Source: Nostoc sp. NMS7 (GTDB lineage Bacteria > Cyanobacteriota > Cyanobacteriia > Cyanobacteriales > Nostocaceae). From it: a DNA stretch of 64,000 bases. Below are positions 1 to 64,000 of this stretch, in pieces. Location: positions 1 to 64,000 of the forward strand of contig NZ_JABXKJ010000263.1 of the NCBI RefSeq assembly GCF_017115085.1. The letters are read 5' to 3'. Each line of letters begins with the position of its first letter. Positions within the stretch are counted from its first letter, which is position 1. Made by a program: the position numbers and the translations under genes. The notes under the pieces were generated by a model. It worked only from the letters and a program-made list of their open reading frames with translations, was not told where the DNA came from and did not search any database.

Positions 1-56
1 CCCAATGCCCAATGCCCAATGCCCAATGCCCAATGCCCAATGCCCAATGCCCAATG
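1..56. repeat. Short tandem repeat, 8 x 7 bp
   Basis: Eight exact copies of the heptamer CCCAATG run from the window edge almost to the permease stop codon. Heptameric tandem repeats of this type are typical of Nostoc-like genomes. The array may continue to the left of the window. Confidence 0.95.
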
Positions 57-60
57 ATTA

Positions 61-897
61 TTAACCTTTCCCTCCGGTAAAGGTGACGCTTTGAATAAAG
101 TAGCGATTAAAAAAGGCGTAAATGCCTAAAGCTGGCAATGTGAAGACCATAGAAGCCGCCATAATGTAGTTCCAATAGCTGATGTATTGACCTTTGAAGG
201 TGTTCAGCCCTAAAGGGAGAGTAAACATTTCGGGGTCAAATAGGATAACTATAGGCAGTAAAAAATTATTCCAACTCCCCATGAATACAAAAACCGCCTG
301 TGCTGCTAGTGCTGGTTTTGCTAGAGGTAAGACAATATGTCGGAAAATTCCAAAGGTATTTAAGCCATCGAGTTGAGCTGCTTCTTCTAGTTCTTTAGGA
401 AAATTAACGAAAAATTGCCTCATCATAAAGATAAAAGTGGCATTGACCATGCTAGGCACAATCATGCCTTGGTAAGAATTCAGCCAGCCGATCGCTTTTA
501 AAATCAAAAATGTCGGAATTAAGGTGATTTGCGCTGGTACTGCTAGCACAGTCAAGATTAGGAAGAACCAAAAGCGTTTACCCACAAAACGCAGTCTCGC
601 CAAGGCATAACCAGCCATTGAATTTAACAACAAGTTTAAAAGAGTGACGCTGACGGCGATCGCCACACTATTAAACAACCAGCGCCAAAATAAAGGTTCT
701 TCTAGAAAGATTTGCTTGTAGTTATCGAGAGTAAAATTTTTGGGGAGAAAGTTGGGTTCACCACCGACAATCTCTGTTAGCGGCTTAAAAGATGCTGAAA
801 GTGCCCAGAGAAAGGGAATTAGGGTGACGATCGCATAAAGTGTCAGCAAGACGTATAACAAGACTTTGAGCCAGGATAAGCCAGCGATTTTAGTCAA
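61..897 (-). CDS. Sugar ABC transporter permease, MalG/UgpE type
   Basis: This 278-residue inner-membrane protein is the second permease of a carbohydrate-uptake ABC importer. It begins with a membrane helix (residues about 10-35) and shows the type-I permease cytoplasmic loop around residues 170-195, with EEAAQLDG followed by the IVLPLAKPALA segment that contacts the ATPase. Its start overlaps the stop of the upstream permease by 4 bp (ATGA), so the two are translationally coupled. No ATPase gene is present nearby; a shared MsmK-like ATPase encoded elsewhere is the usual solution. The transported sugar cannot be read from the sequence. Confidence 0.9.
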   Translation of the reverse strand: MTKIAGLSWLKVLLYVLLTLYAIVTLIPFLWALSASFKPLTEIVGGEPNFLPKNFTLDNYKQIFLEEPLFWRWLFNSVAIAVSVTLLNLLLNSMAGYALARLRFVGKRFWFFLILTVLAVPAQITLIPTFLILKAIGWLNSYQGMIVPSMVNATFIFMMRQFFVNFPKELEEAAQLDGLNTFGIFRHIVLPLAKPALAAQAVFVFMGSWNNFLLPIVILFDPEMFTLPLGLNTFKGQYISYWNYIMAASMVFTLPALGIYAFFNRYFIQSVTFTGGKG

Positions 898-1802
898 ATT
901 TGTTCGCCTCCAAACAGTCGCCGCTGAATTAAAGTGATGGCAATGATCACTGCTGCTAACAAAAATGTGATCGCAGCTGCATATCCCATTTGTAAATTCC
1001 GAAACACCGCTTGGTAAATTAGCAGCACCACAGTTAAGGTAGCGTTATTTGGCCCGCCAGTACCCCCAGAAAAGATGTAAGACTGGTCAAAAAGTTGAAA
1101 AGTCCCAATCACCCCCACTGCTACCACAAAGAAGGTTACAGGCTTCAGCAAGGGGACAGTAATGTAAATAAATTGCTGCCATCCATTCGCCCCATCGAGT
1201 TCCGCCGCCTCATAAAGTGTTTGGGGTATATCTTGCAACGCCGCCAGATAAATCACCATGAAAAACGGCGCGGTTGACCAAATGTTCATGATCATAATGC
1301 CTTTGAGCGCAACTGCTGGATCACCCAACCAGTTATAAGTAGGTAGCCGCACAAAAGCCAGAAAATCGTTTAGTAGTCCATCGGTGTTATAAATCCACAT
1401 GAAGATCAGCGTCAGCACTGCTGAAGAAGTGACTGTGGGCAAAAAGTAAAGGATGCGCCACCAGTTTTTACCGCCAATCCCCGAATTCAGAGTTACCGCC
1501 AGAATTAAAGCTAGGACAGTTTGAGTTGGCACAACAATGGCGACATATTCTGCTGTGTTTCTCAAAGCAATCCAAACCCTTTGATCTTCAGCTAATCGCG
1601 CGAAGTTCCGAAAACCGATGAACTCGTACTCAATACCGCCAAGGAGTTGAACTTTTTGCAAGGAAAGAAAAATGGCGTAGAGAATGGGTAAGACTACAAA
1701 AGCCCCTAAGACCAGAATGGTGGGCATCATGAACATATACCCAGCCAAGTCTTCTGTGATGTTCCACCTGGGGTTACTCCGCCGCCTGTTAATTTGAAAC
1801 AT
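894..1802 (-). CDS. Sugar ABC transporter permease, MalF/UgpA type
   Basis: This 302-residue integral membrane protein is the first permease of the importer. Several hydrophobic helices are visible, starting at about residue 22. The permease signature EAAELDGANGWQQF lies near residue 200, followed by ITVPLLKPVTFF. It pairs with the MalG-type gene that overlaps its 3' end by 4 bp. In a normal operon the solute-binding protein gene would lie directly upstream; here that gene is found 2.4 kb further on (4266-5525), with repeats and toxin-antitoxin remnants between. Confidence 0.9.
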   Translation of the reverse strand: MFQINRRRSNPRWNITEDLAGYMFMMPTILVLGAFVVLPILYAIFLSLQKVQLLGGIEYEFIGFRNFARLAEDQRVWIALRNTAEYVAIVVPTQTVLALILAVTLNSGIGGKNWWRILYFLPTVTSSAVLTLIFMWIYNTDGLLNDFLAFVRLPTYNWLGDPAVALKGIMIMNIWSTAPFFMVIYLAALQDIPQTLYEAAELDGANGWQQFIYITVPLLKPVTFFVVAVGVIGTFQLFDQSYIFSGGTGGPNNATLTVVLLIYQAVFRNLQMGYAAAITFLLAAVIIAITLIQRRLFGGEQI

Positions 1803-1867
1803 TATTTAACCTCAACCTAATCTCGCACTAACCCGGCTGTAGCGATCGGTAGTACATGATTATTTAT

Positions 1868-2213
1868 CGTACTCCGACCTCTGAACTCGGAACTCCGACC
1901 TTTGATCTCGGAACTCCGACCTTTGAACTCGGAACTTCGACCTTTGAACTCGGAACTTCGACCTTTGAACTCGGAACTTCGACCTTTGAACTCGGAACTT
2001 CGACCTTTGAACTCGGAACTTCGACCTTTGAACTCGGAACTTCGACCTTTGAACTCGAAACTCCGACCTTTGAACTCGGAACTCCGACCTTTGAACTCGG
2101 AACTTCGACCTTTGAACTCGGAACTCCGACCTTTGAACTCGGAACTCCGACCTTTGACCTCGGAATTTCGACCTTTGAACTCGGAATTTTGACCTTTGAA
2201 CTCGGAATTGCCA
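1868..2213. repeat. Array of about sixteen 21-bp tandem repeats
   Basis: A 21-bp unit close to TTTGAACTCGGAACTTCGAC(C) is repeated about 16 times, with drift at the CCG/TCG position and at the two ends. Because 21 is a multiple of three and the unit has few stop triplets, long open frames run through it on both strands. Those frames show only the period (FELGTST-like or SSKVEVP-like) and I do not regard them as genes. The array sits just upstream of the permease pair. Confidence 0.95.
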
Positions 2214-2449
2214 AAATTTTAGAATAAGTGAAGAGTTAAGTTAAACGAATATGAGACTAAATCTCTAGTCTCACCTTTACAGGGCTATGTTTTGCCTTCA
2301 ATAATTAGGGACATCCAACGCCCTGGAGCTATATCTGTAACCATTAAGTTGAAAATACTTTTTTATTCTCGTAAACTCTTGCTAACAAGCATAGGAGTAC
2401 TAGCGATCGCTTCAACCTCATTGAGTAAGTCTCTGGTTTAGGAAAGCGA

Positions 2450-2674
2450 TTACCATTGATCGCGTAGAGTTCTCTGCATTGCTACTGCATCACCCAGCCA
2501 AGTTAATCGCCCCACCAAATCATAGAAATCATAACTAGCTTGCTGCTTCCCTTTTGAAGAAACTGGATTCAAAACAACTACTATATTCACATCTCCAGCT
2601 GGTAACTGTGTTGGAATATTAAGATTTAAATATCCTGATTTATCGATTTTAGTCGTAAGTTTTGAAACTTCCAT
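2450..2674 (-). CDS. Orphan antitoxin-like protein
   Basis: A 74-residue protein starting MEVSKLTTKI, with a short beta-rich N-terminus (KIDKSGYLNLNIP) and a C-terminus ending RLTWLGDAVAMQRTLRDQW. Small proteins of this form are common in cyanobacteria, often next to PIN-type toxins, and I infer an antitoxin-like role. No toxin frame follows it here, so it is an orphan or its partner was lost. I chose the ATG at 2674 over an upstream TTG. Confidence 0.55.
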   Translation of the reverse strand: MEVSKLTTKIDKSGYLNLNIPTQLPAGDVNIVVVLNPVSSKGKQQASYDFYDLVGRLTWLGDAVAMQRTLRDQW

Positions 2675-2737
2675 TGCCAAATAATTAGTAAACCTGATCT
2701 TATTCTAGATAGGGACATTCTCAAGCCTTTTATAAAT

Positions 2738-2873
2738 AGGACTTACGCACGAGTTACGGAATAACGAACCGCAGAGGCGCAGAGAAGCCAGTGCGTTGGG
2801 CGGGTTCCCCGACTTGTAGCAACTGGCGCGACACGGAGAAATCAGAGTTTGAGAGATATTTTGCGTAAGTCCT
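2738..2873. mobile_element. MITE-like element with 12-bp terminal inverted repeats
   Basis: AGGACTTACGCA at 2738-2749 is the exact reverse complement of TGCGTAAGTCCT at 2862-2873. The 136-bp interior has no coding frame and contains the AACGAACCGCAGAGGCGCAG repeat also seen at the 3' end of the thioesterase gene near 13620. AT-rich flanks fit insertion of a small non-autonomous element. GGACTTACGCA ends are, to my knowledge, common in Nostoc genomes. Confidence 0.7.
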
Positions 2874-2947
2874 AATAAATTAGAATGCCCAGCGATGCCT
2901 ACGGCGGCAAGCCACGCACCACTAGGCATCTTGATGATTACGTCATC

Positions 2948-3166
2948 CTACTTCTGTGGCTGATTTAGGGGAAGCTGACAAGTCCCCTTTTGGAACTGAT
3001 ACTCAATTCCTAGCCCTCTCAGGTAAAAGCTCACAGGGTTACAGCCGGATAGGATGGCAGCAAAGATAGGAGCGATCGCTACAAGGACAAGCAACCAGTA
3101 AGGAGGCTTCCCAGGAGGCAAGTTTCTCTTGGGAGGCAGGGGCGAAGTCTTTTTTTTGGTGAACAT
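2948..3166 (-). CDS. Small hypothetical membrane protein
   Basis: A 72-residue frame with a basic, proline-rich N-terminus (KKKTSPLPPKRN), one strong hydrophobic helix at residues about 23-42 (WLLVLVAIAPIFAAILSGC) and a short polar tail. It begins 5 bp after the stop of another small frame (3171-3335), which would allow coupling. I do not recognise a family. The start lacks a clear ribosome-binding site, so it is only plausible as a gene. Confidence 0.35.
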   Translation of the reverse strand: MFTKKKTSPLPPKRNLPPGKPPYWLLVLVAIAPIFAAILSGCNPVSFYLRGLGIEYQFQKGTCQLPLNQPQK

Positions 3167-3170
3167 AATT

Positions 3171-3335
3171 TTATGATGAGAGTGAGTTTAATTGAAATTC
3201 GGCCTGGAGAGATTCCGGGCTTTTTTTTGCAACGAGCAACCACAAAAGCAAAAGCCCCAGACATAAACAGCCTGGGGCATCCGCATTGAATGCGCTCTTA
3301 TTGCTATTGCTTAGAGATTTGATAGAATGTTGCAC
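3171..3335 (-). CDS. Possible small membrane peptide or leader peptide
   Basis: A 54-codon frame starts at GTG 3335, preceded by an unusually strong AAGGAGGTG ribosome-binding sequence at 3342-3350. It encodes a polar, Ser/Asn-rich N-terminus and one hydrophobic stretch (CLCLGLLLLWLLVA). A hairpin with a following T-rich tract (3243-3278, minus sense) lies inside the frame, so this could be a leader peptide with an attenuator. No family is recognised. Confidence 0.3.
   Translation of the reverse strand: MQHSIKSLSNSNKSAFNADAPGCLCLGLLLLWLLVAKKSPESLQAEFQLNSLSS
3202..3228 (+). terminator. Hairpin plus T8, rho-independent-like
   Basis: GCCTGGA (3202-3208) pairs with TCCGGGC (3214-3220) through one G-T pair and is followed by eight T residues. 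Its sense is rightward although the small frames here are leftward, which could mean an unannotated rightward transcript or chance. Confidence 0.45.
3243..3278 (-). terminator. Possible leftward terminator or attenuator
   Basis: In the minus sense GCCCCAG and CTGGGGC form a 7-bp stem followed by TTTTGCTTTT. It sits inside the small frame at 3171-3335 and downstream of its strong ribosome-binding site. Confidence 0.35.
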
Positions 3336-3879
3336 TTTTTTCACCTCCTTGGGTTTAATCTAGGAGGCTTGCCTTGAAGAGAGCGTTTGCAACAATTCCG
3401 GTAGCTAAAAGCTTATTTTTGTGCTGCTTTACTTGACCGGGTATTCGTGCATACAAACTCAAATCACAGATTGCAACAGCAATCTATGACAAACTATGGA
3501 CATCTGTATATAAAACACAGTCATCCTAAGTTTCTTCAAGGCTAGCCCTGAAGTTAGGTTGAATGAACGAACACCTAAGCAGCTACGCGGTTCCTTTCCG
3601 TTTTTCCGTCCCCCTAAGAAAGCATTGGACCGATTCTCTCTAAAAACCAATCTGCTATGGGCGTTCTCGTGAGTAACGAACAAGGACGGGGGAAAGCAAC
3701 CAAAACCAAGGATAGCAAATTTTAAAGGTTTGAAGCAACTGGTACGAGTAAACTTTTCTGCAATCTTTTGCACTTCGGAATTTTCCAATACCTGGCACTG
3801 GTTCCAAGAGCGATCGCAATGGGTCTTGGTGATAACCAGTAAATATTGAGTAATAGTTCATGCTATGCCCTATTAAAAT
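3336..3879. other. Gene-poor stretch
   Basis: Apart from the ribosome-binding sequence for the small frame at 3171-3335, I see nothing supportable here. The open frames present have no recognisable domain and biased composition. Confidence 0.5.
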
Positions 3880-4212
3880 ATGACTATAGTCATGACTCCG
3901 GTTTTTATGAAATCAATTTCCAAAAGTGAACTCAAATCTCAACTTCTTGAGTTCTTACGACTTGTAGAGTCAGAGGGAGAAGAAATTGTAGTTACCGATC
4001 GCGGTAAGCCAGTCGTGAAAATTTCCAAATACCCACAAACACCTTCAACAGAGGAGTTATTTGGGGAGATGCGCGGTAAAGTGAAGTACTTTGAGGATTT
4101 AACTACACCAACTACTGAGGAATGGCCACAAATGGGGTCATCGAGATCCAGTAGATCGAGTTGTTGTCGCACTAGCCAGAAGTCATCAAGCTGCAATAAT
4201 TACAGCCGATAA
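3880..4212 (+). CDS. Phd/YefM-type antitoxin with a shifted C-terminus
   Basis: Residues about 10-75 are a typical Phd/YefM antitoxin: MKSISKSELK, then LEFLRLVESEGEEIVVTDRG and KPVVKISKY. Such proteins bind operator DNA through the N-terminus and cover a PIN or RelE-type toxin with the C-terminus. After TTEEWPQMG the frame runs into low-complexity Ser/Arg sequence, because the DNA beyond encodes the end of a PIN toxin in another frame. The native stop and the toxin start are missing. The true start may be the ATG at 3880, 3892 or 3907. Confidence 0.75.
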   Translation: MTIVMTPVFMKSISKSELKSQLLEFLRLVESEGEEIVVTDRGKPVVKISKYPQTPSTEELFGEMRGKVKYFEDLTTPTTEEWPQMGSSRSSRSSCCRTSQKSSSCNNYSR

Positions 4213-4249
4213 AGAGATCGCAAATTTCTACTCAAAAGTGATTTGTTAG
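4136..4249 (+). pseudogene. C-terminal remnant of a PIN-domain (VapC-type) toxin
   Basis: Read from 4136 in a frame different from the antitoxin, the sequence gives 37 residues containing GHRDPVDRVVVALARSHQ, then IITADKEIANFY and a TAG stop. The DP-DR-A-A and ITADKEI pattern is the conserved distal part of PIN toxins. The first two thirds of the toxin, including its first acidic residues, are gone, so no active nuclease can be made. A deletion that joined the antitoxin to the toxin tail explains this. Confidence 0.8.
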
Positions 4250-4265
4250 AGGTAAGAAAGATTGC

Positions 4266-5525
4266 TTACTCCATCGCCTTAATCTGCTGATTCGCATCAT
4301 TCTGCCCTCGCGCGATCGCCTGCTTTAATGGTTGTTGTCCCAATAAGGCGCTAACAAACTGATTATCAAAGTTATTCACGATCGCACTTGGATACTGACC
4401 TACCTGCCACGGTGTAGCATAATTAACTCCCGCGACTAATGGCGATCGCAACGGGTCTTGGTCATAGCCCAAATTCTTTGCTACTGATTTACGTGTTGGC
4501 AAAGCAAACCCTGTTCCTGTCCACTTCTGCATCCCTTCTTTACCCGTGAGATAGGAAATCAACTCCCAAGCTTCGGCTTTGTGCTGTGCTTGCTTATTCA
4601 TCACGTAGGCAACGGTAAAAACCATAGTATGTTTTTTGTCATTAATAGTAGGCAATTGCGCGGTAGCAAACTCTAGTTGAGGAAAGGTTTCAGTTAAATA
4701 GGGAATTGCCCAATTACCTTCAATCACCATTGCCACTTTACTCTGACCAAACATTTCACTACCTGAGTTTGTCCCTACATCAGATTTTTGGGCAGAGGAG
4801 CGGTCTTTTTGATACTGGTCTACCACTAACTCTAAACCCTGTAAACCTGCTGCACTCGCAAAGGTTGCATAACCATTTTGATTAACTAGTTGTCCACCAA
4901 AGGCTTTAATTTTATAAGCCTGACGCGCCAATTCTGGAATTTCTCCAAAGCCGTATCTGTTAATTTTGCCTGTCAATTGTTTGGAGTAGGTACGTAATTC
5001 ATCCCAAGTAGCTGGCGGATTACTCAAGCCGGCGGCGGCGAAGGCTTTTTTGTTATAAAACAGGGCAAGCGTGGAATAGTCTTTAGGAAGACCATAAATC
5101 TGGTTTTGATACTTAAAGCTGTCGAGTAGGTTCTCCTCGAAGTCTACTAGGTCAAATTTAGGAGTGATGTAAGCATCTAACGGTTCCAGGACATTTTGAC
5201 TCATTAAAAAAGGAGCTTCCAGCGCATCCAGATAAAAGACATCAGGCGCGGCTTCCCCAACCAAACGAGTTTTAATTACATCCATATATTGGTCGGAGAT
5301 TACTTCATATTTGACCTTAATAGTTGGATGTTGTGCTTCAAAGTCTTGCAGTACTTGTCTCAAGAGTTTTTGCTCAACAGGAGAGCCTCCCCAACCACTG
5401 AGTTTAATGGTGACTGCGGTAGATGCTGAGGGTTTGCTTGGTAATTGTATACTTTGACAAGCAATAATGGCGATCGCGATCGCCATCACTAATCCCAAAA
5501 AATTAAATAATCTTTTCTTGATCAC
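4266..5525 (-). CDS. Sugar ABC transporter solute-binding lipoprotein
   Basis: This 419-residue protein has a lipoprotein signal peptide: a basic start (MIKKR), a hydrophobic core and a lipobox ending IIAC at about residue 23. The mature part has the family-1 solute-binding fold signs, such as ITIKLSGWGG-like entry, IYGLPKDYSTLALFYNKK near residue 140 and GKVAMVIEGNW-type sequence near 265. It should capture a sugar outside the inner membrane and deliver it to the permeases at 61-1802. It runs in the same direction, but 2.4 kb separates them. Confidence 0.9.
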   Translation of the reverse strand: MIKKRLFNFLGLVMAIAIAIIACQSIQLPSKPSASTAVTIKLSGWGGSPVEQKLLRQVLQDFEAQHPTIKVKYEVISDQYMDVIKTRLVGEAAPDVFYLDALEAPFLMSQNVLEPLDAYITPKFDLVDFEENLLDSFKYQNQIYGLPKDYSTLALFYNKKAFAAAGLSNPPATWDELRTYSKQLTGKINRYGFGEIPELARQAYKIKAFGGQLVNQNGYATFASAAGLQGLELVVDQYQKDRSSAQKSDVGTNSGSEMFGQSKVAMVIEGNWAIPYLTETFPQLEFATAQLPTINDKKHTMVFTVAYVMNKQAQHKAEAWELISYLTGKEGMQKWTGTGFALPTRKSVAKNLGYDQDPLRSPLVAGVNYATPWQVGQYPSAIVNNFDNQFVSALLGQQPLKQAIARGQNDANQQIKAME

Positions 5526-5886
5526 AGACAGATAACCATTGCTAACAAGTTAAGAAAAAATCTTGGTAATTAGCTAAACAACTTGATTTATAAAGCATTT
5601 TTTAGCTAATACCGCGCAACTTCCTTGCCTAGTTGAGGCTCAAGTCAACTCTTCCCCAAATGGCACGGTGACTCTAGCTAGGTGAAGTTTGAATAGTATC
5701 CAGCAGTAGAAATAGATATTTTCCTTATTTTGGTTCAGTTTTCAAAATACTTCTCAATCCTCGTATTTTTACTGACCTCATTCTCCACTCCTGTCAGACA
5801 ACCTAGATGTAAGTTCTACCCATATTTATCTTTGGTTGTGAGGAGTTAAAACCAGTCTTATTAAAGATAAAGAAAAGTATATCTAA
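5526..5886. other. Upstream region of the binding-protein gene
   Basis: No gene or clear structured element is visible. The leftward promoter of the binding-protein gene should lie in the part nearest 5526. Confidence 0.5.
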
Positions 5887-6090
5887 ATTATTTGTAATTT
5901 GGACTCTTCTTTTACTTTTCGCCCTGACGGAGAAGTTGTACGTACACCAGCACCAAAATATGGACTTGATGGCTCTCGAATAAACAGGGGATTGCGCCTT
6001 AACAAAGATGGTAGTCTGCTTAGAACACGAGATGAATTTGGTAATCAAATACCTGGAACACACAGTACTGGAGAAATGGTGAGTAATTAA
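5887..6090 (+). pseudogene. C-terminal fragment of a secreted or polymorphic toxin
   Basis: A stop codon lies at 5884-5886 and the frame that follows has no ATG. It encodes about 65 residues including TFRPDGEVVRTPAPKYG, then RLNKDGSLLRTRDEFGNQ and a terminal GTHSTGEMVSN. The compact, charged module without a start looks like the toxin tip of a larger protein whose body was lost. The gene directly downstream has the size and composition of an immunity protein. The toxin class is not identified. Confidence 0.45.
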
Positions 6091-6091
6091 T

Positions 6092-6415
6092 ATGCCGGAC
6101 GATTATCATTTACTTAAACTTAGTGGTTTGACATCGCTAATTACAAGTGTAAATGTGTCTCTATGGGGAAACGAAGTATCAGTTGAATGTGTGTACGATC
6201 CTACCGAGGATCGCTTGCCTTATGTGCTAGTTTTTCAGGATTGTCATGACATAAGGTGGAGTGTACATGACTCAGAGGAAATACATGAACCAGAAGCTGA
6301 TCTCATCGGCTTTTCTATCGGTGCAGAATCCCATAAGAAAGCTGCTGTAATTACCACAGACATCTTTGAACTATCTATAATTTACGGTAGTTTTGTTCTT
6401 CAAAAAAATTGGTAA
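6092..6415 (+). CDS. Hypothetical protein, possible immunity protein
   Basis: A 107-residue acidic protein (MPDDYHLLKLSG...) begins one base after the stop of the toxin-like fragment. It is soluble, rich in beta-prone segments (VNVSLWGNEVSVECVY, ITTDIFELSIIYG), and has no recognised family. The position and acidity fit an orphan immunity protein retained after loss of its toxin. This is inference from context only. Confidence 0.5.
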   Translation: MPDDYHLLKLSGLTSLITSVNVSLWGNEVSVECVYDPTEDRLPYVLVFQDCHDIRWSVHDSEEIHEPEADLIGFSIGAESHKKAAVITTDIFELSIIYGSFVLQKNW

Positions 6416-6549
6416 AGGGTTTTTTGTAGTATTAACGGAACAATTACTGATGACAGTATTTTCAACAGAAACAAGAGCATTGCTACAGCTAAATCTCTTC
6501 AGAAGGCTAAAACCCTTGACTTTACGTTGGTTGTTTGGTCATTTTAAAA

Positions 6550-6621
6550 AGCCCGTGACGAGGATTGAACTCGTGACCTCACCCTTACCAAGGGTGTGCT
6601 CTACCACTGAGCCACACGGGC
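6550..6621 (-). tRNA. tRNA-Thr (GGT)
   Basis: A 72-nt cloverleaf reads from 6621 with acceptor GCCCGTG pairing CACGGGC, anticodon stem CACCC/GGGTG around TTGGTAA, and T-loop GTTCAATCC. The anticodon is GGT. The CCA end is not encoded. Confidence 0.95.
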
Positions 6622-6711
6622 AAAATATAACTTTGATTTTTCAGTTGTAAGTTACAATGCTGGGAGCTTTGCTCTTTACCCAGTCATTATAACCTATAAC
6701 TTCGCAAGTGG

Positions 6712-6794
6712 TGGGCCGGGCTGGATTTGAACCAGCGTAGGCGCTAGCCAACGGATTTACAGTCCGTCTCCATTAACCACTCGGACACCGACCC
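6712..6794 (-). tRNA. tRNA-Tyr (GTA)
   Basis: An 83-nt class II tRNA with a long variable arm. The anticodon stem ACGGA/TCCGT encloses CTGTAAA, giving anticodon GTA, and the T-loop is GTTCAAATCC. The acceptor GGGTCGG pairs CCGGCCC with one G-T pair. Confidence 0.95.
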
Positions 6795-6915
6795 AATTTG
6801 TCTCACGATTCAAAATCTTAGCACCATGTTTTAGAAATTGCAAGTGGTTAGAAAAAATAACTTGTAGGTAGAGACCCAGTTTTGTTGCGTCTCTACCATA
6901 TATAAAAAATACTAG

Positions 6916-7890
6916 TTACACGCTCATCTCCAGCATTCGTTGCATTGGTCGCAGTGCAGCCAGACGAATATCCTCTGACATGGTAATTTCGGGAGTACGA
7001 TTTTTCATTGCCCAGTAAAGCTTTTCTAGGGTGTTTAACCGCATAAACGGGCATTCGTTACAAGCGCAGTTATTCATTGGTGGCGCAGGAATAAAACGCT
7101 TGTCAGGAGATAGTTTTTGCATTTGGTGAATGATTCCCGGCTCCGTAGCAACGATAAATTCTTTGGTGGGGCTATTTTGACAATACTTGAGTAAGGCGGC
7201 TGTGGAGCCAATAAAGCTGGCGTGGCGCAATACACTACTTTCACATTCTGGGTGTGCGATCGCCTCTGCTTCGGGATGGGCAATTTTTAACTGGACAATT
7301 TTCTTTTCGGAAAAGGTTTCATGGACAACACAGCTACCTTGCCATAGCACCAAATCTCGTCCAGTCTGTTCCATGACATACCGCCCCAAATTCCGATCTG
7401 GAGCAAAAATAATCGGCTGATCCTTCGGGATCTGCTGGACAATTTTCACAGCGTTGGAACTAGTGCAAATAATATCGCTCATCGCCTTGATATCAGCAGA
7501 ACAGTTGATGTAAGACACCACCAGATGATTTGGATGCGCTGCTTTAAAAGCTGCAAACTCATCTGGTGGACAACTGTCGGCTAAAGAACAACCAGCATTC
7601 AAATCTGGTAAAAGTACTAATTTATCGGGATTAAGTATCTTTGCTGTTTCTGCCATGAAGTGAACACCAGCAAAGACGATCACATCCGCATTGGTTTTTT
7701 CTGCGGCTTTCGCCAGTTGTAATGAATCCCCAATAAAGTCGGCAATATCCTGAATATCTGGCTCTTGATAATAATGTGCCAGGATAACTGCGTTGAGTTC
7801 TTTTTTGAGACTCTCAATGGCGGCAAACAAATCTAGTGGTAGTTCACCCAGTTGGGTGTTTTCTCGTTGAGCTAGTGCAGTGGTAAACAC
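6916..7890 (-). CDS. nadA: Quinolinate synthase A
   Basis: This 324-residue enzyme condenses iminoaspartate with dihydroxyacetone phosphate to quinolinate in NAD synthesis. It carries an oxygen-sensitive 4Fe-4S cluster. Visible family marks are [17 protein letters not shown] near residue 37, [17 protein letters not shown] near 95, [23 protein letters not shown] near 125, and the C-terminal [11 protein letters not shown]. The three cluster cysteines of the family are in these blocks. Length is normal. It is a single gene, flanked by tRNA genes and a divergent phosphoesterase. Confidence 0.97.
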
Positions 7891-8039
7891 AGTTAGGGGG
7901 TGCTTTAAGTTGCAAATTTATGTCTTGTGGAATCAATTATAGTAGTTTTTACCAAAAATAGTGGACGGTTGATATTTTGGGGTTGTGTCCAAATCGGGCT
8001 GAGTTTCATATCCTGGAGATAGACGGCAAGGAAAGTGGC

Positions 8040-8960
8040 ATGACCAGTCAGAAAACTCAATCGATAACCCTCAAAATTGCTGTAATTGGAGATGTTCACG
8101 ACCAATGGGAAGTGGAAGATGGTATTGCACTCAAGCATCTGGGTGTTGACTTAGCGCTGTTTGTCGGGGATTTTGGCAATGAATCGGTGGAAGTGGTCAG
8201 AGCGATCGCCTCCCTCGATATTCCCAAAGCAGCCGTAATGGGCAACCACGATGCTTGGTATACGGCCACCGAATGGGGACGCAAAAAGGCTCCTTATGAC
8301 CGCTCTAAGGAAGACTGGGTACAGGAACAACTCGATTTATTAGGCGCGTCCCATGTCGGTTACGGTAAGTTGGATTTTCCCGCTTGGAATTTAACTGTAG
8401 TGGGGGGTCGTCCCTTTACCTGGGGTGGACCAGAGTGGAAATTCGCGGAAATCTGTCAAGAACGTTACGGTGTGACGAGTTTGGAAGAATCTGCCGATCG
8501 CATCGTGAAAGCGGTGAAAAGCGCCGCTTACCAGACGATTATATTTTTGGGTCACAATGGGCCTAGTGGGTTAGGCAATCGCCCCGAAGACCCCTGCGGC
8601 AAAGACTGGCACCCAATTGGCGGCGATTTTGGTGATCCAGATTTTGGTGAGGCGATTTCTCAAGCCTTGACTGCTGGTAAAACCATTCCCCTGGTGACAT
8701 TTGGTCACATGCACCGAGATTTACGTCATACCAAGAAGGTGCAGCGCAAGCCCATCTTTAGAAGTCCAGAGGGGACAATTTACTTGAATGCAGCCATTGT
8801 GCCGAGAATTGTGGAAAATGACGGCGAGAAGTTGCGTAATTTTTCCATTATCACCCTAGAGGCGGGTGTGGTTTCGCAAGTTTCCCTAGTTTGGGTGGGA
8901 AATGACTTCCAGGTGGCAGAGGAGGAAATTTTGTATGAGCGATCGCGCAGTGTGTCGTAG
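8040..8960 (+). CDS. Calcineurin-type metallophosphoesterase (TIGR04168-like)
   Basis: A 306-residue protein with all metal-binding motifs of the superfamily in order: IAVIGDVHD near residue 12, LFVGDFGNE near 40, AVMGNHDAWY near 68, FLGHNG near 170 and VTFGHMHRDLRH near 220. It matches the cyanobacteria/plant metallophosphoesterase family I know as TIGR04168; its substrate is unknown. I chose ATG 8040 because AAGGAAAG lies 5-12 bp upstream and the domain starts right after it; the frame is open further upstream. It is divergent from nadA. Confidence 0.85.
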   Translation: MTSQKTQSITLKIAVIGDVHDQWEVEDGIALKHLGVDLALFVGDFGNESVEVVRAIASLDIPKAAVMGNHDAWYTATEWGRKKAPYDRSKEDWVQEQLDLLGASHVGYGKLDFPAWNLTVVGGRPFTWGGPEWKFAEICQERYGVTSLEESADRIVKAVKSAAYQTIIFLGHNGPSGLGNRPEDPCGKDWHPIGGDFGDPDFGEAISQALTAGKTIPLVTFGHMHRDLRHTKKVQRKPIFRSPEGTIYLNAAIVPRIVENDGEKLRNFSIITLEAGVVSQVSLVWVGNDFQVAEEEILYERSRSVS

Positions 8961-9091
8961 AGATTCGCATTCAGTTGTGCAATCTGCGTAGATGATACGA
9001 TATAGTATTATCTGTCAGCTTTAGTGCTAACCAACAAAAACGCCTGAATAGCGTCTGAAAGTAGGGTAAGCACAAGTTTGACAGATTTACT

Positions 9092-9176
9092 GGAGAGGTG
9101 GCAGAGTGGTCGATTGCGTCCGACTTGAAATCGGATGAGGCTAAAACCTCCGGGAGTTCGAATCTCCCCCTCTCCG
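9092..9176 (+). tRNA. tRNA-Ser (TGA)
   Basis: An 85-nt class II tRNA with acceptor GGAGAGG/CCTCTCC, anticodon stem TCCGA/TCGGA around CTTGAAA giving anticodon TGA, a long variable arm and T-loop GTTCGAATC. Confidence 0.95.
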
Positions 9177-9187
9177 TTCTTATAGAC

Positions 9188-9871
9188 TCATAAACACATT
9201 TCTACTACTTGCTCGATTAAAGGACGATAAGTAGTGTTATCTAAGTGTCCCTTGTACCAATCTTTATAAGTTTTGTTATCTAAATGTTCTTTAATAAGTT
9301 CTGCCTCGTTTAGGAGTATCCACAGATTATGGGTTGCTCTATTCCAAAAGCCATAGCTACCATTTGCTTTTAACCCGTCTAAACCGTACTTATAGCAAGC
9401 TGGACAAGTACATTCTTGTAGTCTTTTCTCTTCTTCTTGACTTACCCTACGACCTTTCCACTTGCCCAAATCCGCCACAATTCTTTCTCCTGTTCCTGGT
9501 AGTTGGATCATGCCACGAGCAGCTGGATTTCGCCAACCGCTCGAATCTACTGAATCTATACCTAGCAAAGCGGCTAAATGAAGAGTGGCTGTACCACCAA
9601 TACCAAAGACATGAAGCTTTTGAGGTTTAAATTCTTCACGTAGATGGTGAATGCTCTCTAAAACTTTTTTATAAGGCATTGCTTTAGTGGCACGTAATAA
9701 ATTTGGTACTATACCACCCAAAGCAATATATGGTTTATCTAGTAATGTTTTGTATTTTTTTATTTCATCAACATAATATTCTAAAAAATTACTAATATGA
9801 ATAACTGGAATATATGAGCCTTGTTGATAGTTTAGATTTCTTTCCATTGTACGGTAATTCACCACGTTCAA
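9188..9871 (-). CDS. TGT-like/DpdA-like transglycosylase, N-terminally truncated
   Basis: This 227-residue protein resembles the distal part of tRNA-guanine transglycosylase-fold enzymes, which include DpdA, the enzyme that swaps guanine for 7-deazaguanines in DNA. Seen are ALGGIVPNLLRAT near residue 50, KLHVFGIGGTATLHLAALLG near 90, DSVDSSGWRNPAARG near 108, and a zinc-site pattern CTCPAC followed by H 22 residues later, matching the CxCx2C...H site of TGT. The N-terminal third, which would carry the first catalytic Asp (DSGGF type), is missing. Its start overlaps the NurA-like gene by 80 bp in another frame, which suggests a deletion junction. Confidence 0.65.
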   Translation of the reverse strand: MNVVNYRTMERNLNYQQGSYIPVIHISNFLEYYVDEIKKYKTLLDKPYIALGGIVPNLLRATKAMPYKKVLESIHHLREEFKPQKLHVFGIGGTATLHLAALLGIDSVDSSGWRNPAARGMIQLPGTGERIVADLGKWKGRRVSQEEEKRLQECTCPACYKYGLDGLKANGSYGFWNRATHNLWILLNEAELIKEHLDNKTYKDWYKGHLDNTTYRPLIEQVVEMCL

Positions 9872-10703
9872 CTACACCAGCAATAAGAATGTTTGGCTTT
9901 CTTTGCTGTGCTTCCTTAATCAATTGCCGATATAGAAAGGCAATCCATGATAATGGTTCAAATAGTCTCCTTTCTACCCATTCATCACAACGATCTGGAG
10001 CTATTTTAGGGTAAATTTCAATTCCAGCTTCCTGTAAAAATTCTTTTTTTAACTGTTCAGCTAATCCAGGTTGTTCTGCGTACTGGTGGAGAAATATGTC
10101 AATATCTCTTTCAGTAAAAGGAGTATGTCCTGCATAACCACTCATCATATAGACTAGTGGGCCATGAAACATGAGAACTCGTAAGTCAGGTGTTCGTTTT
10201 AAGGCTGACAGACCACCCAGAAGTTCAGCTGTAATTCGGACAATATCTGGAAAATCTTTGCGCTCCTTACTGCCACCTTCCAAATCACCTAAAATAATTG
10301 GGTAATAATCAAAATGTTCGCGTTCTGTAATACTACGCTCTCCAGTCTTAACACGATAAGAACCAACCCGCAGCAGGATAGGAACGGGACTAAACATTTG
10401 AACTTGTCCTAGACCCCCATCAATAAAAGTTACAACTTCACCCTGAACATCTTCCCAATTTAAATCATTAATTGCTTGAACACTTAATATTTGATCCTGC
10501 CGCTCTCCCCGCGCGGCTTGGCGCATTGCTCCACGCAAGTGCGTAATAAATTTCGCTGTGTTCTTAAAATAGTTATCACGGAGACTTTCTGCAACGAGCA
10601 AAGCATTTTCAGACAGCTTGATCATTATGTGAGGCTGACGCTGTAAATCCTCCAGCAGCTTTTCATCTGTTAAACTCTGATTTTGATCGTCTTGGAAATT
10701 CAT
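9792..10703 (-). CDS. NurA-like nuclease domain protein, C-terminally truncated
   Basis: A 303-residue protein whose VVTFIDGGLGQVQ (about residue 92) is the acidic metal-binding entry of NurA-type DNA-end nucleases. FHGPLVYMMSGYAGHTPF near 205 and the IAGVVERGELPYNGKK segment near 278 also fit. The family normally continues beyond this point; here the frame ends within about 15 unrelated residues and runs into the TGT-like gene. The start at 10703 forms an ATGA overlap with the DUF6884-like gene upstream, so the two are coupled. Activity of the truncated form is doubtful. Confidence 0.6.
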   Translation of the reverse strand: MNFQDDQNQSLTDEKLLEDLQRQPHIMIKLSENALLVAESLRDNYFKNTAKFITHLRGAMRQAARGERQDQILSVQAINDLNWEDVQGEVVTFIDGGLGQVQMFSPVPILLRVGSYRVKTGERSITEREHFDYYPIILGDLEGGSKERKDFPDIVRITAELLGGLSALKRTPDLRVLMFHGPLVYMMSGYAGHTPFTERDIDIFLHQYAEQPGLAEQLKKEFLQEAGIEIYPKIAPDRCDEWVERRLFEPLSWIAFLYRQLIKEAQQRKPNILIAGVVERGELPYNGKKSKLSTRLIYSSYSY

Positions 10704-11476
10704 AAACAACTAACCTCAACACCTAGCTGGGCTAGTATTCGCCTAGCCTCACTTGAATGAAAAGAACTGACAGGTAATCCTGTCAGGTAACTCACTAGCC
10801 ACTTAGGAGATACCCGTTGTCCATCAACCAGTAAATACCATGACTGATAAGAGGCTGGATTACCCTTTCCCTCTGCTAAAGCCTGACGAGCTGCATCAAG
10901 TACCTGTGCAGATGTCATTTCAACTTCTACTCCTCTAAGACAAGCTTTGCCTCGAAGGGTATTGGTTGAATGATTTTGATTTAGCTCAGGAGGCTTGCCA
11001 TATAGCCAGGTGTGCAGCTTGACAAGTTTTTTCCCTAGAGAACCTGTAGCAATTTGCACATCTGAGCCTGATTGAATAACTCTATCGTATCCTTCTAATG
11101 CTTTGAAATAATCACGACCCAGACATATGCAAATTTCTGGGTAAAGTCTGGCATTGAGAATATGGTGTAATTTAGCAATTACCTCTGGCTGCAACTGTTG
11201 AGATCGCTGCTTTGTCATTCGGCGATCATAGCACGGAATAGGATAATCCTGGAAGATAAGTCCAAACTCAGCTGAGAGGACATATGTATCTGGTGGATTT
11301 GGGGGTTTTTGTTGCAAAAAACGACGCAGTAAATGGAAAACTGGCCCATCATAACGTGCGATCGCAGGCATTAATCCCTCACCTGAAAGCTTGCGTTGGG
11401 AGCAGGCAACAATAAGCAAATATCGTCCTTGAGAATGCACCCTTTGAATATACGCCAGTCTACTTTTGTATGTCAA
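10700..11476 (-). CDS. DUF6884-like protein
   Basis: A 258-residue protein beginning, after a short lead, with LLIVACSQRKLSGEGLMPA (near residue 20), the cysteine-containing motif I associate with DUF6884, a YaaA-related family often found near 7-deazaguanine DNA-modification genes. TYVLSAEFGLIFQDYPIPCYDRRM follows near 65. The C-terminal part (about 185-258) is a separate small domain with SWYLLVDGQRVSPKWLVSYLTG. It is first in a three-gene set with the NurA-like and TGT-like genes; I infer a shared role in DNA modification or its control. Confidence 0.6.
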   Translation of the reverse strand: MTYKSRLAYIQRVHSQGRYLLIVACSQRKLSGEGLMPAIARYDGPVFHLLRRFLQQKPPNPPDTYVLSAEFGLIFQDYPIPCYDRRMTKQRSQQLQPEVIAKLHHILNARLYPEICICLGRDYFKALEGYDRVIQSGSDVQIATGSLGKKLVKLHTWLYGKPPELNQNHSTNTLRGKACLRGVEVEMTSAQVLDAARQALAEGKGNPASYQSWYLLVDGQRVSPKWLVSYLTGLPVSSFHSSEARRILAQLGVEVSCL

Positions 11477-11606
11477 ATATCTTACTTGCTTAAATAAGCA
11501 TAAGCGTGATTTCTAAATAGTTGTTAATATTTGCTGTCACATACTGGATATTTTGCGAGCAACCAGAGAGGTAACAGCTATTTTTATCAGATGCTGGATT
11601 AAATCA

Positions 11607-11816
11607 TCAATCTTCTGTAGTGTCGTTTGAATTTTCTAGCTTATTTAGCGCATCCCAAATTGCTTGCCTGACAAATTCTGGGTAGTTATCTAGACTTTTT
11701 AATTTTTCCAGCATGGATGGGGGAAGTCTGAGAGTTATTTTTGCGGTTAATGGTTCTTCTCTATCAGTGGCAAATTGATGCTTTTTTAAATAAGGTTTTT
11801 CTTCGTAATTAGGCAT
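11607..11816 (-). CDS. Small ribbon-helix-helix-like protein
   Basis: A 69-residue protein starting MPNYEEKPYLKKH. The segment TAKITLRLPPSMLEKLKSL followed by EFVRQAIWDALNKLE has the beta-strand then two-helix layout of CopG-type DNA-binding proteins. I chose ATG 11816 because the TATATAAAAA just upstream looks like promoter DNA rather than coding sequence. It has no toxin partner. Confidence 0.55.
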   Translation of the reverse strand: MPNYEEKPYLKKHQFATDREEPLTAKITLRLPPSMLEKLKSLDNYPEFVRQAIWDALNKLENSNDTTED

Positions 11817-11866
11817 AAAAATTTTTATATACCAATTGTATCGCATGAAGTCGTGCGATAATTTAA

Positions 11867-11907
11867 TTGGCAGCTAGCCGACCCTTGCAAGTTGGGGTAG
11901 CTGCCAA
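11867..11907. promoter_or_regulatory. 10-bp inverted repeat between divergent genes
   Basis: TTGGCAGCTA at 11867-11876 is the exact reverse complement of TAGCTGCCAA at 11898-11907, with a 21-base centre. It lies between the RHH-like gene and the rightward gene at 11934, where an operator would be expected. Confidence 0.4.
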
Positions 11908-11933
11908 ACCCAATTAGAAAATTAGGCATTTCT

Positions 11934-12314
11934 ATGTTTACACGTTCTGAACTTGAAAGCAAAACGCTTAAAGAATTGAAAGACTTAGCTGCACGGTACG
12001 GAATCAAGGCAGTAGGGAATCCAGGGTATAAAATAAGCTGGATTACTCCGTTATTGACTTTTCCAGTCCAAGCTATTCAGCAGTTCAAAGACCACAAAAC
12101 AGGTTTAAGGAATCCTAGTTGGAGAAGTTCTGAGGCGCTCGGCACGATGCTTTATGAAATCGGAGAACCTACTAATGAACAAGCTGCGCTAATTCGGGCA
12201 ACGCTAGAGGGTAAGTTACTTCCACTCCCTGAACGCTATGACCAAACTAGACTGCTAAATCTTCACAAGACTAAGCAATTGATTCAAGAAGCAATTGAAA
12301 CACTCAATAAATAG
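11934..12314 (+). CDS. Hypothetical protein with a SAP/Rho-N-like N-terminus
   Basis: A 126-residue protein starting MFTRSELESKTLKELKDLAARYG, the helix-extended-helix pattern of SAP or Rho-N type nucleic-acid-binding modules (residues 1-45). The rest is helical and unrecognised. A terminator-like hairpin follows 25 bp after the stop. Confidence 0.55.
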   Translation: MFTRSELESKTLKELKDLAARYGIKAVGNPGYKISWITPLLTFPVQAIQQFKDHKTGLRNPSWRSSEALGTMLYEIGEPTNEQAALIRATLEGKLLPLPERYDQTRLLNLHKTKQLIQEAIETLNK

Positions 12315-12338
12315 CATCTAAACCATAACACTTACTGT

Positions 12339-12364
12339 ACTCCTCTCCTGTAAGAGGAGTTTTC
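12339..12364 (+). terminator. Rho-independent-like terminator
   Basis: ACTCCTCT (12339-12346) pairs perfectly with AGAGGAGT (12353-12360) over a 6-base loop and is followed by a short T run. It ends the gene at 11934-12314. Confidence 0.6.
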
Positions 12365-12431
12365 TCCATGAAATCCCTTCTTGCTTACATCATGTTACGA
12401 TTAGCAATAAATTATTTTGGGAGGTCAATCA

Positions 12432-12701
12432 ATGGCTACCCTTCATGCGCTAAACATACCTGATGAGTTATACCAACAACTGCAAGAGTTAGCTAAAGCT
12501 GAAAATAACTCAATTGATGCTCAAGTTATTACAATCTTGCAGAACGCTTTGCAGGCAAAAACACAGCCAACGGAAGAGGAAAGGCGAAAAAATGTCCCAA
12601 AACTCCTAGAGGAAATTAGTCGCCAGCGTCGCCGTGTGAATCCAGCAGACTTTGGATTACCTGATAGTACTGAACTAATTCGAGAAGACCGCGATAGATG
12701 A
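12432..12701 (+). CDS. Antitoxin, FitA/VapB ribbon-helix-helix type
   Basis: An 89-residue protein beginning MATLHALNIPDELYQQLQ, a standard ribbon-helix-helix N-terminus for operator DNA. The long charged C-terminus (EEERRKNVPKLLEEI, then RQRRRVNPADFG) would wrap around the toxin. ATG 12432 follows GGGAGG by 8 bp. Its stop overlaps the toxin start by 4 bp (ATGA), the usual layout of type II modules, and it probably represses its own promoter. Confidence 0.85.
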   Translation: MATLHALNIPDELYQQLQELAKAENNSIDAQVITILQNALQAKTQPTEEERRKNVPKLLEEISRQRRRVNPADFGLPDSTELIREDRDR

Positions 12702-13156
12702 GCAATCCTCTTAGATGCGTGGTTGATACCAGTGTGGGCATCAAGTATTTTATTGCTGACCCACTAACTGCCAAAGTTAATCAACTCTTCGGCCATCTCG
12801 CCAATCCACAGACAGAAATTTTTGTTCCAGACCTTTTTTACATTGAGTGTGCTAACACGTTCTGGAAGTATGTCCGTGCAAGGATGTACACTGCTGCTGA
12901 GGTTCAGACAGATTTAGCCACTCTGAAAGCTTTTCCGTTGCGTGTTGTTTCAACAGCTGATTTGATGGCGGATGCAGTTACTATAAGCTTGAGTTATGGA
13001 ACTTCTGCCTACGATGCTTCTTATGTAGCGCTTTCCCAGCAGGTAGGTGCTACTTTGCTGACTCTCGACGGTAAGCTAGTGAAAGCTTTAGCAGCTTTGT
13101 CTTACAATGTTTGCTCGTTTAATGACTTTGAGGTTCCGCCGTTGGAGTTAATGTAG
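12698..13156 (+). CDS. PIN-domain toxin, VapC type
   Basis: A 152-residue ribonuclease-type toxin. The four acidic motifs of PIN domains can be followed: CVVDTSVGIKYF near residue 7, FYIECANTFWK near 47, TSAYDASYVALSQQ near 107 and LLTLDGKL near 125. It should be held inactive by the upstream antitoxin. Unlike the module at 3880-4249, this pair is intact. Confidence 0.88.
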   Translation: MSNPLRCVVDTSVGIKYFIADPLTAKVNQLFGHLANPQTEIFVPDLFYIECANTFWKYVRARMYTAAEVQTDLATLKAFPLRVVSTADLMADAVTISLSYGTSAYDASYVALSQQVGATLLTLDGKLVKALAALSYNVCSFNDFEVPPLELM

Positions 13157-13231
13157 AAGCGATCGCCTAATTAGTTTGCAAAGCAGACTTATTGCCTACC
13201 GTTTTTATTTTTGAATTTCAAATTATCAAAA

Positions 13232-13678
13232 ATGCCTTTTACTTACAACCGCACGGTTCGCTTTCAAGATACTGATGCTGCTGGAGTAGTTTATTTTGCT
13301 AACGTTTTGGGTATTTGCCATGAAGCTTATGAAGAATCTTTAGAAGCATCAAGTATTAATATCAAAGATTTTTTCACGAATCCGTCTGTGGCTTTCCCCA
13401 TTGTTCATACTAGTGTCGATTTTTTGCGCCCTATGTTTGTCGGGGACAAGTTGCTGATTAGCTTAATTCCCCAAAAAATAGGTGTTGATAAGTTTGAAAT
13501 TACTTATGAAATTACTGTGGGTGAGGTGGTAGTTGCTAAGGCTATTACTCGCCATGTTTGTATTGATGCAAGTAGTAGAAGTAAGCAGGAATTACCTGAT
13601 GAGATAATCCAGTGGTTGGAAACGAACCGCAGAGACGCAGAGGGCGCTGAGAGAAGAAAGTCGAGAGAGATTATGTGA
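13232..13678 (+). CDS. 1,4-dihydroxy-2-naphthoyl-CoA thioesterase
   Basis: A 148-residue hotdog-fold thioesterase that should release dihydroxynaphthoate from its CoA ester in phylloquinone synthesis. The signature [18 protein letters not shown] near residue 8 includes the catalytic Asp, and [15 protein letters not shown] follows near 65. The clustering with menE, menC, menA and menF supports the role. The last 17 residues (from [11 protein letters not shown]) are encoded by a dispersed repeat (GAACCGCAGAGACGCAGAG), so the C-terminus has been extended by a repeat. It overlaps the convergent menE by 8 bp. Confidence 0.85.
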
Positions 13679-15089
13679 TGGAATTTTGTAGGAATTCTGT
13701 GGCTATTTGCTGTAACTGTTGACGGTTAATTTTACCTTGGGAGTTACGGGGTAAGTTTTGCTGGGGAATCCAATATTTGGGGATTTTAAATTTGCTGAGT
13801 TTCTCTTTAAGTAGAGTTTGGATTTTTAAGGCAGAGGTATCTGATTGTTTGGGAATGTAAATCGCTGTTAATACTTGTCCCCAGTGTTTATCTGGGATGC
13901 CAATGACACAAATATCAGCAACCATTTGAGTGGCTTGTATAGCTGATTCAATCTCTGCTGGGTAAATATTTTCGCCACCTGTAATAATTTTGTCGCTGCT
14001 ACGTCCGACTATATTTAAATGACCTTGGTCGTCTAAAAAACCTAAATCATCTACTTGAAAAATATCCTGATTTTCTCTGGTTTTAGGATAGTAACCAAGG
14101 GCTAAAGATTGAGCATTAATGGTGATATTTCCGATTTGATTTGAATTTAAAATCTCGCTTTGCTGATTGCGAATAGTTACTTTTGCATGGGGAAGAATTT
14201 GACCACTGCTAATTTTACCGCTCAGAAAATGATCTGGTTTGAGGGTAGCAATTTGAGAGGCGGTTTCTGTCATGCCATAGGTAAGTGCTAACCGGATGCA
14301 ATGAAATCTGGCTTTTTCTAGTAGTTCGTTCCATGCTGGCGCACCTCCTAAAAGTACAGTATTAAATTGGGATAACCATTCAGTTAATTCGGGATTTTCT
14401 AAAAGACGTTGTAACTGCGTTGGGACTAAAGATATGAAAAATTCTGATTGTTTAATATTTAATATTTGACCTGCTTCTACTGCTTTGAATGGCAGAATTG
14501 CCAGTTTACCTCCGCTAGTAAAAGAGCGCATAAATTGCATTAAACCGCTAACATGATATAGCGGTAATACACAAAAGGAATTAACTTGTTTTAGTTGAAA
14601 GTATTCTGTAAATCCTTGTACAGATGCTATGAGAGTTTCCCAAGTGTGGATGGCAAACTTAATCTGTCCTGATGAACCACCTGTGGAAATCATAATCATT
14701 GGGCATGGGGCATTGGGCACTTGTACTGAGCGTTGTCGAAGTATTGGGCATTGGTAATTATTCCCATTCCCTATTTCGCATTCCCTATTCCCTACTCCCA
14801 AAATAATGTCTGGCTGTACTAAATCAAGGACTTGTTGCCATTCTTGTGTTCCCCAGTCGGGGTTACACAGAAAAACTGGACAGTTAGCTGCACAAGCAGC
14901 AATAAAACTTGCTAGAAATCGTAATGGTTCGCGTTCAGCTATAATAATTTTTGGTGGTGTTGCACACGTTGATAACTGTGTTAGTTCTAAATACAATTCT
15001 TGAGCTATTTGATTAAATTGATGGCTGTTGTAACCGATAAGCCAATCATCCTGAGCAAGGTTATTAAGACAGTCTAAAGGTCGTTCCAT
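13671..15089 (-). CDS. menE: O-succinylbenzoate-CoA ligase
   Basis: A 472-residue AMP-forming ligase that activates o-succinylbenzoate with CoA. Seen are the P-loop-like [14 protein letters not shown] near residue 133, [12 protein letters not shown] near 265, [20 protein letters not shown] near 350 with [13 protein letters not shown], and a C-terminal NSQGKINRQ with the catalytic Lys. ATG 15089 overlaps menC by 16 bp. Residues about 100-131 are encoded by heptamer-type repeat DNA (14700-14800) inserted in frame just before the P-loop. Confidence 0.9.
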
Positions 15090-16159
15090 AAACTTTGAAG
15101 CCACGTATCTTCTTGTTCAAAAAAATGGTCGATGCCAAAACCAATTGCTCTGTTGTTTTTGGATAATTCTGCTGCTAGCTGGAGTGCTGCTTGTCTTGCG
15201 ATCGCAGTTTCAAATACTGATGAAAACACAGTATCAATTTGATGCTGGTGGCAAAACTTTCTCAAACGAGATGGTGATCCAACTATCCCAGGCTTAATCA
15301 CAAAAATCCCTCGCCAACCTTGTTGATGACAGGCGGCGAGTTGCCCAAGTGTGGCGACAGATTCATCTAAAGCGATCGCAGTTTTATAACTCATACTCAA
15401 TTCCAACATCCCCTGAAATTGCTCAACAGGTAGCGGTTGTTCGATAAATTCAATTTCTAGGGGTAGTTCTCCATTTGCTTTGAGATTGTCGCAAGTCCAC
15501 AGCCATAAGTTAGCTTTTTCATAGTTGAGTCCACTGTTAGCATCTAATCGCAGTTTGGTAAAGGCTGGTAAGGTGTGTATCAGTGATTCAAAAATTTCTA
15601 GTTCATCAGCGATCGCATACACACCAATTTTCCACTTAAACGTGCGATATCCCTGCTGCCACAGCGTTTCCCATTGATTTAAAGCCGCTTCCCCAGGTGC
15701 TAATAAGGCACTGAAAGATTGGGCATTGGACATTGGGCATGGTGCACCTGTACTGAGCGTTCGCGTAGCGTCTCGTAGAGAAGTCGTTGGCGCAGCCTCT
15801 CGTAGAGAAGTATTGGGCATGGAAAAGAATTCACTCCCTAGTACAGACGCGATTAATCGCGTCTCTCCCCACTCTCGCGCTGACTCAAAGCCAAATTGAC
15901 AAGCAGGTAACTCATCTGGGATGGAGAAAATTATCTCGTCTGTAATTTCTGCTGGGAGTTGGCGACAAAAATCTAAGGCTTGTTCTAGGGTTTCGGAACC
16001 AAACCAGCTAATGGGGGCAATTTCTCCCCAGCCGACTTTACCTGATTCATCGGTGAGACGTAGGATAATACCTTCACGAATATCCCAGTTACCGTGATTA
16101 GTGGTAAGCGATCGCAAAAATCTTCGCTGATAAGGACGAAATTTAAATTGATAACGCAT
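15074..16159 (-). CDS. menC: o-Succinylbenzoate synthase
   Basis: A 361-residue enolase-superfamily enzyme that dehydrates SHCHC to o-succinylbenzoate. The barrel motifs are visible: FKWKIGVYA near residue 175 (catalytic Lys), LRLDANSGLNYE near 205, EFIEQPLP near 240, IALDESVATL near 265 and IFVIKPGIVG near 290. Residues about 98-149 are derived from repeat DNA, including the 20-bp palindrome AGACGCGATTAATCGCGTCT at 15845-15864 and heptamer repeats, and the frame stays open through them. It lies 15 bp downstream of menA's start side in the same leftward operon with menE. Confidence 0.9.
   Translation of the reverse strand: MRYQFKFRPYQRRFLRSLTTNHGNWDIREGIILRLTDESGKVGWGEIAPISWFGSETLEQALDFCRQLPAEITDEIIFSIPDELPACQFGFESAREWGETRLIASVLGSEFFSMPNTSLREAAPTTSLRDATRTLSTGAPCPMSNAQSFSALLAPGEAALNQWETLWQQGYRTFKWKIGVYAIADELEIFESLIHTLPAFTKLRLDANSGLNYEKANLWLWTCDNLKANGELPLEIEFIEQPLPVEQFQGMLELSMSYKTAIALDESVATLGQLAACHQQGWRGIFVIKPGIVGSPSRLRKFCHQHQIDTVFSSVFETAIARQAALQLAAELSKNNRAIGFGIDHFFEQEDTWLQSLWNDL
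15845..15864. repeat. 20-bp palindrome inside menC
   Basis: AGACGCGATT followed by AATCGCGTCT is a perfect palindrome. It belongs to a dispersed Nostoc-type repeat and lies in the part of menC that looks inserted. Confidence 0.8.
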
Positions 16160-16174
16160 CAATTAATAATTTTA

Positions 16175-17071
16175 CTAAAGCATAAATCCCAGTCCAAACA
16201 ACAAACAAGCCCAGAAATGCACGGCTACGGCGATGAATTTACAGTTACTAACTTTGTCCGGCTGGTTATGATTTTCTTGGACATGGCGGCATAATTTGAA
16301 GGCAAAGGGTAAACTCACCCAACTTAGTAACGTCCAAGCTGGAGAAATTCCCAATAGCACAAACAGCAAGGTGAGGGGATAAATGCTAGCAGTAAACCAA
16401 ACTAGGAGTTGAGCGCCTTTTTGGGTTCCCAGACGGACGATAGGCGATCGCTTGCCTGCTGCTATGTCATCCTTAACTTGGTGAAAGTGTGAACAAAACA
16501 AAATTAAGGTTGTGGCAATGCCGACAATCACTGAGGCTGCTAAACTCGTTATTGACCAAGTTTGAGTTTGGCTGTAGTAGGCTGCCTCCACTGCTAAGGG
16601 GCCAAAGGCAAAAAAGCAAAGAATCTCACCTAAACCCTGATATCCTAAGCGAAAGGGAGGTCCTTGATACATATAGCCTAAACCGCAACAGAGCAAAATT
16701 ATACCGATAACAGTTAGGTCTTGTTGCCAAAAGGCGATCGCTACTATGCCCAGCAACCCCAAACTTAAACACAAATTTCCTATCCCAAATATTAATGGCT
16801 TATTGCCTGTTAAGTTCACCAAAGAATGGTGCTTATTTTGATCAATACCCGTTTCGGAATCAAAGACATCATTAGTGATATTTTCCCAGGCAAGAATTAA
16901 GATTGCCGCAGTTACAAAAGTAGAAAATACTACACCATTAAAAATGTTAGTTTCGGCAAATGCTACTGCTGTTCCTACCCAAATGGGCATAATGGCAACG
17001 CTGTACATTGGCGGTTTAATCGCTGCCATCCATAACTTAGTGTTGGGATATAAAATCTGCTTGGTAGTCAT
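16175..17071 (-). CDS. menA: 2-carboxy-1,4-naphthoquinone phytyltransferase
   Basis: A 298-residue UbiA-superfamily membrane prenyltransferase that attaches the phytyl chain in phylloquinone synthesis. The two Asp-rich regions are NDVFDSETGIDQNKH near residue 67 and HFHQVKDDIAAGKRSP near 200, with about eight hydrophobic helices between and after. It is first in the leftward menA-menC-menE operon, with 15 bp to menC. It is divergent from menF across 308 bp. Confidence 0.93.
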   Translation of the reverse strand: MTTKQILYPNTKLWMAAIKPPMYSVAIMPIWVGTAVAFAETNIFNGVVFSTFVTAAILILAWENITNDVFDSETGIDQNKHHSLVNLTGNKPLIFGIGNLCLSLGLLGIVAIAFWQQDLTVIGIILLCCGLGYMYQGPPFRLGYQGLGEILCFFAFGPLAVEAAYYSQTQTWSITSLAASVIVGIATTLILFCSHFHQVKDDIAAGKRSPIVRLGTQKGAQLLVWFTASIYPLTLLFVLLGISPAWTLLSWVSLPFAFKLCRHVQENHNQPDKVSNCKFIAVAVHFWACLLFGLGFML

Positions 17072-17379
17072 CAGTTGTGATTAATTAAATTGCCGGAATA
17101 TTACTCACACTTGATATTTTACGATGTAAAGAGACGCTAGATATTCATCAGCTAAAAACAACTGCCACTTTTACTGTGGCTCGTTAATCTTACATTGTTA
17201 ACACTCCACCCTCACGGTTATAGCCCAAGGCTGGAACTGGCTTGTTAGGGTCTATGAACACCACAAACAAGACAAATTCTACGCTGGTGAAATGACAACT
17301 TAATATGTTACCTGTAGAAATACGACCACGATTAATTACACTTTAGGAAGTTAACTTAAAAAAAATTTACTATATATCC
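17072..17379. other. Divergent promoter region of menA and menF
   Basis: This 308-bp AT-rich interval must hold both promoters. I see no unambiguous operator or RNA structure. The ACTATATAT stretch just before the menF start is AT-rich enough to include a -10 element. Confidence 0.5.
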
Positions 17380-18795
17380 ATGACAGTTTCACCATGTCGT
17401 AGCAACCTCTTTGTAGACCACAAAGATTTATATCAATTTTTGGTAGCAGTGCAAGAAAAGTGCGTCAAAAATAATTGCAGGCAAATTGTCAGTATCTCTC
17501 AGGAGATCGATTTAGTTGACCCTTTACTTGTATTTGATCAACTTACACAAGCAAATGAAATAAATTTTTACTTTGAGGACAAAGGTAAAGGAGAAGCGAT
17601 CGCGGCAATTGATGCTGTAGCAAAATTACAGATTGATGGCGCAGACCGTTTTACTCAAGCAGAATATTTTATCAAATCTTGTCTAAAAAAAATAATTAAT
17701 TTTGGTAACGCTAACCTACCTTTTTCTGGGCCTCACTTTTTTTGTTATTTCAGTTTTTTTGATAAAAATATCCAACTAGATTATCCATTTCCATCTGCTA
17801 CCATCTTTCTTCCACGTTGGCAAGTAGCTGTAAAAAATCAGCGCTGTATATTAGTAACAAATATAATTATCAATGCAAATGTAAATATTCAAACCTTGTT
17901 GGAAAATGTACAAAATAAAATTGAATTTCTCCAAGCTTTAGAATATTACTCTGTTAATATTGATTATTTTCCAGCAAAGTTATCCCAAAAATCCGTCAGG
18001 AATGCTGCTCAATTTAAAGGTTCAGTAGTGTCTGCTTTGGAAAAAATTCGCTCTCGTCATTTAAGTAAGATTGTATTAGCAGATATATTAGATGTCAAAT
18101 CAAGGAATCAGTTTAACTTAGTTAAATCCTTAAATAATCTTAGGCAAATACATCCTAACTGTTATATTTTTTCTACAAGTAATGGCAAAGGACAAAACTT
18201 TATTGGTGCCAGTCCAGAACGATTAATTAGTATTAATAATCAACAGTTGATTACTGATGCTTTAGCTGGTTCTGCACCACGAGGTAAAACCCCTGCTGAA
18301 GATGCAGTTAATGCCAATCGCTTACTCAATAGTGAAAAAGAAAAGCATGAACATTCGCTGGTACTTGATTTCATTACACAACGCCTATCCCAGCTAGGTT
18401 TATTACCCCAAATATTAGCACCTCGCCTGCGACAATTATCTAACATCCAGCATTTATGGACACCAATAAGTGCTACAGTTCCTACTAACATACATCCATT
18501 AAAGATTGTCGCACAATTGCATCCTACACCAGCCGTTGCAGGTGCAGCACGAGATGTCGCCTGTGCCGAAATTCGTCGTTATGAAAGCTTTGAAAGGGGT
18601 TTGTATGCTGCGCCTCTGGGTTGGATAGATTCTCAGGGGAACTGCGAGTTTATTGTGGGAATTCGTTCAGCATTAATTGATGGCGATCGCGCAAGATTGT
18701 ATGCTGGTGCTGGTATCGTGGCGGGATCTGATCCTGACAAAGAATTTGCAGAGGTGCAGCTTAAACTTCAGGCTTTGTTGAAAGCATTAGTTTAA
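17380..18795 (+). CDS. menF: Isochorismate synthase
   Basis: A 471-residue chorismate-binding enzyme that makes isochorismate, the entry step to phylloquinone. The C-terminal catalytic domain is well preserved: SKIVLADILDV near residue 228, FIGASPERLISI near 272, LAGSAPRGKT near 295, KEKHEHSLVLDFI near 320, HLWTPI near 368, LHPTPAVAGAARD near 383, and LYAGAGIVAGSDPDKEF near 447. The N-terminal 200 residues are less conserved, as usual in cyanobacteria. Confidence 0.93.
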   Translation: MTVSPCRSNLFVDHKDLYQFLVAVQEKCVKNNCRQIVSISQEIDLVDPLLVFDQLTQANEINFYFEDKGKGEAIAAIDAVAKLQIDGADRFTQAEYFIKSCLKKIINFGNANLPFSGPHFFCYFSFFDKNIQLDYPFPSATIFLPRWQVAVKNQRCILVTNIIINANVNIQTLLENVQNKIEFLQALEYYSVNIDYFPAKLSQKSVRNAAQFKGSVVSALEKIRSRHLSKIVLADILDVKSRNQFNLVKSLNNLRQIHPNCYIFSTSNGKGQNFIGASPERLISINNQQLITDALAGSAPRGKTPAEDAVNANRLLNSEKEKHEHSLVLDFITQRLSQLGLLPQILAPRLRQLSNIQHLWTPISATVPTNIHPLKIVAQLHPTPAVAGAARDVACAEIRRYESFERGLYAAPLGWIDSQGNCEFIVGIRSALIDGDRARLYAGAGIVAGSDPDKEFAEVQLKLQALLKALV

Positions 18796-18820
18796 CAGAT
18801 AGTTCAAACCGTAATGCTTT

Positions 18821-19339
18821 ATGAAAATAGAAGTGTTAAAAGCTATTCAACAACAAAAGTCAGTGCTATGTAATTTGATGGAACTATATCAGTATGATCT
18901 GAGTGAGATAGAAGCTAAAGATGTAGATGCCTGCGGCTTCTTTGGCTATCGATATCTTGATTACTATTGGACAGAACCTGAACGGCACCCATTTCTAGTT
19001 AAAATTGATGAGAAACTGGCAGGGTTTGTACTTGTTAATCAGCACACTTACCTTCATAACAATGCTAGGTCTATTGCTGAGTTCTTTATCCTCAAGAGGT
19101 ATCGAAATCAGGGCATTGGTAAACAGGTAGCTACTCACATTTTCAACCAGTTTCCCGGTAGTTGGGAGGTACGGCAGACTGCTTTTAACTTAGGTGCACA
19201 AGCCTTTTGGAGGAAGGTAATTAGTCAATACACTAATGGAGCCTTTGACGAGGTTTTCTCAAATGATCACCGATGGCATGGCCAAATTCAAACTTTTGAC
19301 AACTCAGATAAGCTATTACAGCTATTTTCAGGTAAATAG
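18821..19339 (+). CDS. GNAT-family N-acetyltransferase
   Basis: A 172-residue acetyltransferase. The acetyl-CoA loop is FILKRYRNQGIGKQVA near residue 87, where RNQGIG is the Q/RxxGxG/A motif. The N-terminus has ELYQYDLSEIE. Substrate is not predictable. It starts 26 bp after menF and could be cotranscribed. Two perfect hairpins follow it. Confidence 0.85.
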   Translation: MKIEVLKAIQQQKSVLCNLMELYQYDLSEIEAKDVDACGFFGYRYLDYYWTEPERHPFLVKIDEKLAGFVLVNQHTYLHNNARSIAEFFILKRYRNQGIGKQVATHIFNQFPGSWEVRQTAFNLGAQAFWRKVISQYTNGAFDEVFSNDHRWHGQIQTFDNSDKLLQLFSGK

Positions 19340-19347
19340 ACCACGCT

Positions 19348-19376
19348 GTAGGGGCACAGCAATGCTGTGCCCCTAC
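19348..19376. repeat. 13-bp inverted repeat, dispersed Nostoc type
   Basis: GTAGGGGCACAGC (19348-19360) and GCTGTGCCCCTAC (19364-19376) form a perfect stem with a 3-base loop. Such GGGGCACAGCA-type units are common in Nostoc intergenic DNA. Confidence 0.8.
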
Positions 19377-19408
19377 GACAGATGTGGTTCAAATACATGA
19401 AAACTGCT

Positions 19409-19455
19409 GTAACGCTAGAAATACACCGATTTATCCGGTGTATTTCTAGCGTTAC
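19409..19455. terminator. Perfect 20-bp hairpin between convergent genes
   Basis: GTAACGCTAGAAATACACCG at 19409-19428 is exactly complementary to 19436-19455, with a 7-base loop. The position, just after the GNAT gene and before the proA stop, suits a bidirectional terminator, although no long T tract follows. Confidence 0.6.
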
Positions 19456-19480
19456 TAGAGCATATACTTTTAATGATATT

Positions 19481-20788
19481 TTACACTAAATCCTGATGAG
19501 TAAAGGATTTAGCATTTGCCCCGGTGTAAGTAGCTACAATATGACCATCGCCGGTCATTTGATATTTGTATGTGACTAATCCTTCTAAACCAACGGGGCC
19601 ACGGGGAGGCATTTGTTGTGTACTAATCCCTACTTCTGCACCGAAACCATAGCGGAAACCATCAGCAAATCTGGTGGAACAATTGTGGAATATATTGGCT
19701 GAATTTACCAGTCCAAAGAAAGTTTCAACAGATGTTAAATCTTCAGAGATAATCGCATCGGTATGACGAGAACTGTATTCGTTAATATGGGCGATCGCAT
19801 CTTCTATAGAATCTACAATCTTGATCGACAAAATAAAATCGCTGTATTCTGTTTCCCAGTCTGTTTGTGTTGCCGTTTTGATGTTAGGTAAAATTTCTAA
19901 GGTGCGTTTATCACCCCTTAATTCCACATGGCGTTCCTGCAAAGCCTCAGCAACTTTTGGTAAAAATTCTCTGGCAATCGACGAGTGAACTAACAAAGTT
20001 TCAATCGCATTACAAACAGCAGGATATTGCGCTTTGGCATCGACAGTAATCGGAACTGCTTTAGAAATATCGGCGACTTTATCTATATAAAGATGACAAA
20101 TCCCATCGGCGTGACCTAATACTGGAATGCGCGTATTTTCCTGCACAAAGCGGACAAAGGAATTAGAACCTCTAGGAATAATTAAATCTACATATTTATC
20201 TAACTTTAAAAGTTCTAGAGTTTCTTCTCTAGTTGTCAGCAATTGTACCGCATCCGGGTTAACAGCAGTATGAGATAATCCTTGTTTTACTGCCTTAACG
20301 ATCGCTTCACAAGAACGCACAGCTTCCTTTCCACATTTGAGAATTACACCATTTCCCGATTTTATCGCCAAGGAAACAATTTGAATCGCCGCCTCTGGCC
20401 GGGCTTCAAAAATAATCCCTAAAACGCCTAAAGGACAAATGATCCGCTTGAGAATTAAGCCACTATCAAGTTCGCGGTGAATCTGTATTTTACCGACTGG
20501 ATCAGCTAGCTTACCAACATCTCGTACTCCAGCGATCGCATCTCTTAATTTATGTTCATCTAATTGCAAGCGTTTATAAAGTGGTTTGGGAATTCCTTCG
20601 GCAGTAGCAGCTTCACAATCAGCAACATTTGCTTGTAAAATTTCATCTTTAGCTGATTCTAAAGCTTGGGCGATCGCAACAAGTGCTTGATTTTTGGCCT
20701 CAGTGGAGAGAAGCGCTAGCTTACTTGCAGCTTGGCGGGTTTGTCCGGCGATCGTAATTAGGGGAGAAGCAATATCAAGAATAGTCAT
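19481..20788 (-). CDS. proA: Glutamate-5-semialdehyde dehydrogenase
   Basis: A 435-residue cytosolic enzyme that reduces gamma-glutamyl phosphate in proline synthesis. Aldehyde-dehydrogenase-fold marks include [20 protein letters not shown] near residue 115, [16 protein letters not shown] near 142, [15 protein letters not shown] near 205, and the catalytic-cysteine region [16 protein letters not shown] near 252. The end has [19 protein letters not shown]. Length is normal. Confidence 0.96.
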
Positions 20789-21121
20789 AGTACAAATCTT
20801 TACCTTTTCGTCATCTTATCAATGTGAGTTGATCATTGGTTATTGTCTTCCTCCAATCGGGTGAACCATCTGGGTAATCAACAATTACTCTGATCGGGTG
20901 AAGCAAGAGTGGGTTCAAAAGATTTATTCTGTGATTATTGAACACAGGCAAATTAAAGGTAGTCAATTCACAGTTATAAAATTATTGTAAGTATTATTAC
21001 AGACATTATTGCCAAATCTTAAATATGATTTATGCGTTAACCAGACTAGAGAGACATAGTAATTTATGTTTCTCTAGTCTTTTTCTTAAGTAAATAATTT
21101 ATACTGCTATTATTTGAACTT
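20789..21121. other. Intergenic region upstream of proA
   Basis: Apart from the hairpin at 21043-21087, this 333-bp region shows no gene. The proA promoter should lie near its left end. Confidence 0.5.
21043..21087 (+). terminator. Rho-independent-like hairpin
   Basis: AGACTAGAGAGACATA (21043-21058) pairs with TATGTTTCTCTAGTCT (21065-21080) with one mismatch, followed by TTTTCTT. It is oriented rightward although no rightward gene lies close upstream; it could also act on leftward transcripts from mazG. Confidence 0.55.
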
Positions 21122-21164
21122 TTACGAAATTACAGTGGCGATCGCTGCATCTATTGAGTATTGA

Positions 21165-21275
21165 TAGATCGCATTTGTTACTTCGGGGATGGCATTTGTT
21201 GCTTCGGCGATAACATTTGTTACTTCGGCGATGCCTACGACGGGCTTCTCTAGGAGACGCTCCGCGAACGCCAAC
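21165..21275. repeat. Degenerate 18-21 bp repeats next to mazG
   Basis: Units such as GTTACTTCGGCGATG and GTTGCTTCGGCGATA recur here, followed by the dispersed repeat GACGGGCTTCTCTAGGAGAC (21240-21259). A short leftward open frame through it only reflects the repeats. Confidence 0.7.
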
Positions 21276-21287
21276 CCATTTGCTATA

Positions 21288-22103
21288 TTATTGCTCTTTA
21301 GCAAGTTGGGCTTTTGCTTGTTGCCAGAGAGTTTCTAACTCATCCAGACTGTAATCAGAAAGGGGACGGTCAACAGCTGCCTCCATTTTTTCTAAACGTT
21401 GCACGAATCGTTGATTTGTGCCTTGCAAAGCGGTGCTAGGGTCAAGATGATGCCAACGGGCTAGCTGAATAACTGCAAATAGTAAATCGCCTAATTCTGC
21501 TTCTTGTCGTTCTGGTGTTTCCTCAGCCAAAGCCTGTTGAAGCTCCCCCAACTCCTCATAAAACTTATCCCAGACGCCCTGAATATTTTCCCATTCAAAG
21601 CCGATCGCCGCCGCCTTTTGAGAAATCTTCATCGCCGCCGTCAGTGGGGGAAGAGTACGCCCATAACGAGCGAGTTTAGCACTAAGTTTTTGTGCATCTG
21701 GAGATACTTCACCTTTTTCCGCAGCTTTAATTTGTTCCCAATTTTGCCGCACCTCATCCACACTTGCCACCGACACATCACCAAACACATGGGGATGACG
21801 GCGAATCAACTTTTGGGAAATCCCCTGAGTTATTTCTGTGAGAGAAAATTGTCCAGATTCGCTAGCGATTTGGGCTTGCAATACCACCTGCAATAGTAAA
21901 TCTCCCAACTCTTCAGCGATCGCTTCTTGATCCCCACCCTTAATAGCGTCCACCACCTCATAAGCTTCCTCAATCACATAAGGCATCAGCGTTTCGGCAG
22001 TTTGCGCCAAATCCCAAGGACAACCACCATCAGGCGATCGCAACTTCGCCACCACCTCAATCAACTCCTGCAACGCCACCAAACTCTCATCTTGATTTTC
22101 CAT
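21288..22103 (-). CDS. mazG: Nucleoside triphosphate pyrophosphohydrolase
   Basis: A 271-residue MazG protein that cleaves non-canonical NTPs to NMP and pyrophosphate. It has two tandem MazG domains. The first carries GGCPWDLAQTAETL near residue 26 and EEAYEVVDAI with EELGDLLLQVV near 50-70. The second carries AAIGFEWENIQGVWDKF near 165 and EAELGDLLFAVIQLARW near 200. The ExxE and ExxD metal-binding residues are present. Confidence 0.93.
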   Translation of the reverse strand: MENQDESLVALQELIEVVAKLRSPDGGCPWDLAQTAETLMPYVIEEAYEVVDAIKGGDQEAIAEELGDLLLQVVLQAQIASESGQFSLTEITQGISQKLIRRHPHVFGDVSVASVDEVRQNWEQIKAAEKGEVSPDAQKLSAKLARYGRTLPPLTAAMKISQKAAAIGFEWENIQGVWDKFYEELGELQQALAEETPERQEAELGDLLFAVIQLARWHHLDPSTALQGTNQRFVQRLEKMEAAVDRPLSDYSLDELETLWQQAKAQLAKEQ

Positions 22104-22145
22104 ACCTCAGCGTCCCTCCGCGCTTCCCTCAGCGTTCCTTCGCGT

Positions 22146-22730
22146 TTAATTCTTTGTCTTAGTCCGACCACTCCTCCTCACCTTCCGCTTCTTAATTTTG
22201 CCACTAGGAAGCAACCCCCGAACCCCCTGTTTTTGAAACCGCTTGTATGCCGAACCGCCCCAATCGCACAGAGAATGACTCATCGCACCGAGTTCCAACC
22301 CCAAAAACAGAGCGATATATTCAGTATCATAATCCACCAGCGATCGCCAGACAGTTCCCCCCAAATCCTGCCAAGTAAAACTGAGATTCCATAACTTTTG
22401 GGCGATCGTCAAAACGAAAATTGCCAAAATAGCCAGCAAACACCCCAGATAAATTACCCGCAAAATCGTGCCAATAATCGGCCCGTGGGATAAAAAAGAA
22501 CGATGGCGGAGACTTTTTTGATAAGGTAGCCAAATCCAGCGCAAGAAACCCCAGCGTTGAAATTGCACAGAGTAAATATCCAAATCCGGGCCAAACATCA
22601 GCCCTCCAAAGAGAAACCCGCCTGCAACCAACAAAGTCACATTGCTACTGTGAGTTTGCCAGAAAGTAACGCCCGCCACGAAGGGCAGAGTATACATAGT
22701 AATGCGATCGTGCGTCCGACCAGAGGGCAT
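22146..22730 (-). CDS. Conserved membrane protein, DUF2227/metal-binding type
   Basis: A 194-residue protein of the cyanobacterial family annotated as metal-binding (DUF2227). It begins MPSGRTHDRIT, with His and Asp suited to metal binding, then a hydrophobic segment, FGPDLDIYSVQFQRWG near residue 47, KSLRHRSFLSHGPIIG near 72, and AMSHSLCDW near 150. The conserved H and D residues resemble YdjM-like membrane phosphohydrolases. The C-terminus is very basic. Confidence 0.8.
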   Translation of the reverse strand: MPSGRTHDRITMYTLPFVAGVTFWQTHSSNVTLLVAGGFLFGGLMFGPDLDIYSVQFQRWGFLRWIWLPYQKSLRHRSFLSHGPIIGTILRVIYLGCLLAILAIFVLTIAQKLWNLSFTWQDLGGTVWRSLVDYDTEYIALFLGLELGAMSHSLCDWGGSAYKRFQKQGVRGLLPSGKIKKRKVRRSGRTKTKN

Positions 22731-22856
22731 CCTAAATCCTGTTAGCGATCGCGGGGCGTTTAGCCCGTGCTGAATACTGAGTCAGTATAAGAGAAAAAAG
22801 ATTTTCTTAAAACTACTAGCGCAATCTGAAATGTTTTGCTATATTAGTTAATGATT

Positions 22857-22929
22857 GGGCGGTTAGCTCAGTTGGTAGAGCGCCTGCCTTACAAGCAGGA
22901 CGTCATCAGTTCGAGTCTGGTACTGCCCA
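22857..22929 (+). tRNA. tRNA-Val (TAC)
   Basis: A 73-nt cloverleaf with acceptor GGGCGGT/ACTGCCC (one G-T pair), anticodon stem CCTGC/GCAGG around CTTACAA giving anticodon TAC, and T-loop GTTCGAGTC. The integrase gene starts less than 200 bp downstream, so its 3' end is the likely integration site of the element. Confidence 0.95.
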
Positions 22930-22939
22930 TTACCGAAAA

Positions 22940-22961
22940 GTCGCCACTTGGCGGCTTTTTT
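22940..22961 (+). terminator. tRNA-Val terminator
   Basis: GTCGCCA and TGGCGGC form a short GC-rich hairpin directly followed by six T residues, 10 bp after the tRNA. Confidence 0.7.
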
Positions 22962-22984
22962 GTTGGACATATAATTTTGCTGCC

Positions 22985-23017
22985 GTGATTTACGGTAATA
23001 TTATCACCGTAAATCAC
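22985..23017. promoter_or_regulatory. 12-bp inverted repeat between tRNA-Val and the integrase
   Basis: GTGATTTACGGT (22985-22996) is the exact reverse complement of ACCGTAAATCAC (23006-23017). A second, shorter pair (ATTACCC/GGGTAAT) lies at 23023-23046. The site between att and int suggests recombinase arm sites or an int operator. Confidence 0.5.
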
Positions 23018-23115
23018 CTAGAATTACCCGCAATCACGGGGTAATTTTAGCTCAGAATTAGCGCAAAGTGCGGTCTTGGGGAAACCCCAAGAGGAGCAAC
23101 TTTGTAAGAGGGCGC

Positions 23116-24192
23116 ATGAAATGGACAATTGAGGCGGTAAACGAGAGACTTAAGGCGGGTAAAATTGGGGTGAGGGTGGAACAAAGGGGCGATCGCCTTT
23201 CCTTAAGAGCTACACTGCCACCCAAATCAGGAAGTAATAAAACCAAGCCCTATCAGCAGTATCTTGCCTTGGGGATTTATGCTAATCCCGCAGGACTGCA
23301 ACGGGCAGAGGCAGAAGCCAAAATTGTCGGTGGGCTGCTGGCTAGGGGTGAATTTGATTGGAGTCGATATCTTGTTTTGGAGCAGGAATTGGCAAGTGGG
23401 GATTGGGGGACGTGGATAGACAAGCTACGTAACGACTACTTCGCCCAGAAAGGCGACACGCCCAATACGCAATTTACGTGGAAAAACGACTACGAAGCGG
23501 CCTTTAAAAATTTGAAGGGAGAAGTTGCGATCGCCTCATTAATAGCAGCCGCTACTTGCACCGCCGCCAATAGTCGCTCTCGTAAACGGACTTGTGAAAA
23601 ATTGCAAATTTTAGCCGAGCTTACTGGGATAAAAGTAGACCTCAAGCCTTATATTGGTAACTACGGCAACGCCCAAACCAAGCCGCGTCAGATTCCAACT
23701 GATGATGAAATAATTCGGGTGCGATCGCTTTTCGATAATTCCCCGAACTGGCTGTGGGCATACGGGGTAATGGCAACTTACGGTTTGCGCGATCATGAAA
23801 TATTTTTCCGTGAAATCTCCCCAACGTCACCCCATGTCTGTCATGTCATTGAAGGGAAAACAGGGGAGCGAATCTGCTATCCATTACATCCAGAGTGGTC
23901 AGCAGAGTGGCAGCTTTGGGAAATCAAAAAGCCAAATTGCACAGGGAAAATGTATCGGGATTATGGACAACGAGTCAGTCGAACATTTGATCGTAAAGAT
24001 GTCTCGTTTTTACCTTACGACCTCCGCCACGCTTACGCGATTCGCGGCAGTGTGCGCTACAAAGCTCCGGTGGCGACAATGGCAGCCTGGATGGGGCACT
24101 CTCCCACTGTTCATTGGAATACTTACAATAAATGGATTTCTCAAGTTGAACACGCAAAGGTGTTTGAGGGCTTACAGAATCGCTCGAGTTGA
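23116..24192 (+). CDS. Tyrosine recombinase (integrase)
   Basis: A 358-residue phage-type integrase that should insert and excise the element at tRNA-Val. The C-terminal catalytic domain shows TYGLRDHEIFF with the first Arg near residue 220, LPYDLRHAYAIR with His-x-x-Arg near 300, WMGHSPTVHWNTYNKW with the GH box and nucleophile Tyr near 335. The N-terminal part holds an AP2-like/core-binding region. ATG 23116 is preferred; the frame is open 48 bp further upstream. Confidence 0.9.
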   Translation: MKWTIEAVNERLKAGKIGVRVEQRGDRLSLRATLPPKSGSNKTKPYQQYLALGIYANPAGLQRAEAEAKIVGGLLARGEFDWSRYLVLEQELASGDWGTWIDKLRNDYFAQKGDTPNTQFTWKNDYEAAFKNLKGEVAIASLIAAATCTAANSRSRKRTCEKLQILAELTGIKVDLKPYIGNYGNAQTKPRQIPTDDEIIRVRSLFDNSPNWLWAYGVMATYGLRDHEIFFREISPTSPHVCHVIEGKTGERICYPLHPEWSAEWQLWEIKKPNCTGKMYRDYGQRVSRTFDRKDVSFLPYDLRHAYAIRGSVRYKAPVATMAAWMGHSPTVHWNTYNKWISQVEHAKVFEGLQNRSS

Positions 24193-24205
24193 AAAATTAG
24201 CCAGA

Positions 24206-24523
24206 CTAGCGCCTTGCTAACTTCCGAGGTCTGCCGGTTGGAGCATAAGCGGAAGTTTCGTCCATCTGAATTGTCATTCCGCCTTGCTCTAGAGCATTAA
24301 GGATTTGGCTTACCGTCTGCGGATTACACTCGCAAATATGTGCTATTTCCTCAAATGTGAGGGGATTAGTGGAAATAGTATCTAGAATTTTTAGAGCCAA
24401 CACAGCCGATTTACCCACCTTCAAAAGCTCCATTAGCCACTCTTGCTCAGGATCTGCAAGGGTACGAAATTTCTCTATCGCTAATGCACCTTCTTTTAAT
24501 CTGTCGGCTGTTGGTTTATACAT
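24206..24523 (-). CDS. Small winged-helix/HTH protein
   Basis: A 105-residue protein with a helical N-terminus and an HTH region LTFEEIAHICECNPQTVSQILNALEQ (about residues 56-82, given here in two halves: LTFEEIAHICEC and NPQTVSQILNALEQ). The C-terminus is basic (TGRPRKLARR). ATG 24523 has AGGGAGTG upstream. The position at the end of the leftward block next to int would suit a regulator or excision factor, but that is inference. Confidence 0.6.
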   Translation of the reverse strand: MYKPTADRLKEGALAIEKFRTLADPEQEWLMELLKVGKSAVLALKILDTISTNPLTFEEIAHICECNPQTVSQILNALEQGGMTIQMDETSAYAPTGRPRKLARR

Positions 24524-24560
24524 AATAGTTTCACTCCCTAATAGGGATAATAGCAGGAAA

Positions 24561-25301
24561 TTACTTGCCATACTCCAGTTTTGCTTGCTCAAATGCGAGG
24601 TTAATCGCTTTCATTTTTTCTGAATTTGGGTAAATACCACCGTCTGGGTGGTAAACTCTAGCAGCACCACGATAGGCAGCCCGAACTGTGGCAAAATCTG
24701 CGTCACGAGTAACACCTAAAACTTGCCGCCACTCAGAAGAGGTACTTGAGCTTGTGCTGTTCGTCTTTTTAGCCTCTTCCCAAGTTTTTTGCCGTTGCTG
24801 CTTTTGTCGCTTCTGCGATCGCTTTTTATTTGAGTTTGACGAACTAGAAGCACGTTGCTTTTTAGCAGATTCGGACTGCACATCTGGACGCTGTAAAACG
24901 TAATCTTCAATTTTGTGCTTGGCGAGAATTGGCTGTAGGGGTGACACTCGACAATTAAGGATCGCGCGCAAAGCTGAGACGTATTCACCTATAGCACGAA
25001 GATTGTCTTTGACTCTATCCCAAGCATCACAACAAAGGGCGTAACTCTGCCCTTTGCCACGGAAATAAACCACTATGCCTGGGTCAAGGGGTTCCCTAAA
25101 ACTAGCGCAAGGCAGTCCATCTTTACGAAGTGGAATACCAGACGAGATGATGACACTATCTGCACCAGATAGCCGTAACTCATTCAATAGATCGTCCCGC
25201 GCCTTAGCAAACCCAGTACGGTAACTAGCTGAGGCGCGTTTGTTGTTGGGTGTGCGTTGGCTTGTTGGTGGCCAAGTTAGTGGGTAGGCAGTAATCAGCA
25301 T
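24561..25301 (-). CDS. J-domain protein
   Basis: A 246-residue protein with a C-terminal J domain: WRQVLGVTRDADFATVRAAYRG then ARVYHPDGG with the HPD tripeptide near residue 218, and a closing helix ending KLEYGK. J domains stimulate Hsp70 ATPase. The N-terminal 130 residues (LITAYPLTWPPTSQRT, later VVYFRGKGQSYALCCDAWDR) form an unrecognised domain, and a Ser/Gln/Lys-rich linker joins them. Similar domain layouts occur in cyanobacterial phages and plasmids. Confidence 0.75.
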   Translation of the reverse strand: MLITAYPLTWPPTSQRTPNNKRASASYRTGFAKARDDLLNELRLSGADSVIISSGIPLRKDGLPCASFREPLDPGIVVYFRGKGQSYALCCDAWDRVKDNLRAIGEYVSALRAILNCRVSPLQPILAKHKIEDYVLQRPDVQSESAKKQRASSSSNSNKKRSQKRQKQQRQKTWEEAKKTNSTSSSTSSEWRQVLGVTRDADFATVRAAYRGAARVYHPDGGIYPNSEKMKAINLAFEQAKLEYGK

Positions 25302-25372
25302 CTCTGTGCAACAAAATGAGGGATCTAAAATCCCTTGTTATTATCAAATAATCTATACTTTTTCAAAGCTTG

Positions 25373-26233
25373 CTACCAAGGAAAATCTTCTTCAACTTTC
25401 CTAGAGAAACCTGCGGCGTTGTGATGTCCTCCGCCATTAAATTGTGTGGCGATCGCACTTACATCAAAATTGTTACCATCTTTATCAGATCGCAGATCCC
25501 AATGCTCAACTCCATTCTCAATACGATAGGAAGCAGAAAACGGAGCTTCGGGATACTCTTTATAAAGCCAAGCACAAACATCACTCCTGTATCGCTCCTC
25601 ACCAGATACTAGGGCAACCACGGGGATAGAATAGCCAGCTAATATCTGCCATTCATGACGCAGTGCGATCGCCTCCACTTTTTTCCTCTTTTCATCCAAT
25701 CGCGGCTGCCCAATTGGAACCATGTAATCAAGAAACTCCTGCTGATTCATTGGCTCCAATTGATCAAACAGTTCAAACGAGCGCCACAGAACAGCAAAAG
25801 CCTCGCGCACTGCCTCTGAGTGGGGTAGTTTCCACTGCCATAAATCCTGGTCTTGCACGTACTCCAAAAATACGGGAATAGGTTGATTGGGAAAGAAAAG
25901 CTCCCAAGTCAGCACTGCACCACATTTGCTCATATCAAATTTGAGTATGCCACCGGCGAATCCTTCTAGCATTTTCTGAGCAGTTTTGTGGTGGTCAATA
26001 ACCACGATGGGGCATTCCATGTCTGACCATTGCTGTAAAACTTCCTTTGGAAAGCTGAAATCTACAATTATTAGGCGATCAAAATTTTCAACTGCTGGTA
26101 ATTCTTCAGACTGATATTGCCAGCCAATAAGTTCTGCATCTGAATAAACTTTTGCTGCCACCCACGCGGCTGAAATACCATCTGGGCAAGGAAAATCAGG
26201 TTTGATATTGTGGTAGATGATTTTTGTGTTCAT
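25373..26233 (-). CDS. DHH-family phosphoesterase
   Basis: A 286-residue DHH/DHHA1 protein. Motifs in order are DFPCPDGISAAW near residue 15, LIIVDFSFPKE near 55, VVIDHHKTAQ near 77 (the DHH box), and the C-terminal GGGHHNAAGFSRKV near 265, which is the DHHA1 substrate-binding loop. Such proteins degrade short oligonucleotides or cyclic dinucleotides. It overlaps the next gene upstream by 4 bp (ATGA). Confidence 0.85.
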   Translation of the reverse strand: MNTKIIYHNIKPDFPCPDGISAAWVAAKVYSDAELIGWQYQSEELPAVENFDRLIIVDFSFPKEVLQQWSDMECPIVVIDHHKTAQKMLEGFAGGILKFDMSKCGAVLTWELFFPNQPIPVFLEYVQDQDLWQWKLPHSEAVREAFAVLWRSFELFDQLEPMNQQEFLDYMVPIGQPRLDEKRKKVEAIALRHEWQILAGYSIPVVALVSGEERYRSDVCAWLYKEYPEAPFSASYRIENGVEHWDLRSDKDGNNFDVSAIATQFNGGGHHNAAGFSRKVEEDFPW

Positions 26234-26625
26234 ACTTTAGCGGGTGATTTCAAATATTCTAAAAACTCTGCGAGTTGTTTATCGTTTAAATGTTGCCGCG
26301 ATCGCACCTTAAACAACTCAAATAACGCATTTTGTGCTTGCTCAACCGAAATATTTTTCCGCTTCAGAAGCGACTCAATTTCGGCATTGATCAGGTTTCT
26401 ATCAGGGGCTGCTGGCACAACGGAAAGTAATTCGCTTTGATTGGGCAATTGCGGTGTTGATGGCAGATTACGCCTCGCTGGATTTGATGAATTGAATATA
26501 TCGGATGGAGACTTCCTAGTTTTAGGTTGCTCAACAGAATCCTTCATCCGTTCCTTCAAACGAAGCTTATACTGCTCAGACAATAGACGAATTTGTTCAG
26601 ACATCGTATCATCCAATTCACTCAT
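26230..26625 (-). CDS. Hypothetical protein coupled to Rad52-like gene
   Basis: A 131-residue protein with a polar N-terminal half and a helical C-terminal half (residues about 75-128, LINAEIESLLKRKNIS then AQNALFELFKVRSRQ). It overlaps its neighbours by 8 bp and 4 bp, so it is made together with the Rad52-like and DHH proteins. The C-terminal helices could serve as a partner-binding tail. No family is recognised. Confidence 0.6.
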   Translation of the reverse strand: MSELDDTMSEQIRLLSEQYKLRLKERMKDSVEQPKTRKSPSDIFNSSNPARRNLPSTPQLPNQSELLSVVPAAPDRNLINAEIESLLKRKNISVEQAQNALFELFKVRSRQHLNDKQLAEFLEYLKSPAKV

Positions 26626-27058
26626 CCGCTCCCAAAGGTAGCGAATGGCGAATGGTGAATGGCTGATCGTCTAAATATCTCCCCACGCCCCACGCTTCAG
26701 CAGCATTTTTTATCGCCTCAGCCGCGAGTCTGTCAGCCGCACTGCCTCGGCTCATTTCCTTCCCACCGCTACTAAGAACAGAAATTGGGACGCTGGCTAG
26801 AGCCTCTTTCCTCACCCCCAATATCGTAATGCCGCACCGGCAAATAGCATCATTACCCAAGTATTGAATTTCTGAATAATCAGATATCCACTCCGGGGCA
26901 ACCTCATCTAGTCGTTCGCGTATTGTTTGCCACTTCAGAAATACCCACTTTTTACCGCCTCCAGGTAACTCCCTAAGTTCGTGGAGCGTGGCAGGAAAAG
27001 GTTTTTTAAGTTCAGCTTGGATTTGACGTAATTCGTCTCTAATTTCTGGTGTAATCAT
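26618..27058 (-). CDS. Rad52-like single-strand annealing protein
   Basis: A 146-residue protein with the Rad52/Rad22 fold pattern: WQTIRERLDEVAPEWISDY (residues about 43-62), a beta-sheet region with ICRCGITILGVRKEALASV near 72-92, and AADRLAAEAIKNAAEAWGVG then RYLDDQ near 108-132, the helix that follows the sheet in Rad52. Such phage proteins bind ssDNA and anneal complementary strands. Its neighbours (DHH phosphoesterase, HTH) fit a phage recombination block. Confidence 0.65.
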   Translation of the reverse strand: MITPEIRDELRQIQAELKKPFPATLHELRELPGGGKKWVFLKWQTIRERLDEVAPEWISDYSEIQYLGNDAICRCGITILGVRKEALASVPISVLSSGGKEMSRGSAADRLAAEAIKNAAEAWGVGRYLDDQPFTIRHSLPLGADE

Positions 27059-27170
27059 CGCTCATTTTTATTTCGACTAAATCTTCAGTGTCGTCTATCG
27101 CCTCGCTCAGGTAGGGAGGTTCGAGATGTTTATGTTGTTCTCTCAATATAGATAGCTCAGGGCTACTACA

Positions 27171-27196
27171 AAGCCCCGCCCTTTAGGGCTGGGGTT
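27171..27196. repeat. GC-rich imperfect hairpin, IS605-end-like
   Basis: AAGCCCCGCCCT and AGGGCTGGGGTT form an imperfect stem just downstream of the SWIM-like gene. The CCCCAGCCCTAAAGGGCGGGG pattern is one I associate with ends of IS200/IS605-type elements in cyanobacteria, so this may be an IS remnant; it could also end transcription. Confidence 0.4.
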
Positions 27197-27199
27197 AGC

Positions 27200-28150
27200 T
27201 TACCTTCCCCTTCCCCTACGTGAGCAACTTCCATGTCTGGCAATGGTGAAAAACTTTTCCCGCCGCGCCGCATTCACTGCCAAAATATGTTTATCTTCAA
27301 ATCCCTCTTGCTCATGGCGATAAATCCAGTGAGGACAAGTGCAGGAATTAGAGTCAAGACAAACTTGGTAGCGTTTTCCTGAGTCCCGGCTATAGACCGC
27401 GAACACATTCGGATCATTGGTCGCAAAAACGCGAAAGTGACCACCGGGGAGTATCCCCGTGGCGCATTTCGCTTCTAGCTCTGGTTTTGGCGTCTCTTCC
27501 AACGCCCAAGCGGACTCACATAAATCAACGACTGCCTCTTGTGGCGTGGCGAACAATCCAAGGCTGAGATTGTGCGTCCAAAAGCAATCCCAATTCATTG
27601 AGATTTCACCCATTGGGACACCCTGATCAACAACATCCCACACAGCGGCATATTCACCGCCAACCTCAATGCATCTCAAGAGGAAATCGCCCACAAAATG
27701 ACTCTCGCCAACTTTCGGCAATGCGATCGGTTGCGGTTCAAAGGCAGGATACGTAGGGGCGGCTATTGGTAATGTGTGGTGCTTGCTATGGTGTCTCACA
27801 TAGTCGTAAGCCAGTGCCCAAGTGTTGCGGCGATGGACTTCCACACCGCCAATTTTCACTACCCAAGGCTGGGTTAGGTCTTCATCGCTGGTGATGGTAG
27901 CAACGACTTCCCCATCAACAATACAATCATCTCCGTCCATTTCCACTAACGGCCTTGGAGCGCCTATCTGTGTACCATACACAGATAGCTTTTGTACCTG
28001 TGTTGATTGATGCTCGATTATGGTGTTGATCCACATATCTTTGTTTCGGCGATCGCCTTCTGGAGTGAGTGCTAATTGGAGTGCGATCGCTTTTATCTCA
28101 GTCAACTTGAGTTTTTCAAGCTGTTGTCTGGTGTAAATGGGATGTGCCAC
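27200..28150 (-). CDS. SAP/SWIM-like domain protein
   Basis: A 316-residue protein with a SAP-like N-terminus (YTRQQLEKLKLTEIKAIALQ, residues 5-25), a middle domain (DGEVVATITSDEDL then PWVVKIGGVEVHRRNTWALA) and a C-terminal SWIM-like zinc motif, CLDSNSCTCPHW followed by FEDKHILAV. SWIM usually has CxC...CxH; here the third Cys is replaced by Asp, so metal binding may be altered. The middle domain recurs in the protein at 63005-63847. It is the first gene after the operator-like repeats at 28249. Confidence 0.65.
   Translation of the reverse strand: MAHPIYTRQQLEKLKLTEIKAIALQLALTPEGDRRNKDMWINTIIEHQSTQVQKLSVYGTQIGAPRPLVEMDGDDCIVDGEVVATITSDEDLTQPWVVKIGGVEVHRRNTWALAYDYVRHHSKHHTLPIAAPTYPAFEPQPIALPKVGESHFVGDFLLRCIEVGGEYAAVWDVVDQGVPMGEISMNWDCFWTHNLSLGLFATPQEAVVDLCESAWALEETPKPELEAKCATGILPGGHFRVFATNDPNVFAVYSRDSGKRYQVCLDSNSCTCPHWIYRHEQEGFEDKHILAVNAARREKFFTIARHGSCSRRGRGR
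27964..27988. repeat. 25-bp palindrome, copy 1 of 4
   Basis: CTATCTGT, a 9-base centre GTACCATAC, then ACAGATAG. It lies within the SAP/SWIM-like gene and is nearly perfectly self-complementary (11-bp arms). The other copies are at 33848, 44665 and 57836. Confidence 0.85.
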
Positions 28151-28248
28151 TATGGTTTAAATCCTTGTTGTGATACGTCATGTACTAAGGTTCCAAAAGC
28201 GTCGTTTCTTCTTGGTCGGAGGGCGACGCTTTTTGGTGTCTGTATTTA

Positions 28249-28294
28249 GTGTAATGCTATAATCATTACGTTGTCAATACGAGAATCATTACAC
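28249..28294. promoter_or_regulatory. Operator-like repeats in a divergent promoter region
   Basis: GTGTAATG (28249-28256) and CATTACAC (28287-28294) are exact reverse complements, and a further CATTAC at 28264-28269 lies between. The site separates the leftward block from the rightward RHH gene at 28361. A matching layout with altered letters occurs at 63941-63989. Confidence 0.6.
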
Positions 28295-28360
28295 TTGTCA
28301 TGACCCTTCGTTATTGCTAGTTTGAAGTTACAAGAGCCGAGACAACTGAGATATATCAGC

Positions 28361-28621
28361 ATGACAAAACGAGACAGGACGTTCGTCCAAGTACAAATAG
28401 ATCCAGAAAAGAAAAGTAGGTTTGCCGAAAAACTGGAAAAAGAAGGTAAAAAAATAACCGATATCGTCAACGAGTGGATTGATGATTACATTGATGGGTC
28501 TGAGAAAGTTGATGTCGTCGAACTGAAAGGTGATGTCATTGAACTACGGCAGAGGCTAGTAAACCTGGAGCAATCACTGCAAAACAGGGAGGGAGAGCTT
28601 CAGGGGGAATCCGCCGCCTGA
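28361..28621 (+). CDS. Ribbon-helix-helix-like regulator
   Basis: An 86-residue protein with VQVQIDPEKKSRFAEKLEKE followed by KITDIVNEWIDDYIDG (residues about 9-48), the strand-helix-helix layout of Arc/CopG repressors, then a coiled-coil-prone tail (VVELKGDVIELRQRLVNLEQ). It sits between two sets of GTAATG/CATTAC boxes (28249-28294 and 28730-28760), so it probably binds them and controls itself and the leftward block. Confidence 0.6.
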   Translation: MTKRDRTFVQVQIDPEKKSRFAEKLEKEGKKITDIVNEWIDDYIDGSEKVDVVELKGDVIELRQRLVNLEQSLQNREGELQGESAA

Positions 28622-28681
28622 GAGAAGAGAATGTTTCTCTCAGGCGAATACAACAAAAAATGCAAGAACTGCTAAAAGAAA

Positions 28682-28713
28682 AACCCGCCAGTAACTCGGC
28701 GGGTTAATTTTTT
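28682..28713 (+). terminator. Rho-independent terminator
   Basis: AACCCGCC (28682-28689) pairs with GGCGGGTT (28698-28705) over an 8-base loop and is followed by AATTTTTTTT. It ends the RHH regulator transcript. Confidence 0.85.
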
Positions 28714-28729
28714 TCAAAAACATGATTGT

Positions 28730-28760
28730 GTAATGATAAATTATTGATTAGAATCATTAC
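28730..28760. promoter_or_regulatory. GTAATGAT/ATCATTAC operator-like pair
   Basis: GTAATGAT (28730-28737) and ATCATTAC (28753-28760) are exact reverse complements, 15 bp apart, upstream of the GIY-YIG gene. The half-sites match those at 28249-28294. Confidence 0.55.
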
Positions 28761-28821
28761 AAGCGATCGCTCCTTAGTAGAGGCGATCGCTCTCAAAATT
28801 TGAACTCAGAAGGGAGGTTGC

Positions 28822-29232
28822 ATGAGTTCTGGCATTTATTGCATCGAAAATACTGTCACAGGTGAGCGCTATGTTGGGGCTTCCTGTCAGATAAAAGTTA
28901 GATGGGGTGAACATCTGACATTGCTGAGAAACAGCAGCCACAATCGTTATTTGCAGGCTTCCTATAATAAGCACGGAGAGCAATGTTTTGGGCTTCAGGT
29001 TCTAGAAGAATGCTCAAAGGAAAAATTAGTAGAAAAAGAGTTGAAATGGGCATCAAAACTTAATCCATCATTAAATGCCAGCCACGTATCTAATGAAGGA
29101 GGGGTTCTGAGATGGAGACACAAGCATGAAATCAAGCTAGAAGCCTCCAAAAAAGCAATGCGACAATGGGCTGAGGTTAGGGACTACAAGGCAAAGAATA
29201 GCAGACCAAGCTCTCTCCCTATACCTAGATGA
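28822..29232 (+). CDS. GIY-YIG nuclease
   Basis: A 136-residue protein opening with SSGIYCIENTVTGERYVGAS, the GIY...YVG motif of GIY-YIG nucleases, followed by VRWGEHLTLLRNSSH with the conserved Arg, and VEKELKWASKLNP with the metal-binding Glu near residue 72. It resembles free-standing homing-type endonucleases of phages. It follows an operator-like site and ends at a hairpin. GGGAGG precedes the start by 5 bp. Confidence 0.85.
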   Translation: MSSGIYCIENTVTGERYVGASCQIKVRWGEHLTLLRNSSHNRYLQASYNKHGEQCFGLQVLEECSKEKLVEKELKWASKLNPSLNASHVSNEGGVLRWRHKHEIKLEASKKAMRQWAEVRDYKAKNSRPSSLPIPR

Positions 29233-29245
29233 GATAACGCTCTTT

Positions 29246-29279
29246 ACGCGGATACTCTCTTGCAGAGCATCCGCGTTTG
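29246..29279 (+). terminator. Hairpin after the GIY-YIG gene
   Basis: ACGCGGAT (29246-29253) and ATCCGCGT (29269-29276) pair perfectly, and CTCT/AGAG add inner pairing. Only a short T run follows. Confidence 0.5.
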
Positions 29280-29773
29280 GGGAGTCATCCCCACGAAAGC
29301 GATCGCACTTGTCATCACCAAATGTGATCGCACTTACCCAGCAGACACAGTAAAGACATGACCTTTATTTGTTGTCTACTGCCAACAGAACAGCGATCGC
29401 CAGTTGGGATCAGCAGCCAGCGATCGCACCAACCGCGAACAGCATTTACTGACGATACTTGGCTGTTCGCATGGCTGAAGCACGAGGGAGAAAAGATGGT
29501 AAGCACTGTCCTTTATCAGATGACAACTGCTCTAAGGGATCGCGGCAGCTACTATCTTCCCCCAACCTTCAGATTCACCACAGAACCTTGAAAACTGAAT
29601 GTGCTGCTTTAGTGTCGCCATAAATCGGGCGGTGCAGGCAGAGGAGGATAGGGAGACAAGGTATTCCTGAAAAGGTATTTTAAGATGTTTGAACAAACAA
29701 GTTACCCCTCAGACATGGAGTCTGAGGGCTGCTGAAAAACACTAAATTTTAGGCAAAGAAAGAATGAATCACA
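29280..29773. other. Gene-poor stretch with HIP1 sites and a hairpin
   Basis: No convincing gene is seen in these 494 bp. There are several GCGATCGC sites and a 9-bp hairpin (CCCTCAGAC at 29706 with GTCTGAGGG at 29720), which lies downstream of the leftward DUF2335 gene. A 77-codon rightward frame at 29358 has no recognisable domain. Confidence 0.5.
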
Positions 29774-30268
29774 CTAGTCGTCTTCATCGTCTTCATCATC
29801 CATACCCACCTCTAACAAAGCTTTTTGTTTTTCTGTTCGCTCTTGCGATCGCTTATTAGTGCCATAGATGAAAGCAGTTACTATCGAAACGATAGGAGTC
29901 CCAGCAAAAACACCTCCAGCAACGTCATGACCTTGTTGGATTAAAAACGCGCCAGTCCCAATCGAAACGAGAGTAATTATAAAACCAAAAATCAAGCCAG
30001 CCCATGAACGCTTGCTATCACCAACAATCATAGTCTTTTCCATTTCTATGCGATGCTGTGATTGCTTTTTGGCCATCTCGAATATTTCACCAGCAAGACC
30101 TGGCTTAACTATGTCGTATGCTTTGAGGATTTCGGGTGGAGGAATAGGCCCAGAAGACCTTGAAATTGCTGCCTGAACTATTATCCTTTTTTCTTTGTCA
30201 ACTTGATTTGCTGGTTCTTTATCCAACTTTTCACCAGGAGTCTCATTTGTGTCTTCATTATCCATCAC
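29774..30268 (-). CDS. DUF2335-type membrane protein
   Basis: A 164-residue protein with the DUF2335 pattern GPIPPPEILKAYDIVKPG near residue 42, then GEIFEMAKKQSQHRIEMEK, two hydrophobic helices (WAGLIFGFIITLVSIGTGAF and VFAGTPIVSIVTAFIYG), and an acidic tail ending DDEDDEDD. The function is unknown; members are often encoded on prophages. It is paired with the gene at 30287, 18 bp upstream. Confidence 0.8.
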   Translation of the reverse strand: MMDNEDTNETPGEKLDKEPANQVDKEKRIIVQAAISRSSGPIPPPEILKAYDIVKPGLAGEIFEMAKKQSQHRIEMEKTMIVGDSKRSWAGLIFGFIITLVSIGTGAFLIQQGHDVAGGVFAGTPIVSIVTAFIYGTNKRSQERTEKQKALLEVGMDDEDDEDD

Positions 30269-30286
30269 ACCACCTCAATCCTTTGT

Positions 30287-30550
30287 CTAAACCTGAGCCT
30301 CCGCTAAAGCCTTACGCGCTTGGGCAATAAGCGTATCGTTGATTTGAGACTCTACTTCTTTAAACTCTGCCATTGCATTTTGCAAATCATTTCCTACAAC
30401 TACCCAGTCAGACAGCAGTGCTAAATAGTCTGCCTGCCCAGGGCTTAATGACGTATTATAAACCTGCAATGTATTACCAAAGTCAACTATTCTGGCAACA
30501 CCTTCAATGAAAGACGGTCGTGCGTATAAATAACTTGACAATATATCCAT
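30287..30550 (-). CDS. Conserved hypothetical cyanobacterial protein
   Basis: An 87-residue protein, MDILSSYLYARPSFIEGV then RIVDFGNTLQVYNTSL and GQADYLALLSDWVVVGND. This sequence style is familiar from cyanobacterial genomes but has no named function. It is soluble and probably cotranscribed with the DUF2335 gene. Confidence 0.65.
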   Translation of the reverse strand: MDILSSYLYARPSFIEGVARIVDFGNTLQVYNTSLSPGQADYLALLSDWVVVGNDLQNAMAEFKEVESQINDTLIAQARKALAEAQV

Positions 30551-30734
30551 AACTACCCCATCAGATTGCTCACGTCTTTGAGAGTAGACCCCCCAAGCTC
30601 AATATACATCAATCAAAAGTACAAACTGCAAAACGAGCGCCAGCTTAATCAAATCTTTTATTGCTTTAACTGCTGCGTCCGCTCTGCGCGATCGCAGCAG
30701 CGATCGCCCCACTCAGCAGGCAGAGGCAACAGCA

Positions 30735-31181
30735 CTATTGTTGCTGTACCCACCCACGAGCCTTGATAGCTTGGCAGTAATACTTCATTACTATGTTGCC
30801 AAGAGAATCTCCTGTAACCGGAATTTCCTTATCTTCCTTCCCCTCGCTTATCTTCCTACCAGTGTTTCTGTCGAAAACTCTAGACCCAACCATCCACAAT
30901 CTTTCATCACCGCACGAAGCATGAAGCATATACTCAAACTTCAAGTCATCTTTAAATTGGTAAATCTTAAGAACCTCTCCAAGTTTGTGTTTTTTCTTAC
31001 CCATAGTGATGGTGTCCAACTCACCCATAGTGGTGGTATCCAACAAAAACCGATCGCCATTGCTATCAGAGCCAACGTTGAAGTATTTTTCAGCATCTTG
31101 GGCACAGACAAGTCCGTTAGTAATTAAAACTGAGATTGCTGTGATGGACAAGACACCAATTAATCGCTTGAGGTGATTCAT
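30735..31181 (-). CDS. Hypothetical exported protein
   Basis: A 148-residue protein starting MNHLKRLIGVLSITAISV, a signal peptide with likely cleavage after VCAQ near residue 25. The mature part is polar (AEKYFNVGSDSNGDRFLLDT) and contains two cysteines that could form a disulfide. Similar short exported proteins occur in cyanobacteria, but I do not recognise a named family. Confidence 0.6.
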   Translation of the reverse strand: MNHLKRLIGVLSITAISVLITNGLVCAQDAEKYFNVGSDSNGDRFLLDTTTMGELDTITMGKKKHKLGEVLKIYQFKDDLKFEYMLHASCGDERLWMVGSRVFDRNTGRKISEGKEDKEIPVTGDSLGNIVMKYYCQAIKARGWVQQQ

Positions 31182-31387
31182 GTTGAACACTGAGTTAAAA
31201 ATATCATCTCAGTCTTAACTCTTTTACTTAAAATGGTGTCATGACAAAGTTACTGAAAAGTGACTGAAGATTACGCGGTGCTTACGGCAGTAACAAGGCG
31301 TTCACTACCCAAAAATAAAACCCAGGAGCGATCGCTTACCAGGCACTAGCTCATGGGTTGATTTAAATTCACAAACCGAGAAAATTT

Positions 31388-31924
31388 ATGAGTGGCTTAA
31401 CCATAGCAAACTTCTCTGCACCTTGCACAGAACAAACTTTCACGCGCACAAAACGCTTTCGTCCCAGGCAGATGCGGTATAGAAAAATGCTCTTGGTTGA
31501 GCGATGCGGGATGAAATGTTTTTGGTGTAGCTGCGACCTAACAGTAGAAACCATGACCATCGACCACCTCGTTCCACTATCCAAGGGCGGTAGCAACAAA
31601 CTGAAAAATCTCAGAGCAGCTTGCGCTAGATGCAACCAAGCGCCGGGTAATGCGATGCCAGCAATCGAGCAATTAACAGGAGTAAACATGATTGATGCCG
31701 AAGAACAAAAAACAATTCGCTGGGTCTTGCGGATTGCTCGTGGCGAAGCACTCGTTCCCTTCATCAAAGATTTTCTGAATCTACTGAATCAAGAAGGTTT
31801 TTTGCTGGAAGACTTGCTAGACGCGCTTTCCAAATGGGCCTTTAATCAAAGGTCGATTCCGAGTTCAGTAGCGAAACATTTAGAAGATGCGGTAACTGAA
31901 TTGCGAACAGAGGCAAAGAACTGA
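31388..31924 (+). CDS. HNH endonuclease with C-terminal helical module
   Basis: A 178-residue protein. The HNH nuclease is in the first 100 residues: MKCFWCSCDLTVETMTIDHLVPLSKGG (listed in halves MKCFWCSCDL and TIDHLVPLSKGG), with CARCNQAPGNAMP closing the zinc site. The C-terminal 75 residues are a helical module with DFLNLLNQEGFLLEDLLDALSKW. The same module occurs as separate proteins at 61449-61682 and 62608-62850, and the HNH part at 62010-62624. A terminator follows. Confidence 0.8.
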   Translation: MSGLTIANFSAPCTEQTFTRTKRFRPRQMRYRKMLLVERCGMKCFWCSCDLTVETMTIDHLVPLSKGGSNKLKNLRAACARCNQAPGNAMPAIEQLTGVNMIDAEEQKTIRWVLRIARGEALVPFIKDFLNLLNQEGFLLEDLLDALSKWAFNQRSIPSSVAKHLEDAVTELRTEAKN

Positions 31925-31935
31925 TTTTTACACTT

Positions 31936-31977
31936 GTCCCAAGCATGGACATAACAACCATTGTCCACGCTTGGGAC
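31936..31977. terminator. Bidirectional terminator
   Basis: GTCCCAAGCATGGACA (31936-31951) and TGTCCACGCTTGGGAC (31962-31977) form a 16-bp stem with one mismatch between the convergent HNH and XRE genes. Confidence 0.7.
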
Positions 31978-31992
31978 GAAAAATCGTATAGC

Positions 31993-32367
31993 TTATAAGT
32001 CCTCAAGCATGAGGTTAATTAATCTCTTGCGTTGCTCCTTAGTCAGTCTCTTGGCTAATAAAAAAATTTCCTCTGGCGAAATAGGTTGATCGCCAGAATC
32101 GCTCTTAACTTCTTCCCCCTTAAGATAATTACGCAGTGCATCAATACCACTTAGCCCGGCCTTTTTGGCAATTTTATCCATGTTCTCTGAAGATGGGAAG
32201 CCATTTCCGGCTAGCCACTTTTGAACAGTAGACGAACTAATGCCTAGTTCGCGAGCAAACTTAGTTTGAGAGAGATCACCTTTCGCTCTAGTAACAATTT
32301 CTATGAAACGCTCTCCGTATTGCTCCTTATCCATTAATGCCTGAAGAATTTCCATCCACATAATCAT
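31993..32367 (-). CDS. XRE-family repressor-like protein
   Basis: A 124-residue protein with an HTH at LSQTKFARELGISSSTVQKW (about residues 33-52) and AGNGFPSSENMDKIAKKAG after it. The C-terminal part (ISPEEIFLLAKRLTKEQRKR) is helical and may dimerise. It is divergent from the rightward block that starts at 32465, which is the layout of a prophage repressor and early promoter. Confidence 0.8.
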   Translation of the reverse strand: MIMWMEILQALMDKEQYGERFIEIVTRAKGDLSQTKFARELGISSSTVQKWLAGNGFPSSENMDKIAKKAGLSGIDALRNYLKGEEVKSDSGDQPISPEEIFLLAKRLTKEQRKRLINLMLEDL

Positions 32368-32464
32368 AATTCAGCATTTAGCCGATGTTAAAAGTCCCAG
32401 CGCAGTTTACAGATTCTTATAGTATGATTTATAGCAACCACACAATGAAATTATTACAACTAAA

Positions 32465-32695
32465 GTGGCAAGAGCAAAACTAGTACAGGGAAGCGAAAAA
32501 CCAGTTAAAAAATCCTATACAACCTCTATTGCTACAGCATCGGAGGTAGTAACCATAGCAAAAGCACTGGCAGTCCCTGAGTCAGCAATAGTCAATCTTG
32601 CGTTGAGAGACTGGCTAATAAAATACCGGAAAGAACAGTATGAAGCGGAAGCCAGTAGTGGTCTGGTTTCACGCTCCAAGGTATTGGTGGCGTAA
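32465..32695 (+). CDS. Small RHH-like protein, first gene of the rightward block
   Basis: A 76-residue protein (start GTG) with SYTTSIATASEVVTIAKALA then PESAIVNLALRDWLIKYR, a pattern close to ribbon-helix-helix regulators. Its place opposite the XRE gene suggests a Cro-like counterpart. The next gene starts 3 bp after its stop. Confidence 0.55.
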   Translation: MARAKLVQGSEKPVKKSYTTSIATASEVVTIAKALAVPESAIVNLALRDWLIKYRKEQYEAEASSGLVSRSKVLVA

Positions 32696-32697
32696 CT

Positions 32698-33081
32698 ATG
32701 GAACGAAGTCCACCATACAAAATTGACCCATCGCCTGTCTCCGGCGATGTGGAGTTTTCAAGAGATCGACTCATCCCCGAAAGCCAACTTGAGGCGATCG
32801 TGGAAAGGCTCGTCAAAAAAAAACTAGCCCAAATGCTAGGAGTCAATGCCGATGCCCAACACCAAAGGCAGTGGTACGACACAGAGGATGCTTGGGACAG
32901 ATTGGACTTAGGCAACTCCGAGCAATTGCGTGAGATGGTACGCTCTGGGTTTTTGAGATTTGGGATTGAAGTACGTGATGTGCGGAGTCCTACCTCTCGA
33001 ACTGCAAGATATCAGTTTCACATTAAAAAATGTGGGGATCGATTATCCTTGCCACCTGAAAAACGGCAAGGAAAAAAATAG
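32698..33081 (+). CDS. Hypothetical DNA-binding-like protein
   Basis: A 127-residue protein. The middle has IPESQLEAIVERLVKKKLAQ; the C-terminal part, YDTEDAWDRLDLGNSEQLRE then RSGFLRFGIEVRDVRS, resembles excisionase-like winged HTH proteins in which a residue pattern of helix plus wing reads DNA. No named family is recognised. It lies 53 bp upstream of the ParB-like gene. Confidence 0.5.
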   Translation: MERSPPYKIDPSPVSGDVEFSRDRLIPESQLEAIVERLVKKKLAQMLGVNADAQHQRQWYDTEDAWDRLDLGNSEQLREMVRSGFLRFGIEVRDVRSPTSRTARYQFHIKKCGDRLSLPPEKRQGKK

Positions 33082-33133
33082 CGTAATCGTGGATGATTAC
33101 GCCCAAGAAAAATGTTTACATTATGGTTACATT

Positions 33134-34348
33134 ATGACACAAACTTTACTTTCACGAAACCCAGATGTTTCGGTGCAATCGAACACCCGTAAGGATTTAT
33201 CTGCTATCAATCCTGCAAATATTCAAGTACCATTCGGCACTTATGTTGATGCAGAAGAAGTAGAAAAAATAGTTCAGATTTTAAACAATAAGGGTAACTT
33301 ACCCGATATTATTGTTACCCCAGAGGATATATTAATTAGCGGGATAAATGCCCTAGAAGCCGCTAAGAAAACAGGACAACCTCTGATTCTAGTATCAGTT
33401 CAAAAAGTAAAAATAGAGCATTCATTGATACAGATAGCTTCTATCAAGCTAGACGGTGGTACACAGTCCAGGGCGGGTATAAACCAACAAATAATTGAAG
33501 AGTATGCACAACTCTGGCGTGAGGGCGTAAAGTTCCCCCCAGTAGTCGTTTTTTATGATGGACAAAGTTATTGGCTGGCAGACGGCTTTCATCGTTGCAT
33601 CAGCGCAACTGCCGTTCTGATTCTGGAAATTGAAGCCGATATCCGCCAGGGAACTCGCAGAGAGGCGGTGCTTTTCTCGGTCGGTGCCAACGGCAACCAC
33701 GGGTTGCGGCGAACCAACGAGGATAAACGCCGGGCTGTTAGCAACTTGCTCAGTGATGAGGAATGGCAGAAATGGAGCGATCGCGCGATCGCTAAACAGT
33801 GCGGTGTGAGCAATAGTTTCGTGGGCAAAATTCGTGGTGAACTACCTCCATCTGTGAACGGTACACAGATAGAACCAGAAACAAGACAGGTTACTCGCCA
33901 AGGTACTACCTATACTCAAAAGCTTGCCTCTTCATATAAACTCTGGCTTCCAAAATTGATGGAGAAAGTAGAAATAATCGGTGGTGACTATAAGGGCAAA
34001 TTTGCTCAGGTGCGGGTGATCACCGGAAATGCGGCTATGTGCCTGATTGAAGGTGACAAGGAAAGTGAGCAGAAAACTATTTTTTTGTCGCACCTCAAAC
34101 CAGTTCAAGACGCGATGACAACAGCACCCACATCTGTCAAGCAAGAGTTAAGAGAGATCCAAAAAGAAGCAGGGTTTGGTGCAAGTGAACAACTATTTAC
34201 AGAAGCTCCTCGGAATGAAGGAGCGCCACCATTGGAGCAACTTCCAGCCTTAATTACCAATTTCAATACCACTGGCGTTGCTTTGGTGACTGAGGTAGCG
34301 ATCGCACTCATGCGCCTGTCTCCAGAGGAGGTAAATCAGGCAATCTGA
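33134..34348 (+). CDS. ParB-like nuclease/partition-type protein
   Basis: A 404-residue protein. Residues about 75-190 match the ParB/Srx fold: IKLDGGTQSRAGINQQII, PPVVVFYDGQSYWLADGFHR and RQGTRREAVLFSVGANGNHG. An HTH follows (WSDRAIAKQCGVSNSFVGKI near 230), then a KOW-like segment, VEIIGGDYKGKFAQVRVITG near 285. ParB-domain proteins occur in partition and also in DNA-modification systems. ATG 33134 begins after an unrelated open stretch. One of the 25-bp palindromes lies inside the gene at 33848-33872. Confidence 0.75.
   Translation: MTQTLLSRNPDVSVQSNTRKDLSAINPANIQVPFGTYVDAEEVEKIVQILNNKGNLPDIIVTPEDILISGINALEAAKKTGQPLILVSVQKVKIEHSLIQIASIKLDGGTQSRAGINQQIIEEYAQLWREGVKFPPVVVFYDGQSYWLADGFHRCISATAVLILEIEADIRQGTRREAVLFSVGANGNHGLRRTNEDKRRAVSNLLSDEEWQKWSDRAIAKQCGVSNSFVGKIRGELPPSVNGTQIEPETRQVTRQGTTYTQKLASSYKLWLPKLMEKVEIIGGDYKGKFAQVRVITGNAAMCLIEGDKESEQKTIFLSHLKPVQDAMTTAPTSVKQELREIQKEAGFGASEQLFTEAPRNEGAPPLEQLPALITNFNTTGVALVTEVAIALMRLSPEEVNQAI
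33848..33872. repeat. 25-bp palindrome, copy 2 of 4 (inside the ParB-like gene)
   Basis: CCATCTGT, centre GAACGGTAC, ACAGATAG: one arm base differs from the other copies. It encodes NGTQI, close to YGTQI encoded by copy 1. Confidence 0.75.
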
Positions 34349-34428
34349 AAAGCGTCTGCCAATTGGAACCAAGGGCAAAGAGAAGCTGCTTATCAAGCTT
34401 TGAATGAACACACAAGAGCCGCAGCGTG

Positions 34429-34509
34429 ATGGTAAACATTGCTTATGAAGAATTCATGGGTGATAAACCCGACTATGCCTATGACGAGGAGGAGGAATGC
34501 AGCAATTAA
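34429..34509 (+). CDS. Possible 26-residue acidic peptide
   Basis: ATG 34429 opens a short frame (MVNIAYEEFMGDKPDY, then an acidic run) that ends inside the start of the AlkB-like gene, overlapping it by 13 bp. It may only serve to carry ribosomes to the next start, or be chance. Confidence 0.25.
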   Translation: MVNIAYEEFMGDKPDYAYDEEEECSN

Positions 34510-35384
34510 CTTTATTTGATATCCCTACCACGCTGCCGATTGAATATCATCCTGGCTTTTTGCATAGCACCAAAGCCGATGCTCTACTAACTCATTGCAA
34601 AGCCTTAGCATGGCAGCAAAATGAGATACGAATGCTGGGCAAACCACTTCAAGTCCCACGATTGGAGTGTATGTATGGTGTACCTGGAGCTAGTTATCTG
34701 TACTCCAACAGCGTCACCCTTGATGCACTGCCTTGGACACCGGAGTTGTTGAATTTACGCGATCGCATTACAGCTTTTTGTGGTCATTTCTTTGATATTG
34801 TCATCGGCAACCGCTATCGCAATGGCCAAGACTCTATCGGTTGGCATTCTGATGATGAGCCATCGATGGGGTATAGACCGGCGATCGCCTCTATTAGTTT
34901 GGGATGCGATCGGGATGAAAAATATTTTCATAGCAGAAGCTATTTAGTTCCGCATAGAAAATTTGGTGAGTGGTTTGAAGTCAGCAAAGAAAGAGACGAT
35001 ACCCTATCTCTAAGTTTATTTGATGCGCTTGAAATTGAGTTTACTGGGTATCGCCCAACTTGTAATCAGTACTTAAGGCAGTCTTTTAAATTAACGATTG
35101 AAAATTCAGGCTTATCTGTTGAGGGATTATTTACTGAAGGTAGATATTCTAGTGAGCTTTATCAGCCGCTAAGACTTCTTTATTTAGGAATCACTAACTT
35201 ATCTTTACTTGAAAAGATTGTTAATTTCTCGTTTCAAACTTTACCTGCAAGTATTGGAACGTGTAGGAATCCACAAGAGTTAGAAGATAAGGCTTGGGCT
35301 GTTTGTAATACAGCAGCAGAACTTCTCTTAGGACAAGACCTTTTTGATATCGAAGAATCTATAGCTCGCTACAAAGGTAAGTGA
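34497..35384 (+). CDS. AlkB-like dioxygenase domain with unrelated C-terminus
   Basis: A 295-residue protein. Residues 1-142 match AlkB (Fe/2-oxoglutarate enzymes that remove alkyl groups from bases): NRYRNGQDSIGWHSDDEPSM with the HxD iron ligands, and AIASISLGCDRD. After that the family should supply a distal His and an RxNxTxR motif; neither appears, in this or the other frames. Instead about 150 residues of unknown sequence follow (from FGEWFEVSKERDDT). Demethylase activity is therefore doubtful. GAGGAGGAGG precedes the start. Confidence 0.7.
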   Translation: MQQLTLFDIPTTLPIEYHPGFLHSTKADALLTHCKALAWQQNEIRMLGKPLQVPRLECMYGVPGASYLYSNSVTLDALPWTPELLNLRDRITAFCGHFFDIVIGNRYRNGQDSIGWHSDDEPSMGYRPAIASISLGCDRDEKYFHSRSYLVPHRKFGEWFEVSKERDDTLSLSLFDALEIEFTGYRPTCNQYLRQSFKLTIENSGLSVEGLFTEGRYSSELYQPLRLLYLGITNLSLLEKIVNFSFQTLPASIGTCRNPQELEDKAWAVCNTAAELLLGQDLFDIEESIARYKGK

Positions 35385-35385
35385 A

Positions 35386-36915
35386 ATGCATACAACTTTA
35401 CTTGATAGCCTTCTGGCTAAACCAATTGCATTTCATCGCATCTTTGCAACTATAGGCGGCGGTGCAACAGAAGGTTTATTTCTTAGCCAAGCTTATTATT
35501 GGTCTTTCCGTACCACGCTTGAAGACAATTGGTTCTACAAAACTCAAAAAGAGTGGTGTCAGGAAACTGCGCTTACTCGTAACGAGCAAACAACTGCAAG
35601 AAAAAGATTACTCAAGCTTAAAATTCTTGAGGAAAAAAAGGAGGGACTGCCTAGCCAATTGTTTTATAGGATTAATAGAGAAAGGCTTTATGAGCTTATT
35701 CTCACTAAAGGCTCAAACCCTGATGGTTGTCAGATTGTTGAAAACGACAATCTTGATATATCCAGTTTGCAAAATCCTGTAAGCAAGCCTGCGACAAACA
35801 ACATTCAATCTATATATACAGAAAATACTTCAGAGACTACCTCCCCCCTTACCCCCCAAGGGGAAAAAGAGGGAGAGAGAAATTTTGGATTTGAAATAGG
35901 GCAAGAAGCAACAACTCAACCTTTTGCTACGTTGTTAAGTCAGCCAAAAACTACGCAACTAACAAGCAAGCCTTTCATGCAGGCAATTGTTCCGGCGGCG
36001 GTGGCAATCGCCAAAACTGATAAATTTTTTACAGGGAAAACTCGTGACCAACAAAAATACGATCGCTGGGCTGAAACTGCACATCCAGCGCTTGTCTATG
36101 GTGGAGAAGATACACCCTGGTTAGAACCTCCAACTAGAGCAGAATTTATAAGATTCAATCAAAGCTTTGTTGATTGGCATACTAGCAGGTGCATGGAAAA
36201 GTTTCATAAGCAAGATAAATTCCAAGCTGAAGCTGATTTTGTAGCTTCACTAAGAAACACTGCTGAAAGCTGTGCAAGCCGATGGGCTGAATATCACAAG
36301 CACATGATCTGTCATGCTGCGACAGCTGCGGCCAGGATGAATAATGGCATTGAAATAAGCGACATTGAAAAACAAAAGTTTATAAAACACCAACGGGCAT
36401 TTACCGGAATTACGCCAGAGTCAACCGAGAGCATAGACCCGAAAATCATGGCATCTGCACAACCAGCACCTATAACCCCAGTGCTTGAATCAGTCGCAAC
36501 CGTCCCCGACGACATTTGGGATAAAGTCAAGTCTGCAACCGACGAATATGAAATTGCAGCTACAGCAACCCCAGAGGGCGCAGAAAATGCCCAGATGTAC
36601 AAACATTCTATTGACCTAGAAGCCCGTGCTTACTATGAAAAATTAGACCAGCAAAATAAAAAATCACAATCTTTGTCTACTGCCGTTGAATCGGTTGATA
36701 GTCCAAAACCTATTGCAGAACAGATTAAAAATCTGGCGAGTAGCAAGTCGATGCCAAGAGTTAGCGATCAAGATAAGGAAGATAAAACCAGGCTATCCCA
36801 TTGGAATGATTTGTTGGCAACTGGATTGCCAACAGTTATGGCAGACGCAGAAAGACAAGCATTAAAGGCTGGCTACATCATCGTTGACGGACAAGCTGTA
36901 GAACCGGAGTTTTAA
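35386..36915 (+). CDS. Phage-type replication HTH protein
   Basis: A 509-residue protein whose first 110 residues match the winged-helix found in phage and plasmid replication proteins: AFHRIFATIGGGATEGLFLS, YKTQKEWCQETALTRNEQTT and LKLKILEEKKEGLPSQLFYR. The long remainder is low-complexity linkers and a helical region (DRWAETAHPALVYGGEDTPW). It starts 1 bp after the AlkB-like stop. I infer a replisome organiser for the element. Confidence 0.7.
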   Translation: MHTTLLDSLLAKPIAFHRIFATIGGGATEGLFLSQAYYWSFRTTLEDNWFYKTQKEWCQETALTRNEQTTARKRLLKLKILEEKKEGLPSQLFYRINRERLYELILTKGSNPDGCQIVENDNLDISSLQNPVSKPATNNIQSIYTENTSETTSPLTPQGEKEGERNFGFEIGQEATTQPFATLLSQPKTTQLTSKPFMQAIVPAAVAIAKTDKFFTGKTRDQQKYDRWAETAHPALVYGGEDTPWLEPPTRAEFIRFNQSFVDWHTSRCMEKFHKQDKFQAEADFVASLRNTAESCASRWAEYHKHMICHAATAAARMNNGIEISDIEKQKFIKHQRAFTGITPESTESIDPKIMASAQPAPITPVLESVATVPDDIWDKVKSATDEYEIAATATPEGAENAQMYKHSIDLEARAYYEKLDQQNKKSQSLSTAVESVDSPKPIAEQIKNLASSKSMPRVSDQDKEDKTRLSHWNDLLATGLPTVMADAERQALKAGYIIVDGQAVEPEF

Positions 36916-36980
36916 CATGGATATTGAAGGCATAAACTATACCAAGCAACCTAGCTGTACGGTTGGAGGAGGCGCAATAA

Positions 36981-37364
36981 ATGTGTGACTGCGATCGCCC
37001 CGACTATGACGACGAAGAGGGAGAAGAATTGTACGACGAGAACGAGGTAGTGGCAGAATTGTCTTTTCCTTGCTGTGAGTGCAATCACCCTATAAAAGCA
37101 GGTGAAAAATACAGGCACATTAGAGGCTGTTGGGATGGCGATTGGTCTACTTATGGGATGTGTTTAAGTTGCTCAAGAGTGAGCGATCGCTTGTCAAAAG
37201 AACTTAATGCTTGCCACTGTTTTGGCGGTCTTTACGATGAATTGATTAATTCCGATATTCTCTGTCGTGATGAGCTTGATCGAGAAACTTATTTTTGCAG
37301 TTGTACTTGGTTAAAAGTTGTGAGCCAAAGTCCTCTCAGGTGTGACACGGAGGAAACCGTATGA
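36981..37364 (+). CDS. Cys-rich, probable zinc-binding protein
   Basis: A 127-residue protein, acidic at the start (YDDEEGEELYDENE) and with two cysteine clusters: FPCCECNHPIKAGEKYRH near residue 30 and GMCLSCSRVSDRL near 58, then further Cys-x-His near 78. CxxC pairs fit one or two zinc fingers. GGAGGAGG lies just upstream. Its stop overlaps the next start by 4 bp. Confidence 0.6.
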   Translation: MCDCDRPDYDDEEGEELYDENEVVAELSFPCCECNHPIKAGEKYRHIRGCWDGDWSTYGMCLSCSRVSDRLSKELNACHCFGGLYDELINSDILCRDELDRETYFCSCTWLKVVSQSPLRCDTEETV

Positions 37365-37912
37365 ATTTTTCTTCTCGTCAACTTGAACTCATAAGCTCCC
37401 AAGTTAACCTGATCGCCCCTGCCAAAATCATGATTTGCGAAGGCTTTGCCTATAGGCAGATCCCAGATTATCATCATCACATTCAGTGCCACATCAAAGG
37501 ATCTAAAAAGCCTCTGTTAATTATAGAAACCGATCCTAGCACTTCATTGCATCGCGCACTTTTTTGGCAAACAAAACTCATGGGTTTTGACGTGAAGCAC
37601 GTTGCTCATATTCAGCGAGATGACGAAGGTGGTTGTGCATTGTCGGTCGAACTTTGGCTGGTTGACAATAAACAGACCAATGAGGAGATAGCAGCCAAGG
37701 TAAAATCTTGCCTCAATTGTCTTATGGGAGAATTTCACCCAGTAGTTGATAGCGGTTTGTATTCCTACTCTGGTGAGTGCTGCCATTTTGAAGATGGTGT
37801 CCGCGAACAGGTTTTGGAAATTATCGGAGTGGAGAGCGAGTATTTGGTGGAAGTTGAACAGATGTTTGAGCGAGTGGGACAGCAATGCCCAATGTGGGAG
37901 CCAAAGAAATGA
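37361..37912 (+). CDS. Hypothetical protein in the DpdA operon
   Basis: A 183-residue soluble protein (MNFSSRQLELISSQVNL, YHHHIQCHIKGSKKPLLIIE, GGCALSVELWLVDNKQTNEE). No family is recognised. The ATGA-type overlaps on both sides (37361-37364 and 37909-37912) tie it to the Cys-rich protein and to DpdA, so it is probably part of the same process. Confidence 0.55.
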   Translation: MNFSSRQLELISSQVNLIAPAKIMICEGFAYRQIPDYHHHIQCHIKGSKKPLLIIETDPSTSLHRALFWQTKLMGFDVKHVAHIQRDDEGGCALSVELWLVDNKQTNEEIAAKVKSCLNCLMGEFHPVVDSGLYSYSGECCHFEDGVREQVLEIIGVESEYLVEVEQMFERVGQQCPMWEPKK

Positions 37913-38889
37913 TTGAGCCAGCGTATGAAGATTTTGTACAAAATCATCCGGCGATCGCCAATCGTTTATGTACAGAATCGCCTCCCGGTATCCTATTCTT
38001 TATCGGGAGCAGTCCAAGCCAGGCTGCTACTATCGTTAATCCCGACTTCCCTTGTGCTGGGGTGATGATCAGCGTGAATCAGCTGCAAAAGAGGAAGAGT
38101 GATTTTGTAGCCAAAGACTGGATTTTAGATTCAGGCGCTTTTACTGAAATATCAAGATATGGTCAATATCGTTCATCTGTTGGGGAGTACGCTATGCAGA
38201 TCAGGCGTTGGAGTCAATGCGGTAATTTGCTGATTGCTGTATCCCAAGACTGGATGTGTGAGCCGTTCATTCTTGAACGAACCGGACTGACGGTGACACA
38301 ACACCAGCAATTGACCATTGAAAGATACGATGCATTGCTTCCCCTAGTACCCCAAGTGCCGATTATGCCTGTGATCCAGGGATATAAAATCTCGGAATAC
38401 CTGAGCCACATTGACCAGTATGGCGATCGCTTACTCCCAAATATGTGGGTAGGTGTTGGTAGTGTTTGCAAGCGCAACTCCGATCTGAACCAAATTGAAG
38501 ATATTTTAGCCAGCATCAAAAATAAACGCCCCGACTTGCGACTACATGGGTTTGGATTAAAACAAACTGCTCTGGAGTCGCCAGTAGTGCAATCGCTTCT
38601 CTATAGCTGTGATTCTATGGCGTGGTCTTACCCACTGAGGTTTAAGTCACCGGGGGATGATTTTGTGCAGAATCAAATGACGCTTGCTCACAAATATCAA
38701 GTTGGGGTACAGGAGCGAATTGAAGGCAGCTATGTCCGCAAAATACCTCGCACATCTGGAGCGGGAAACGGACAAGGACGTAAGCCAAAATGGAGCCACA
38801 AGACCAAACCCGTAAGACTTCCGGTGAAATTCAGAAATGGGAAAAGTTTAGAGGATTTAAAGTCCATCGCCCAGGAGTGGGATAAATGA
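37909..38889 (+). CDS. dpdA: DpdA-type 7-deazaguanine DNA transglycosylase
   Basis: A 326-residue TGT-fold protein of the phage DpdA group, which exchanges guanine in DNA for preQ0 or a relative. In order: WILDSGAFTEISRYGQYRS near residue 69 (the first catalytic Asp region), LLIAVSQDWMCEPFIL near 105, VPIMPVIQGYKISEYL near 150, MWVGVGSVCKRNSDLNQIE near 178, LRLHGFGLKQTAL near 208, and DSMAWSYPLRF near 230. ATG 37909 gives a 4-bp overlap upstream; the frame is open 24 bp further. It overlaps the methyltransferase by 4 bp. No preQ0 synthesis genes are in the window, so the host would supply it. Confidence 0.82.
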   Translation: MIEPAYEDFVQNHPAIANRLCTESPPGILFFIGSSPSQAATIVNPDFPCAGVMISVNQLQKRKSDFVAKDWILDSGAFTEISRYGQYRSSVGEYAMQIRRWSQCGNLLIAVSQDWMCEPFILERTGLTVTQHQQLTIERYDALLPLVPQVPIMPVIQGYKISEYLSHIDQYGDRLLPNMWVGVGSVCKRNSDLNQIEDILASIKNKRPDLRLHGFGLKQTALESPVVQSLLYSCDSMAWSYPLRFKSPGDDFVQNQMTLAHKYQVGVQERIEGSYVRKIPRTSGAGNGQGRKPKWSHKTKPVRLPVKFRNGKSLEDLKSIAQEWDK

Positions 38890-40631
38890 TTGAATTAGCC
38901 CCACCCAACCTTGGAAAATTATTCACCAGTTGCACCAAACGCCCAGCCACCGCAGAAGACATTAAAATTCTCTCCCCTGGCGACTGGATTAGCGAGAAAG
39001 ATTGTCCTTGGTCTTGGCAGTTTAAAAACTCTTGTCAGGATATGGCAGTGGGTGTGTGGGAAGGGAAGGAGTTTTTTATCCCCACAAATCTACTGATGGT
39101 TTGCACGGTTGTTGAAACCAATCCTGTTGAAAAGTTTCTGGAATCTGATTGTAAATTTAAAGTAGGTGATCGCGTTCGAGATACTTTTGGTGATAGGTTG
39201 AAAGGAAGGTTAGAGCGAAAAGGAATTGTTCTTGAGCTTTGTAAGAAATGGGCTATAGTTCGTTGGGATTGTCAGCCAGAGAGTCATGTAGGTGGCTGTC
39301 AGTGGAGTTATGAATATTTAGAAATTGAAAAGTCATTTAAACCAGTTCTATCACCAGGTGCACCGATCGCAGTTACCTTATTCGCTGGCGGCGGCGGTGT
39401 CGAGGCTGGCATGGTGGAAGCTGGGATACGTCCACTTATTGCGGTGGAATTTGACCCGAAAAAGCCTAAATTGAGTGGTGCGATCACTGACACTCACGAA
39501 CGCAATTTTGGCGAATACGGTTGCCAAGTCGAGCGAAAAACTGTTCAGGAAATATCAAAGTTAAGGTTTCCATTCGTACCACATACTATCGATTTTCTCC
39601 ACGCTTCCCCGATGTGTAGCAATTTTAGTGTTGCCAAGGATGGGGTTATCGAGACACAAGATGACATTGATATGGCGACCGCGGTTGCCGAAATTATCCG
39701 TTACCTGAAGCCTAAATTCTTCACGCTGGAAAACGTGAAGCGTTACCGTGACTCTCAAAGCTTCAAAGTCATCGCCCAGGCATTAGAAGAAGAGGGCTAT
39801 CTCTGGCAAGGACAAATCATGACTTTACTGGACTGCCAAGCCAGAGAGCGGTTCATTGTCCGCGCTGCTAAAGGCTGGTTGCCACCATTGCCGGAGCCAA
39901 TTCAACCAGTGGGATGGTATGAAATGGTATCTGGCCTTATTCCCAAAATGACAGATTCAGAATTGGTTTCAGGGCAAAAGAAAGCACTTGAAGAATTTCT
40001 TTCAACAAACGAACCTACACCATTGTTAATTCAGAGAATAGGAGCAAGAAAGAGAGAGTACAGAGTCAAACCCGCCCATCTCCCTTGCAGTACGATACTG
40101 CGATCGCACTTCACCGATGGCAAAGGCAATAACCGCAATAAGTTCGCCGATATTTGGCTACCCTTCTCCTTTGGAGACGCAAGCGCGAACGACACCGCTC
40201 AGGGTGAACCCGGTGGAACAGTCAAATCACTGTCCCTTGAAGCAGCAGCGCGGTTACAAGGTTTTCCTGATTGGTATGAATTCCCCCCAGATACCGCCAC
40301 TGCTGGCTCGATTATTGGTTATTCAGTGCCACCAAAATTTGCAGCGCGATTATTTAAATCGCTGCAACAACCACCGCCAACTGAGATCCAAATACAAATG
40401 TGCCAGGAGCGCATCATCCAGCACAATTGGCATATTCAGAATCTAGATGTGCTACCACAAACTAAGGATATCAAGGAAGCGATTAAGAAGGCTAAAGGTG
40501 CGATCGCTTCTGAACAAGATCGCATTAATCAACTGCTGGAGGATCTGATTATCTGTCGGCAATTTATTGCTTTAGGATGGGATCGCTCTCAGGCACGAAA
40601 TGAGACTCTGAAGCTATTGCAGCGTGGTTAA
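38886..40631 (+). CDS. DNA (cytosine-5-)-methyltransferase
   Basis: A 581-residue enzyme. Motif I is VTLFAGGGGVEAGMVEAG near residue 158; motif IV is FLHASPMCSNFS near 240, with the catalytic Cys but SPMCS instead of the usual PPCQ; motif VI FFTLENVKRYRD near 278; motif VIII CQARERFIVRAAKG near 318; motif X IIGYSVPPKFAARLF near 475. A domain of about 150 residues precedes motif I (LSPGDWISEKDCPW, KFKVGDRVRDTFG) and is unrecognised. No cognate restriction gene is adjacent. It is translationally coupled to DpdA. Confidence 0.88.
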   Translation: MIELAPPNLGKLFTSCTKRPATAEDIKILSPGDWISEKDCPWSWQFKNSCQDMAVGVWEGKEFFIPTNLLMVCTVVETNPVEKFLESDCKFKVGDRVRDTFGDRLKGRLERKGIVLELCKKWAIVRWDCQPESHVGGCQWSYEYLEIEKSFKPVLSPGAPIAVTLFAGGGGVEAGMVEAGIRPLIAVEFDPKKPKLSGAITDTHERNFGEYGCQVERKTVQEISKLRFPFVPHTIDFLHASPMCSNFSVAKDGVIETQDDIDMATAVAEIIRYLKPKFFTLENVKRYRDSQSFKVIAQALEEEGYLWQGQIMTLLDCQARERFIVRAAKGWLPPLPEPIQPVGWYEMVSGLIPKMTDSELVSGQKKALEEFLSTNEPTPLLIQRIGARKREYRVKPAHLPCSTILRSHFTDGKGNNRNKFADIWLPFSFGDASANDTAQGEPGGTVKSLSLEAAARLQGFPDWYEFPPDTATAGSIIGYSVPPKFAARLFKSLQQPPPTEIQIQMCQERIIQHNWHIQNLDVLPQTKDIKEAIKKAKGAIASEQDRINQLLEDLIICRQFIALGWDRSQARNETLKLLQRG

Positions 40632-40672
40632 CTTTTCTAACTGTAGAATCCGCTTAAGAATTGCAACGGGAA

Positions 40673-42292
40673 TCACCTCTGAGTTAATATCTGAAACATC
40701 TCAGCCCCACTAGCACGCTGGGTAATTATCAAACTAACTTTTGTATTGTCAACATTATCTATAAATGTCGTCATTGCCATTCGTTGTCCTGCTTGAGGAG
40801 TACCTTGAGTATACCGAAGCTGAGGATACTGAATTAAACTTCTAGTAAAAGCATCAAACTTATAAAAGTTTGATGTGCCATTTAAATTTATATAAGCATT
40901 GCATCCCCTGGTATCAATATCCCCAGTAGCAGGAGCAATTCCAACTGGGTCATAAACTAAGCAAGTTCCTGAACCAAAAGTAATTCCACTGTTTGAATAA
41001 GGAACTGATGAACTCCATGAACCAGTTGCAGACCCAGCAATGTCAAGAATATCTAATGTTAAAACATTCCCACCCTTAAAGCTATAAATTTGGCTATATC
41101 TTAAATTTTTATCAGCATCAAGAAGCATTCCAAATGCTTGAAAACTAGAACAACCTGTATTGATTGCTGTGGGTCTATTTGCCCAAGTAGCAGTTGACCA
41201 ACTATCAGCAGTTTGACCTCCAGAAACAGAACTAGCTGTATAAGAATAAGTAGAATTATTCCCACTTGTCCAAAGCAAGATATCGTTATTGCTTTCAATA
41301 ACAAATTTGGCATTAGCAGAAGGAGTAACCGACCAAGTTGGGATTGTATAGACTGCTGATGCCCCAGCAGTATGACTTGTAATTCTCCGCCTTTGTCCAA
41401 CTGAACCAATATTTACTGTATCTTCTACTATCCTTATTTGAAAGTTTCTGTATTCATTTGCAAGTACATTAGCATCACCACTCGCAGATTGTCCGGTGAT
41501 AGTAGTGCTAGAAATTGCAGTCGCTAACAAGCATCGATAAAGTCCATTATTATAAGTAGAAGTGCCAACTACAAATCCTTCGCCAGGAACATTCGTATAA
41601 GGAACATAAAGCTCATCTAAAGCGACAAGGCTAGAATCAATAGTAATAGCAGCAGGTAGGTTTGTAACTGAAAGAGAGCCAGAGAAAAGATTTAATGCCG
41701 GGTCGTAATATTTAAAACCCGGAGTTACACTACTACCCAAGCAATAAGCTCTGCCAGAAAGAATTTCAAAAGTAGAGCCAGCAACAGGAGTAAAAGATAA
41801 TGCGCTGTCTAAAGTAATTAATGGCGTAGAACTACTAGTATTTGCCCTAATTAGCTTCTCTTCAGTTTTTCCAGTTCCTCCCGAACCATTATCTACAATT
41901 TTGATTCTATATCCCCGTCTATCACTTCTAGCAGCTAATTGATTCAATCCCAAGGTTACAAGAAGGGCACTAGAAGGTGTGATTTTAGTTGTAGTAGCAC
42001 CAGAAGCAATCGAACCTCTAGCGCCTTGACTAGGAACAAAAATTCCTGCTGATCCTGCACCTACAGCACCAGTAAGACCAGGACTGCCAACAAACGACCA
42101 ACCATCATTTTCTACTTGATAAGAATTAAAAATTGTATTAGAAATTAACTGAAATATTTCTGGATGTCTATCCTTTGTATTTCTAAGGTCACAGATTAAA
42201 GGATTACCACTAGAACTAGCATTCGGTGCAACAGCAAGAGGTCGCCATTCTGGAAGATCAATAATTGGCTTAAAGTTAAAAGTAGTCGGCAT
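40673..42292 (-). CDS. Predicted virion surface/fibre protein
   Basis: A 539-residue protein rich in Ser, Thr, Gly and Ala with repeated beta-strand pattern (SIASGATTTKITPSSALLVT, TPLITLDSALSFTPVAG). No transmembrane helix or enzyme motif is seen. It is last in the leftward structural block, 2 bp after the previous gene. Composition and position suggest a surface or fibre protein. Confidence 0.5.
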   Translation of the reverse strand: MPTTFNFKPIIDLPEWRPLAVAPNASSSGNPLICDLRNTKDRHPEIFQLISNTIFNSYQVENDGWSFVGSPGLTGAVGAGSAGIFVPSQGARGSIASGATTTKITPSSALLVTLGLNQLAARSDRRGYRIKIVDNGSGGTGKTEEKLIRANTSSSTPLITLDSALSFTPVAGSTFEILSGRAYCLGSSVTPGFKYYDPALNLFSGSLSVTNLPAAITIDSSLVALDELYVPYTNVPGEGFVVGTSTYNNGLYRCLLATAISSTTITGQSASGDANVLANEYRNFQIRIVEDTVNIGSVGQRRRITSHTAGASAVYTIPTWSVTPSANAKFVIESNNDILLWTSGNNSTYSYTASSVSGGQTADSWSTATWANRPTAINTGCSSFQAFGMLLDADKNLRYSQIYSFKGGNVLTLDILDIAGSATGSWSSSVPYSNSGITFGSGTCLVYDPVGIAPATGDIDTRGCNAYINLNGTSNFYKFDAFTRSLIQYPQLRYTQGTPQAGQRMAMTTFIDNVDNTKVSLIITQRASGAEMFQILTQR

Positions 42293-42294
42293 AA

Positions 42295-42678
42295 TTATTC
42301 TCCTAATAATGCAGCTAGCTCAGTTTGAGCAGCAAGCATACAATCATTCAATTCTTGAATAAAATTTGGATCAGTATCTTCAGGTAAGGAAATTAAATAG
42401 TTTTGATAGCCAAGAATACAATCTTGTAAATATTTAATTCTTTTTTGTTTGTTTAACTCGACAATAAGAGCATCTAATTCATCTTGCTCAGTTTGATTAT
42501 CAGGAGTTTCAACTTGAACTGCTTGATAGGTAAGCAACAAATTTAAAGCTACTGTAGAATCCGCAACCGTTCTCAAATGTCCTTGGGCTGATACCGTCCA
42601 ATCAATCCCATAATAGTTTGCAATTGTATTAGGTTGCTCCCCATTATTAGCGCCATAATAAACAAATAAATGAATCAT
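42295..42678 (-). CDS. Hypothetical structural-block protein
   Basis: A 127-residue protein: MIHLFVYYGANNGEQPNTIA, then a helical C-terminal half (EQDELDALIVELNKQKRIKY). It is packed 2 bp from each neighbour. Possible chaperone or accessory for the large surface proteins; no family recognised. Confidence 0.55.
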   Translation of the reverse strand: MIHLFVYYGANNGEQPNTIANYYGIDWTVSAQGHLRTVADSTVALNLLLTYQAVQVETPDNQTEQDELDALIVELNKQKRIKYLQDCILGYQNYLISLPEDTDPNFIQELNDCMLAAQTELAALLGE

Positions 42679-42680
42679 AG

Positions 42681-43955
42681 TTAAGTGATTTGCCTTCTAA
42701 CATTAAGCACCCATGTAGTGCGATCGCAGCTATACATGAGAGTATTTTGAATTGGTTGATTATTGAGAGAATTTAAAGATGTAATATTATTAACTGTACC
42801 AACACTACTTACTATTGTCACACCTGACAAAGTACCATTAGCAATATTACAGTTCACATTACTATTGTTAGGATTAACCCACAAAGGTCTAGCAATGGTT
42901 CTGAGAATTGAATTCAAAACATTAACTAAACCTTGAAAATCTGTAGAAGAGACTGCATTATTTGGTAGTGGTAAACTTGTGGCTGATACAGGTTGAGTTA
43001 CAGCACTACCATCTATTTTTAAAGCATCCCCCACTAAAGTTAATTTAGCCAGAATAGATTGTGCGAAAACAGCAAATACCCCGTCGGTGGCTAAAGTGAC
43101 AGGCATAGCAGCCGCCGCAAGCGCTACTCCTTGTGCAGGGATTCGGCTTACAAGAAGCCACATTCCCGACAGCCACCCAAGCACCCCAGAACCTCCAAAG
43201 GGCATTACAGCAGCAGTAATCGGAGTACCGATCGCATTACTCAAATTCAACAACTTAGCGGCGTCCACATCTGACAAAGCAACAGACCAATTGCCAATTT
43301 GTCGAGCGCCGACATTTTCGTTGGATGGTTCAACGCTTGCGCCAACTGGGGCAGTTGCCAAAATTGTCCCAAGCGAAAGGTTCATCCAAACTACAGAAAG
43401 AGAGGGTGGAGTCCCATTAACATCTACAACTCCAACTCTGGCGAGCAAATCGCCAACGGAATACCCCGTACCTGGCGACAAAACATCATAGAAGGCAGTT
43501 ATGACATTTCTATCTGAAGTTGCGAGGGGGCGCAAAACTCCTGTGGGATTAGCGGCATTACCATTCGGATCAGTGTAAGCATACGTTATCGCCCCTGTGC
43601 CTTCGGCGACTAGCTCTCTCCGAATATAGTAAAGCCCTGAATCGTTTATCCAAATGGTTGCTGCAAGATTAATTTGTGCCTTTATGGCAGCAAGTATTTG
43701 CGTTAGCGTAGTGTTTGTCGGAGGATCACTTAGCAGAGGGACATCAACTTTTAAGCGATCGCCTATGGGAGCAGAAGGAAACTGTAAGGCGAGAGTAGCG
43801 ATCGCGTTAAGTATCTGAGTCTCTCGTGTAATTTGTGTTGCTTGATTAGCAGCACTGGCATCGCTACCACCACTGCTACCACCAACAGAACCTACAAGGT
43901 TCCCTTCGGAGTCAACAGGAGTAAACTTTTGATAGGGCGTTTCTTGATATGTCAT
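42681..43955 (-). CDS. Predicted virion/tail surface protein
   Basis: A 424-residue protein with a polar N-terminus (VGGSSGGSDASAANQATQI), a central beta-rich part (WINDSGLYYIRRELVAEGTG) and an Asn/Ser-rich C-terminal part. The pattern is that of fibre or decoration proteins in cyanobacterial prophages. Its start overlaps the upstream gene by 4 bp. Confidence 0.5.
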   Translation of the reverse strand: MTYQETPYQKFTPVDSEGNLVGSVGGSSGGSDASAANQATQITRETQILNAIATLALQFPSAPIGDRLKVDVPLLSDPPTNTTLTQILAAIKAQINLAATIWINDSGLYYIRRELVAEGTGAITYAYTDPNGNAANPTGVLRPLATSDRNVITAFYDVLSPGTGYSVGDLLARVGVVDVNGTPPSLSVVWMNLSLGTILATAPVGASVEPSNENVGARQIGNWSVALSDVDAAKLLNLSNAIGTPITAAVMPFGGSGVLGWLSGMWLLVSRIPAQGVALAAAAMPVTLATDGVFAVFAQSILAKLTLVGDALKIDGSAVTQPVSATSLPLPNNAVSSTDFQGLVNVLNSILRTIARPLWVNPNNSNVNCNIANGTLSGVTIVSSVGTVNNITSLNSLNNQPIQNTLMYSCDRTTWVLNVRRQIT

Positions 43956-44203
43956 GACTTGCTACGTTTGATGACCTGGGTTTCCGACGCTCCTAGCGTC
44001 GCTAACGCTGCGCTATCGATGACGATTAGTTCTTGAGGCTCTGGCACAGGGACAGGAGTTGATGCCAAAGTTGGCACCACTGGAGGCAGAATTATGGGCG
44101 GTTCTTTTAGCCATCCCTTGCCAATCCACCCAGGTGCATCGATCGCCGCAATCTGGCGATCGCGTTTCCCATCTGGACTATAAAGAGTTACTGGAACGCT
44201 CAT
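43952..44203 (-). CDS. Small hypothetical structural-block protein
   Basis: An 83-residue protein, MSVPVTLYSPDGKRDRQIAA followed by GWIGKGWLKEPPIILPPVVP and a Pro-rich middle. Overlaps both neighbours by 4 bp, so it belongs to the virion operon. Possibly a head-tail completion factor; that is a guess from size and place. Confidence 0.55.
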   Translation of the reverse strand: MSVPVTLYSPDGKRDRQIAAIDAPGWIGKGWLKEPPIILPPVVPTLASTPVPVPEPQELIVIDSAALATLGASETQVIKRSKS

Positions 44204-44625
44204 GATGCAAGGAAGGCTCCATAGTTCAAGTTTCCAGGAGTGCCGATTTTTGTAGCTTTAGCGCGGGTGTAAATAATGCTGCTATAAACTACACCCGGCA
44301 AATTCTTCTCTACCCATTCGCCACTTAGAGGAACTTGGAAGCGATTGGCAAGTCCAATGGGGCTAACCGTGCCTACGGGAATGAAAGTCAAATTATCGGC
44401 GGATACTTCAATGGTGATTAGCCAAAATGAAGTCCCGTATACGTATCCGGTATAAGCGGCAACATCTGTAACGGCTTTGTAATAGCAAAGTTCGGCGGGG
44501 TTAACAGTGTTGATTGCTGTTTCTGCGGTTGTTGCACTGATAGCCAGAGCAGTTGTGAAATCACGTAAAATCAGACTGGCATCCAAAAGGATAGCGCGAC
44601 GATTAGCGATCGTTGAACGAGCCAT
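44200..44625 (-). CDS. Hypothetical structural-block protein
   Basis: A 141-residue protein: MARSTIANRRAILLDASLIL, then SFWLITIEVSADNLTFIPVG and VVYSSIIYTRAKATKIGTPG. It lies directly after the major capsid gene, where head-decoration or completion proteins are often found. No family recognised. Confidence 0.55.
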   Translation of the reverse strand: MARSTIANRRAILLDASLILRDFTTALAISATTAETAINTVNPAELCYYKAVTDVAAYTGYVYGTSFWLITIEVSADNLTFIPVGTVSPIGLANRFQVPLSGEWVEKNLPGVVYSSIIYTRAKATKIGTPGNLNYGAFLAS

Positions 44626-44664
44626 ATATTTTCGAGGAATGAATAATTTACCGAAAAATTGGAG

Positions 44665-44689
44665 CTATCTGTCCTCGGAGTACAGATAG
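44665..44689. repeat. 25-bp palindrome, copy 3 of 4
   Basis: CTATCTGT, centre CCTCGGAGT, ACAGATAG, between the capsid gene and the next gene. It differs from copy 4 at one centre base, and both share a flanking GAG before the arm. Confidence 0.85.
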
Positions 44690-44706
44690 ATTTGGCAATT
44701 GATTTA

Positions 44707-45645
44707 TCAGCTAATTGGTGGCGCGTTGGTAATGCCGTAAAGTCTTGCAGCTGCGCGACCGTGATAACAGGCGATCGCGGTGTACCAATCAACGCGAGTA
44801 CGGAACACCGGCTTGATTGACAATTCCCCTAAATCACGCGAACTGACACCATAAACCCCATCAATTGCACCTTGAATGCCATTGAGCATCATCTCCTTGA
44901 AGCAAACGCAATAAATGCTTTGGCATTGGGTGCTAGATACATTATCAGGGCTAGTTTCGGTGAAATCCATGATAGTATTGCCGTTGTTGTCGTAATCGGC
45001 AATCAAGATTGGCAACCCGTTATAGAACATCACACGGTTGCCGAACTCATCTTGAGTGAAATCAACATCACCGCTTACGGTACGATTTCTGATTGCTTGA
45101 TTTAGTTTTCGTCGTGCAGATTTGCCCATTACCAAGTGGGTGCCACCATCAACTTGATCAATAAGTTGATCAAGTTTTTCTAGAGAAAGCGGTCCACCGG
45201 CATCATTATTAGAAATTAGTTGGCTGCCAGTGAGTCGTACTTGCAGCCCATCAAATCCCCGCGGATCGATGGTTGAATCACCTTTGATAAAGTTATAAGT
45301 CCAAGCTAGCGCAAGAGCTTTCACCTTCTGCATCTCATGCACAGAACGTACTTCTGGCCCTTGCATATCGATAATGGCGCGGTCAACGTCTAAATCGCCA
45401 CCAAAGATTTTCAGTGCTTCAGATTGGGGATTAAGCACACCCACTGATTCTGTATAGCCTTGATTTACACCGCGAAACCCTACACCTGGAAGCTTATCTT
45501 CACGGTTGTAGTGCTTGCCGGTGCCAGCGACATTTTCAAAAGTAATAGCCCGCAGGATGTCACTGGATGCGGCATATTCTTCGATAATCGTTGCAGTTAC
45601 GGGGGAAGCGCTAAGTTTTGCCGCCTCCAAAAGAGTCATCGCCAT
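44707..45645 (-). CDS. Major capsid protein
   Basis: A 312-residue protein resembling HK97-fold major capsid proteins: MTLLEAAKLSASPVTATIIE, SSDILRAITFENVAGTGKHY, GGDLDVDRAIIDMQGP near residue 92, LVMGKSARRKLNQAIRNR near 175, and the C-terminal LGELSIKPVFRTRVDWYTA. It follows the scaffold-like gene, the usual head-gene order. Confidence 0.8.
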   Translation of the reverse strand: MAMTLLEAAKLSASPVTATIIEEYAASSDILRAITFENVAGTGKHYNREDKLPGVGFRGVNQGYTESVGVLNPQSEALKIFGGDLDVDRAIIDMQGPEVRSVHEMQKVKALALAWTYNFIKGDSTIDPRGFDGLQVRLTGSQLISNNDAGGPLSLEKLDQLIDQVDGGTHLVMGKSARRKLNQAIRNRTVSGDVDFTQDEFGNRVMFYNGLPILIADYDNNGNTIMDFTETSPDNVSSTQCQSIYCVCFKEMMLNGIQGAIDGVYGVSSRDLGELSIKPVFRTRVDWYTAIACYHGRAAARLYGITNAPPIS

Positions 45646-45733
45646 TATGTGATGCCTGAATTATTTTGTCATCTGTCTGGCATCACGCCAAGCAAGACTA
45701 ATGAATTACTGAATTACTGAATCACTCAGTTAA

Positions 45734-46477
45734 TTAAGTAATTCCCATTGCTCGGAATTTTGTAATCCGATCGCTACGACTAGGAATCTGCATAATCTGG
45801 GCTGCTACCATCGCACCGTTTTGGCTTCCTTGGCTTCGCGTCATTCCGCCGCCTGCACCATTGCTAATTGGTTCAAAAAGAGAAGCTGTAGGCCCCGCCG
45901 ATCGCAATTTGAACATCAAATCATCAACAGTGAAACTCACGCCCTTAGTGTCTTTGAGTGGCGTTTTGTCGCGGGGGTCAATGATGGTGATTTTGCCCTG
46001 GTCGTCTAACACGATGTGGGTTGCGGCGCGATCGCGGATCAAGTCAAAATAAGTCCATCCGTCATCATCTTTGCCCGATTTGCCGCCAGTGGCATAGAAG
46101 GATTTCTCCAGAGCATTGACAATTTGAGATTGTCTATTACTTTCTTGCAGCTGCAAAATTTGCTGTTGGAGAGTCGTTTTTTCGCCTGTCCAGCGTTCTT
46201 TTAATTCAGCAAAACCGCGCTGTTCTTCGAGCTTGCGGTCTTCGTATTGTGCAGCAGTAATTTCTAATTCTTTGTATTTAACCGGGTCGATGCCCTTGAT
46301 TTTTTCTAGTTTCTCTGAAAGTTCGTTAACTTGGGTTTCCAAGTCCCTAGCCTTTTTAGCGGCATCGTCACGTTCGGTGCGAGTCGCCTTGGCTGTATTT
46401 AGGATTTTGCCAATTTCTTCGTCAGTATATTGTTTCGTTTCGGAGTTCGTCGGAATCGGATCTAGTTCAGTAGCCAT
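45734..46477 (-). CDS. Scaffold-like protein
   Basis: A 247-residue protein with a long coiled-coil segment (ARDLETQVNELSEKLEKIKG and WTGEKTTLQQQILQLQESNR, residues about 45-120) and a C-terminal part with PTASLFEPISNGAGGGMTRS. Position before the capsid gene and helical form fit an internal scaffold. Its start codon overlaps the ferritin-like gene's stop. Confidence 0.6.
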   Translation of the reverse strand: MATELDPIPTNSETKQYTDEEIGKILNTAKATRTERDDAAKKARDLETQVNELSEKLEKIKGIDPVKYKELEITAAQYEDRKLEEQRGFAELKERWTGEKTTLQQQILQLQESNRQSQIVNALEKSFYATGGKSGKDDDGWTYFDLIRDRAATHIVLDDQGKITIIDPRDKTPLKDTKGVSFTVDDLMFKLRSAGPTASLFEPISNGAGGGMTRSQGSQNGAMVAAQIMQIPSRSDRITKFRAMGIT

Positions 46478-47178
46478 TAAGCATCACGCAAAACGTCCTT
46501 AACAGAATTCCCAATCACAAACTTTAAAACATCCACAGGCACACAAATCAACGCCAAATACAAACGCATTTGCCACCAAAATACTAACTGTTGCTGACGC
46601 TTGGCTCCGACAATATTCCACAATAACGACTTAAGTTGGATAGCGTGAGTTTCTTCATCGTTAGCGATCGCAACTAATTCTTTCCTCACCTCTTCTGAAA
46701 CAAACCGCATCAATTGCTGATAAAATTTGAACTGAAAATCTTCCAGCACGTACATAAATGCCAAGCGATTTCTCCAATCATAAGAATTAGCAGTGCGAAA
46801 TCCGAAGAAAACTTTCGCCGCCAAATATCGAGTACTCATACCATCAGCTTTGTAGGATTCACCGCTAGAATCCCAATTTACACAGCCCCAATCAAAAGCC
46901 GCTTTCTCCTCACGGCTCATCAGCCCAGCCCCCGACATATTGAGTTTGCTGCCAGTAAGCTGGCAGAATACTTGAGCGTGACTGTATTCAGAGAGTGCTT
47001 GTTCTTTTAGCACCGATTCAAGACTGCCATAGTAAGCCGGGAGGTTCTTTGCTTGTCGTAGACATCGCCAACAAAAGAAAAATACCCCAATTTCTAGTTT
47101 TTTTAGCAGAATAAGATAGTTAGGTAATAAAGTTATTGTCCTTGCTAATGCCCAAGCAAGAAAATTATCTAATTTCAT
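46477..47178 (-). CDS. Ferritin-like di-iron protein
   Basis: A 233-residue, mostly helical protein. Two ExxH motifs, EYSHA near residue 65 and DEETHAIQLK near 175, plus an intervening Glu (VLEDFQFKFY near 150), fit a four-helix ferritin-like di-iron site. Hydrophobic segments occur at both ends (TITLLPNYLILL and RLYLALICVPVDVLKFVIG), suggesting membrane attachment. It sits upstream of the scaffold and capsid genes, an unusual place for such a protein. Confidence 0.6.
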   Translation of the reverse strand: MKLDNFLAWALARTITLLPNYLILLKKLEIGVFFFCWRCLRQAKNLPAYYGSLESVLKEQALSEYSHAQVFCQLTGSKLNMSGAGLMSREEKAAFDWGCVNWDSSGESYKADGMSTRYLAAKVFFGFRTANSYDWRNRLAFMYVLEDFQFKFYQQLMRFVSEEVRKELVAIANDEETHAIQLKSLLWNIVGAKRQQQLVFWWQMRLYLALICVPVDVLKFVIGNSVKDVLRDA

Positions 47179-47195
47179 ATTAAGGAGTGATATTG

Positions 47196-47465
47196 ATGCG
47201 ATTGGTAGAAGTCAGATATGATCAACCAGAAGATAAAGGATTGTTTTTTCATCCAGCAAGAACAGTATTTACAAATTGCTGGTATTATCCCGAAACAAAC
47301 GAAATTCAAATGGTTGGTGGCGTGGGCAGGTTTATCTGCGATATTAGTGGACTATGTTCCAAATTTCTCGGCTACTACGAAGCCAGGGTAATTAGCGAGA
47401 TTGATCACAGTAGATGGAATGAGCCAGATAGATATGAATTTACGGAAAGCGACCTTCAGGAGTAG
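47196..47465 (+). CDS. Hypothetical protein, opposite strand in virion block
   Basis: An 89-residue protein starting MRLVEVRYDQPEDKGLFF, with NCWYYPETNEIQMVGGVG near residue 27. AAGGAG lies 6 bp before ATG 47196, so this start is well supported over a GTG nine bases upstream. It is divergent from the ferritin-like gene, with only 17 bp between starts, and overlaps the end of the next leftward gene. A lysogenic accessory gene is possible. Confidence 0.6.
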   Translation: MRLVEVRYDQPEDKGLFFHPARTVFTNCWYYPETNEIQMVGGVGRFICDISGLCSKFLGYYEARVISEIDHSRWNEPDRYEFTESDLQE

Positions 47466-47628
47466 CGTCTGTACTATGTTGCAATCGCTGTCGTTGCTCT
47501 AGAATTCTGGCTTGATACTTCGCCAAGGGTGCGAACAAATAAACAAGTGGGACAATAATAATAGCCACCGTAACAATAGAACTTATTGTTACTAAAACAA
47601 TCAGGAAATCATTAACTAATTTCATCAC
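47440..47628 (-). CDS. Small membrane protein
   Basis: A 62-residue protein with one long hydrophobic helix (FLIVLVTISSIVTVAIIIVP) and a basic, Gln-rich tail. Its start overlaps the upstream gene by 4 bp. In a phage a holin or spanin-like role is possible, but the lysozyme gene lies 6 kb away. Confidence 0.5.
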   Translation of the reverse strand: MMKLVNDFLIVLVTISSIVTVAIIIVPLVYLFAPLAKYQARILEQRQRLQHSTDATPEGRFP

Positions 47629-48239
47629 GAGTAGCCCAATAAAGTAATTACGTTGCCATTAACTACAAAACAAACTCCATCCAAAAGATTGTTTTTGGCT
47701 GGGTTTTTCGCAAATATCGAAATCCATTGATAAGTGGAATTGATTATGATGTTGAACTTGCCCCCAGTATTAGGCAAGCTGATTATAGGTAGGCTTTCCT
47801 TTCCTGAAAGTGTTGTATTGGGGGCTGCTGACCATCTGTAGATAGCGATCGCATCACTCACCAATTGAATATTAATATCAAATCCAATCTCAATTACTAA
47901 TTCTAAATTGGCTTGTGGCGCATAAAATTGCAGCGCCTTCCCTGACCCACCACTGGCTACTGTACAGCCGCTTGTGCAAACCATAATCCCGCCAAACGCA
48001 GCACCACCACCGCTAGCACCACCACACTTTAGCCACCTACCAGTGGTGGGGTTGTCATTGGGTAGCAATACTAGGTCATCGTCAGGTGTTGCAGTACTAG
48101 CACTTATGCAGGTATACCAAGCAGGTAGCCCAGCAGCATCAGCTTGCACTTGGCGAGAGTAGCCGTTAGTCCGCTGCAGGGGAGTCAGAGCTTTTATGGC
48201 AGGTATATCAGCGATCGCATATCCAGTTTGAATGGTCAC
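47625..48239 (-). CDS. Hypothetical structural-block protein
   Basis: A 204-residue protein: IADIPAIKALTPLQRTNGYS, DDDLVLLPNDNPTTGRWLKC and a Gly-rich stretch (CGGASGGGAAFGG), then beta-rich C-terminus. The N-terminal pattern is found in tail-fibre-associated proteins. No named family. Confidence 0.5.
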   Translation of the reverse strand: MTIQTGYAIADIPAIKALTPLQRTNGYSRQVQADAAGLPAWYTCISASTATPDDDLVLLPNDNPTTGRWLKCGGASGGGAAFGGIMVCTSGCTVASGGSGKALQFYAPQANLELVIEIGFDINIQLVSDAIAIYRWSAAPNTTLSGKESLPIISLPNTGGKFNIIINSTYQWISIFAKNPAKNNLLDGVCFVVNGNVITLLGYS

Positions 48240-48241
48240 TT

Positions 48242-48520
48242 TTATCTCGGCATAGCATCAATGATTGGTATTCCCCCAATCGGTGCAACTAAACTCACTT
48301 GATCGCCTGTAGCGAATACGCCATTGGAAATTGCTCTCGCTGAAAATATTTGCCCTGCGGTGTTTTGTACGTTGTAGTTTCCTGTAACTGCATCGTAATT
48401 CAGGATTTTTACACTGTTTTCGAGGATGCGATCGCTTTTCTTTTGAGCCTCTACCTGCTTGGAATAATAAAGGCTTCTGTTGATAATAGTGCGCGATCGC
48501 AGTATTGATGTTTCATCCAT
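48242..48520 (-). CDS. Short homologue of the next protein's N-terminal domain
   Basis: A 92-residue protein whose second half (YDAVTGNYNVQNTAGQIFSA, then ISNGVFATGDQVSLV and IIDAMPR) matches the N-terminal domain of the 606-residue protein encoded directly upstream (FDAESGLARLQDSNGSVFYG, ATGENIRLRRGG, KYDAMPR). It is a stand-alone copy of a tail-protein domain, probably made by duplication. Confidence 0.65.
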   Translation of the reverse strand: MDETSILRSRTIINRSLYYSKQVEAQKKSDRILENSVKILNYDAVTGNYNVQNTAGQIFSARAISNGVFATGDQVSLVAPIGGIPIIDAMPR

Positions 48521-50341
48521 TTAATAGCAACTATGTCCTAATATTTCAAAGCTTTGCTCGATACCTTTTGGCTGAAAATAATCAACTGTAAATATTTTAT
48601 TAAAGGTAATATCTCCTTTATCTGAAATATCCCATTGCTGGATAGTCGCTTTTTTCTTGCTAGTATCAATAACTGAATAGATTTTATTACTAACAAAATT
48701 ATCAGTTTTCAAATAATCAGGTATATAATTTCTTATCGCACGTAATCCAGATCCATCTGAATCAATATCAGCAGATAAATAACTAGAAAGTGTCTGTTGG
48801 AGATTGATTGCTGGTATCACTGATTTATTAATCATAGCCGAAAAACTTCCAACCAAGACTTTACGAAAATAGTAAGAATAGAAAGAGCCATTGTCCGAAA
48901 CTATTAATCCTGGAAAATCTGTAGATATATTCGGAATAATTGATGATATTTCGATAGTAATGGAAAGTGTGATTGGTGTAGTTTCAATACCTTCGATTCC
49001 TCGGATAACAGAAACATTATAAACTTGCCCTCTGATTAATCCAAAGACACCATCTACAAGCCAATTAAATAATACATTACCTGAAATATTGCTAGGGTCT
49101 AAATAGCTTCGCTCATAATATAAAGCTGGGTTAGGAATCAAAGCTTCAACTGCTACTATTACCGTAAATGTAACTACAGTTGAATTCTTTGTAATCAAAG
49201 GTTGTTCAGATTGAGAAGGATTAATTATAAAAAAATCGCTGTTATTTAAAATAAGAGGTTTTTGATTTGTGCGAAAATAAGTCAATACATTCTTAGTCTC
49301 CTTTATTGTCCCGTGTAATGAAACTCTGGTATAAACTGTGAGGTCGCTATAATAACCAGATTCATCTCTTTCTACAAACGCACCATCAGAGGCAAAGTCT
49401 TGAGTTATGTAACCGTCGGATGTCTTCTGGACTAGAAAGTAGCCTTCAGAATGTTCATTGAATTGGGAATAAGTTGTCCCAGAGTCAATAACACTCCCAG
49501 GATTAGCCCTACTTGATATAAATTCTCTTGTGTAAATATAATCTGTAATCAAACGGTCAGGAGTCCAAAATTTAACAGTTTGATTGAAATTACTAGTAAC
49601 TAGCTGTCGCCCCAAACAATCATTTTGATAACTAGATGTAATGGTAAAGGGAAGAATAATTATCTGATTAGAATCATAAATTAGTTTTTGTTCTCCATCA
49701 GTAAGTCCAAAGGATGCTTCAAATGTGCCATTTCTTAGATAAACTCTCCCAGTCCAAATAGATGTCTTTTCAAAAGTTATTTGCTTATTAGAGTTGTTTT
49801 GTCGTAAAATATAATTTTGAGAAGTGGCTGTTTCTGTCTCGATAATAATTGTTTCCTTTTTGCCTAAATTAGTAATTCCTCCTAGCATAATATTGCCAGG
49901 AGAAATCAATCCAGTTTTATCTAGTGAGAAGATTTTTTTCGGAGTTAAGCGATCGCCCCCAATGTAAACATCAAGATGAAGCCCATCTAAGTTGTAAATA
50001 CAAAATAAAGTTTTGACTCTATAGGTATTCTTGACCATAGTTTCTATATTTACTTCTGGTTTTCTTCGAGGCATCGCGTCATATTTGGCAAACACCCCAC
50101 CTCGCCTCAGTCTAATGTTTTCGCCAGTGGCGATCGCTCCATTAGTTTGAGCATCACCATAAAAAACACTTCCATTGCTGTCTTGCAACCTTGCTAGCCC
50201 TGATTCCGCATCAAAGCCAGTGTAAGCAGTAGGCAATGTCTGTTCTCCCAAAGCCTCTGCTGCATCGGTAATCTTCTGCTGATATAAATGGCGGTTGAGG
50301 TGCGATCGCTGTTTTAGAATATCATCAGCTTCCTGTGACAT
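48521..50341 (-). CDS. Large tail/baseplate-like protein
   Basis: A 606-residue protein. Residues about 35-95 are the domain shared with the 92-residue neighbour; the rest is beta-rich and unrecognised (VKTLFCIYNLDGLHLDVYIG, NYIPDYLKTDNFVSNKIYSV). ATG 50341 is preferred to the GTG two codons upstream. It overlaps the gene before it by 17 bp. Confidence 0.6.
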   Translation of the reverse strand: MSQEADDILKQRSHLNRHLYQQKITDAAEALGEQTLPTAYTGFDAESGLARLQDSNGSVFYGDAQTNGAIATGENIRLRRGGVFAKYDAMPRRKPEVNIETMVKNTYRVKTLFCIYNLDGLHLDVYIGGDRLTPKKIFSLDKTGLISPGNIMLGGITNLGKKETIIIETETATSQNYILRQNNSNKQITFEKTSIWTGRVYLRNGTFEASFGLTDGEQKLIYDSNQIIILPFTITSSYQNDCLGRQLVTSNFNQTVKFWTPDRLITDYIYTREFISSRANPGSVIDSGTTYSQFNEHSEGYFLVQKTSDGYITQDFASDGAFVERDESGYYSDLTVYTRVSLHGTIKETKNVLTYFRTNQKPLILNNSDFFIINPSQSEQPLITKNSTVVTFTVIVAVEALIPNPALYYERSYLDPSNISGNVLFNWLVDGVFGLIRGQVYNVSVIRGIEGIETTPITLSITIEISSIIPNISTDFPGLIVSDNGSFYSYYFRKVLVGSFSAMINKSVIPAINLQQTLSSYLSADIDSDGSGLRAIRNYIPDYLKTDNFVSNKIYSVIDTSKKKATIQQWDISDKGDITFNKIFTVDYFQPKGIEQSFEILGHSCY

Positions 50342-51035
50342 AACCACTATTTAGCACTACAAGAGGAATGTTATAGCTGTAGCCTTGTCCATCAAAAATG
50401 GTAATGGGGGTTGATTCTACGGCATAAGCGACGATAATGCCATTAGCACTCCTGGCGCGGAATGTGCCGCTTCCTGTATCTGTGATATCCACACCTGTTT
50501 CGACTCCGCTCAACATAAAAGTTAGTTGGAAATCATTGGTGGTGACATTGGCAGCTGTGTAAACAGTTCCAGCAACAATCCCAGTAGGAAGAACGGCTAG
50601 GGCATCAGCAGTAAAGGTAATTTGGTCGCCATTTACAAATCCGTGAGAGGGAAGAGTGATGCGATCGCTTGTGGGATTGACGTTGGCGTTGGTGAAATAT
50701 TGTGAAGCTGTGGCGGAAGAATTAGCAATTAAAAAAGCAGTCTGAAACTGGAGGCTACCCCCGGAAGCCGCAAAGCTGGCGCTAACTGTGGGTAATTCAT
50801 AGCGCGATAAAGTGGCGTTATAGCTGCCATCTGAGAAATTGGTAGATACCCTAGCATAGCTATTTACAGGAAGTAACTCACTCGCTAGAAAGTCAGCAAG
50901 TAAGTTACTTCGGGTCAATGTCGCAGTGTTGGCCAATGCTAATCGAAATTTTGTGGCATCGGGAGGAGTAGCACCACGAAAAAGGATTTTGGCACTTTGC
51001 GATACCCAGGCATTAGTAAAAATTAAGTTTGGCAT
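50325..51035 (-). CDS. Tail-associated structural protein
   Basis: A 236-residue protein with TNAWVSQSAKILFRGATPPD and ATKFRLALANTATLTRSNLL at the N-terminus, a pattern I know from cyanobacterial prophage tail proteins. A central insert (FVNGDQITFTADALAVLPTG, then GIVAGTVYTAANVTTNDFQL) resembles beta-sandwich modules of fibre proteins. Heptamer repeats lie just before its start. Confidence 0.6.
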   Translation of the reverse strand: MPNLIFTNAWVSQSAKILFRGATPPDATKFRLALANTATLTRSNLLADFLASELLPVNSYARVSTNFSDGSYNATLSRYELPTVSASFAASGGSLQFQTAFLIANSSATASQYFTNANVNPTSDRITLPSHGFVNGDQITFTADALAVLPTGIVAGTVYTAANVTTNDFQLTFMLSGVETGVDITDTGSGTFRARSANGIIVAYAVESTPITIFDGQGYSYNIPLVVLNSGYVTGS

Positions 51036-51088
51036 TGGGCATTAGTCATTGGGCATTGGGCATTAGTCATTAGTCATTGGTCATTGGT
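51033..51088. repeat. Heptamer-type tandem repeats
   Basis: Alternating ATTGGGC and ATTAGTC units lie in the short gap between two tail genes, the same repeat class as at 1-56. This shows host-type repeats spreading inside the prophage. Confidence 0.85.
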
Positions 51089-53520
51089 TAGAAAAGCCTA
51101 TCCCAGTCTGTTCCATCCCAAATTATTGATTCCCAATTGGGTGATGGTTGCAGTCCGTTCCAAATACCAGGATCTGTACTATCCCAGTTAAAATCTTCCC
51201 AATAGAGCAAGGGCGTAGTTCCTGTGCAATCGCCCGCAAGTCCCATTCCTCCAAGCAGCAAGAAGCCGCCTTTGCATTCTCCTCCGAATCCTAGCCCCCC
51301 TTGAATTACTGCTGTAATAGTGATTAGCAAATATGGGTAACATATGCACTCACCACCTAATGCCATCCCCCCAGACATCGCTTCAATTTCGGTGTAAGGC
51401 AAAGTGACAACGCCAGGGATTACCACGCTACCGTCGGCGGGTAAAGTTACACCATTGATTATCACATTGCCGTCAGGCGTAACTGTTATACCACCCACCA
51501 CAGCATTACCTTCAGGTGTAATCACTGCACCTGGCGCGATCGCACCATTAATAGTTAGAGTACTTCCAGTAATTAAAATTACGCCTTGTACTGGAATCGA
51601 CCCCTGAGCTTGCCCTACCCAAAGTCCATCACATGAAAATAACGCCTTCTGTGCCGTAACTACCCAACTGCAACCATCAGCTAGATAGCTCTGCCCTGTG
51701 CCATCAAACTCAACGGCGCTGACCCCAAATAGCGGTTGATAGCCATTAAGTAAACTATTGGGAATTGCTCCCGCCATTTCTGCCCCTTGCCACCTAGCCC
51801 TAAGTAACTCGCCTTCGCGTTTAGCAATAGCTTTGAGTTGCAAATTGGCGTCAGAATCAGACGGAATGAAAACTTCATCACTGGAAACGCTGATACCTGC
51901 CAAAAACTCCACATTATATGTGCGCTCACGTTGCTTGAAGTTGCCGCTACACGGGTCTTGGAATAAAGCAGTGTAAGTAACCGGGTTTTCTTCTATGCGC
52001 GTTGTAGTTGGGCGGCGCTCGGCTGCGGGTGGGGTTTCTTGCCCAGAATTTGAGCGGCGTTTCTCGCTCGAATCCCAAGTCAAGCTTAGTTTCATCTGGC
52101 TTCTAGCCGTTACATCATCAGGATATTCAATTTCGTTACTACCCTCGGTTTTACAAGTGGATTTAAGTGTATAAGTTTCATATTGCCAAGTATATTTATC
52201 AATCTCCTTCCACTCTTCATGCTTTTCTTCTGAAGTTACAAAATATTCTGGGATATTATCCCAATCATCCCAGTTTTCATCACTGCCATTTAATACGATA
52301 ACTGCAAGTTCTTGAGTCTGGGTAATTTTATTTAAAAGTACTTCCTTGGGATTATAAGTATAAGTTTCGGTAACTTGCTTTGTCGGATTCAATCCAACAA
52401 ACTCACCTGTAATGAAGTCTGGTCTATTTTCTTCTATCTCTGCTAAATATTGAGATTTATCTGTATTAAAATTAGTAATTTTCTGAATTAACTTCCCGCC
52501 AGCCTCAACACTCTCAAAGCTTGATTCTTCAATTCGGTTTTCGCCTAAAAACGATTGAAATAGCTGTGGCGGTAAATCCGGCGGCTCGGCGAATTTATCC
52601 CAGAAAGCTCTTGATACAATCAAACCCCAAGGCTTCTCAGTCTCCGAGGTGATGGTAAATTTGCCCTGATCTTCAACCCATTTCTGGGTAACTTTAGTTT
52701 TATTAATTACTATTAACCCGGTCTGTGTAGGGTCAAGAATTGCAGGCGTTCCATATTGCTCTGTGGTGGTTTCGTTATCAAGTTCAACTTCCCGCGTTAC
52801 CATCTGCGTCCCCACAGCCTTCACCTTCTCGCAAGGTGCCTCCGCCCCACCCAGGCGGCGATACCAAAGCTCGTTTTTGCCAACTATTAAACTTACCAGC
52901 GATTGAGTAGAACTGACATTAACTGTAGATATCCTGAAGCGCTCTTGGTTGTCAATCCATCCTACTTGATTATTGGCATAGAGCAGTTTACCAACAGATT
53001 GGAGATATGAACCCGAAAGATTTAAAGGGTAGTTGTAGAGCGTCTCTGGCAGGTTTCCAGTGAAACTACTAATTCCAGCTTCCGCTAAAAGTTTAGTGAT
53101 TACGGAAGATGCTGATTGAGAATCTGTTTTTTTATTACCTGCCTTATCTGGGTCTGTGGGTTCTTTGAAAGTGAGGACTGTGATTAAATCTCCCACCTCC
53201 AATGTTAGCTGCTGTTTTTCAGCATTATATTTTGGGGTTAATATCCGCAGCGTTCCTCGTGGGTGGCGCGTCAAGCTTCCGTTGGTATCAGCGATATCAA
53301 GAGTTACAGGCGTGCCTCGACAAAAGGCGCCTGGACGATGCCGATCGTCTAGGGATTGTGTGAAGCCCAGCGCCTTGCCCAGCAAGATTTGCCCAGTGAA
53401 AGTAATCAGCCCAGATTGGTCAAGGTGGTTATCGCTACCTTGAAAGGAAATCATGCATGGGGTATAGTCTGCTCCTCCCACGAGAAGCCTGACATTTCTG
53501 GCTGATTGGTTGACTGACAT
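51088..53520 (-). CDS. Large tail hub/baseplate-like protein
   Basis: An 810-residue protein. The N-terminal 250 residues (VRLLVGGADYTPCMISFQGS, PRGTLRILTPKYNAEKQQLT, SVGKLLYANNQVGWIDNQER) resemble phage hub proteins of the gp27/late-control D group. The C-terminal part has a run of short beta repeats (GNAVVGGITVTPDGNVIING) and a Gly-rich end. ATG 53520 matches the domain start. It is the largest protein in the block. Confidence 0.65.
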   Translation of the reverse strand: MSVNQSARNVRLLVGGADYTPCMISFQGSDNHLDQSGLITFTGQILLGKALGFTQSLDDRHRPGAFCRGTPVTLDIADTNGSLTRHPRGTLRILTPKYNAEKQQLTLEVGDLITVLTFKEPTDPDKAGNKKTDSQSASSVITKLLAEAGISSFTGNLPETLYNYPLNLSGSYLQSVGKLLYANNQVGWIDNQERFRISTVNVSSTQSLVSLIVGKNELWYRRLGGAEAPCEKVKAVGTQMVTREVELDNETTTEQYGTPAILDPTQTGLIVINKTKVTQKWVEDQGKFTITSETEKPWGLIVSRAFWDKFAEPPDLPPQLFQSFLGENRIEESSFESVEAGGKLIQKITNFNTDKSQYLAEIEENRPDFITGEFVGLNPTKQVTETYTYNPKEVLLNKITQTQELAVIVLNGSDENWDDWDNIPEYFVTSEEKHEEWKEIDKYTWQYETYTLKSTCKTEGSNEIEYPDDVTARSQMKLSLTWDSSEKRRSNSGQETPPAAERRPTTTRIEENPVTYTALFQDPCSGNFKQRERTYNVEFLAGISVSSDEVFIPSDSDANLQLKAIAKREGELLRARWQGAEMAGAIPNSLLNGYQPLFGVSAVEFDGTGQSYLADGCSWVVTAQKALFSCDGLWVGQAQGSIPVQGVILITGSTLTINGAIAPGAVITPEGNAVVGGITVTPDGNVIINGVTLPADGSVVIPGVVTLPYTEIEAMSGGMALGGECICYPYLLITITAVIQGGLGFGGECKGGFLLLGGMGLAGDCTGTTPLLYWEDFNWDSTDPGIWNGLQPSPNWESIIWDGTDWDRLF

Positions 53521-53690
53521 GTTACGCAGGCGCTCAACACAAGTGAGCAAGTTTTATGATCAACTCATAATTCCTGTTACAAAAATCACTCTTGTAAGTA
53601 TGTAGCTAAATTTACATTTAGAGTGCCAATGACACGATGCATGACTGTGTTGTTATATTTGAGCGGTCGCATACAAATAGGTGCATTATT

Positions 53691-53948
53691 ATGACAACAT
53701 CGACACCCAACTTTTTAGACGTTTTGGCTGGGATATTCACAAGCGCGATCGCAGCCATTCAATCTAATGCACAATTACAGGCTCAAGTTGCACAACTAAC
53801 AGCGCAGAACGCACAATTACAATCTCAATTGCAGGCAATTACCTCAAGCCTCAACGCTGATGAACAGCAGAAGGCCGACGAAGCGACAAAGTTAGCTACC
53901 CTGCAACAACTGGTAACTCAGTATCAGTCAGTGACTAGCACCCCCTGA
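53691..53948 (+). CDS. Small coiled-coil protein
   Basis: An 85-residue protein starting MTTSTPNFLDVLAGIFTSAI, then a heptad-like Gln/Ala/Leu region (QLQAQVAQLTAQNAQLQSQL). It is likely a coiled coil. It runs opposite to the virion genes and is convergent with the lysozyme gene. Confidence 0.55.
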   Translation: MTTSTPNFLDVLAGIFTSAIAAIQSNAQLQAQVAQLTAQNAQLQSQLQAITSSLNADEQQKADEATKLATLQQLVTQYQSVTSTP

Positions 53949-53968
53949 TCCTTCTGCCTCTGTTCCTG

Positions 53969-54460
53969 CTACTCCTGTTGCTGCGTAAGCCAAAGTTTAG
54001 ATTCTGCAACCCGACGGCGACGCAATCCTTGCTCTACGTTACTACCTGGGTTGCAGTACAAACTAAAAACTCGTGTAACTTCTTTGACATCGTTCCAGCG
54101 ATCAGGATTTCTAAGCAATGTACTAATGCTGGTAAATCCTGATGCAAGGTAAAAATTAGCACCCAAATTGTACCCAAAGCTTAAAATCGCCCCTTTTTGG
54201 TTTTCCGTCAGGTTATTCCATGCGGGGATTTTTTGTAGTGGAGGTAGATAATCTCTTTCTAATTGCATTATCAGCATTGAATCAGCAGCCGCCTGGATAA
54301 CAGTTTCGCCCGTTCGCCAGTTACTGCCGTCAAGCTTTTTGGTGGCTCCCCAGCCGATAGTGATGGGCTTTCCACCGGTGCGTGGGTCAGGGTAAGCGCA
54401 AAGATTGCAGCCCTCAAATTCTTTGATTAGGTCTACGCCAGATTTTGGTAGGTTTGTCAT
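53969..54460 (-). CDS. Phage lysozyme, glycoside hydrolase family 24
   Basis: A 163-residue endolysin that should cut peptidoglycan at the end of infection. The catalytic region is LIKEFEGCNLCAYPDPRTGG then KPITIGWGATKK: Glu16-type, followed by Asp nine residues later and Thr in ITIGWG, the T4-lysozyme triad order. LTENQKGAILSFGYNLG near residue 85 and RRRRVAESKLW at the end fit. No signal or SAR helix is seen, so a holin is needed. Confidence 0.9.
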   Translation of the reverse strand: MTNLPKSGVDLIKEFEGCNLCAYPDPRTGGKPITIGWGATKKLDGSNWRTGETVIQAAADSMLIMQLERDYLPPLQKIPAWNNLTENQKGAILSFGYNLGANFYLASGFTSISTLLRNPDRWNDVKEVTRVFSLYCNPGSNVEQGLRRRRVAESKLWLTQQQE

Positions 54461-54541
54461 TGGGAGCGATGCCTGCGGTGTTATCGTTGCGATGGCAACG
54501 ATGGAATACGCTCATGATTCCTCAAGAAATTCCCGCGTTCA

Positions 54542-54997
54542 CTATCTAATTGCCCATTCTCGCCAGATATATCTTAATGTACACGCGATGTCTGTGTTTT
54601 TTATATAATTTATTACGCCACATTTGACGATAAGCCTAGCGATGTTATTTATATTTGGAGTTCTAAACCTTCTTCTTTTTACGTAGTCAATTGCTACATC
54701 CACTGATCGCTCTAATCTTAAGGTTATCCAATAAAAAACCCAAAGTAGAGGAGAAACGCCTGCACGTACAATCACTGTTTCATCGTTCAAATGCGACCAG
54801 TAAATAATCTTGTAATTTCCAGGTAGTTGGAAATAGTCTGGTAAAAGATGAGGATTCTTAATTTTTAGAACTAGGTAATTTTTTGTATCGCTACCCAAAA
54901 AAGCATCTTGACAATTTCTTGTATAGTTACCAGTAGCATCTTGAGTATGCGAGCAGTTACTGAAAAACTGCTCAATATTGGGAATATTTTGTAACAT
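54542..54997 (-). CDS. Hypothetical protein
   Basis: A 151-residue protein, MLQNIPNIEQFFSNCSHTQD, with a hydrophobic patch (GVSPLLWVFYWITLRLE) and a basic C-terminus. Unrecognised. It lies between the lysozyme and tail genes and is divergent from the gene at 55076. Confidence 0.45.
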   Translation of the reverse strand: MLQNIPNIEQFFSNCSHTQDATGNYTRNCQDAFLGSDTKNYLVLKIKNPHLLPDYFQLPGNYKIIYWSHLNDETVIVRAGVSPLLWVFYWITLRLERSVDVAIDYVKRRRFRTPNINNIARLIVKCGVINYIKNTDIACTLRYIWREWAIR

Positions 54998-55075
54998 AAA
55001 TTACCTTCTCTTTCGTAGTAACTCCCTGTCTAGTTCCCTTGTCTAAATCCGCAAGAGTTTAAATGGAGAGGTTTT

Positions 55076-55387
55076 ATGGCATCTGAACGTTGTCTTATTG
55101 TTGTTCATTATACTGGGACACAAGTTGGAAATCATACCCCATGTGATCATTTGAGCATAATTACTAAAAACCATCAGTGCAACACCCCCAAATCTTGCCC
55201 CACGCTGACCCAAATTATAGAATTATTACTAAGTGGTGAGCAAGAATCACACGATCTTTTTTGGGGTAGAAGTCCCGTAGATCCATTGGTAAAGCATGGT
55301 AAGGTTGTTAGCCTGACGTTATTTGTGAACGACCCCCAGTCAGTTGTTGATCCGCAAAAATTAAGTGGCTTTGTCCAATTTCTTTAA
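55076..55387 (+). CDS. Hypothetical protein
   Basis: A 103-residue protein, MASERCLIVVHYTGTQVGNH, with four Cys (two close to CNTPKSCPTL). GGAGAGG lies 5 bp before the ATG, so translation is credible. No family recognised. Confidence 0.5.
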   Translation: MASERCLIVVHYTGTQVGNHTPCDHLSIITKNHQCNTPKSCPTLTQIIELLLSGEQESHDLFWGRSPVDPLVKHGKVVSLTLFVNDPQSVVDPQKLSGFVQFL

Positions 55388-55447
55388 CTGGAACAGCAGA
55401 AGTCCCACATCTGTACAAACCCCTCGATCTTATAACTTTACTGCTGA

Positions 55448-55915
55448 TTAAGTCGCCTTATCCAATTCCCGCAATACAAAACTCGCCACATAAGGGTAAA
55501 CCCCGTTCGCCTGATCGCGTGACTTCGGCTCCAGCATCCGAGCGTAAAACCGCGCCGAATATGCCACACCTCCGGGAAAGTACGCTTGTACTCCCCCGAT
55601 CGCCAAACCTCTCGATCTATATCCCTGCTCAATAAAATCTTGAATGCTGTCGTCAACGATAATATTGTAATTGCCTTGAGTTCGACGAAGGCGATCGCAC
55701 TCCCCAAATATCGCCCCAATTGCCCACCACTGAGAAAGTGTCACACTTGCGCTCACTGTCCAGATGTGCTTAGGTTCGTAAACCGGCCCGCTATCTAGGG
55801 AAGCGCCACTGATGCTATATTCGGTTTGCCCTGTGTCGGCTAGGGTGCGATCGTATGACACAAAGCGCTTTAAAGTTACTGATATGCCGCTGATAGATAG
55901 GGTTAGTTGCCGCAT
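55448..55915 (-). CDS. Tail-type structural protein
   Basis: A 155-residue protein: MRQLTLSISGISVTLKRFVS, PKHIWTVSASVTLSQWWAIG and VAYSARFYARMLEPKSRDQA. Its form suits a tail tube or tail-terminator type protein of the cyanobacterial prophage group. It precedes the tnpB insertion. Confidence 0.5.
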   Translation of the reverse strand: MRQLTLSISGISVTLKRFVSYDRTLADTGQTEYSISGASLDSGPVYEPKHIWTVSASVTLSQWWAIGAIFGECDRLRRTQGNYNIIVDDSIQDFIEQGYRSRGLAIGGVQAYFPGGVAYSARFYARMLEPKSRDQANGVYPYVASFVLRELDKAT

Positions 55916-56011
55916 TGATAGAGGTATTGGAAACCAAGGCTAGGTTTCCTCTTTCTGTTCTTTTACCGATATACTACTGGTGACAACTCTCGCCGCTAAC
56001 TGCAAGCAGTG

Positions 56012-57256
56012 TCATGGTGAGCATCTCAGATTCACAAATGAGACTTGCTGCTTCACAGGCTGGGTATCCCCTAAGCCTCCACAGCCAGGAATCGGTAGTC
56101 CAACCGACCCACGCTTTAAAAGGTTCAATGCTGAATTCCAATCGCGGTCAATGACCAATCCACAAGAACAACTATGAACACGGACGGACAAAGTTTTCTC
56201 AACTCTTTCACCACAACTTGAACAATTAATACTTGTCCCTCTAGGGTCAACTCCAAGTGTCAGCTTGCCGCGTTTTACCGCTACTGCTTGCATGATTTCC
56301 AGGAATGCGCCCCAGGCAACATCAAGTATTGACTTAGCTAGCCATGTTCTAGCTAATCCTCTAATGTTCAATGTTTCAAAAACAATCAAATCATAGGAGT
56401 TAACCAACCAATGTGCAACATGATAATGAAACTCTTTTCTTTGCCGAGCAACGTGCAAATGAGTAAGTGCAACCTTCTTAGCCTGTTTTTGGTAATTCTT
56501 AGACCCTTTGACTTTACGTGCAAGCTTGCGCTGTTGACAGGCTAACTTTGATTGTGCTTTACGGTAATACTGTGGCACTCCAATGCTTTGTCCATCAGCA
56601 GTAGTTAAAAACTTTTCTAAACCTACATCTATCCCAGTAGCAGTTGTGATTTTATCAATAGACAAAGCATCGGGAACAGTCTTGTCTTCCAAAGAAAAAC
56701 TGCAATACCAACCATCAGCTTTACTTAAAATCGTTGCTTGCTTGATCTCAAAACCATTTGGTATCGGACGGTGCAAGATGACTTCAATTTCACCAATCTT
56801 GGATAATTTAAGAACGTTACCTGTCAGGTGTGCGCCTGCTTTAGGGTGGTTAACACGGGGAAAGGTAAAAGAGCTTATGTCACCATGCTTTTTAAATCGT
56901 GGTTTACCTCCCCTTTTTCCCTTCTTGTCAGGTATTAACCACCGCTTCCACGCCTTATCCAACCGCATTAAATTTTGCTGTTGGCACTCAGCATAGATAC
57001 TTTTGTAGTCGGGGAATAGTTTTTTGGTTTGCTTGAGTTTGCTTGCTTGTGTATAGTAATCCGGTTTCTCAGGTATCTCCCCAATTGGTTCAGAGACTAA
57101 GCTGCATCGGTCAATCTGTGACCTTGTACGTCTTAACCAGTCCAATCTCTCCCCTAGCGCGTAGTTCCAGTGACGACGCAGCAACTCCCCCCAAGTTTCA
57201 AGAATGACAACTTGTTCAGAAGTAGGATTGAGTTTGAACTGATAAGTTAGTAGCAT
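56012..57256 (-). CDS. tnpB: TnpB RNA-guided nuclease
   Basis: A 414-residue TnpB with an intact-looking RuvC fold and zinc ribbon: TGIDVGLEKFLTTADG near residue 200 (first Asp), DLIVFETLNIRGLARTW near 285 (Glu), CSSCGERVEKTLSVR with HSCSCG near 340-365 (four Cys), and IDRDWNSALNLLKRG near 370 (last Asp). The N-terminus MLLTYQFKLNPTSEQVVILE is typical. ATG 57256 was chosen for that reason. Confidence 0.92.
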   Translation of the reverse strand: MLLTYQFKLNPTSEQVVILETWGELLRRHWNYALGERLDWLRRTRSQIDRCSLVSEPIGEIPEKPDYYTQASKLKQTKKLFPDYKSIYAECQQQNLMRLDKAWKRWLIPDKKGKRGGKPRFKKHGDISSFTFPRVNHPKAGAHLTGNVLKLSKIGEIEVILHRPIPNGFEIKQATILSKADGWYCSFSLEDKTVPDALSIDKITTATGIDVGLEKFLTTADGQSIGVPQYYRKAQSKLACQQRKLARKVKGSKNYQKQAKKVALTHLHVARQRKEFHYHVAHWLVNSYDLIVFETLNIRGLARTWLAKSILDVAWGAFLEIMQAVAVKRGKLTLGVDPRGTSINCSSCGERVEKTLSVRVHSCSCGLVIDRDWNSALNLLKRGSVGLPIPGCGGLGDTQPVKQQVSFVNLRCSP

Positions 57257-57292
57257 ATAACTATTGTACAGCATTACTCCGTACTTTTGTAT

Positions 57293-57433
57293 ATGACTAC
57301 TCGAATAGATATCAGGCTTCCAGAGCAAGAGTTGGAAATATTAAAAGCCTACTGCCAAGAACAAGATAGAACCCAAACCGAGGTAATACGTGAATTCATT
57401 CGTAGTCTTAGAAAGAAAATTAAAAACCAATGA
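57293..57433 (+). CDS. 46-residue ribbon-helix-helix protein beside tnpB
   Basis: ATG 57293 opens a frame for MTTRIDIRLPEQELEILKAY, then a second helix TQTEVIREFIRSLRKK and a stop at 57431-57433. Strand-helix-helix order and basic end fit a minimal CopG/Arc DNA-binding protein. It is divergent from tnpB with 36 bp between the starts, so it probably represses tnpB and itself. The hairpin right after it can end its transcript. Confidence 0.7.
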   Translation: MTTRIDIRLPEQELEILKAYCQEQDRTQTEVIREFIRSLRKKIKNQ

Positions 57434-57436
57434 TTT

Positions 57437-57471
57437 GGTAAATACAAGGGTATCGAACCCTTGTATTTACC
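57437..57471. terminator. 15-bp perfect hairpin
   Basis: GGTAAATACAAGGGT (57437-57451) and ACCCTTGTATTTACC (57457-57471) pair exactly around the loop ATCGA. It lies 3 bp after the RHH stop and may be a terminator and/or the hairpin end of the IS element. Confidence 0.7.
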
Positions 57472-57562
57472 CCTTCTATCCCCCGACGCTCGAAGACTCG
57501 CTACCGCTTCGCTATCACCGCCAATTGGAGTACCAATGTGGCGGGAGTACCCGGAGGTTTAG

Positions 57563-57820
57563 ATGCGATTGAAAATTGATCCGAACCGATGGGCAATTCA
57601 AGAACAATGGCAAGGTACGCATATATACGTCCGCGCTCAACATCCCGATGGTGGCTGGGAAACTGTAGAAATTTCGCTACTAGACAAGCCTTCTTTGCTA
57701 TCTTGGCTCAAAAGCATGGGCGGCGACAACCGAATAGCTGAAAACTGTGTAGGCGCTCTCTTGGGGCATGGACACCTTCACGAAGACCCTCAGCCACACC
57801 CGCTTGCCGATAGAAATTAA
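57563..57820 (+). CDS. Hypothetical protein
   Basis: An 85-residue protein, MRLKIDPNRWAIQEQWQGTH, with His residues near the C-terminus (LLGHGHLHEDPQPHPLAD). GGAGG is placed 5 bp before the ATG. No family recognised; opposite in direction to the virion genes. Confidence 0.5.
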   Translation: MRLKIDPNRWAIQEQWQGTHIYVRAQHPDGGWETVEISLLDKPSLLSWLKSMGGDNRIAENCVGALLGHGHLHEDPQPHPLADRN

Positions 57821-57835
57821 TACCGATGTACTGAG

Positions 57836-57860
57836 CTATCTGTCCTCGGAGGACAGATAG
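57836..57860. repeat. 25-bp palindrome, copy 4 of 4
   Basis: CTATCTGT, centre CCTCGGAGG, ACAGATAG; the whole is an almost perfect palindrome (12 bp arms around one base). It lies between the 57563 gene and the end of the tape-measure-like gene. Confidence 0.9.
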
Positions 57861-57866
57861 AATTGT

Positions 57867-58976
57867 TTACATACCTGACCCCATAACCTGTCCCCGTGAC
57901 ATCCTATTCATGAAATCTGCTGCATCATCCACAGGATTAGCAGTAGAAACGGTGAGGCTTCGCGGCGTGTTAGCTAATGCCATAATTGCACCTCTCAAAG
58001 CATCCAGTCTCTGCTCAATCCCCTGGTTCGCCATCTTCAGTGCCTCTACAAATTGATTACCACCGGCGGACTCGCGGGGCTGAATACTGGCTGAAGATAC
58101 AGAGGCAGTTGTTTTATCCATTGGCGGCATATCAGCAATGGTAGATGTTGGGAATTTCGCCGATTGATTCGGCAGTTTCATGTTTTCACGCTGGCGCTGG
58201 TAGCCCTCAAAGATATTTTCTCCCGGCTTGAGGTCAAGCTTGGGCATCTGATTAATATCAATTCTTTGGGGAAGCGTGAATTGTGGCGAGAGAGTTCCTG
58301 CCTTATCTTCAGCAGTTGTCAGGCTCATTGGTCTATGAGCTTTTTCCCCAGTTTCTACCAAATCCAGTGCAGTACTGCGTTCGCGTCTTTTCTCACTAGC
58401 CTGAAAGTTTTGGTTTTCTGTGCCTTGGGTGACTTTCTGCTCTTGAGTCGAATTTGCAGCAATTTCCCCCTGATCATTAAGATTAGCTTGAGCGCTAGCA
58501 GCACGTAATGAGCTTAAGTTAACTTCTTTATCGGCAAGCTCTACCCCAGTTTTAGCCGTTTCAATAGCTTGTGGATCTTTTTTAATGATCGCAACTTTCA
58601 ACGCCGCATCAGCTTCTAATTTAGATTTTTGGGCTGCAAGTTGATAGCCTTGGGCTTCATACAAAGCAATTTGGGCAGCAATTTGCTGGCGTTTCAGGTC
58701 ATTTTCTAATGTCTTACGTTGAAATTCTTGCTCACGCGCCATGCTTGCTTGTTTTTCCAGGGCGATCGCTGTTTCAGTAGCCGCTTTTTTTTCTTTAATT
58801 TGCAACTCATATTTTTCTGGACTACCTCTTTGATATCCCATATCATCAAGTTGCTGTTTGATAGCCCGCTTAACTCTACCCTTGATTTTTGGGTCTTTGA
58901 GTTTTTCGACCAATCCTAAAGCATCACTAGTATCGGCGCTTTCATTTTCCAGAGGTGCGATCGCAATTTTCAGCAC
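57867..58976 (-). CDS. Tape-measure-like coiled-coil protein, probably truncated
   Basis: A 369-residue protein with long coiled-coil helices at residues about 60-150 (KKAATETAIALEKQASMARE, NDLKRQQIAAQIALYEAQGY) and a C-terminal part with VEALKMANQGIEQRLDALRG and DFMNRMSRGQVMGSGM. This resembles the C-terminal end of tail tape-measure proteins, which usually are far longer and contain hydrophobic stretches that are missing here. The upstream DNA (58985-59045) is dispersed-repeat sequence, so the start of the gene may have been lost. Confidence 0.5.
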   Translation of the reverse strand: MLKIAIAPLENESADTSDALGLVEKLKDPKIKGRVKRAIKQQLDDMGYQRGSPEKYELQIKEKKAATETAIALEKQASMAREQEFQRKTLENDLKRQQIAAQIALYEAQGYQLAAQKSKLEADAALKVAIIKKDPQAIETAKTGVELADKEVNLSSLRAASAQANLNDQGEIAANSTQEQKVTQGTENQNFQASEKRRERSTALDLVETGEKAHRPMSLTTAEDKAGTLSPQFTLPQRIDINQMPKLDLKPGENIFEGYQRQRENMKLPNQSAKFPTSTIADMPPMDKTTASVSSASIQPRESAGGNQFVEALKMANQGIEQRLDALRGAIMALANTPRSLTVSTANPVDDAADFMNRMSRGQVMGSGM

Positions 58977-58984
58977 AATTATAA

Positions 58985-59045
58985 ATGCGCGAGGGTGAAA
59001 GCGATGCCTTCGGCGAGCTGCGCTAACGCTCTTCTCAGCAGCCCT
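58985..59045. repeat. Dispersed repeat next to tape-measure-like gene
   Basis: GCGATGCCTTCGGCGAGCTG and GCGCTAACGCTC belong to a repeat family common in Nostoc genomes. It lies exactly between the tape-measure-like gene and the 2-TM gene. Confidence 0.6.
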
Positions 59046-59048
59046 TGT

Positions 59049-59312
59049 TTAATCTCCGTCTTTCATCTCAGTCAAAGTTTTGTCAAGTCTATCGTTAGCT
59101 TCCTTAGCAAACTGGATGCATCGCACACTCGTGGCCATTCCCCCAACGGCAGTAAATGTTCCTTCTGGAACCTTGCCTGACAACAGTAATCCGGCTCCGA
59201 TAAGGCTAATGCAAGCAGATAAAGCAGTGGCAGTTAGGGCAAGGTTAAAGCTGTAGCGTGCTTGGCGTAGGCGCTCTTGGGCAATGTAAAATTCGACTGG
59301 CTTATGACTCAT
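59049..59312 (-). CDS. 2-TM protein of the cyanobacterial TRADD-N-associated family
   Basis: An 87-residue protein: MSHKPVEFYIAQERLRQARY, two hydrophobic helices (FNLALTATALSACISLIGAG and TFTAVGGMATSVRCIQFA) and a polar end ANDRLDKTLTEM. This matches what I know as the cyanobacterial TRADD-N-associated two-transmembrane domain, described with predicted immune/conflict proteins. It is divergent from the 59483 gene, which carries a TRADD-N-like domain. I infer it anchors or executes at the membrane. Confidence 0.75.
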   Translation of the reverse strand: MSHKPVEFYIAQERLRQARYSFNLALTATALSACISLIGAGLLLSGKVPEGTFTAVGGMATSVRCIQFAKEANDRLDKTLTEMKDGD

Positions 59313-59482
59313 AAATTTTGTTGTTTGTGTGTTTTGCTTCACACTTCCAATATCGAGCCAAAAACCTACAACCTTGACTACACAAAGATTGTGTTGTAAA
59401 TCACTTGTGATTTCTCTATGATTGTCTGATGCCTTAGTTTTGATTGCCTAAGCGATCGCTTTTTCAATACCGTTATCAGATT

Positions 59483-60895
59483 ATGACATACCTAAGCCTT
59501 GGCAGAAAAAAGAGGAAAATAACTATCACGGCATCTCTAGAAGGTGTTGAGGTAGCGGAAAATGCCTTAATCCGGCTAGGGTTTGATTCAAAAAGCAACT
59601 TTGCAAAATCTCAATTTTTAGCTCCCAGTACAGTTACAAAATTTTTCCAGCGTCAGCCAATTCAGCTTGATTCCTTTAAAAGGATATGTGAGGCACTGAA
59701 ATTGAATTGGAGAGAAATTGCAGGGTTAATAGAAGAAAAACAACCAAGCCAGTCACCAACAAGTAGTTACAGCAACCCTAGTAGTGATGGGGTAGTAGAG
59801 CAAGTGCAACCAGAACACCGTAAAGTAACTGTAATAGATAAACAAACTAAAAAAACTAAAGCAGTTATCACCTTAGAAGGCAATATAGATTCGGTTCAAA
59901 ACTGGGAATTTATTCAATCTGCTGTACGAGCATATCCAGGTGACACTATAGAAATTACTGATATCAAAGAAGGCAGCATCAGATTATTTGTCAAAGGCTC
60001 TCCAGAGGATATTGAGCGGCTTATATCTCGCATCAGATCGGGCGAACTAAAAACAGTAAGAGGTTTTCCTGTTGAAGATGTTCAAATTTTGAGTGAAAGT
60101 TCTGATGATGAAAGTGTCGAATCTAACAAAAAATGGCGTTTAGTAGAGGACATTGTTAATCAGCCAGTTGAGATGCGACAATTGAGCGGTGTCGACCTCA
60201 GTGATGCCGACCTGAGCGGTGTCGACCTCAGTGATGCCGACCTGAGCGATGCCGACCTGAGCGGTGCCGACCTGAGCGGTACCAACCTGAGACGTGCCAA
60301 CCTGAGCGGTGCCAACCTGAGCGGTACCAACCTGAGTGATGCCAAGCTGATCCGTGCCAACCTGAGCGGTGCCAACCTGAGCGGTGCCAACCTGAGCGCT
60401 GCCAACCTGAGCGCTGCCTACCTGAGTGATGCCAAGCTGATCCGTGCCTACCTGATCCGTGCCAACCTGAGTGATGCCTACCTGATCCGTGCCAACCTAA
60501 GTGGTGCAAACCTGAGCCTTGCCTACCTGATGCGTGCCATCCTGAGTGATGCCAATCTGATCCGTGCCAACCTGAGTGATGCCAACCTGAGTGATGCCAA
60601 CCTGAGCGGTGCCAACCTGAGTGATGCCTACCTGAGCCTTGCCTACCTGCGTGATGCTAACCTCAGTCATGCTAACCTCAGTCATACTAACCTCAGTCAT
60701 GCTAACCTGAATGGTGCTAACCTAAGCCTTGCCTACCTGAGTGATGCCATCCTGAGCGATGTTAATTTGGAGACTGCTATTGTTGTGAACGCCTTATTTG
60801 GGAAAAGTCTAGGTCTTACAGAAAACTTGAGGCGTGACCTAGAGAAACGAGGTGCAATTTTTGGCGATCGCCCTCCAGTTCGGAGTCCAAGATAA
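59483..60895 (+). CDS. HTH / TRADD-N-like / pentapeptide-repeat protein
   Basis: A 470-residue protein in three parts. Residues 1-83: an XRE-like HTH seen in cyanobacterial STAND and conflict proteins (GVEVAENALIRLGFDSKSNF, then FFQRQPIQLDSFKRICEAL). Residues about 113-203: an alpha/beta domain with VITLEGNIDSVQNWEFIQSA and EGSIRLFVKGSPEDIERLIS, which I read as TRADD-N-like. Residues about 232-445: more than 40 pentapeptide repeats of the A(D/N)LSG type, forming a right-handed beta-helix. ATG 59483 is chosen; an upstream TTG is in frame. I infer a conflict or regulatory role with the divergent 2-TM protein. Confidence 0.7.
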   Translation: MTYLSLGRKKRKITITASLEGVEVAENALIRLGFDSKSNFAKSQFLAPSTVTKFFQRQPIQLDSFKRICEALKLNWREIAGLIEEKQPSQSPTSSYSNPSSDGVVEQVQPEHRKVTVIDKQTKKTKAVITLEGNIDSVQNWEFIQSAVRAYPGDTIEITDIKEGSIRLFVKGSPEDIERLISRIRSGELKTVRGFPVEDVQILSESSDDESVESNKKWRLVEDIVNQPVEMRQLSGVDLSDADLSGVDLSDADLSDADLSGADLSGTNLRRANLSGANLSGTNLSDAKLIRANLSGANLSGANLSAANLSAAYLSDAKLIRAYLIRANLSDAYLIRANLSGANLSLAYLMRAILSDANLIRANLSDANLSDANLSGANLSDAYLSLAYLRDANLSHANLSHTNLSHANLNGANLSLAYLSDAILSDVNLETAIVVNALFGKSLGLTENLRRDLEKRGAIFGDRPPVRSPR

Positions 60896-61448
60896 GAAAC
60901 ATACCTGAAAAATTTTTCATAAGCTCTATCACAAACCATTCATCGCGGTCTGTATTGACAACTTGCCGATGACTGCGATCGCCTCACAAGTCAGAAAAAT
61001 TCTACTCATTCTTCTGGCTCAACTAGGCAACGTCAAATTCAATTGTCGAAATGCTTAAGTAAATACCACCACTAAATCAATTTGTAGTGATACCAGTATG
61101 GTTTCTGCCTCAGCCTTGGATTGTCCCAATGGCAACATTTGAGGCTTTTTTTAGCTCCTGATTTAGTTTCAGCGCCGCCTTACTTATTCCCACGGCTGCT
61201 ATCCCTGACTGAAGCTTGAGAAACTCAATTTGAGTCGATGAGTTTCAACACGCTGACTCAATAGTAAAATATGTTACTTAGGATCGTCAAGCTGTACTTT
61301 GGGATTGGGAATATAAGGGATAGAGAAAAGTAAAACCACCCCCCGCTTGGGAGTGGTGTGTTTATGATTATGTGAACACAAGTAATTATGCAGCTTTCAG
61401 GTCACTGGGCGTTGAACTTCTCACCAAATGACGGGTTATATACGTTAG
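60896..61448. other. Gene-poor stretch
   Basis: These 553 bp hold no convincing gene. There is an imperfect hairpin near 61330-61362 (ACCACCCCCC with GGGAGTGGTGT), downstream of the leftward HNH-module genes, that could end their transcript. Confidence 0.5.
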
Positions 61449-61682
61449 TTACGAGCGATTGCGGTGTAGTTCTAATGCTGCATCCTCTAAATGTTTAATC
61501 ACTTCTTCAGGGTTTGGTCTTTGCCGAAACATCCAGGCTGCAAGCGCTTCTAACAAGTCTTGAAAGGAAAAACCTTCTTGTTCTAGCAGAGTAATAAATT
61601 CTTCTACGAACTTGATTAAGCCCTCTCTTCTACAATCCCGCAGGGTGGTGCGGATACATAGCTGTTGCTCGGAATCAATCAT
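61449..61682 (-). CDS. Stand-alone copy of the HNH-associated helical module
   Basis: A 77-residue protein with EEFITLLEQEGFSFQDLLEA and AAWMFRQRPNPEEVIKHLED, clearly similar to residues about 105-178 of the HNH protein at 31388 (NLLNQEGFLLEDLLDALSKW). ATG 61682 overlaps the upstream stop by 8 bp. Role unknown; helical, probably protein-binding. Confidence 0.7.
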   Translation of the reverse strand: MIDSEQQLCIRTTLRDCRREGLIKFVEEFITLLEQEGFSFQDLLEALAAWMFRQRPNPEEVIKHLEDAALELHRNRS

Positions 61683-62013
61683 GTTGTTCACTCTCTTCAA
61701 GTTGTTTGCTTAAAGCTGCTATCCTGCCGTGATGAAAGTCAATCTCATCTTGAATTTTGGTAAGGAGTTGTTCTGGTGTTAATGGCGTAATCTCAGATTC
61801 GGTGAAGTACTTGATGTCTTCAGCGTCCGCTTGAACATCAGGAAGTACACAATAACGCCAAGTTTGTTGGTATTGATAAGCGGGTTTGCTGCCAGCGTGA
61901 TAGTATGTACAGCCAATAATTAACCCCTGTTTAACCCATTGCCCAAAATGATATTTCGGTGGCGTCCAATCATGTGGCATGGAGATTGAGAGTTTTTGAG
62001 GAGAAAAAGTCAT
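61675..62013 (-). CDS. Paralogue of the C-terminal domain of the adjacent HNH protein
   Basis: A 112-residue protein: HDWTPPKYHFGQWVKQGLII and PEQLLTKIQDEIDFHHGRIA. The HNH protein directly upstream ends with the same domain (SHWSQPKYHFGQLVKQGRII, LEQLQAEIEYEKS). The repeated PKYHFGQ motif marks a tandem duplication. It overlaps both neighbours (4 bp and 8 bp). Confidence 0.7.
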   Translation of the reverse strand: MTFSPQKLSISMPHDWTPPKYHFGQWVKQGLIIGCTYYHAGSKPAYQYQQTWRYCVLPDVQADAEDIKYFTESEITPLTPEQLLTKIQDEIDFHHGRIAALSKQLEESEQHD

Positions 62014-62624
62014 AATTGTTCACTCTCCTGTTTTGATGAAACTTGGACTACTTCACTCAACTGCTCGTCAAGAACAACTAAATTTTTTTGATGAATCTGG
62101 GCAAGGGATTTTTCGTACTCAATTTCAGCTTGCAATTGTTCTAATGACGGCGGTTTAATCTCTGGCTCATGAAGTTGGTCGGTATCATAACCAAGGTCAT
62201 CAAGCAGCACAGCGTAAATCCATCCTTTTCCTAAGTCGAAAGCCCTTCTTGTTCCTGGTGACTGATATTCAATCCCAATAATTCGACCTTGTTTAACTAA
62301 CTGTCCGAAATGATATTTGGGCTGTGACCAATGACTAGGAAAGCGAATGCATGATTTTTCAGCAATAATTTCTGGCGTTTCTTCTGGCATAGCATTACCT
62401 CGTTTTTGATTGCAGCCGTTACACGCTAGGCGTAGGTTTTTAATCTTGTTGCTTCCGCCACGGGATAACGGAATATAGTGGTCAATGGTCAGCGTTTCTG
62501 GCTTCAGGTTATGCCCACACCAAAAACACCTCATCCCGTACTTGGCTATCAAGTGTGGGCGTTTACGGTCTTTTTGACCGTGGTACAGCCCTTTGTGCAA
62601 GCGCAGACTAACGCTCGATTCCAT
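62010..62624 (-). CDS. HNH endonuclease with PKYHFGQ domain
   Basis: A 204-residue protein. The HNH part is GMRCFWCGHNLKPETLTIDH then IPLSRGGSNKIKNLRLACNG and CNQKRGNAMP (residues about 28-80), with two CxxC pairs and the H-N-H residues. The rest holds PKYHFGQLVKQGRIIG and a coiled-coil end. ATG 62624 overlaps the upstream gene by 17 bp. The nuclease is closely similar to the HNH at 31388. Confidence 0.8.
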   Translation of the reverse strand: MESSVSLRLHKGLYHGQKDRKRPHLIAKYGMRCFWCGHNLKPETLTIDHYIPLSRGGSNKIKNLRLACNGCNQKRGNAMPEETPEIIAEKSCIRFPSHWSQPKYHFGQLVKQGRIIGIEYQSPGTRRAFDLGKGWIYAVLLDDLGYDTDQLHEPEIKPPSLEQLQAEIEYEKSLAQIHQKNLVVLDEQLSEVVQVSSKQESEQL

Positions 62625-62850
62625 CTGGATGATGCTTTTTTCTAGCTGAGAGTGAAGCTTTGGCAAGTCCAAAAACTGTATCCACGGAGTAAGCATTTAC
62701 CCAAGCGTAATTAACCAAGCCATCTAACACTTCATCAAATGTGAAACCTTGGTTTTCAAGAAAGGTCATAACTTGAGCGGTTGTGCTGCATACAAAATCA
62801 TGCCTCTGTTCTTTGAGTGCGATGTCAAGCGAAATAACAAGCTTGTTCAT
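62608..62850 (-). CDS. Second stand-alone helical module
   Basis: An 80-residue protein: MNKLVISLDIALKEQRHDFV, VMTFLENQGFTFDEVLDGLV, then VFGLAKASLSARKKHHPDG. The FLENQGFTFDEVLDGL part matches the module at 61449 and the end of the 31388 protein. ATG 62850 follows AGGAAGGAAG and overlaps the upstream mini-gene by 4 bp (ATGA). Confidence 0.65.
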   Translation of the reverse strand: MNKLVISLDIALKEQRHDFVCSTTAQVMTFLENQGFTFDEVLDGLVNYAWVNAYSVDTVFGLAKASLSARKKHHPDGIER

Positions 62851-62975
62851 GCTTCCTTCCTCCCCGTGCCTCGATAAGTGCATTCTTCGGTATTCTTAGC
62901 AAGAGTTGGAAGGGTAAAAAAATGCACGAGAAATAAGGCAGCGCTTGCAGCTGCTAAGAAGTTTTGTAGTTTCAT
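62847..62975 (-). CDS. 42-residue exported peptide
   Basis: ATG 62975 opens a frame MKLQNFLAAASAALFLVHFF with likely cleavage after TLPTLA (residue 26), leaving a 16-residue peptide, KNTEECTYRGTGRKEA. Its TGA overlaps the next gene's ATG by 4 bp, which is good evidence of translation. No family recognised. Confidence 0.5.
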   Translation of the reverse strand: MKLQNFLAAASAALFLVHFFTLPTLAKNTEECTYRGTGRKEA

Positions 62976-63004
62976 AAAATTCTGTGTTGTAAAACTTTAG
63001 TAGG

Positions 63005-63847
63005 CTATGCTTTGACTGAAGCAGGATGTGTTTGTTGAATGTGCATCATCCACTGCTTAATCGCCCCTAGCTCCTCAAATTCTGGACTAACCACGCTGCT
63101 TACGTGTAAGGCATAGCTGTTTTCGGCGTGATTAGGGTGGTCTGTTTTATCAGCAGCCCAAGCCAAACACATAGTTTTTATAAGTTCATCAACTATATGT
63201 GGTTCAAGCTGGCTGGGACGTTCAACACCTTGAGATTGCAGCCACTCCACAATCAAGTCTCGTGGATAACCCAAAACCTCACGAACAAGCTTTACCCGTA
63301 AATCTTGCGGATGAACTGCTGAAGTCTTGGATGCCGGTGCCCCGTCACGGGCTGAATTTTTTAGCTGCAATCGTCCCCTACTTTCAGATTTCTTTTCTGA
63401 CGCGGTGTTACCGTCGTTATCCTCATCAGCTGCTACAGAAAGAATTGCACACAAGCTATGGTGATTGGGGCGAACGACATAATAATGGTCATTTTCACAG
63501 TTATGAACCACAAACTCATCCCCATGCTGTTCTAATACTTCAACCGTTGCGGCTCGTTCAGAGCGTGTTGTCAATACTTGAACTTGGCAATGCAAATGAT
63601 TCGTTAACGTGCCTGCAACATACTGTGATTTCACCCAATCAGTCGCCTCACAGTAAAGCGAACTGCGGTAAACCTCAACTCCCGCAACAGACACATACCA
63701 AGGGTTTTGCTCATTAAAAGCATCATGAGACAGTTCGGCAATCACAACACCTTTCACTTGTGCTTCAAAGTTGTAAAAGCCGTCAATGTCAGTGAAATTT
63801 ACGTCATTAGCAGAGAGTGCTTGAATAGTTTGAATTGTGTAAGTCAT
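63005..63847 (-). CDS. Paralogue of the SAP/SWIM-like protein's middle domain
   Basis: A 280-residue protein. Residues about 25-75 (AQVKGVVIAELSHDAF, NPWYVSVAGVEVYRSSLYCE) match the middle domain of the protein at 27200-28150 (DGEVVATITSDEDL, PWVVKIGGVEVHRRNTWALA). The zinc motif is not present. The C-terminal half (VKLVREVLGYPRDLIVEWLQ, QLEPHIVDELIKTMCLAWAA) is helical. Like its relative, it is first behind an operator-like inverted repeat. Confidence 0.6.
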   Translation of the reverse strand: MTYTIQTIQALSANDVNFTDIDGFYNFEAQVKGVVIAELSHDAFNEQNPWYVSVAGVEVYRSSLYCEATDWVKSQYVAGTLTNHLHCQVQVLTTRSERAATVEVLEQHGDEFVVHNCENDHYYVVRPNHHSLCAILSVAADEDNDGNTASEKKSESRGRLQLKNSARDGAPASKTSAVHPQDLRVKLVREVLGYPRDLIVEWLQSQGVERPSQLEPHIVDELIKTMCLAWAADKTDHPNHAENSYALHVSSVVSPEFEELGAIKQWMMHIQQTHPASVKA

Positions 63848-63940
63848 AATGAAGTGGTTCCATCTTTATGGTGGGTTTTTTACAAAAGGCGATCGCACTT
63901 GATTGGTAGTCGGGCGATCGCTTTTTGGTGTCTATATTTA

Positions 63941-63989
63941 GTGTATTGTTTTTACGATACAATGTCAAGCACTATAAGGTACAATACAC
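63941..63989. promoter_or_regulatory. Operator-like repeat, variant of that at 28249
   Basis: GTGTATTGT (63941-63949) and ACAATACAC (63981-63989) are exact reverse complements. The preceding TTTTTGGTGTCTATATTTA is nearly the same as TTTTTGGTGTCTGTATTTA before 28249, so the whole control region was duplicated and the half-sites changed from GTAATG to GTATTG. Confidence 0.6.
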
Positions 63990-64000
63990 TCAATACCTTG

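Follow-up and report, generated by a model that had tools for sequence, protein, structure and literature searches.

A predicted DpdA-family transglycosylase coupled to a C5-cytosine methyltransferase in a prophage of Nostoc sp. NMS7

A prophage of Nostoc sp. NMS7 encodes a predicted DpdA-family DNA-guanine transglycosylase whose gene overlaps that of a C5-cytosine methyltransferase (C5-MTase), and related loci encode another kind of TGT-like domain joined to the same C5 enzyme in one protein. Some phages may thus modify two of the DNA bases in concert. The analysed DNA, termed the window in the following, is a stretch of 64,000 nt from contig NZ_JABXKJ010000263.1 (assembly GCF_017115085.1). 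We propose that four overlapping genes conclude the early operon of a tailed prophage from a cyanobacterium and that the last slot of this operon would be a cassette for DNA modification. Once the prophage is induced, the DpdA-family enzyme would replace guanines in its DNA by a 7-deazaguanine, most probably preQ0 or a compound closely derived from it, which the queuosine pathway of the host would supply. The C5 enzyme would modify cytosines of the same DNA with a 5-methyl or another one-step group, and both marks together would shield the DNA from host restriction. We consider this explanation as a whole somewhat probable; gene order, family membership, intact motif residues, the fusions in relatives and the host TGT, QueC, QueF and PTPS genes are observed, and DNA as the substrate, the identity of the base, co-action and protection are elements that we infer. 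A coupled modification of G and C appears well motivated. DpdA modifications and cytosine modifications have until now been known as separate phage shields, and a single polypeptide that combines a TGT-like domain with a C5-MTase would be a genetic sign of coupled guanine replacement and cytosine modification.

The four genes are all located on the forward strand and encode a Cys-rich protein, CysR (36981..37364), a 183-aa protein (37361..37912), the DpdA-family protein (37909..38889) and the C5-MTase (38886..40631). A preceding sequence-only reading had described these open reading frames and their ATGA junctions; the coordinates were confirmed, as were the 4-bp overlaps at 37361-37364, 37909-37912 and 38886-38889. 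GGAG-type sites are present upstream of the ATGA-coupled starts. For DpdA, the ORF list gives an ATG start at 37885, and 37909 is the ATGA-coupled alternative. Three further genes had been placed ahead of these four and all of them were found, again on the forward strand. The ParB-like gene (32960..34348; phrog_1033, E 2.7e-22) starts with TTG at 32960 according to the ORF list and is conserved in the related loci L095 and L096 (phmmer E 7e-152 and 1e-130, respectively); judged by eye, the L095 homologue starts at an internal Met. A replication-initiation O/DnaD-like HTH protein is encoded at 35386..36915 (phrog_9773, 2.5e-33). The description stood only in part for the AlkB-like 2OG-Fe(II) oxygenase (34497..35384), which matches PF13532 (1.5e-14) over profile positions 4-134 of 194 and diverges in its second half. 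It can be aligned with its L095 homologue over about 143 residues only and, in a region of weak alignment, seemingly has no His where that homologue carries the distal His, which we take to be part of the iron site. As judged from its sequence, the gene looks incomplete and the prophage may therefore be defective. Nearby prophage genes encode a repressor-like HTH protein, an HNH protein, major head and scaffold proteins and an endolysin.

The protein encoded at 37909-38889 was assigned via the DpdA profiles PF23859 ('DeoxyPurine in DNA protein A') and phrog_1279 rather than via the biochemically studied DpdAs from CAjan, 9g and Rosebush. In the HMM comparison proposed with the earlier reading, it matched PF23859 with 131.5 bits (E 3.9e-38; curated cut-off 27) and phrog_1279 with an E value of 4.6e-60, while the tRNA-TGT model PF01702 gave no match at E<=1 in the Pfam search. 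The cluster-type DpdA models did not match either, neither in NCBIfam (NF041059) at E<=1 nor in PADLOC at E<=0.01. The motifs DSG-F, QG, VGxGSVC, HGFG and DSMAW are conserved, and D74-S75, Q157-G158, G182/G184, H213 and D235-S236 are invariant in 33 aligned sequences; D74 and D235 presumably have catalytic roles, carried over from TGT. The AlphaFold2 (AF2) model (pLDDT 80.3) predicts a TGT-type TIM barrel, as all 50 of the 50 matches listed by Foldseek against the PDB are TGTs (best E 3.9e-6). Sequence searches of the PDB with the protein and with its profile yielded no match, and the DpdA profile A4 aligned with the single host TGT at a non-significant probability of 0.8% (hhalign). Identity to the 32 IMG/VR homologues of A4 ranges from 28 to 52%, and a C-terminal basic tail is shared with one of the relatives, G033. 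Among the 398 phage records matched by the window DpdA, in a collection that does not include Orion, 390 stem from mycobacteriophages, and every one shows less than 60% identity. Many phage records label relatives as queuine tRNA-ribosyltransferase, and the TIM-barrel protein might then be a transglycosylase for tRNA or another substrate and inactive on DNA. We regard this as very improbable in view of the Pfam result, the linkage of the gene to a DNA MTase and the fact that, in the part of PMC6884629 drawn upon here, the phage DpdA proteins tested act on DNA. Family, fold and ATGA overlap thus agree with the original claim of a DpdA-family transglycosylase coupled to a C5-MTase in a prophage.

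The C5-MTase (38886-40631) matches PF00145 (2.4e-30) over residues 164-494 of 581, and this core is flanked by shell domains comprising residues ~1-150 and ~497-581. The protein, which was also aligned with M.HhaI, contains motif IV with the catalytic Cys (SPMCSNFS), motif VI (LENV), motif VIII (QARERF, corresponding to QxRxR) and motif X (GYSVPP), so that the profile, the motif IV Cys, ENV and QxRxR all place the protein in the PF00145 family. The residue following the catalytic Cys is Gln in M.HhaI, Ser in the window enzyme and Ser or Ala in close relatives. At the position of M.HhaI Asn304 the subfamily carries Tyr, and the carboxymethyltransferase CmoX has Arg there. Motif X reads GYSV in 23 of 31 core sequences and G-N in five distant ones; three were left unscored (two cut copies and one GLCV). 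With this cofactor-pocket residue altered, naming methyl as the product is itself an assumption, and the Asn304-to-Tyr change in 23/31 core sequences marks the enzyme group as a candidate for non-methyl C5 chemistry.

Relatives of the operon strengthen the case for a functional connection. In Amazonocrinis, the same operon encodes one protein of 1231 aa that consists of a TGT/DpdA-like domain, here termed T2, and the same C5-MTase. With a second such fusion in G532/L136, T2 and C5-MTase reside in a single ORF at two loci, G451/L096 and G532/L136, and in L119 and L120 a T2 gene is found 26 bp downstream of a C5-MTase fusion gene. Profile comparison of T2 with DpdA by hhalign gave probabilities of 97.1% (A8, E 6.2e-11) and 94.8% (A5, E 5.1e-8), against 0.1% for an unrelated control (A7 versus A8). 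By profile homology and ordered motifs, T2 is thus a predicted member of the DpdA/TGT superfamily. The A5 profile showed no significant similarity to the single host TGT (hhalign, 0.4%), and a PDB sequence search with T2 returned chance-level matches only. An AF2 model built from three sequences reached a pLDDT of 52.1, and Foldseek found nothing at E<=1e-3; the best match was a psicose epimerase-type entry (0.032), followed by TGTs and DpdA 7ui4 at E values of ~0.05-0.4. In 388 genomes of the class, a sample without a positive-control genome, A5 detected no T2; in 217 genomes of the family, T2 was found as a protein in six cases, two of which are fragments of ~30 residues. The T2 family offers a set of candidate DNA transglycosylases that the profile libraries used here do not cover. 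Literature searches for DpdL, DpdM and DpdA2 gave nothing relevant among the matches listed; a 2023 paper reportedly deals with further deazaguanine derivatives.

Since the C5 enzyme of relatives is fused to a TGT-like domain of another kind, its association with transglycosylases of the TGT type is probably under selection. It is possible, though on the unlikely side, that DpdA and C5-MTase were instead acquired separately into the same variable slot and that each works alone, uncoupled from the other. Slot content indeed differs between relatives, no transglycosylase is present in the DNA compared (~2-17 kb) for the majority of the C5-MTase loci examined, and the closest full-length DpdA (G033, L063) has no C5-MTase within its 18 kb. 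After removal of near-identical loci (45 to 34 for DpdA, 18 to 14 for T2; among the four T2 genome loci, L128 and L136 represent one ORF and entered the count a single time), a C5-MTase was present within 5 kb in 7/34 non-redundant DpdA loci, leaving 27 without one, and in 7/17 T2 loci, with incomplete flanks in some loci. Against separate acquisition, two loci encode a TGT-like domain together with this C5 family in one polypeptide, and in others the two lie side by side. The idea that C5-MTases are generally enriched near T2 was also considered and dropped, as the raw counts for T2 and DpdA loci do not differ clearly. A more specific version of the coupled reading, in which transglycosylase (DpdA here, fused T2 in relatives) and C5 transferase would form a functional unit that targets the same sites, the Asn-to-Tyr pocket would transfer a non-methyl group and both strands of a G:C-containing motif would be hypermodified in a coordinated manner, appears distinctly doubtful to us.

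The sequence-only reading had further suggested CysR and the 183-aa protein as possible new partners of DpdA and had proposed a search for homologues next to dpdA. CysR has only weak PHROG matches of unknown function (phrog_19515, 7.5e-7) and is 68% identical to its homologue in L088. None of 139 pattern matches in IMG/VR and 3 of 25 in genome contigs were confirmed as CysR, one of the latter being weak (L097, 1e-4, Chlorobiota). Three distinct operons carry a clear CysR homologue; transglycosylase and C5 core are both present in two and both absent from one, a distribution that speaks for the pairing of these two enzymes. The 183-aa protein has no match at E<=1 in Pfam, PHROGs and NCBIfam and none at E<=0.01 in PADLOC, and a PDB sequence search gave chance-level matches only. 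Apart from its own copy, the full protein was found neither in 388 cyanobacterial genomes nor in IMG/VR; the 388-genome sample apparently lacks the Nostoc and Amazonocrinis genomes that carry its C-terminal module. No relative of the N-terminal 114 aa was detected elsewhere in the cyanobacterial genome and IMG/VR searches and the compared loci. The C-terminal Cys-containing module of ~69 aa exists in Nostoc as a 71-aa protein of its own, and CysR and this module are encoded there beside the MTase shell in an operon devoid of DpdA. A partnership with DpdA is thus not supported.

The base would have to come from the host, as the sequence-only reading had assumed; the genome encodes TGT (519.5 bits), QueC, QueF and a PTPS/QueD-type protein, and a QueE query gave only a partial match of 22 bits, below the cut-off. 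With these genes the host plausibly makes preQ0. One may nevertheless imagine an idle transglycosylase, owing to a scarcity of usable base or to a defect of the prophage, in DNA that is C5-modified only. The parts of PMC6884629 consulted describe the DpdA-only phage Orion, whose host lacks the preQ0 pathway, as unmodified and the DpdA-only Salmonella phage 7-11 as almost unmodified (50 dADG per 1e6 nt), and the incomplete look of the AlkB-like gene points in the same direction. DpdA motif residues are, however, intact and conserved, and QueC, QueF, TGT and PTPS genes are present in the Nostoc host, unlike what is reported there for that of Orion. We therefore judge an idle enzyme unlikely and retain the combined modification of G and C as the preferred explanation.

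Compared with known systems, the operon has a TGT-like DNA transglycosylase in common with the bacterial Dpd restriction-modification cluster, but the window DpdA lacks NCBIfam and PADLOC DpdA matches and no cluster gene appeared among the profile matches of the operon. In CAjan, DpdA is essential for 7-deazaguanine in the DNA and confers restriction resistance, according to the part of PMC6884629 used. The window protein resembles phage DpdA (PF23859, phrog_1279) in family match, TGT fold and conserved motif residues and differs by its coupling to a C5-MTase and by the C-terminal basic tail; queries with QueC, QueF and TGT revealed no base-synthesis gene beside it. In having no such genes at hand it is similar to Orion and Salmonella 7-11 as presented in PMC6884629, but its host, unlike that of Orion, encodes queuosine-pathway genes. 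As far as the portion of PMC12783734 considered here describes CmoX, the DNA cytosine C5-carboxymethyltransferase of Synechococcus phage S-B43, membership of the window C5-MTase in that group was ruled out by SPMC in place of SPPC and Tyr in place of Arg350, and neither CmoA nor a ligase is among the annotated genes of the window operon; the two enzymes nevertheless share a phage C5-MTase fold, ParB-domain neighbours and an altered residue at the position of M.HhaI Asn304.

The gene positions given by the sequence-only reading are correct according to the ORF listing. Four genes on the forward strand of the window, for a Cys-rich protein, CysR (36981-37364), a 183-aa protein (37361-37912), a DpdA-family enzyme (two possible starts, 37885 or 37909, to 38889) and a C5-MTase (38886-40631), are joined by ATGA overlaps at 37361, 37909 and 38886 that have GGAG-type sites before them, and are preceded by genes with profile matches to ParB-like, AlkB-like and O/DnaD-like proteins. 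Nearby genes for head, scaffold and endolysin proteins, a repressor-like protein and an HNH protein place the operon in a tailed prophage; the window is contig C135 of the 8.29-Mb source genome. The AlkB-like protein (34497-35384) departs in its second half from its homologue in Nostoc sp. B(2019), apparently lacks the distal His of the iron site and is perhaps inactive as an oxygenase. A pentapeptide-repeat protein with an N-terminal TRADD-like domain (PF20694, 3e-14) is encoded at 59444-60895.

The product of 37909-38889 scores 131.5 bits against Pfam DpdA (cut-off 27) and matches phrog_1279 at 4.6e-60; PF01702 (tRNA TGT) is not among its Pfam matches at E<=1, and none were found in NCBIfam (E<=1) or PADLOC (E<=0.01). 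In a Foldseek search with its AF2 model (pLDDT 80.3, pTM 0.76), the 50 listed matches are all TGTs (best E 3.9e-6; 115 matches at E<=1e-3). The DpdA match, the unreported PF01702 and the TGT fold thus leave the proposed family assignment standing as far as sequence goes. Residues of the motifs DSGxF, QDWMCEPF, QG, VGxGSVC, HGFG and DSMAW are invariant or near-invariant in 33 aligned DpdA sequences. The window protein and its closest full-length relative, in genome G033, have a C-terminal tail in common, GAGNGQGRKPKW...VRLP, which was not seen in the 32 IMG/VR homologues aligned. Relatives occur in 398 phage records (390 of them mycobacteriophages), all below 60% identity and none covering 80% of the query, and in 45 IMG/VR loci, one of which (L044) carries a homologue of the host QueC in the DNA examined. 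Counting the window's own genome, DpdA is matched in 5 of 60 family genomes and in 3 of 388 class-level genomes at E<=1e-3 (two above cut-off). In three genomes (L056, L057, L058; about 1390-2070, minus strand), short DpdA-like proteins of 172-226 aa adjoin a gene that by eye resembles a TraG/VirD4-type coupling protein, and a location on conjugative elements is possible.

Outside the operon, the window contains a second TGT/DpdA-like gene (9188-11476, minus strand), whose 227-aa C-terminal part matches PF01702 (2e-10) and PADLOC DpdA (6.9e-7) and is preceded by a DUF6884 protein and an ORF that by eye resembles NurA. It is matched in 6 of 99 family genomes, its own included; three of these (L131, L133, L134) encode an uninterrupted protein of 341-348 aa (70-86%), which in L131 adjoins a HerA-like gene. 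The window copy looks shortened, and the region is a candidate HerA/NurA/DpdA-like system.

In the C5 enzyme, Pfam places the C5-MTase core at residues 164-494 between N- and C-terminal shell parts, and PADLOC also assigns this core to type II and Druantia MTases. Relatives were found at E<=1e-10 in 42 of 145 family genomes, a count that takes in the window's own genome and distant C5-MTases. Motif X reads GYSV in 23 of 31 core sequences (two of the 31 being cut copies of others) and G-N in five distant ones, with three unscored. In a profile alignment to M.HhaI, the Tyr faces Asn304 and Ser/Ala face the residue after the catalytic Cys. The equivalent of Asn304 in CmoX, Arg350, binds the carboxymethyl group, according to PMC12783734; the window enzyme has Tyr instead. 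As Tyr is neither Asn nor Arg, the enzyme may transfer methyl, the default assumption, or another group. Six more matches to this enzyme, part of them pieces, lie on contigs C64, C57, C146, C82 and C203 of the source genome. Giant fusions elsewhere attach a Dam-type domain (PF05869; L061:5989-9057), or Dam-type and ParB-like domains (L119:1793-5812, L120:2546-5812), to the C5 core.

CysR and the 183-aa protein had been suggested as new DpdA partners, a view that comparison within the same family does not bear out. L088/L095 (Nostoc; L095 is from strain B(2019)) encodes, in this order, ParB, AlkB, ..., an ASCH-like protein (slightly below the Pfam cut-off), 97 aa, a CysR homologue (68% identity), a 71-aa counterpart of the C-terminal part of the 183-aa protein (82% where the two align) and a 368-aa protein in which the C5 shell is present and the core missing; DpdA was not found in this operon. 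Amazonocrinis nigriterrae (L096) has the order ParB, ..., CysR, a 165-aa protein that carries the Cys module seen in the C-terminal part of the 183-aa protein, and a 1231-aa protein in which the N shell is followed by a TGT/DpdA-like domain termed T2 (about 285-595); behind T2 come a weak KOW match, the C5 core and the C shell. A clear CysR homologue occurs in three distinct operons, a very small sample; two of them encode a transglycosylase together with a C5 core, the third encodes neither. Since CysR and the Cys module occur in an operon without DpdA, they appear to be general components of this operon rather than DpdA partners.

The T2 region of the Amazonocrinis protein has no Pfam or PHROG match at E<=1. 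In a scan at E<=0.1, one of 16 T2 members hits phrog_1279 (0.0076) and one phrog_25211, a family of unknown function (0.0007); no TGT model of Pfam or NCBIfam was hit by any. Three T2 queries found nothing in 50,697 phage records (one at E 0.01, two at 1e-5), nor did one query among plasmids; IMG/VR holds 18 loci with T2. The motifs DSGAF, VQSCQGV..YLR, GLGGWCILG, HIFG and STD of the insert follow the order known from TGT. Profile comparison with DpdA gave 94.8% (E 5.1e-8) with six T2 sequences and 97.1% (E 6.2e-11) with 16, against 0.1% for an unrelated control profile. A structure model from three sequences was poor (pLDDT 52) and its TGT matches weak, so the homology of T2 to DpdA rests on the profile comparison.

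T2 and the C5 core share a single ORF in Amazonocrinis and in genome G532. In L119 and L120, the T2 gene lies 26 bp 3' of the C5-MTase fusion gene, in genome G503 the T2 ORF overlaps a C5-MTase piece in a different frame, and in L137, L150 and L151 a C5-MTase is also found within 5 kb; 10 of 17 non-redundant T2 loci have none within that distance. Among the matches listed, judged by title and abstract start, we found no open-access report of a fusion between a C5-MTase and a DpdA or TGT-like domain. A 912-aa ORF in L153 (7839-10577) opens with a T2 domain, and ORFs that by eye resemble PP-loop/PAPS reductases adjoin T2 or C5-MTase genes (L140:3260-4381, L152:8704-9690, L120:1681-2526).

Going beyond the observed anatomy, families, conserved residues and fusions, we infer DNA as the substrate. 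Most likely, DpdA would exchange G for a preQ0-type base made by the host and the C5 enzyme would modify C of the same DNA alongside it, and the two would act in synergy, the double mark protecting against restriction enzymes that read either base. The host genome encodes a bona fide TGT (519.5 bits), QueC, QueF and a QueD-type protein containing two PTPS domains; the partial QueE match (22 bits) tells little, as the same model exceeds its cut-off in just one of 14 control genomes. As described in PMC6884629, DpdA of phage CAjan is essential for 7-deazaguanine in DNA and for restriction resistance, and among phages with DpdA only, 7-11 carries traces (50 dADG per 1e6 nt) and Orion no modification, the pathway being missing from phage and host alike. 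Unlike the host of Orion, the host of the window's prophage looks competent for base supply, but these DpdA-only phages still reduce our confidence.
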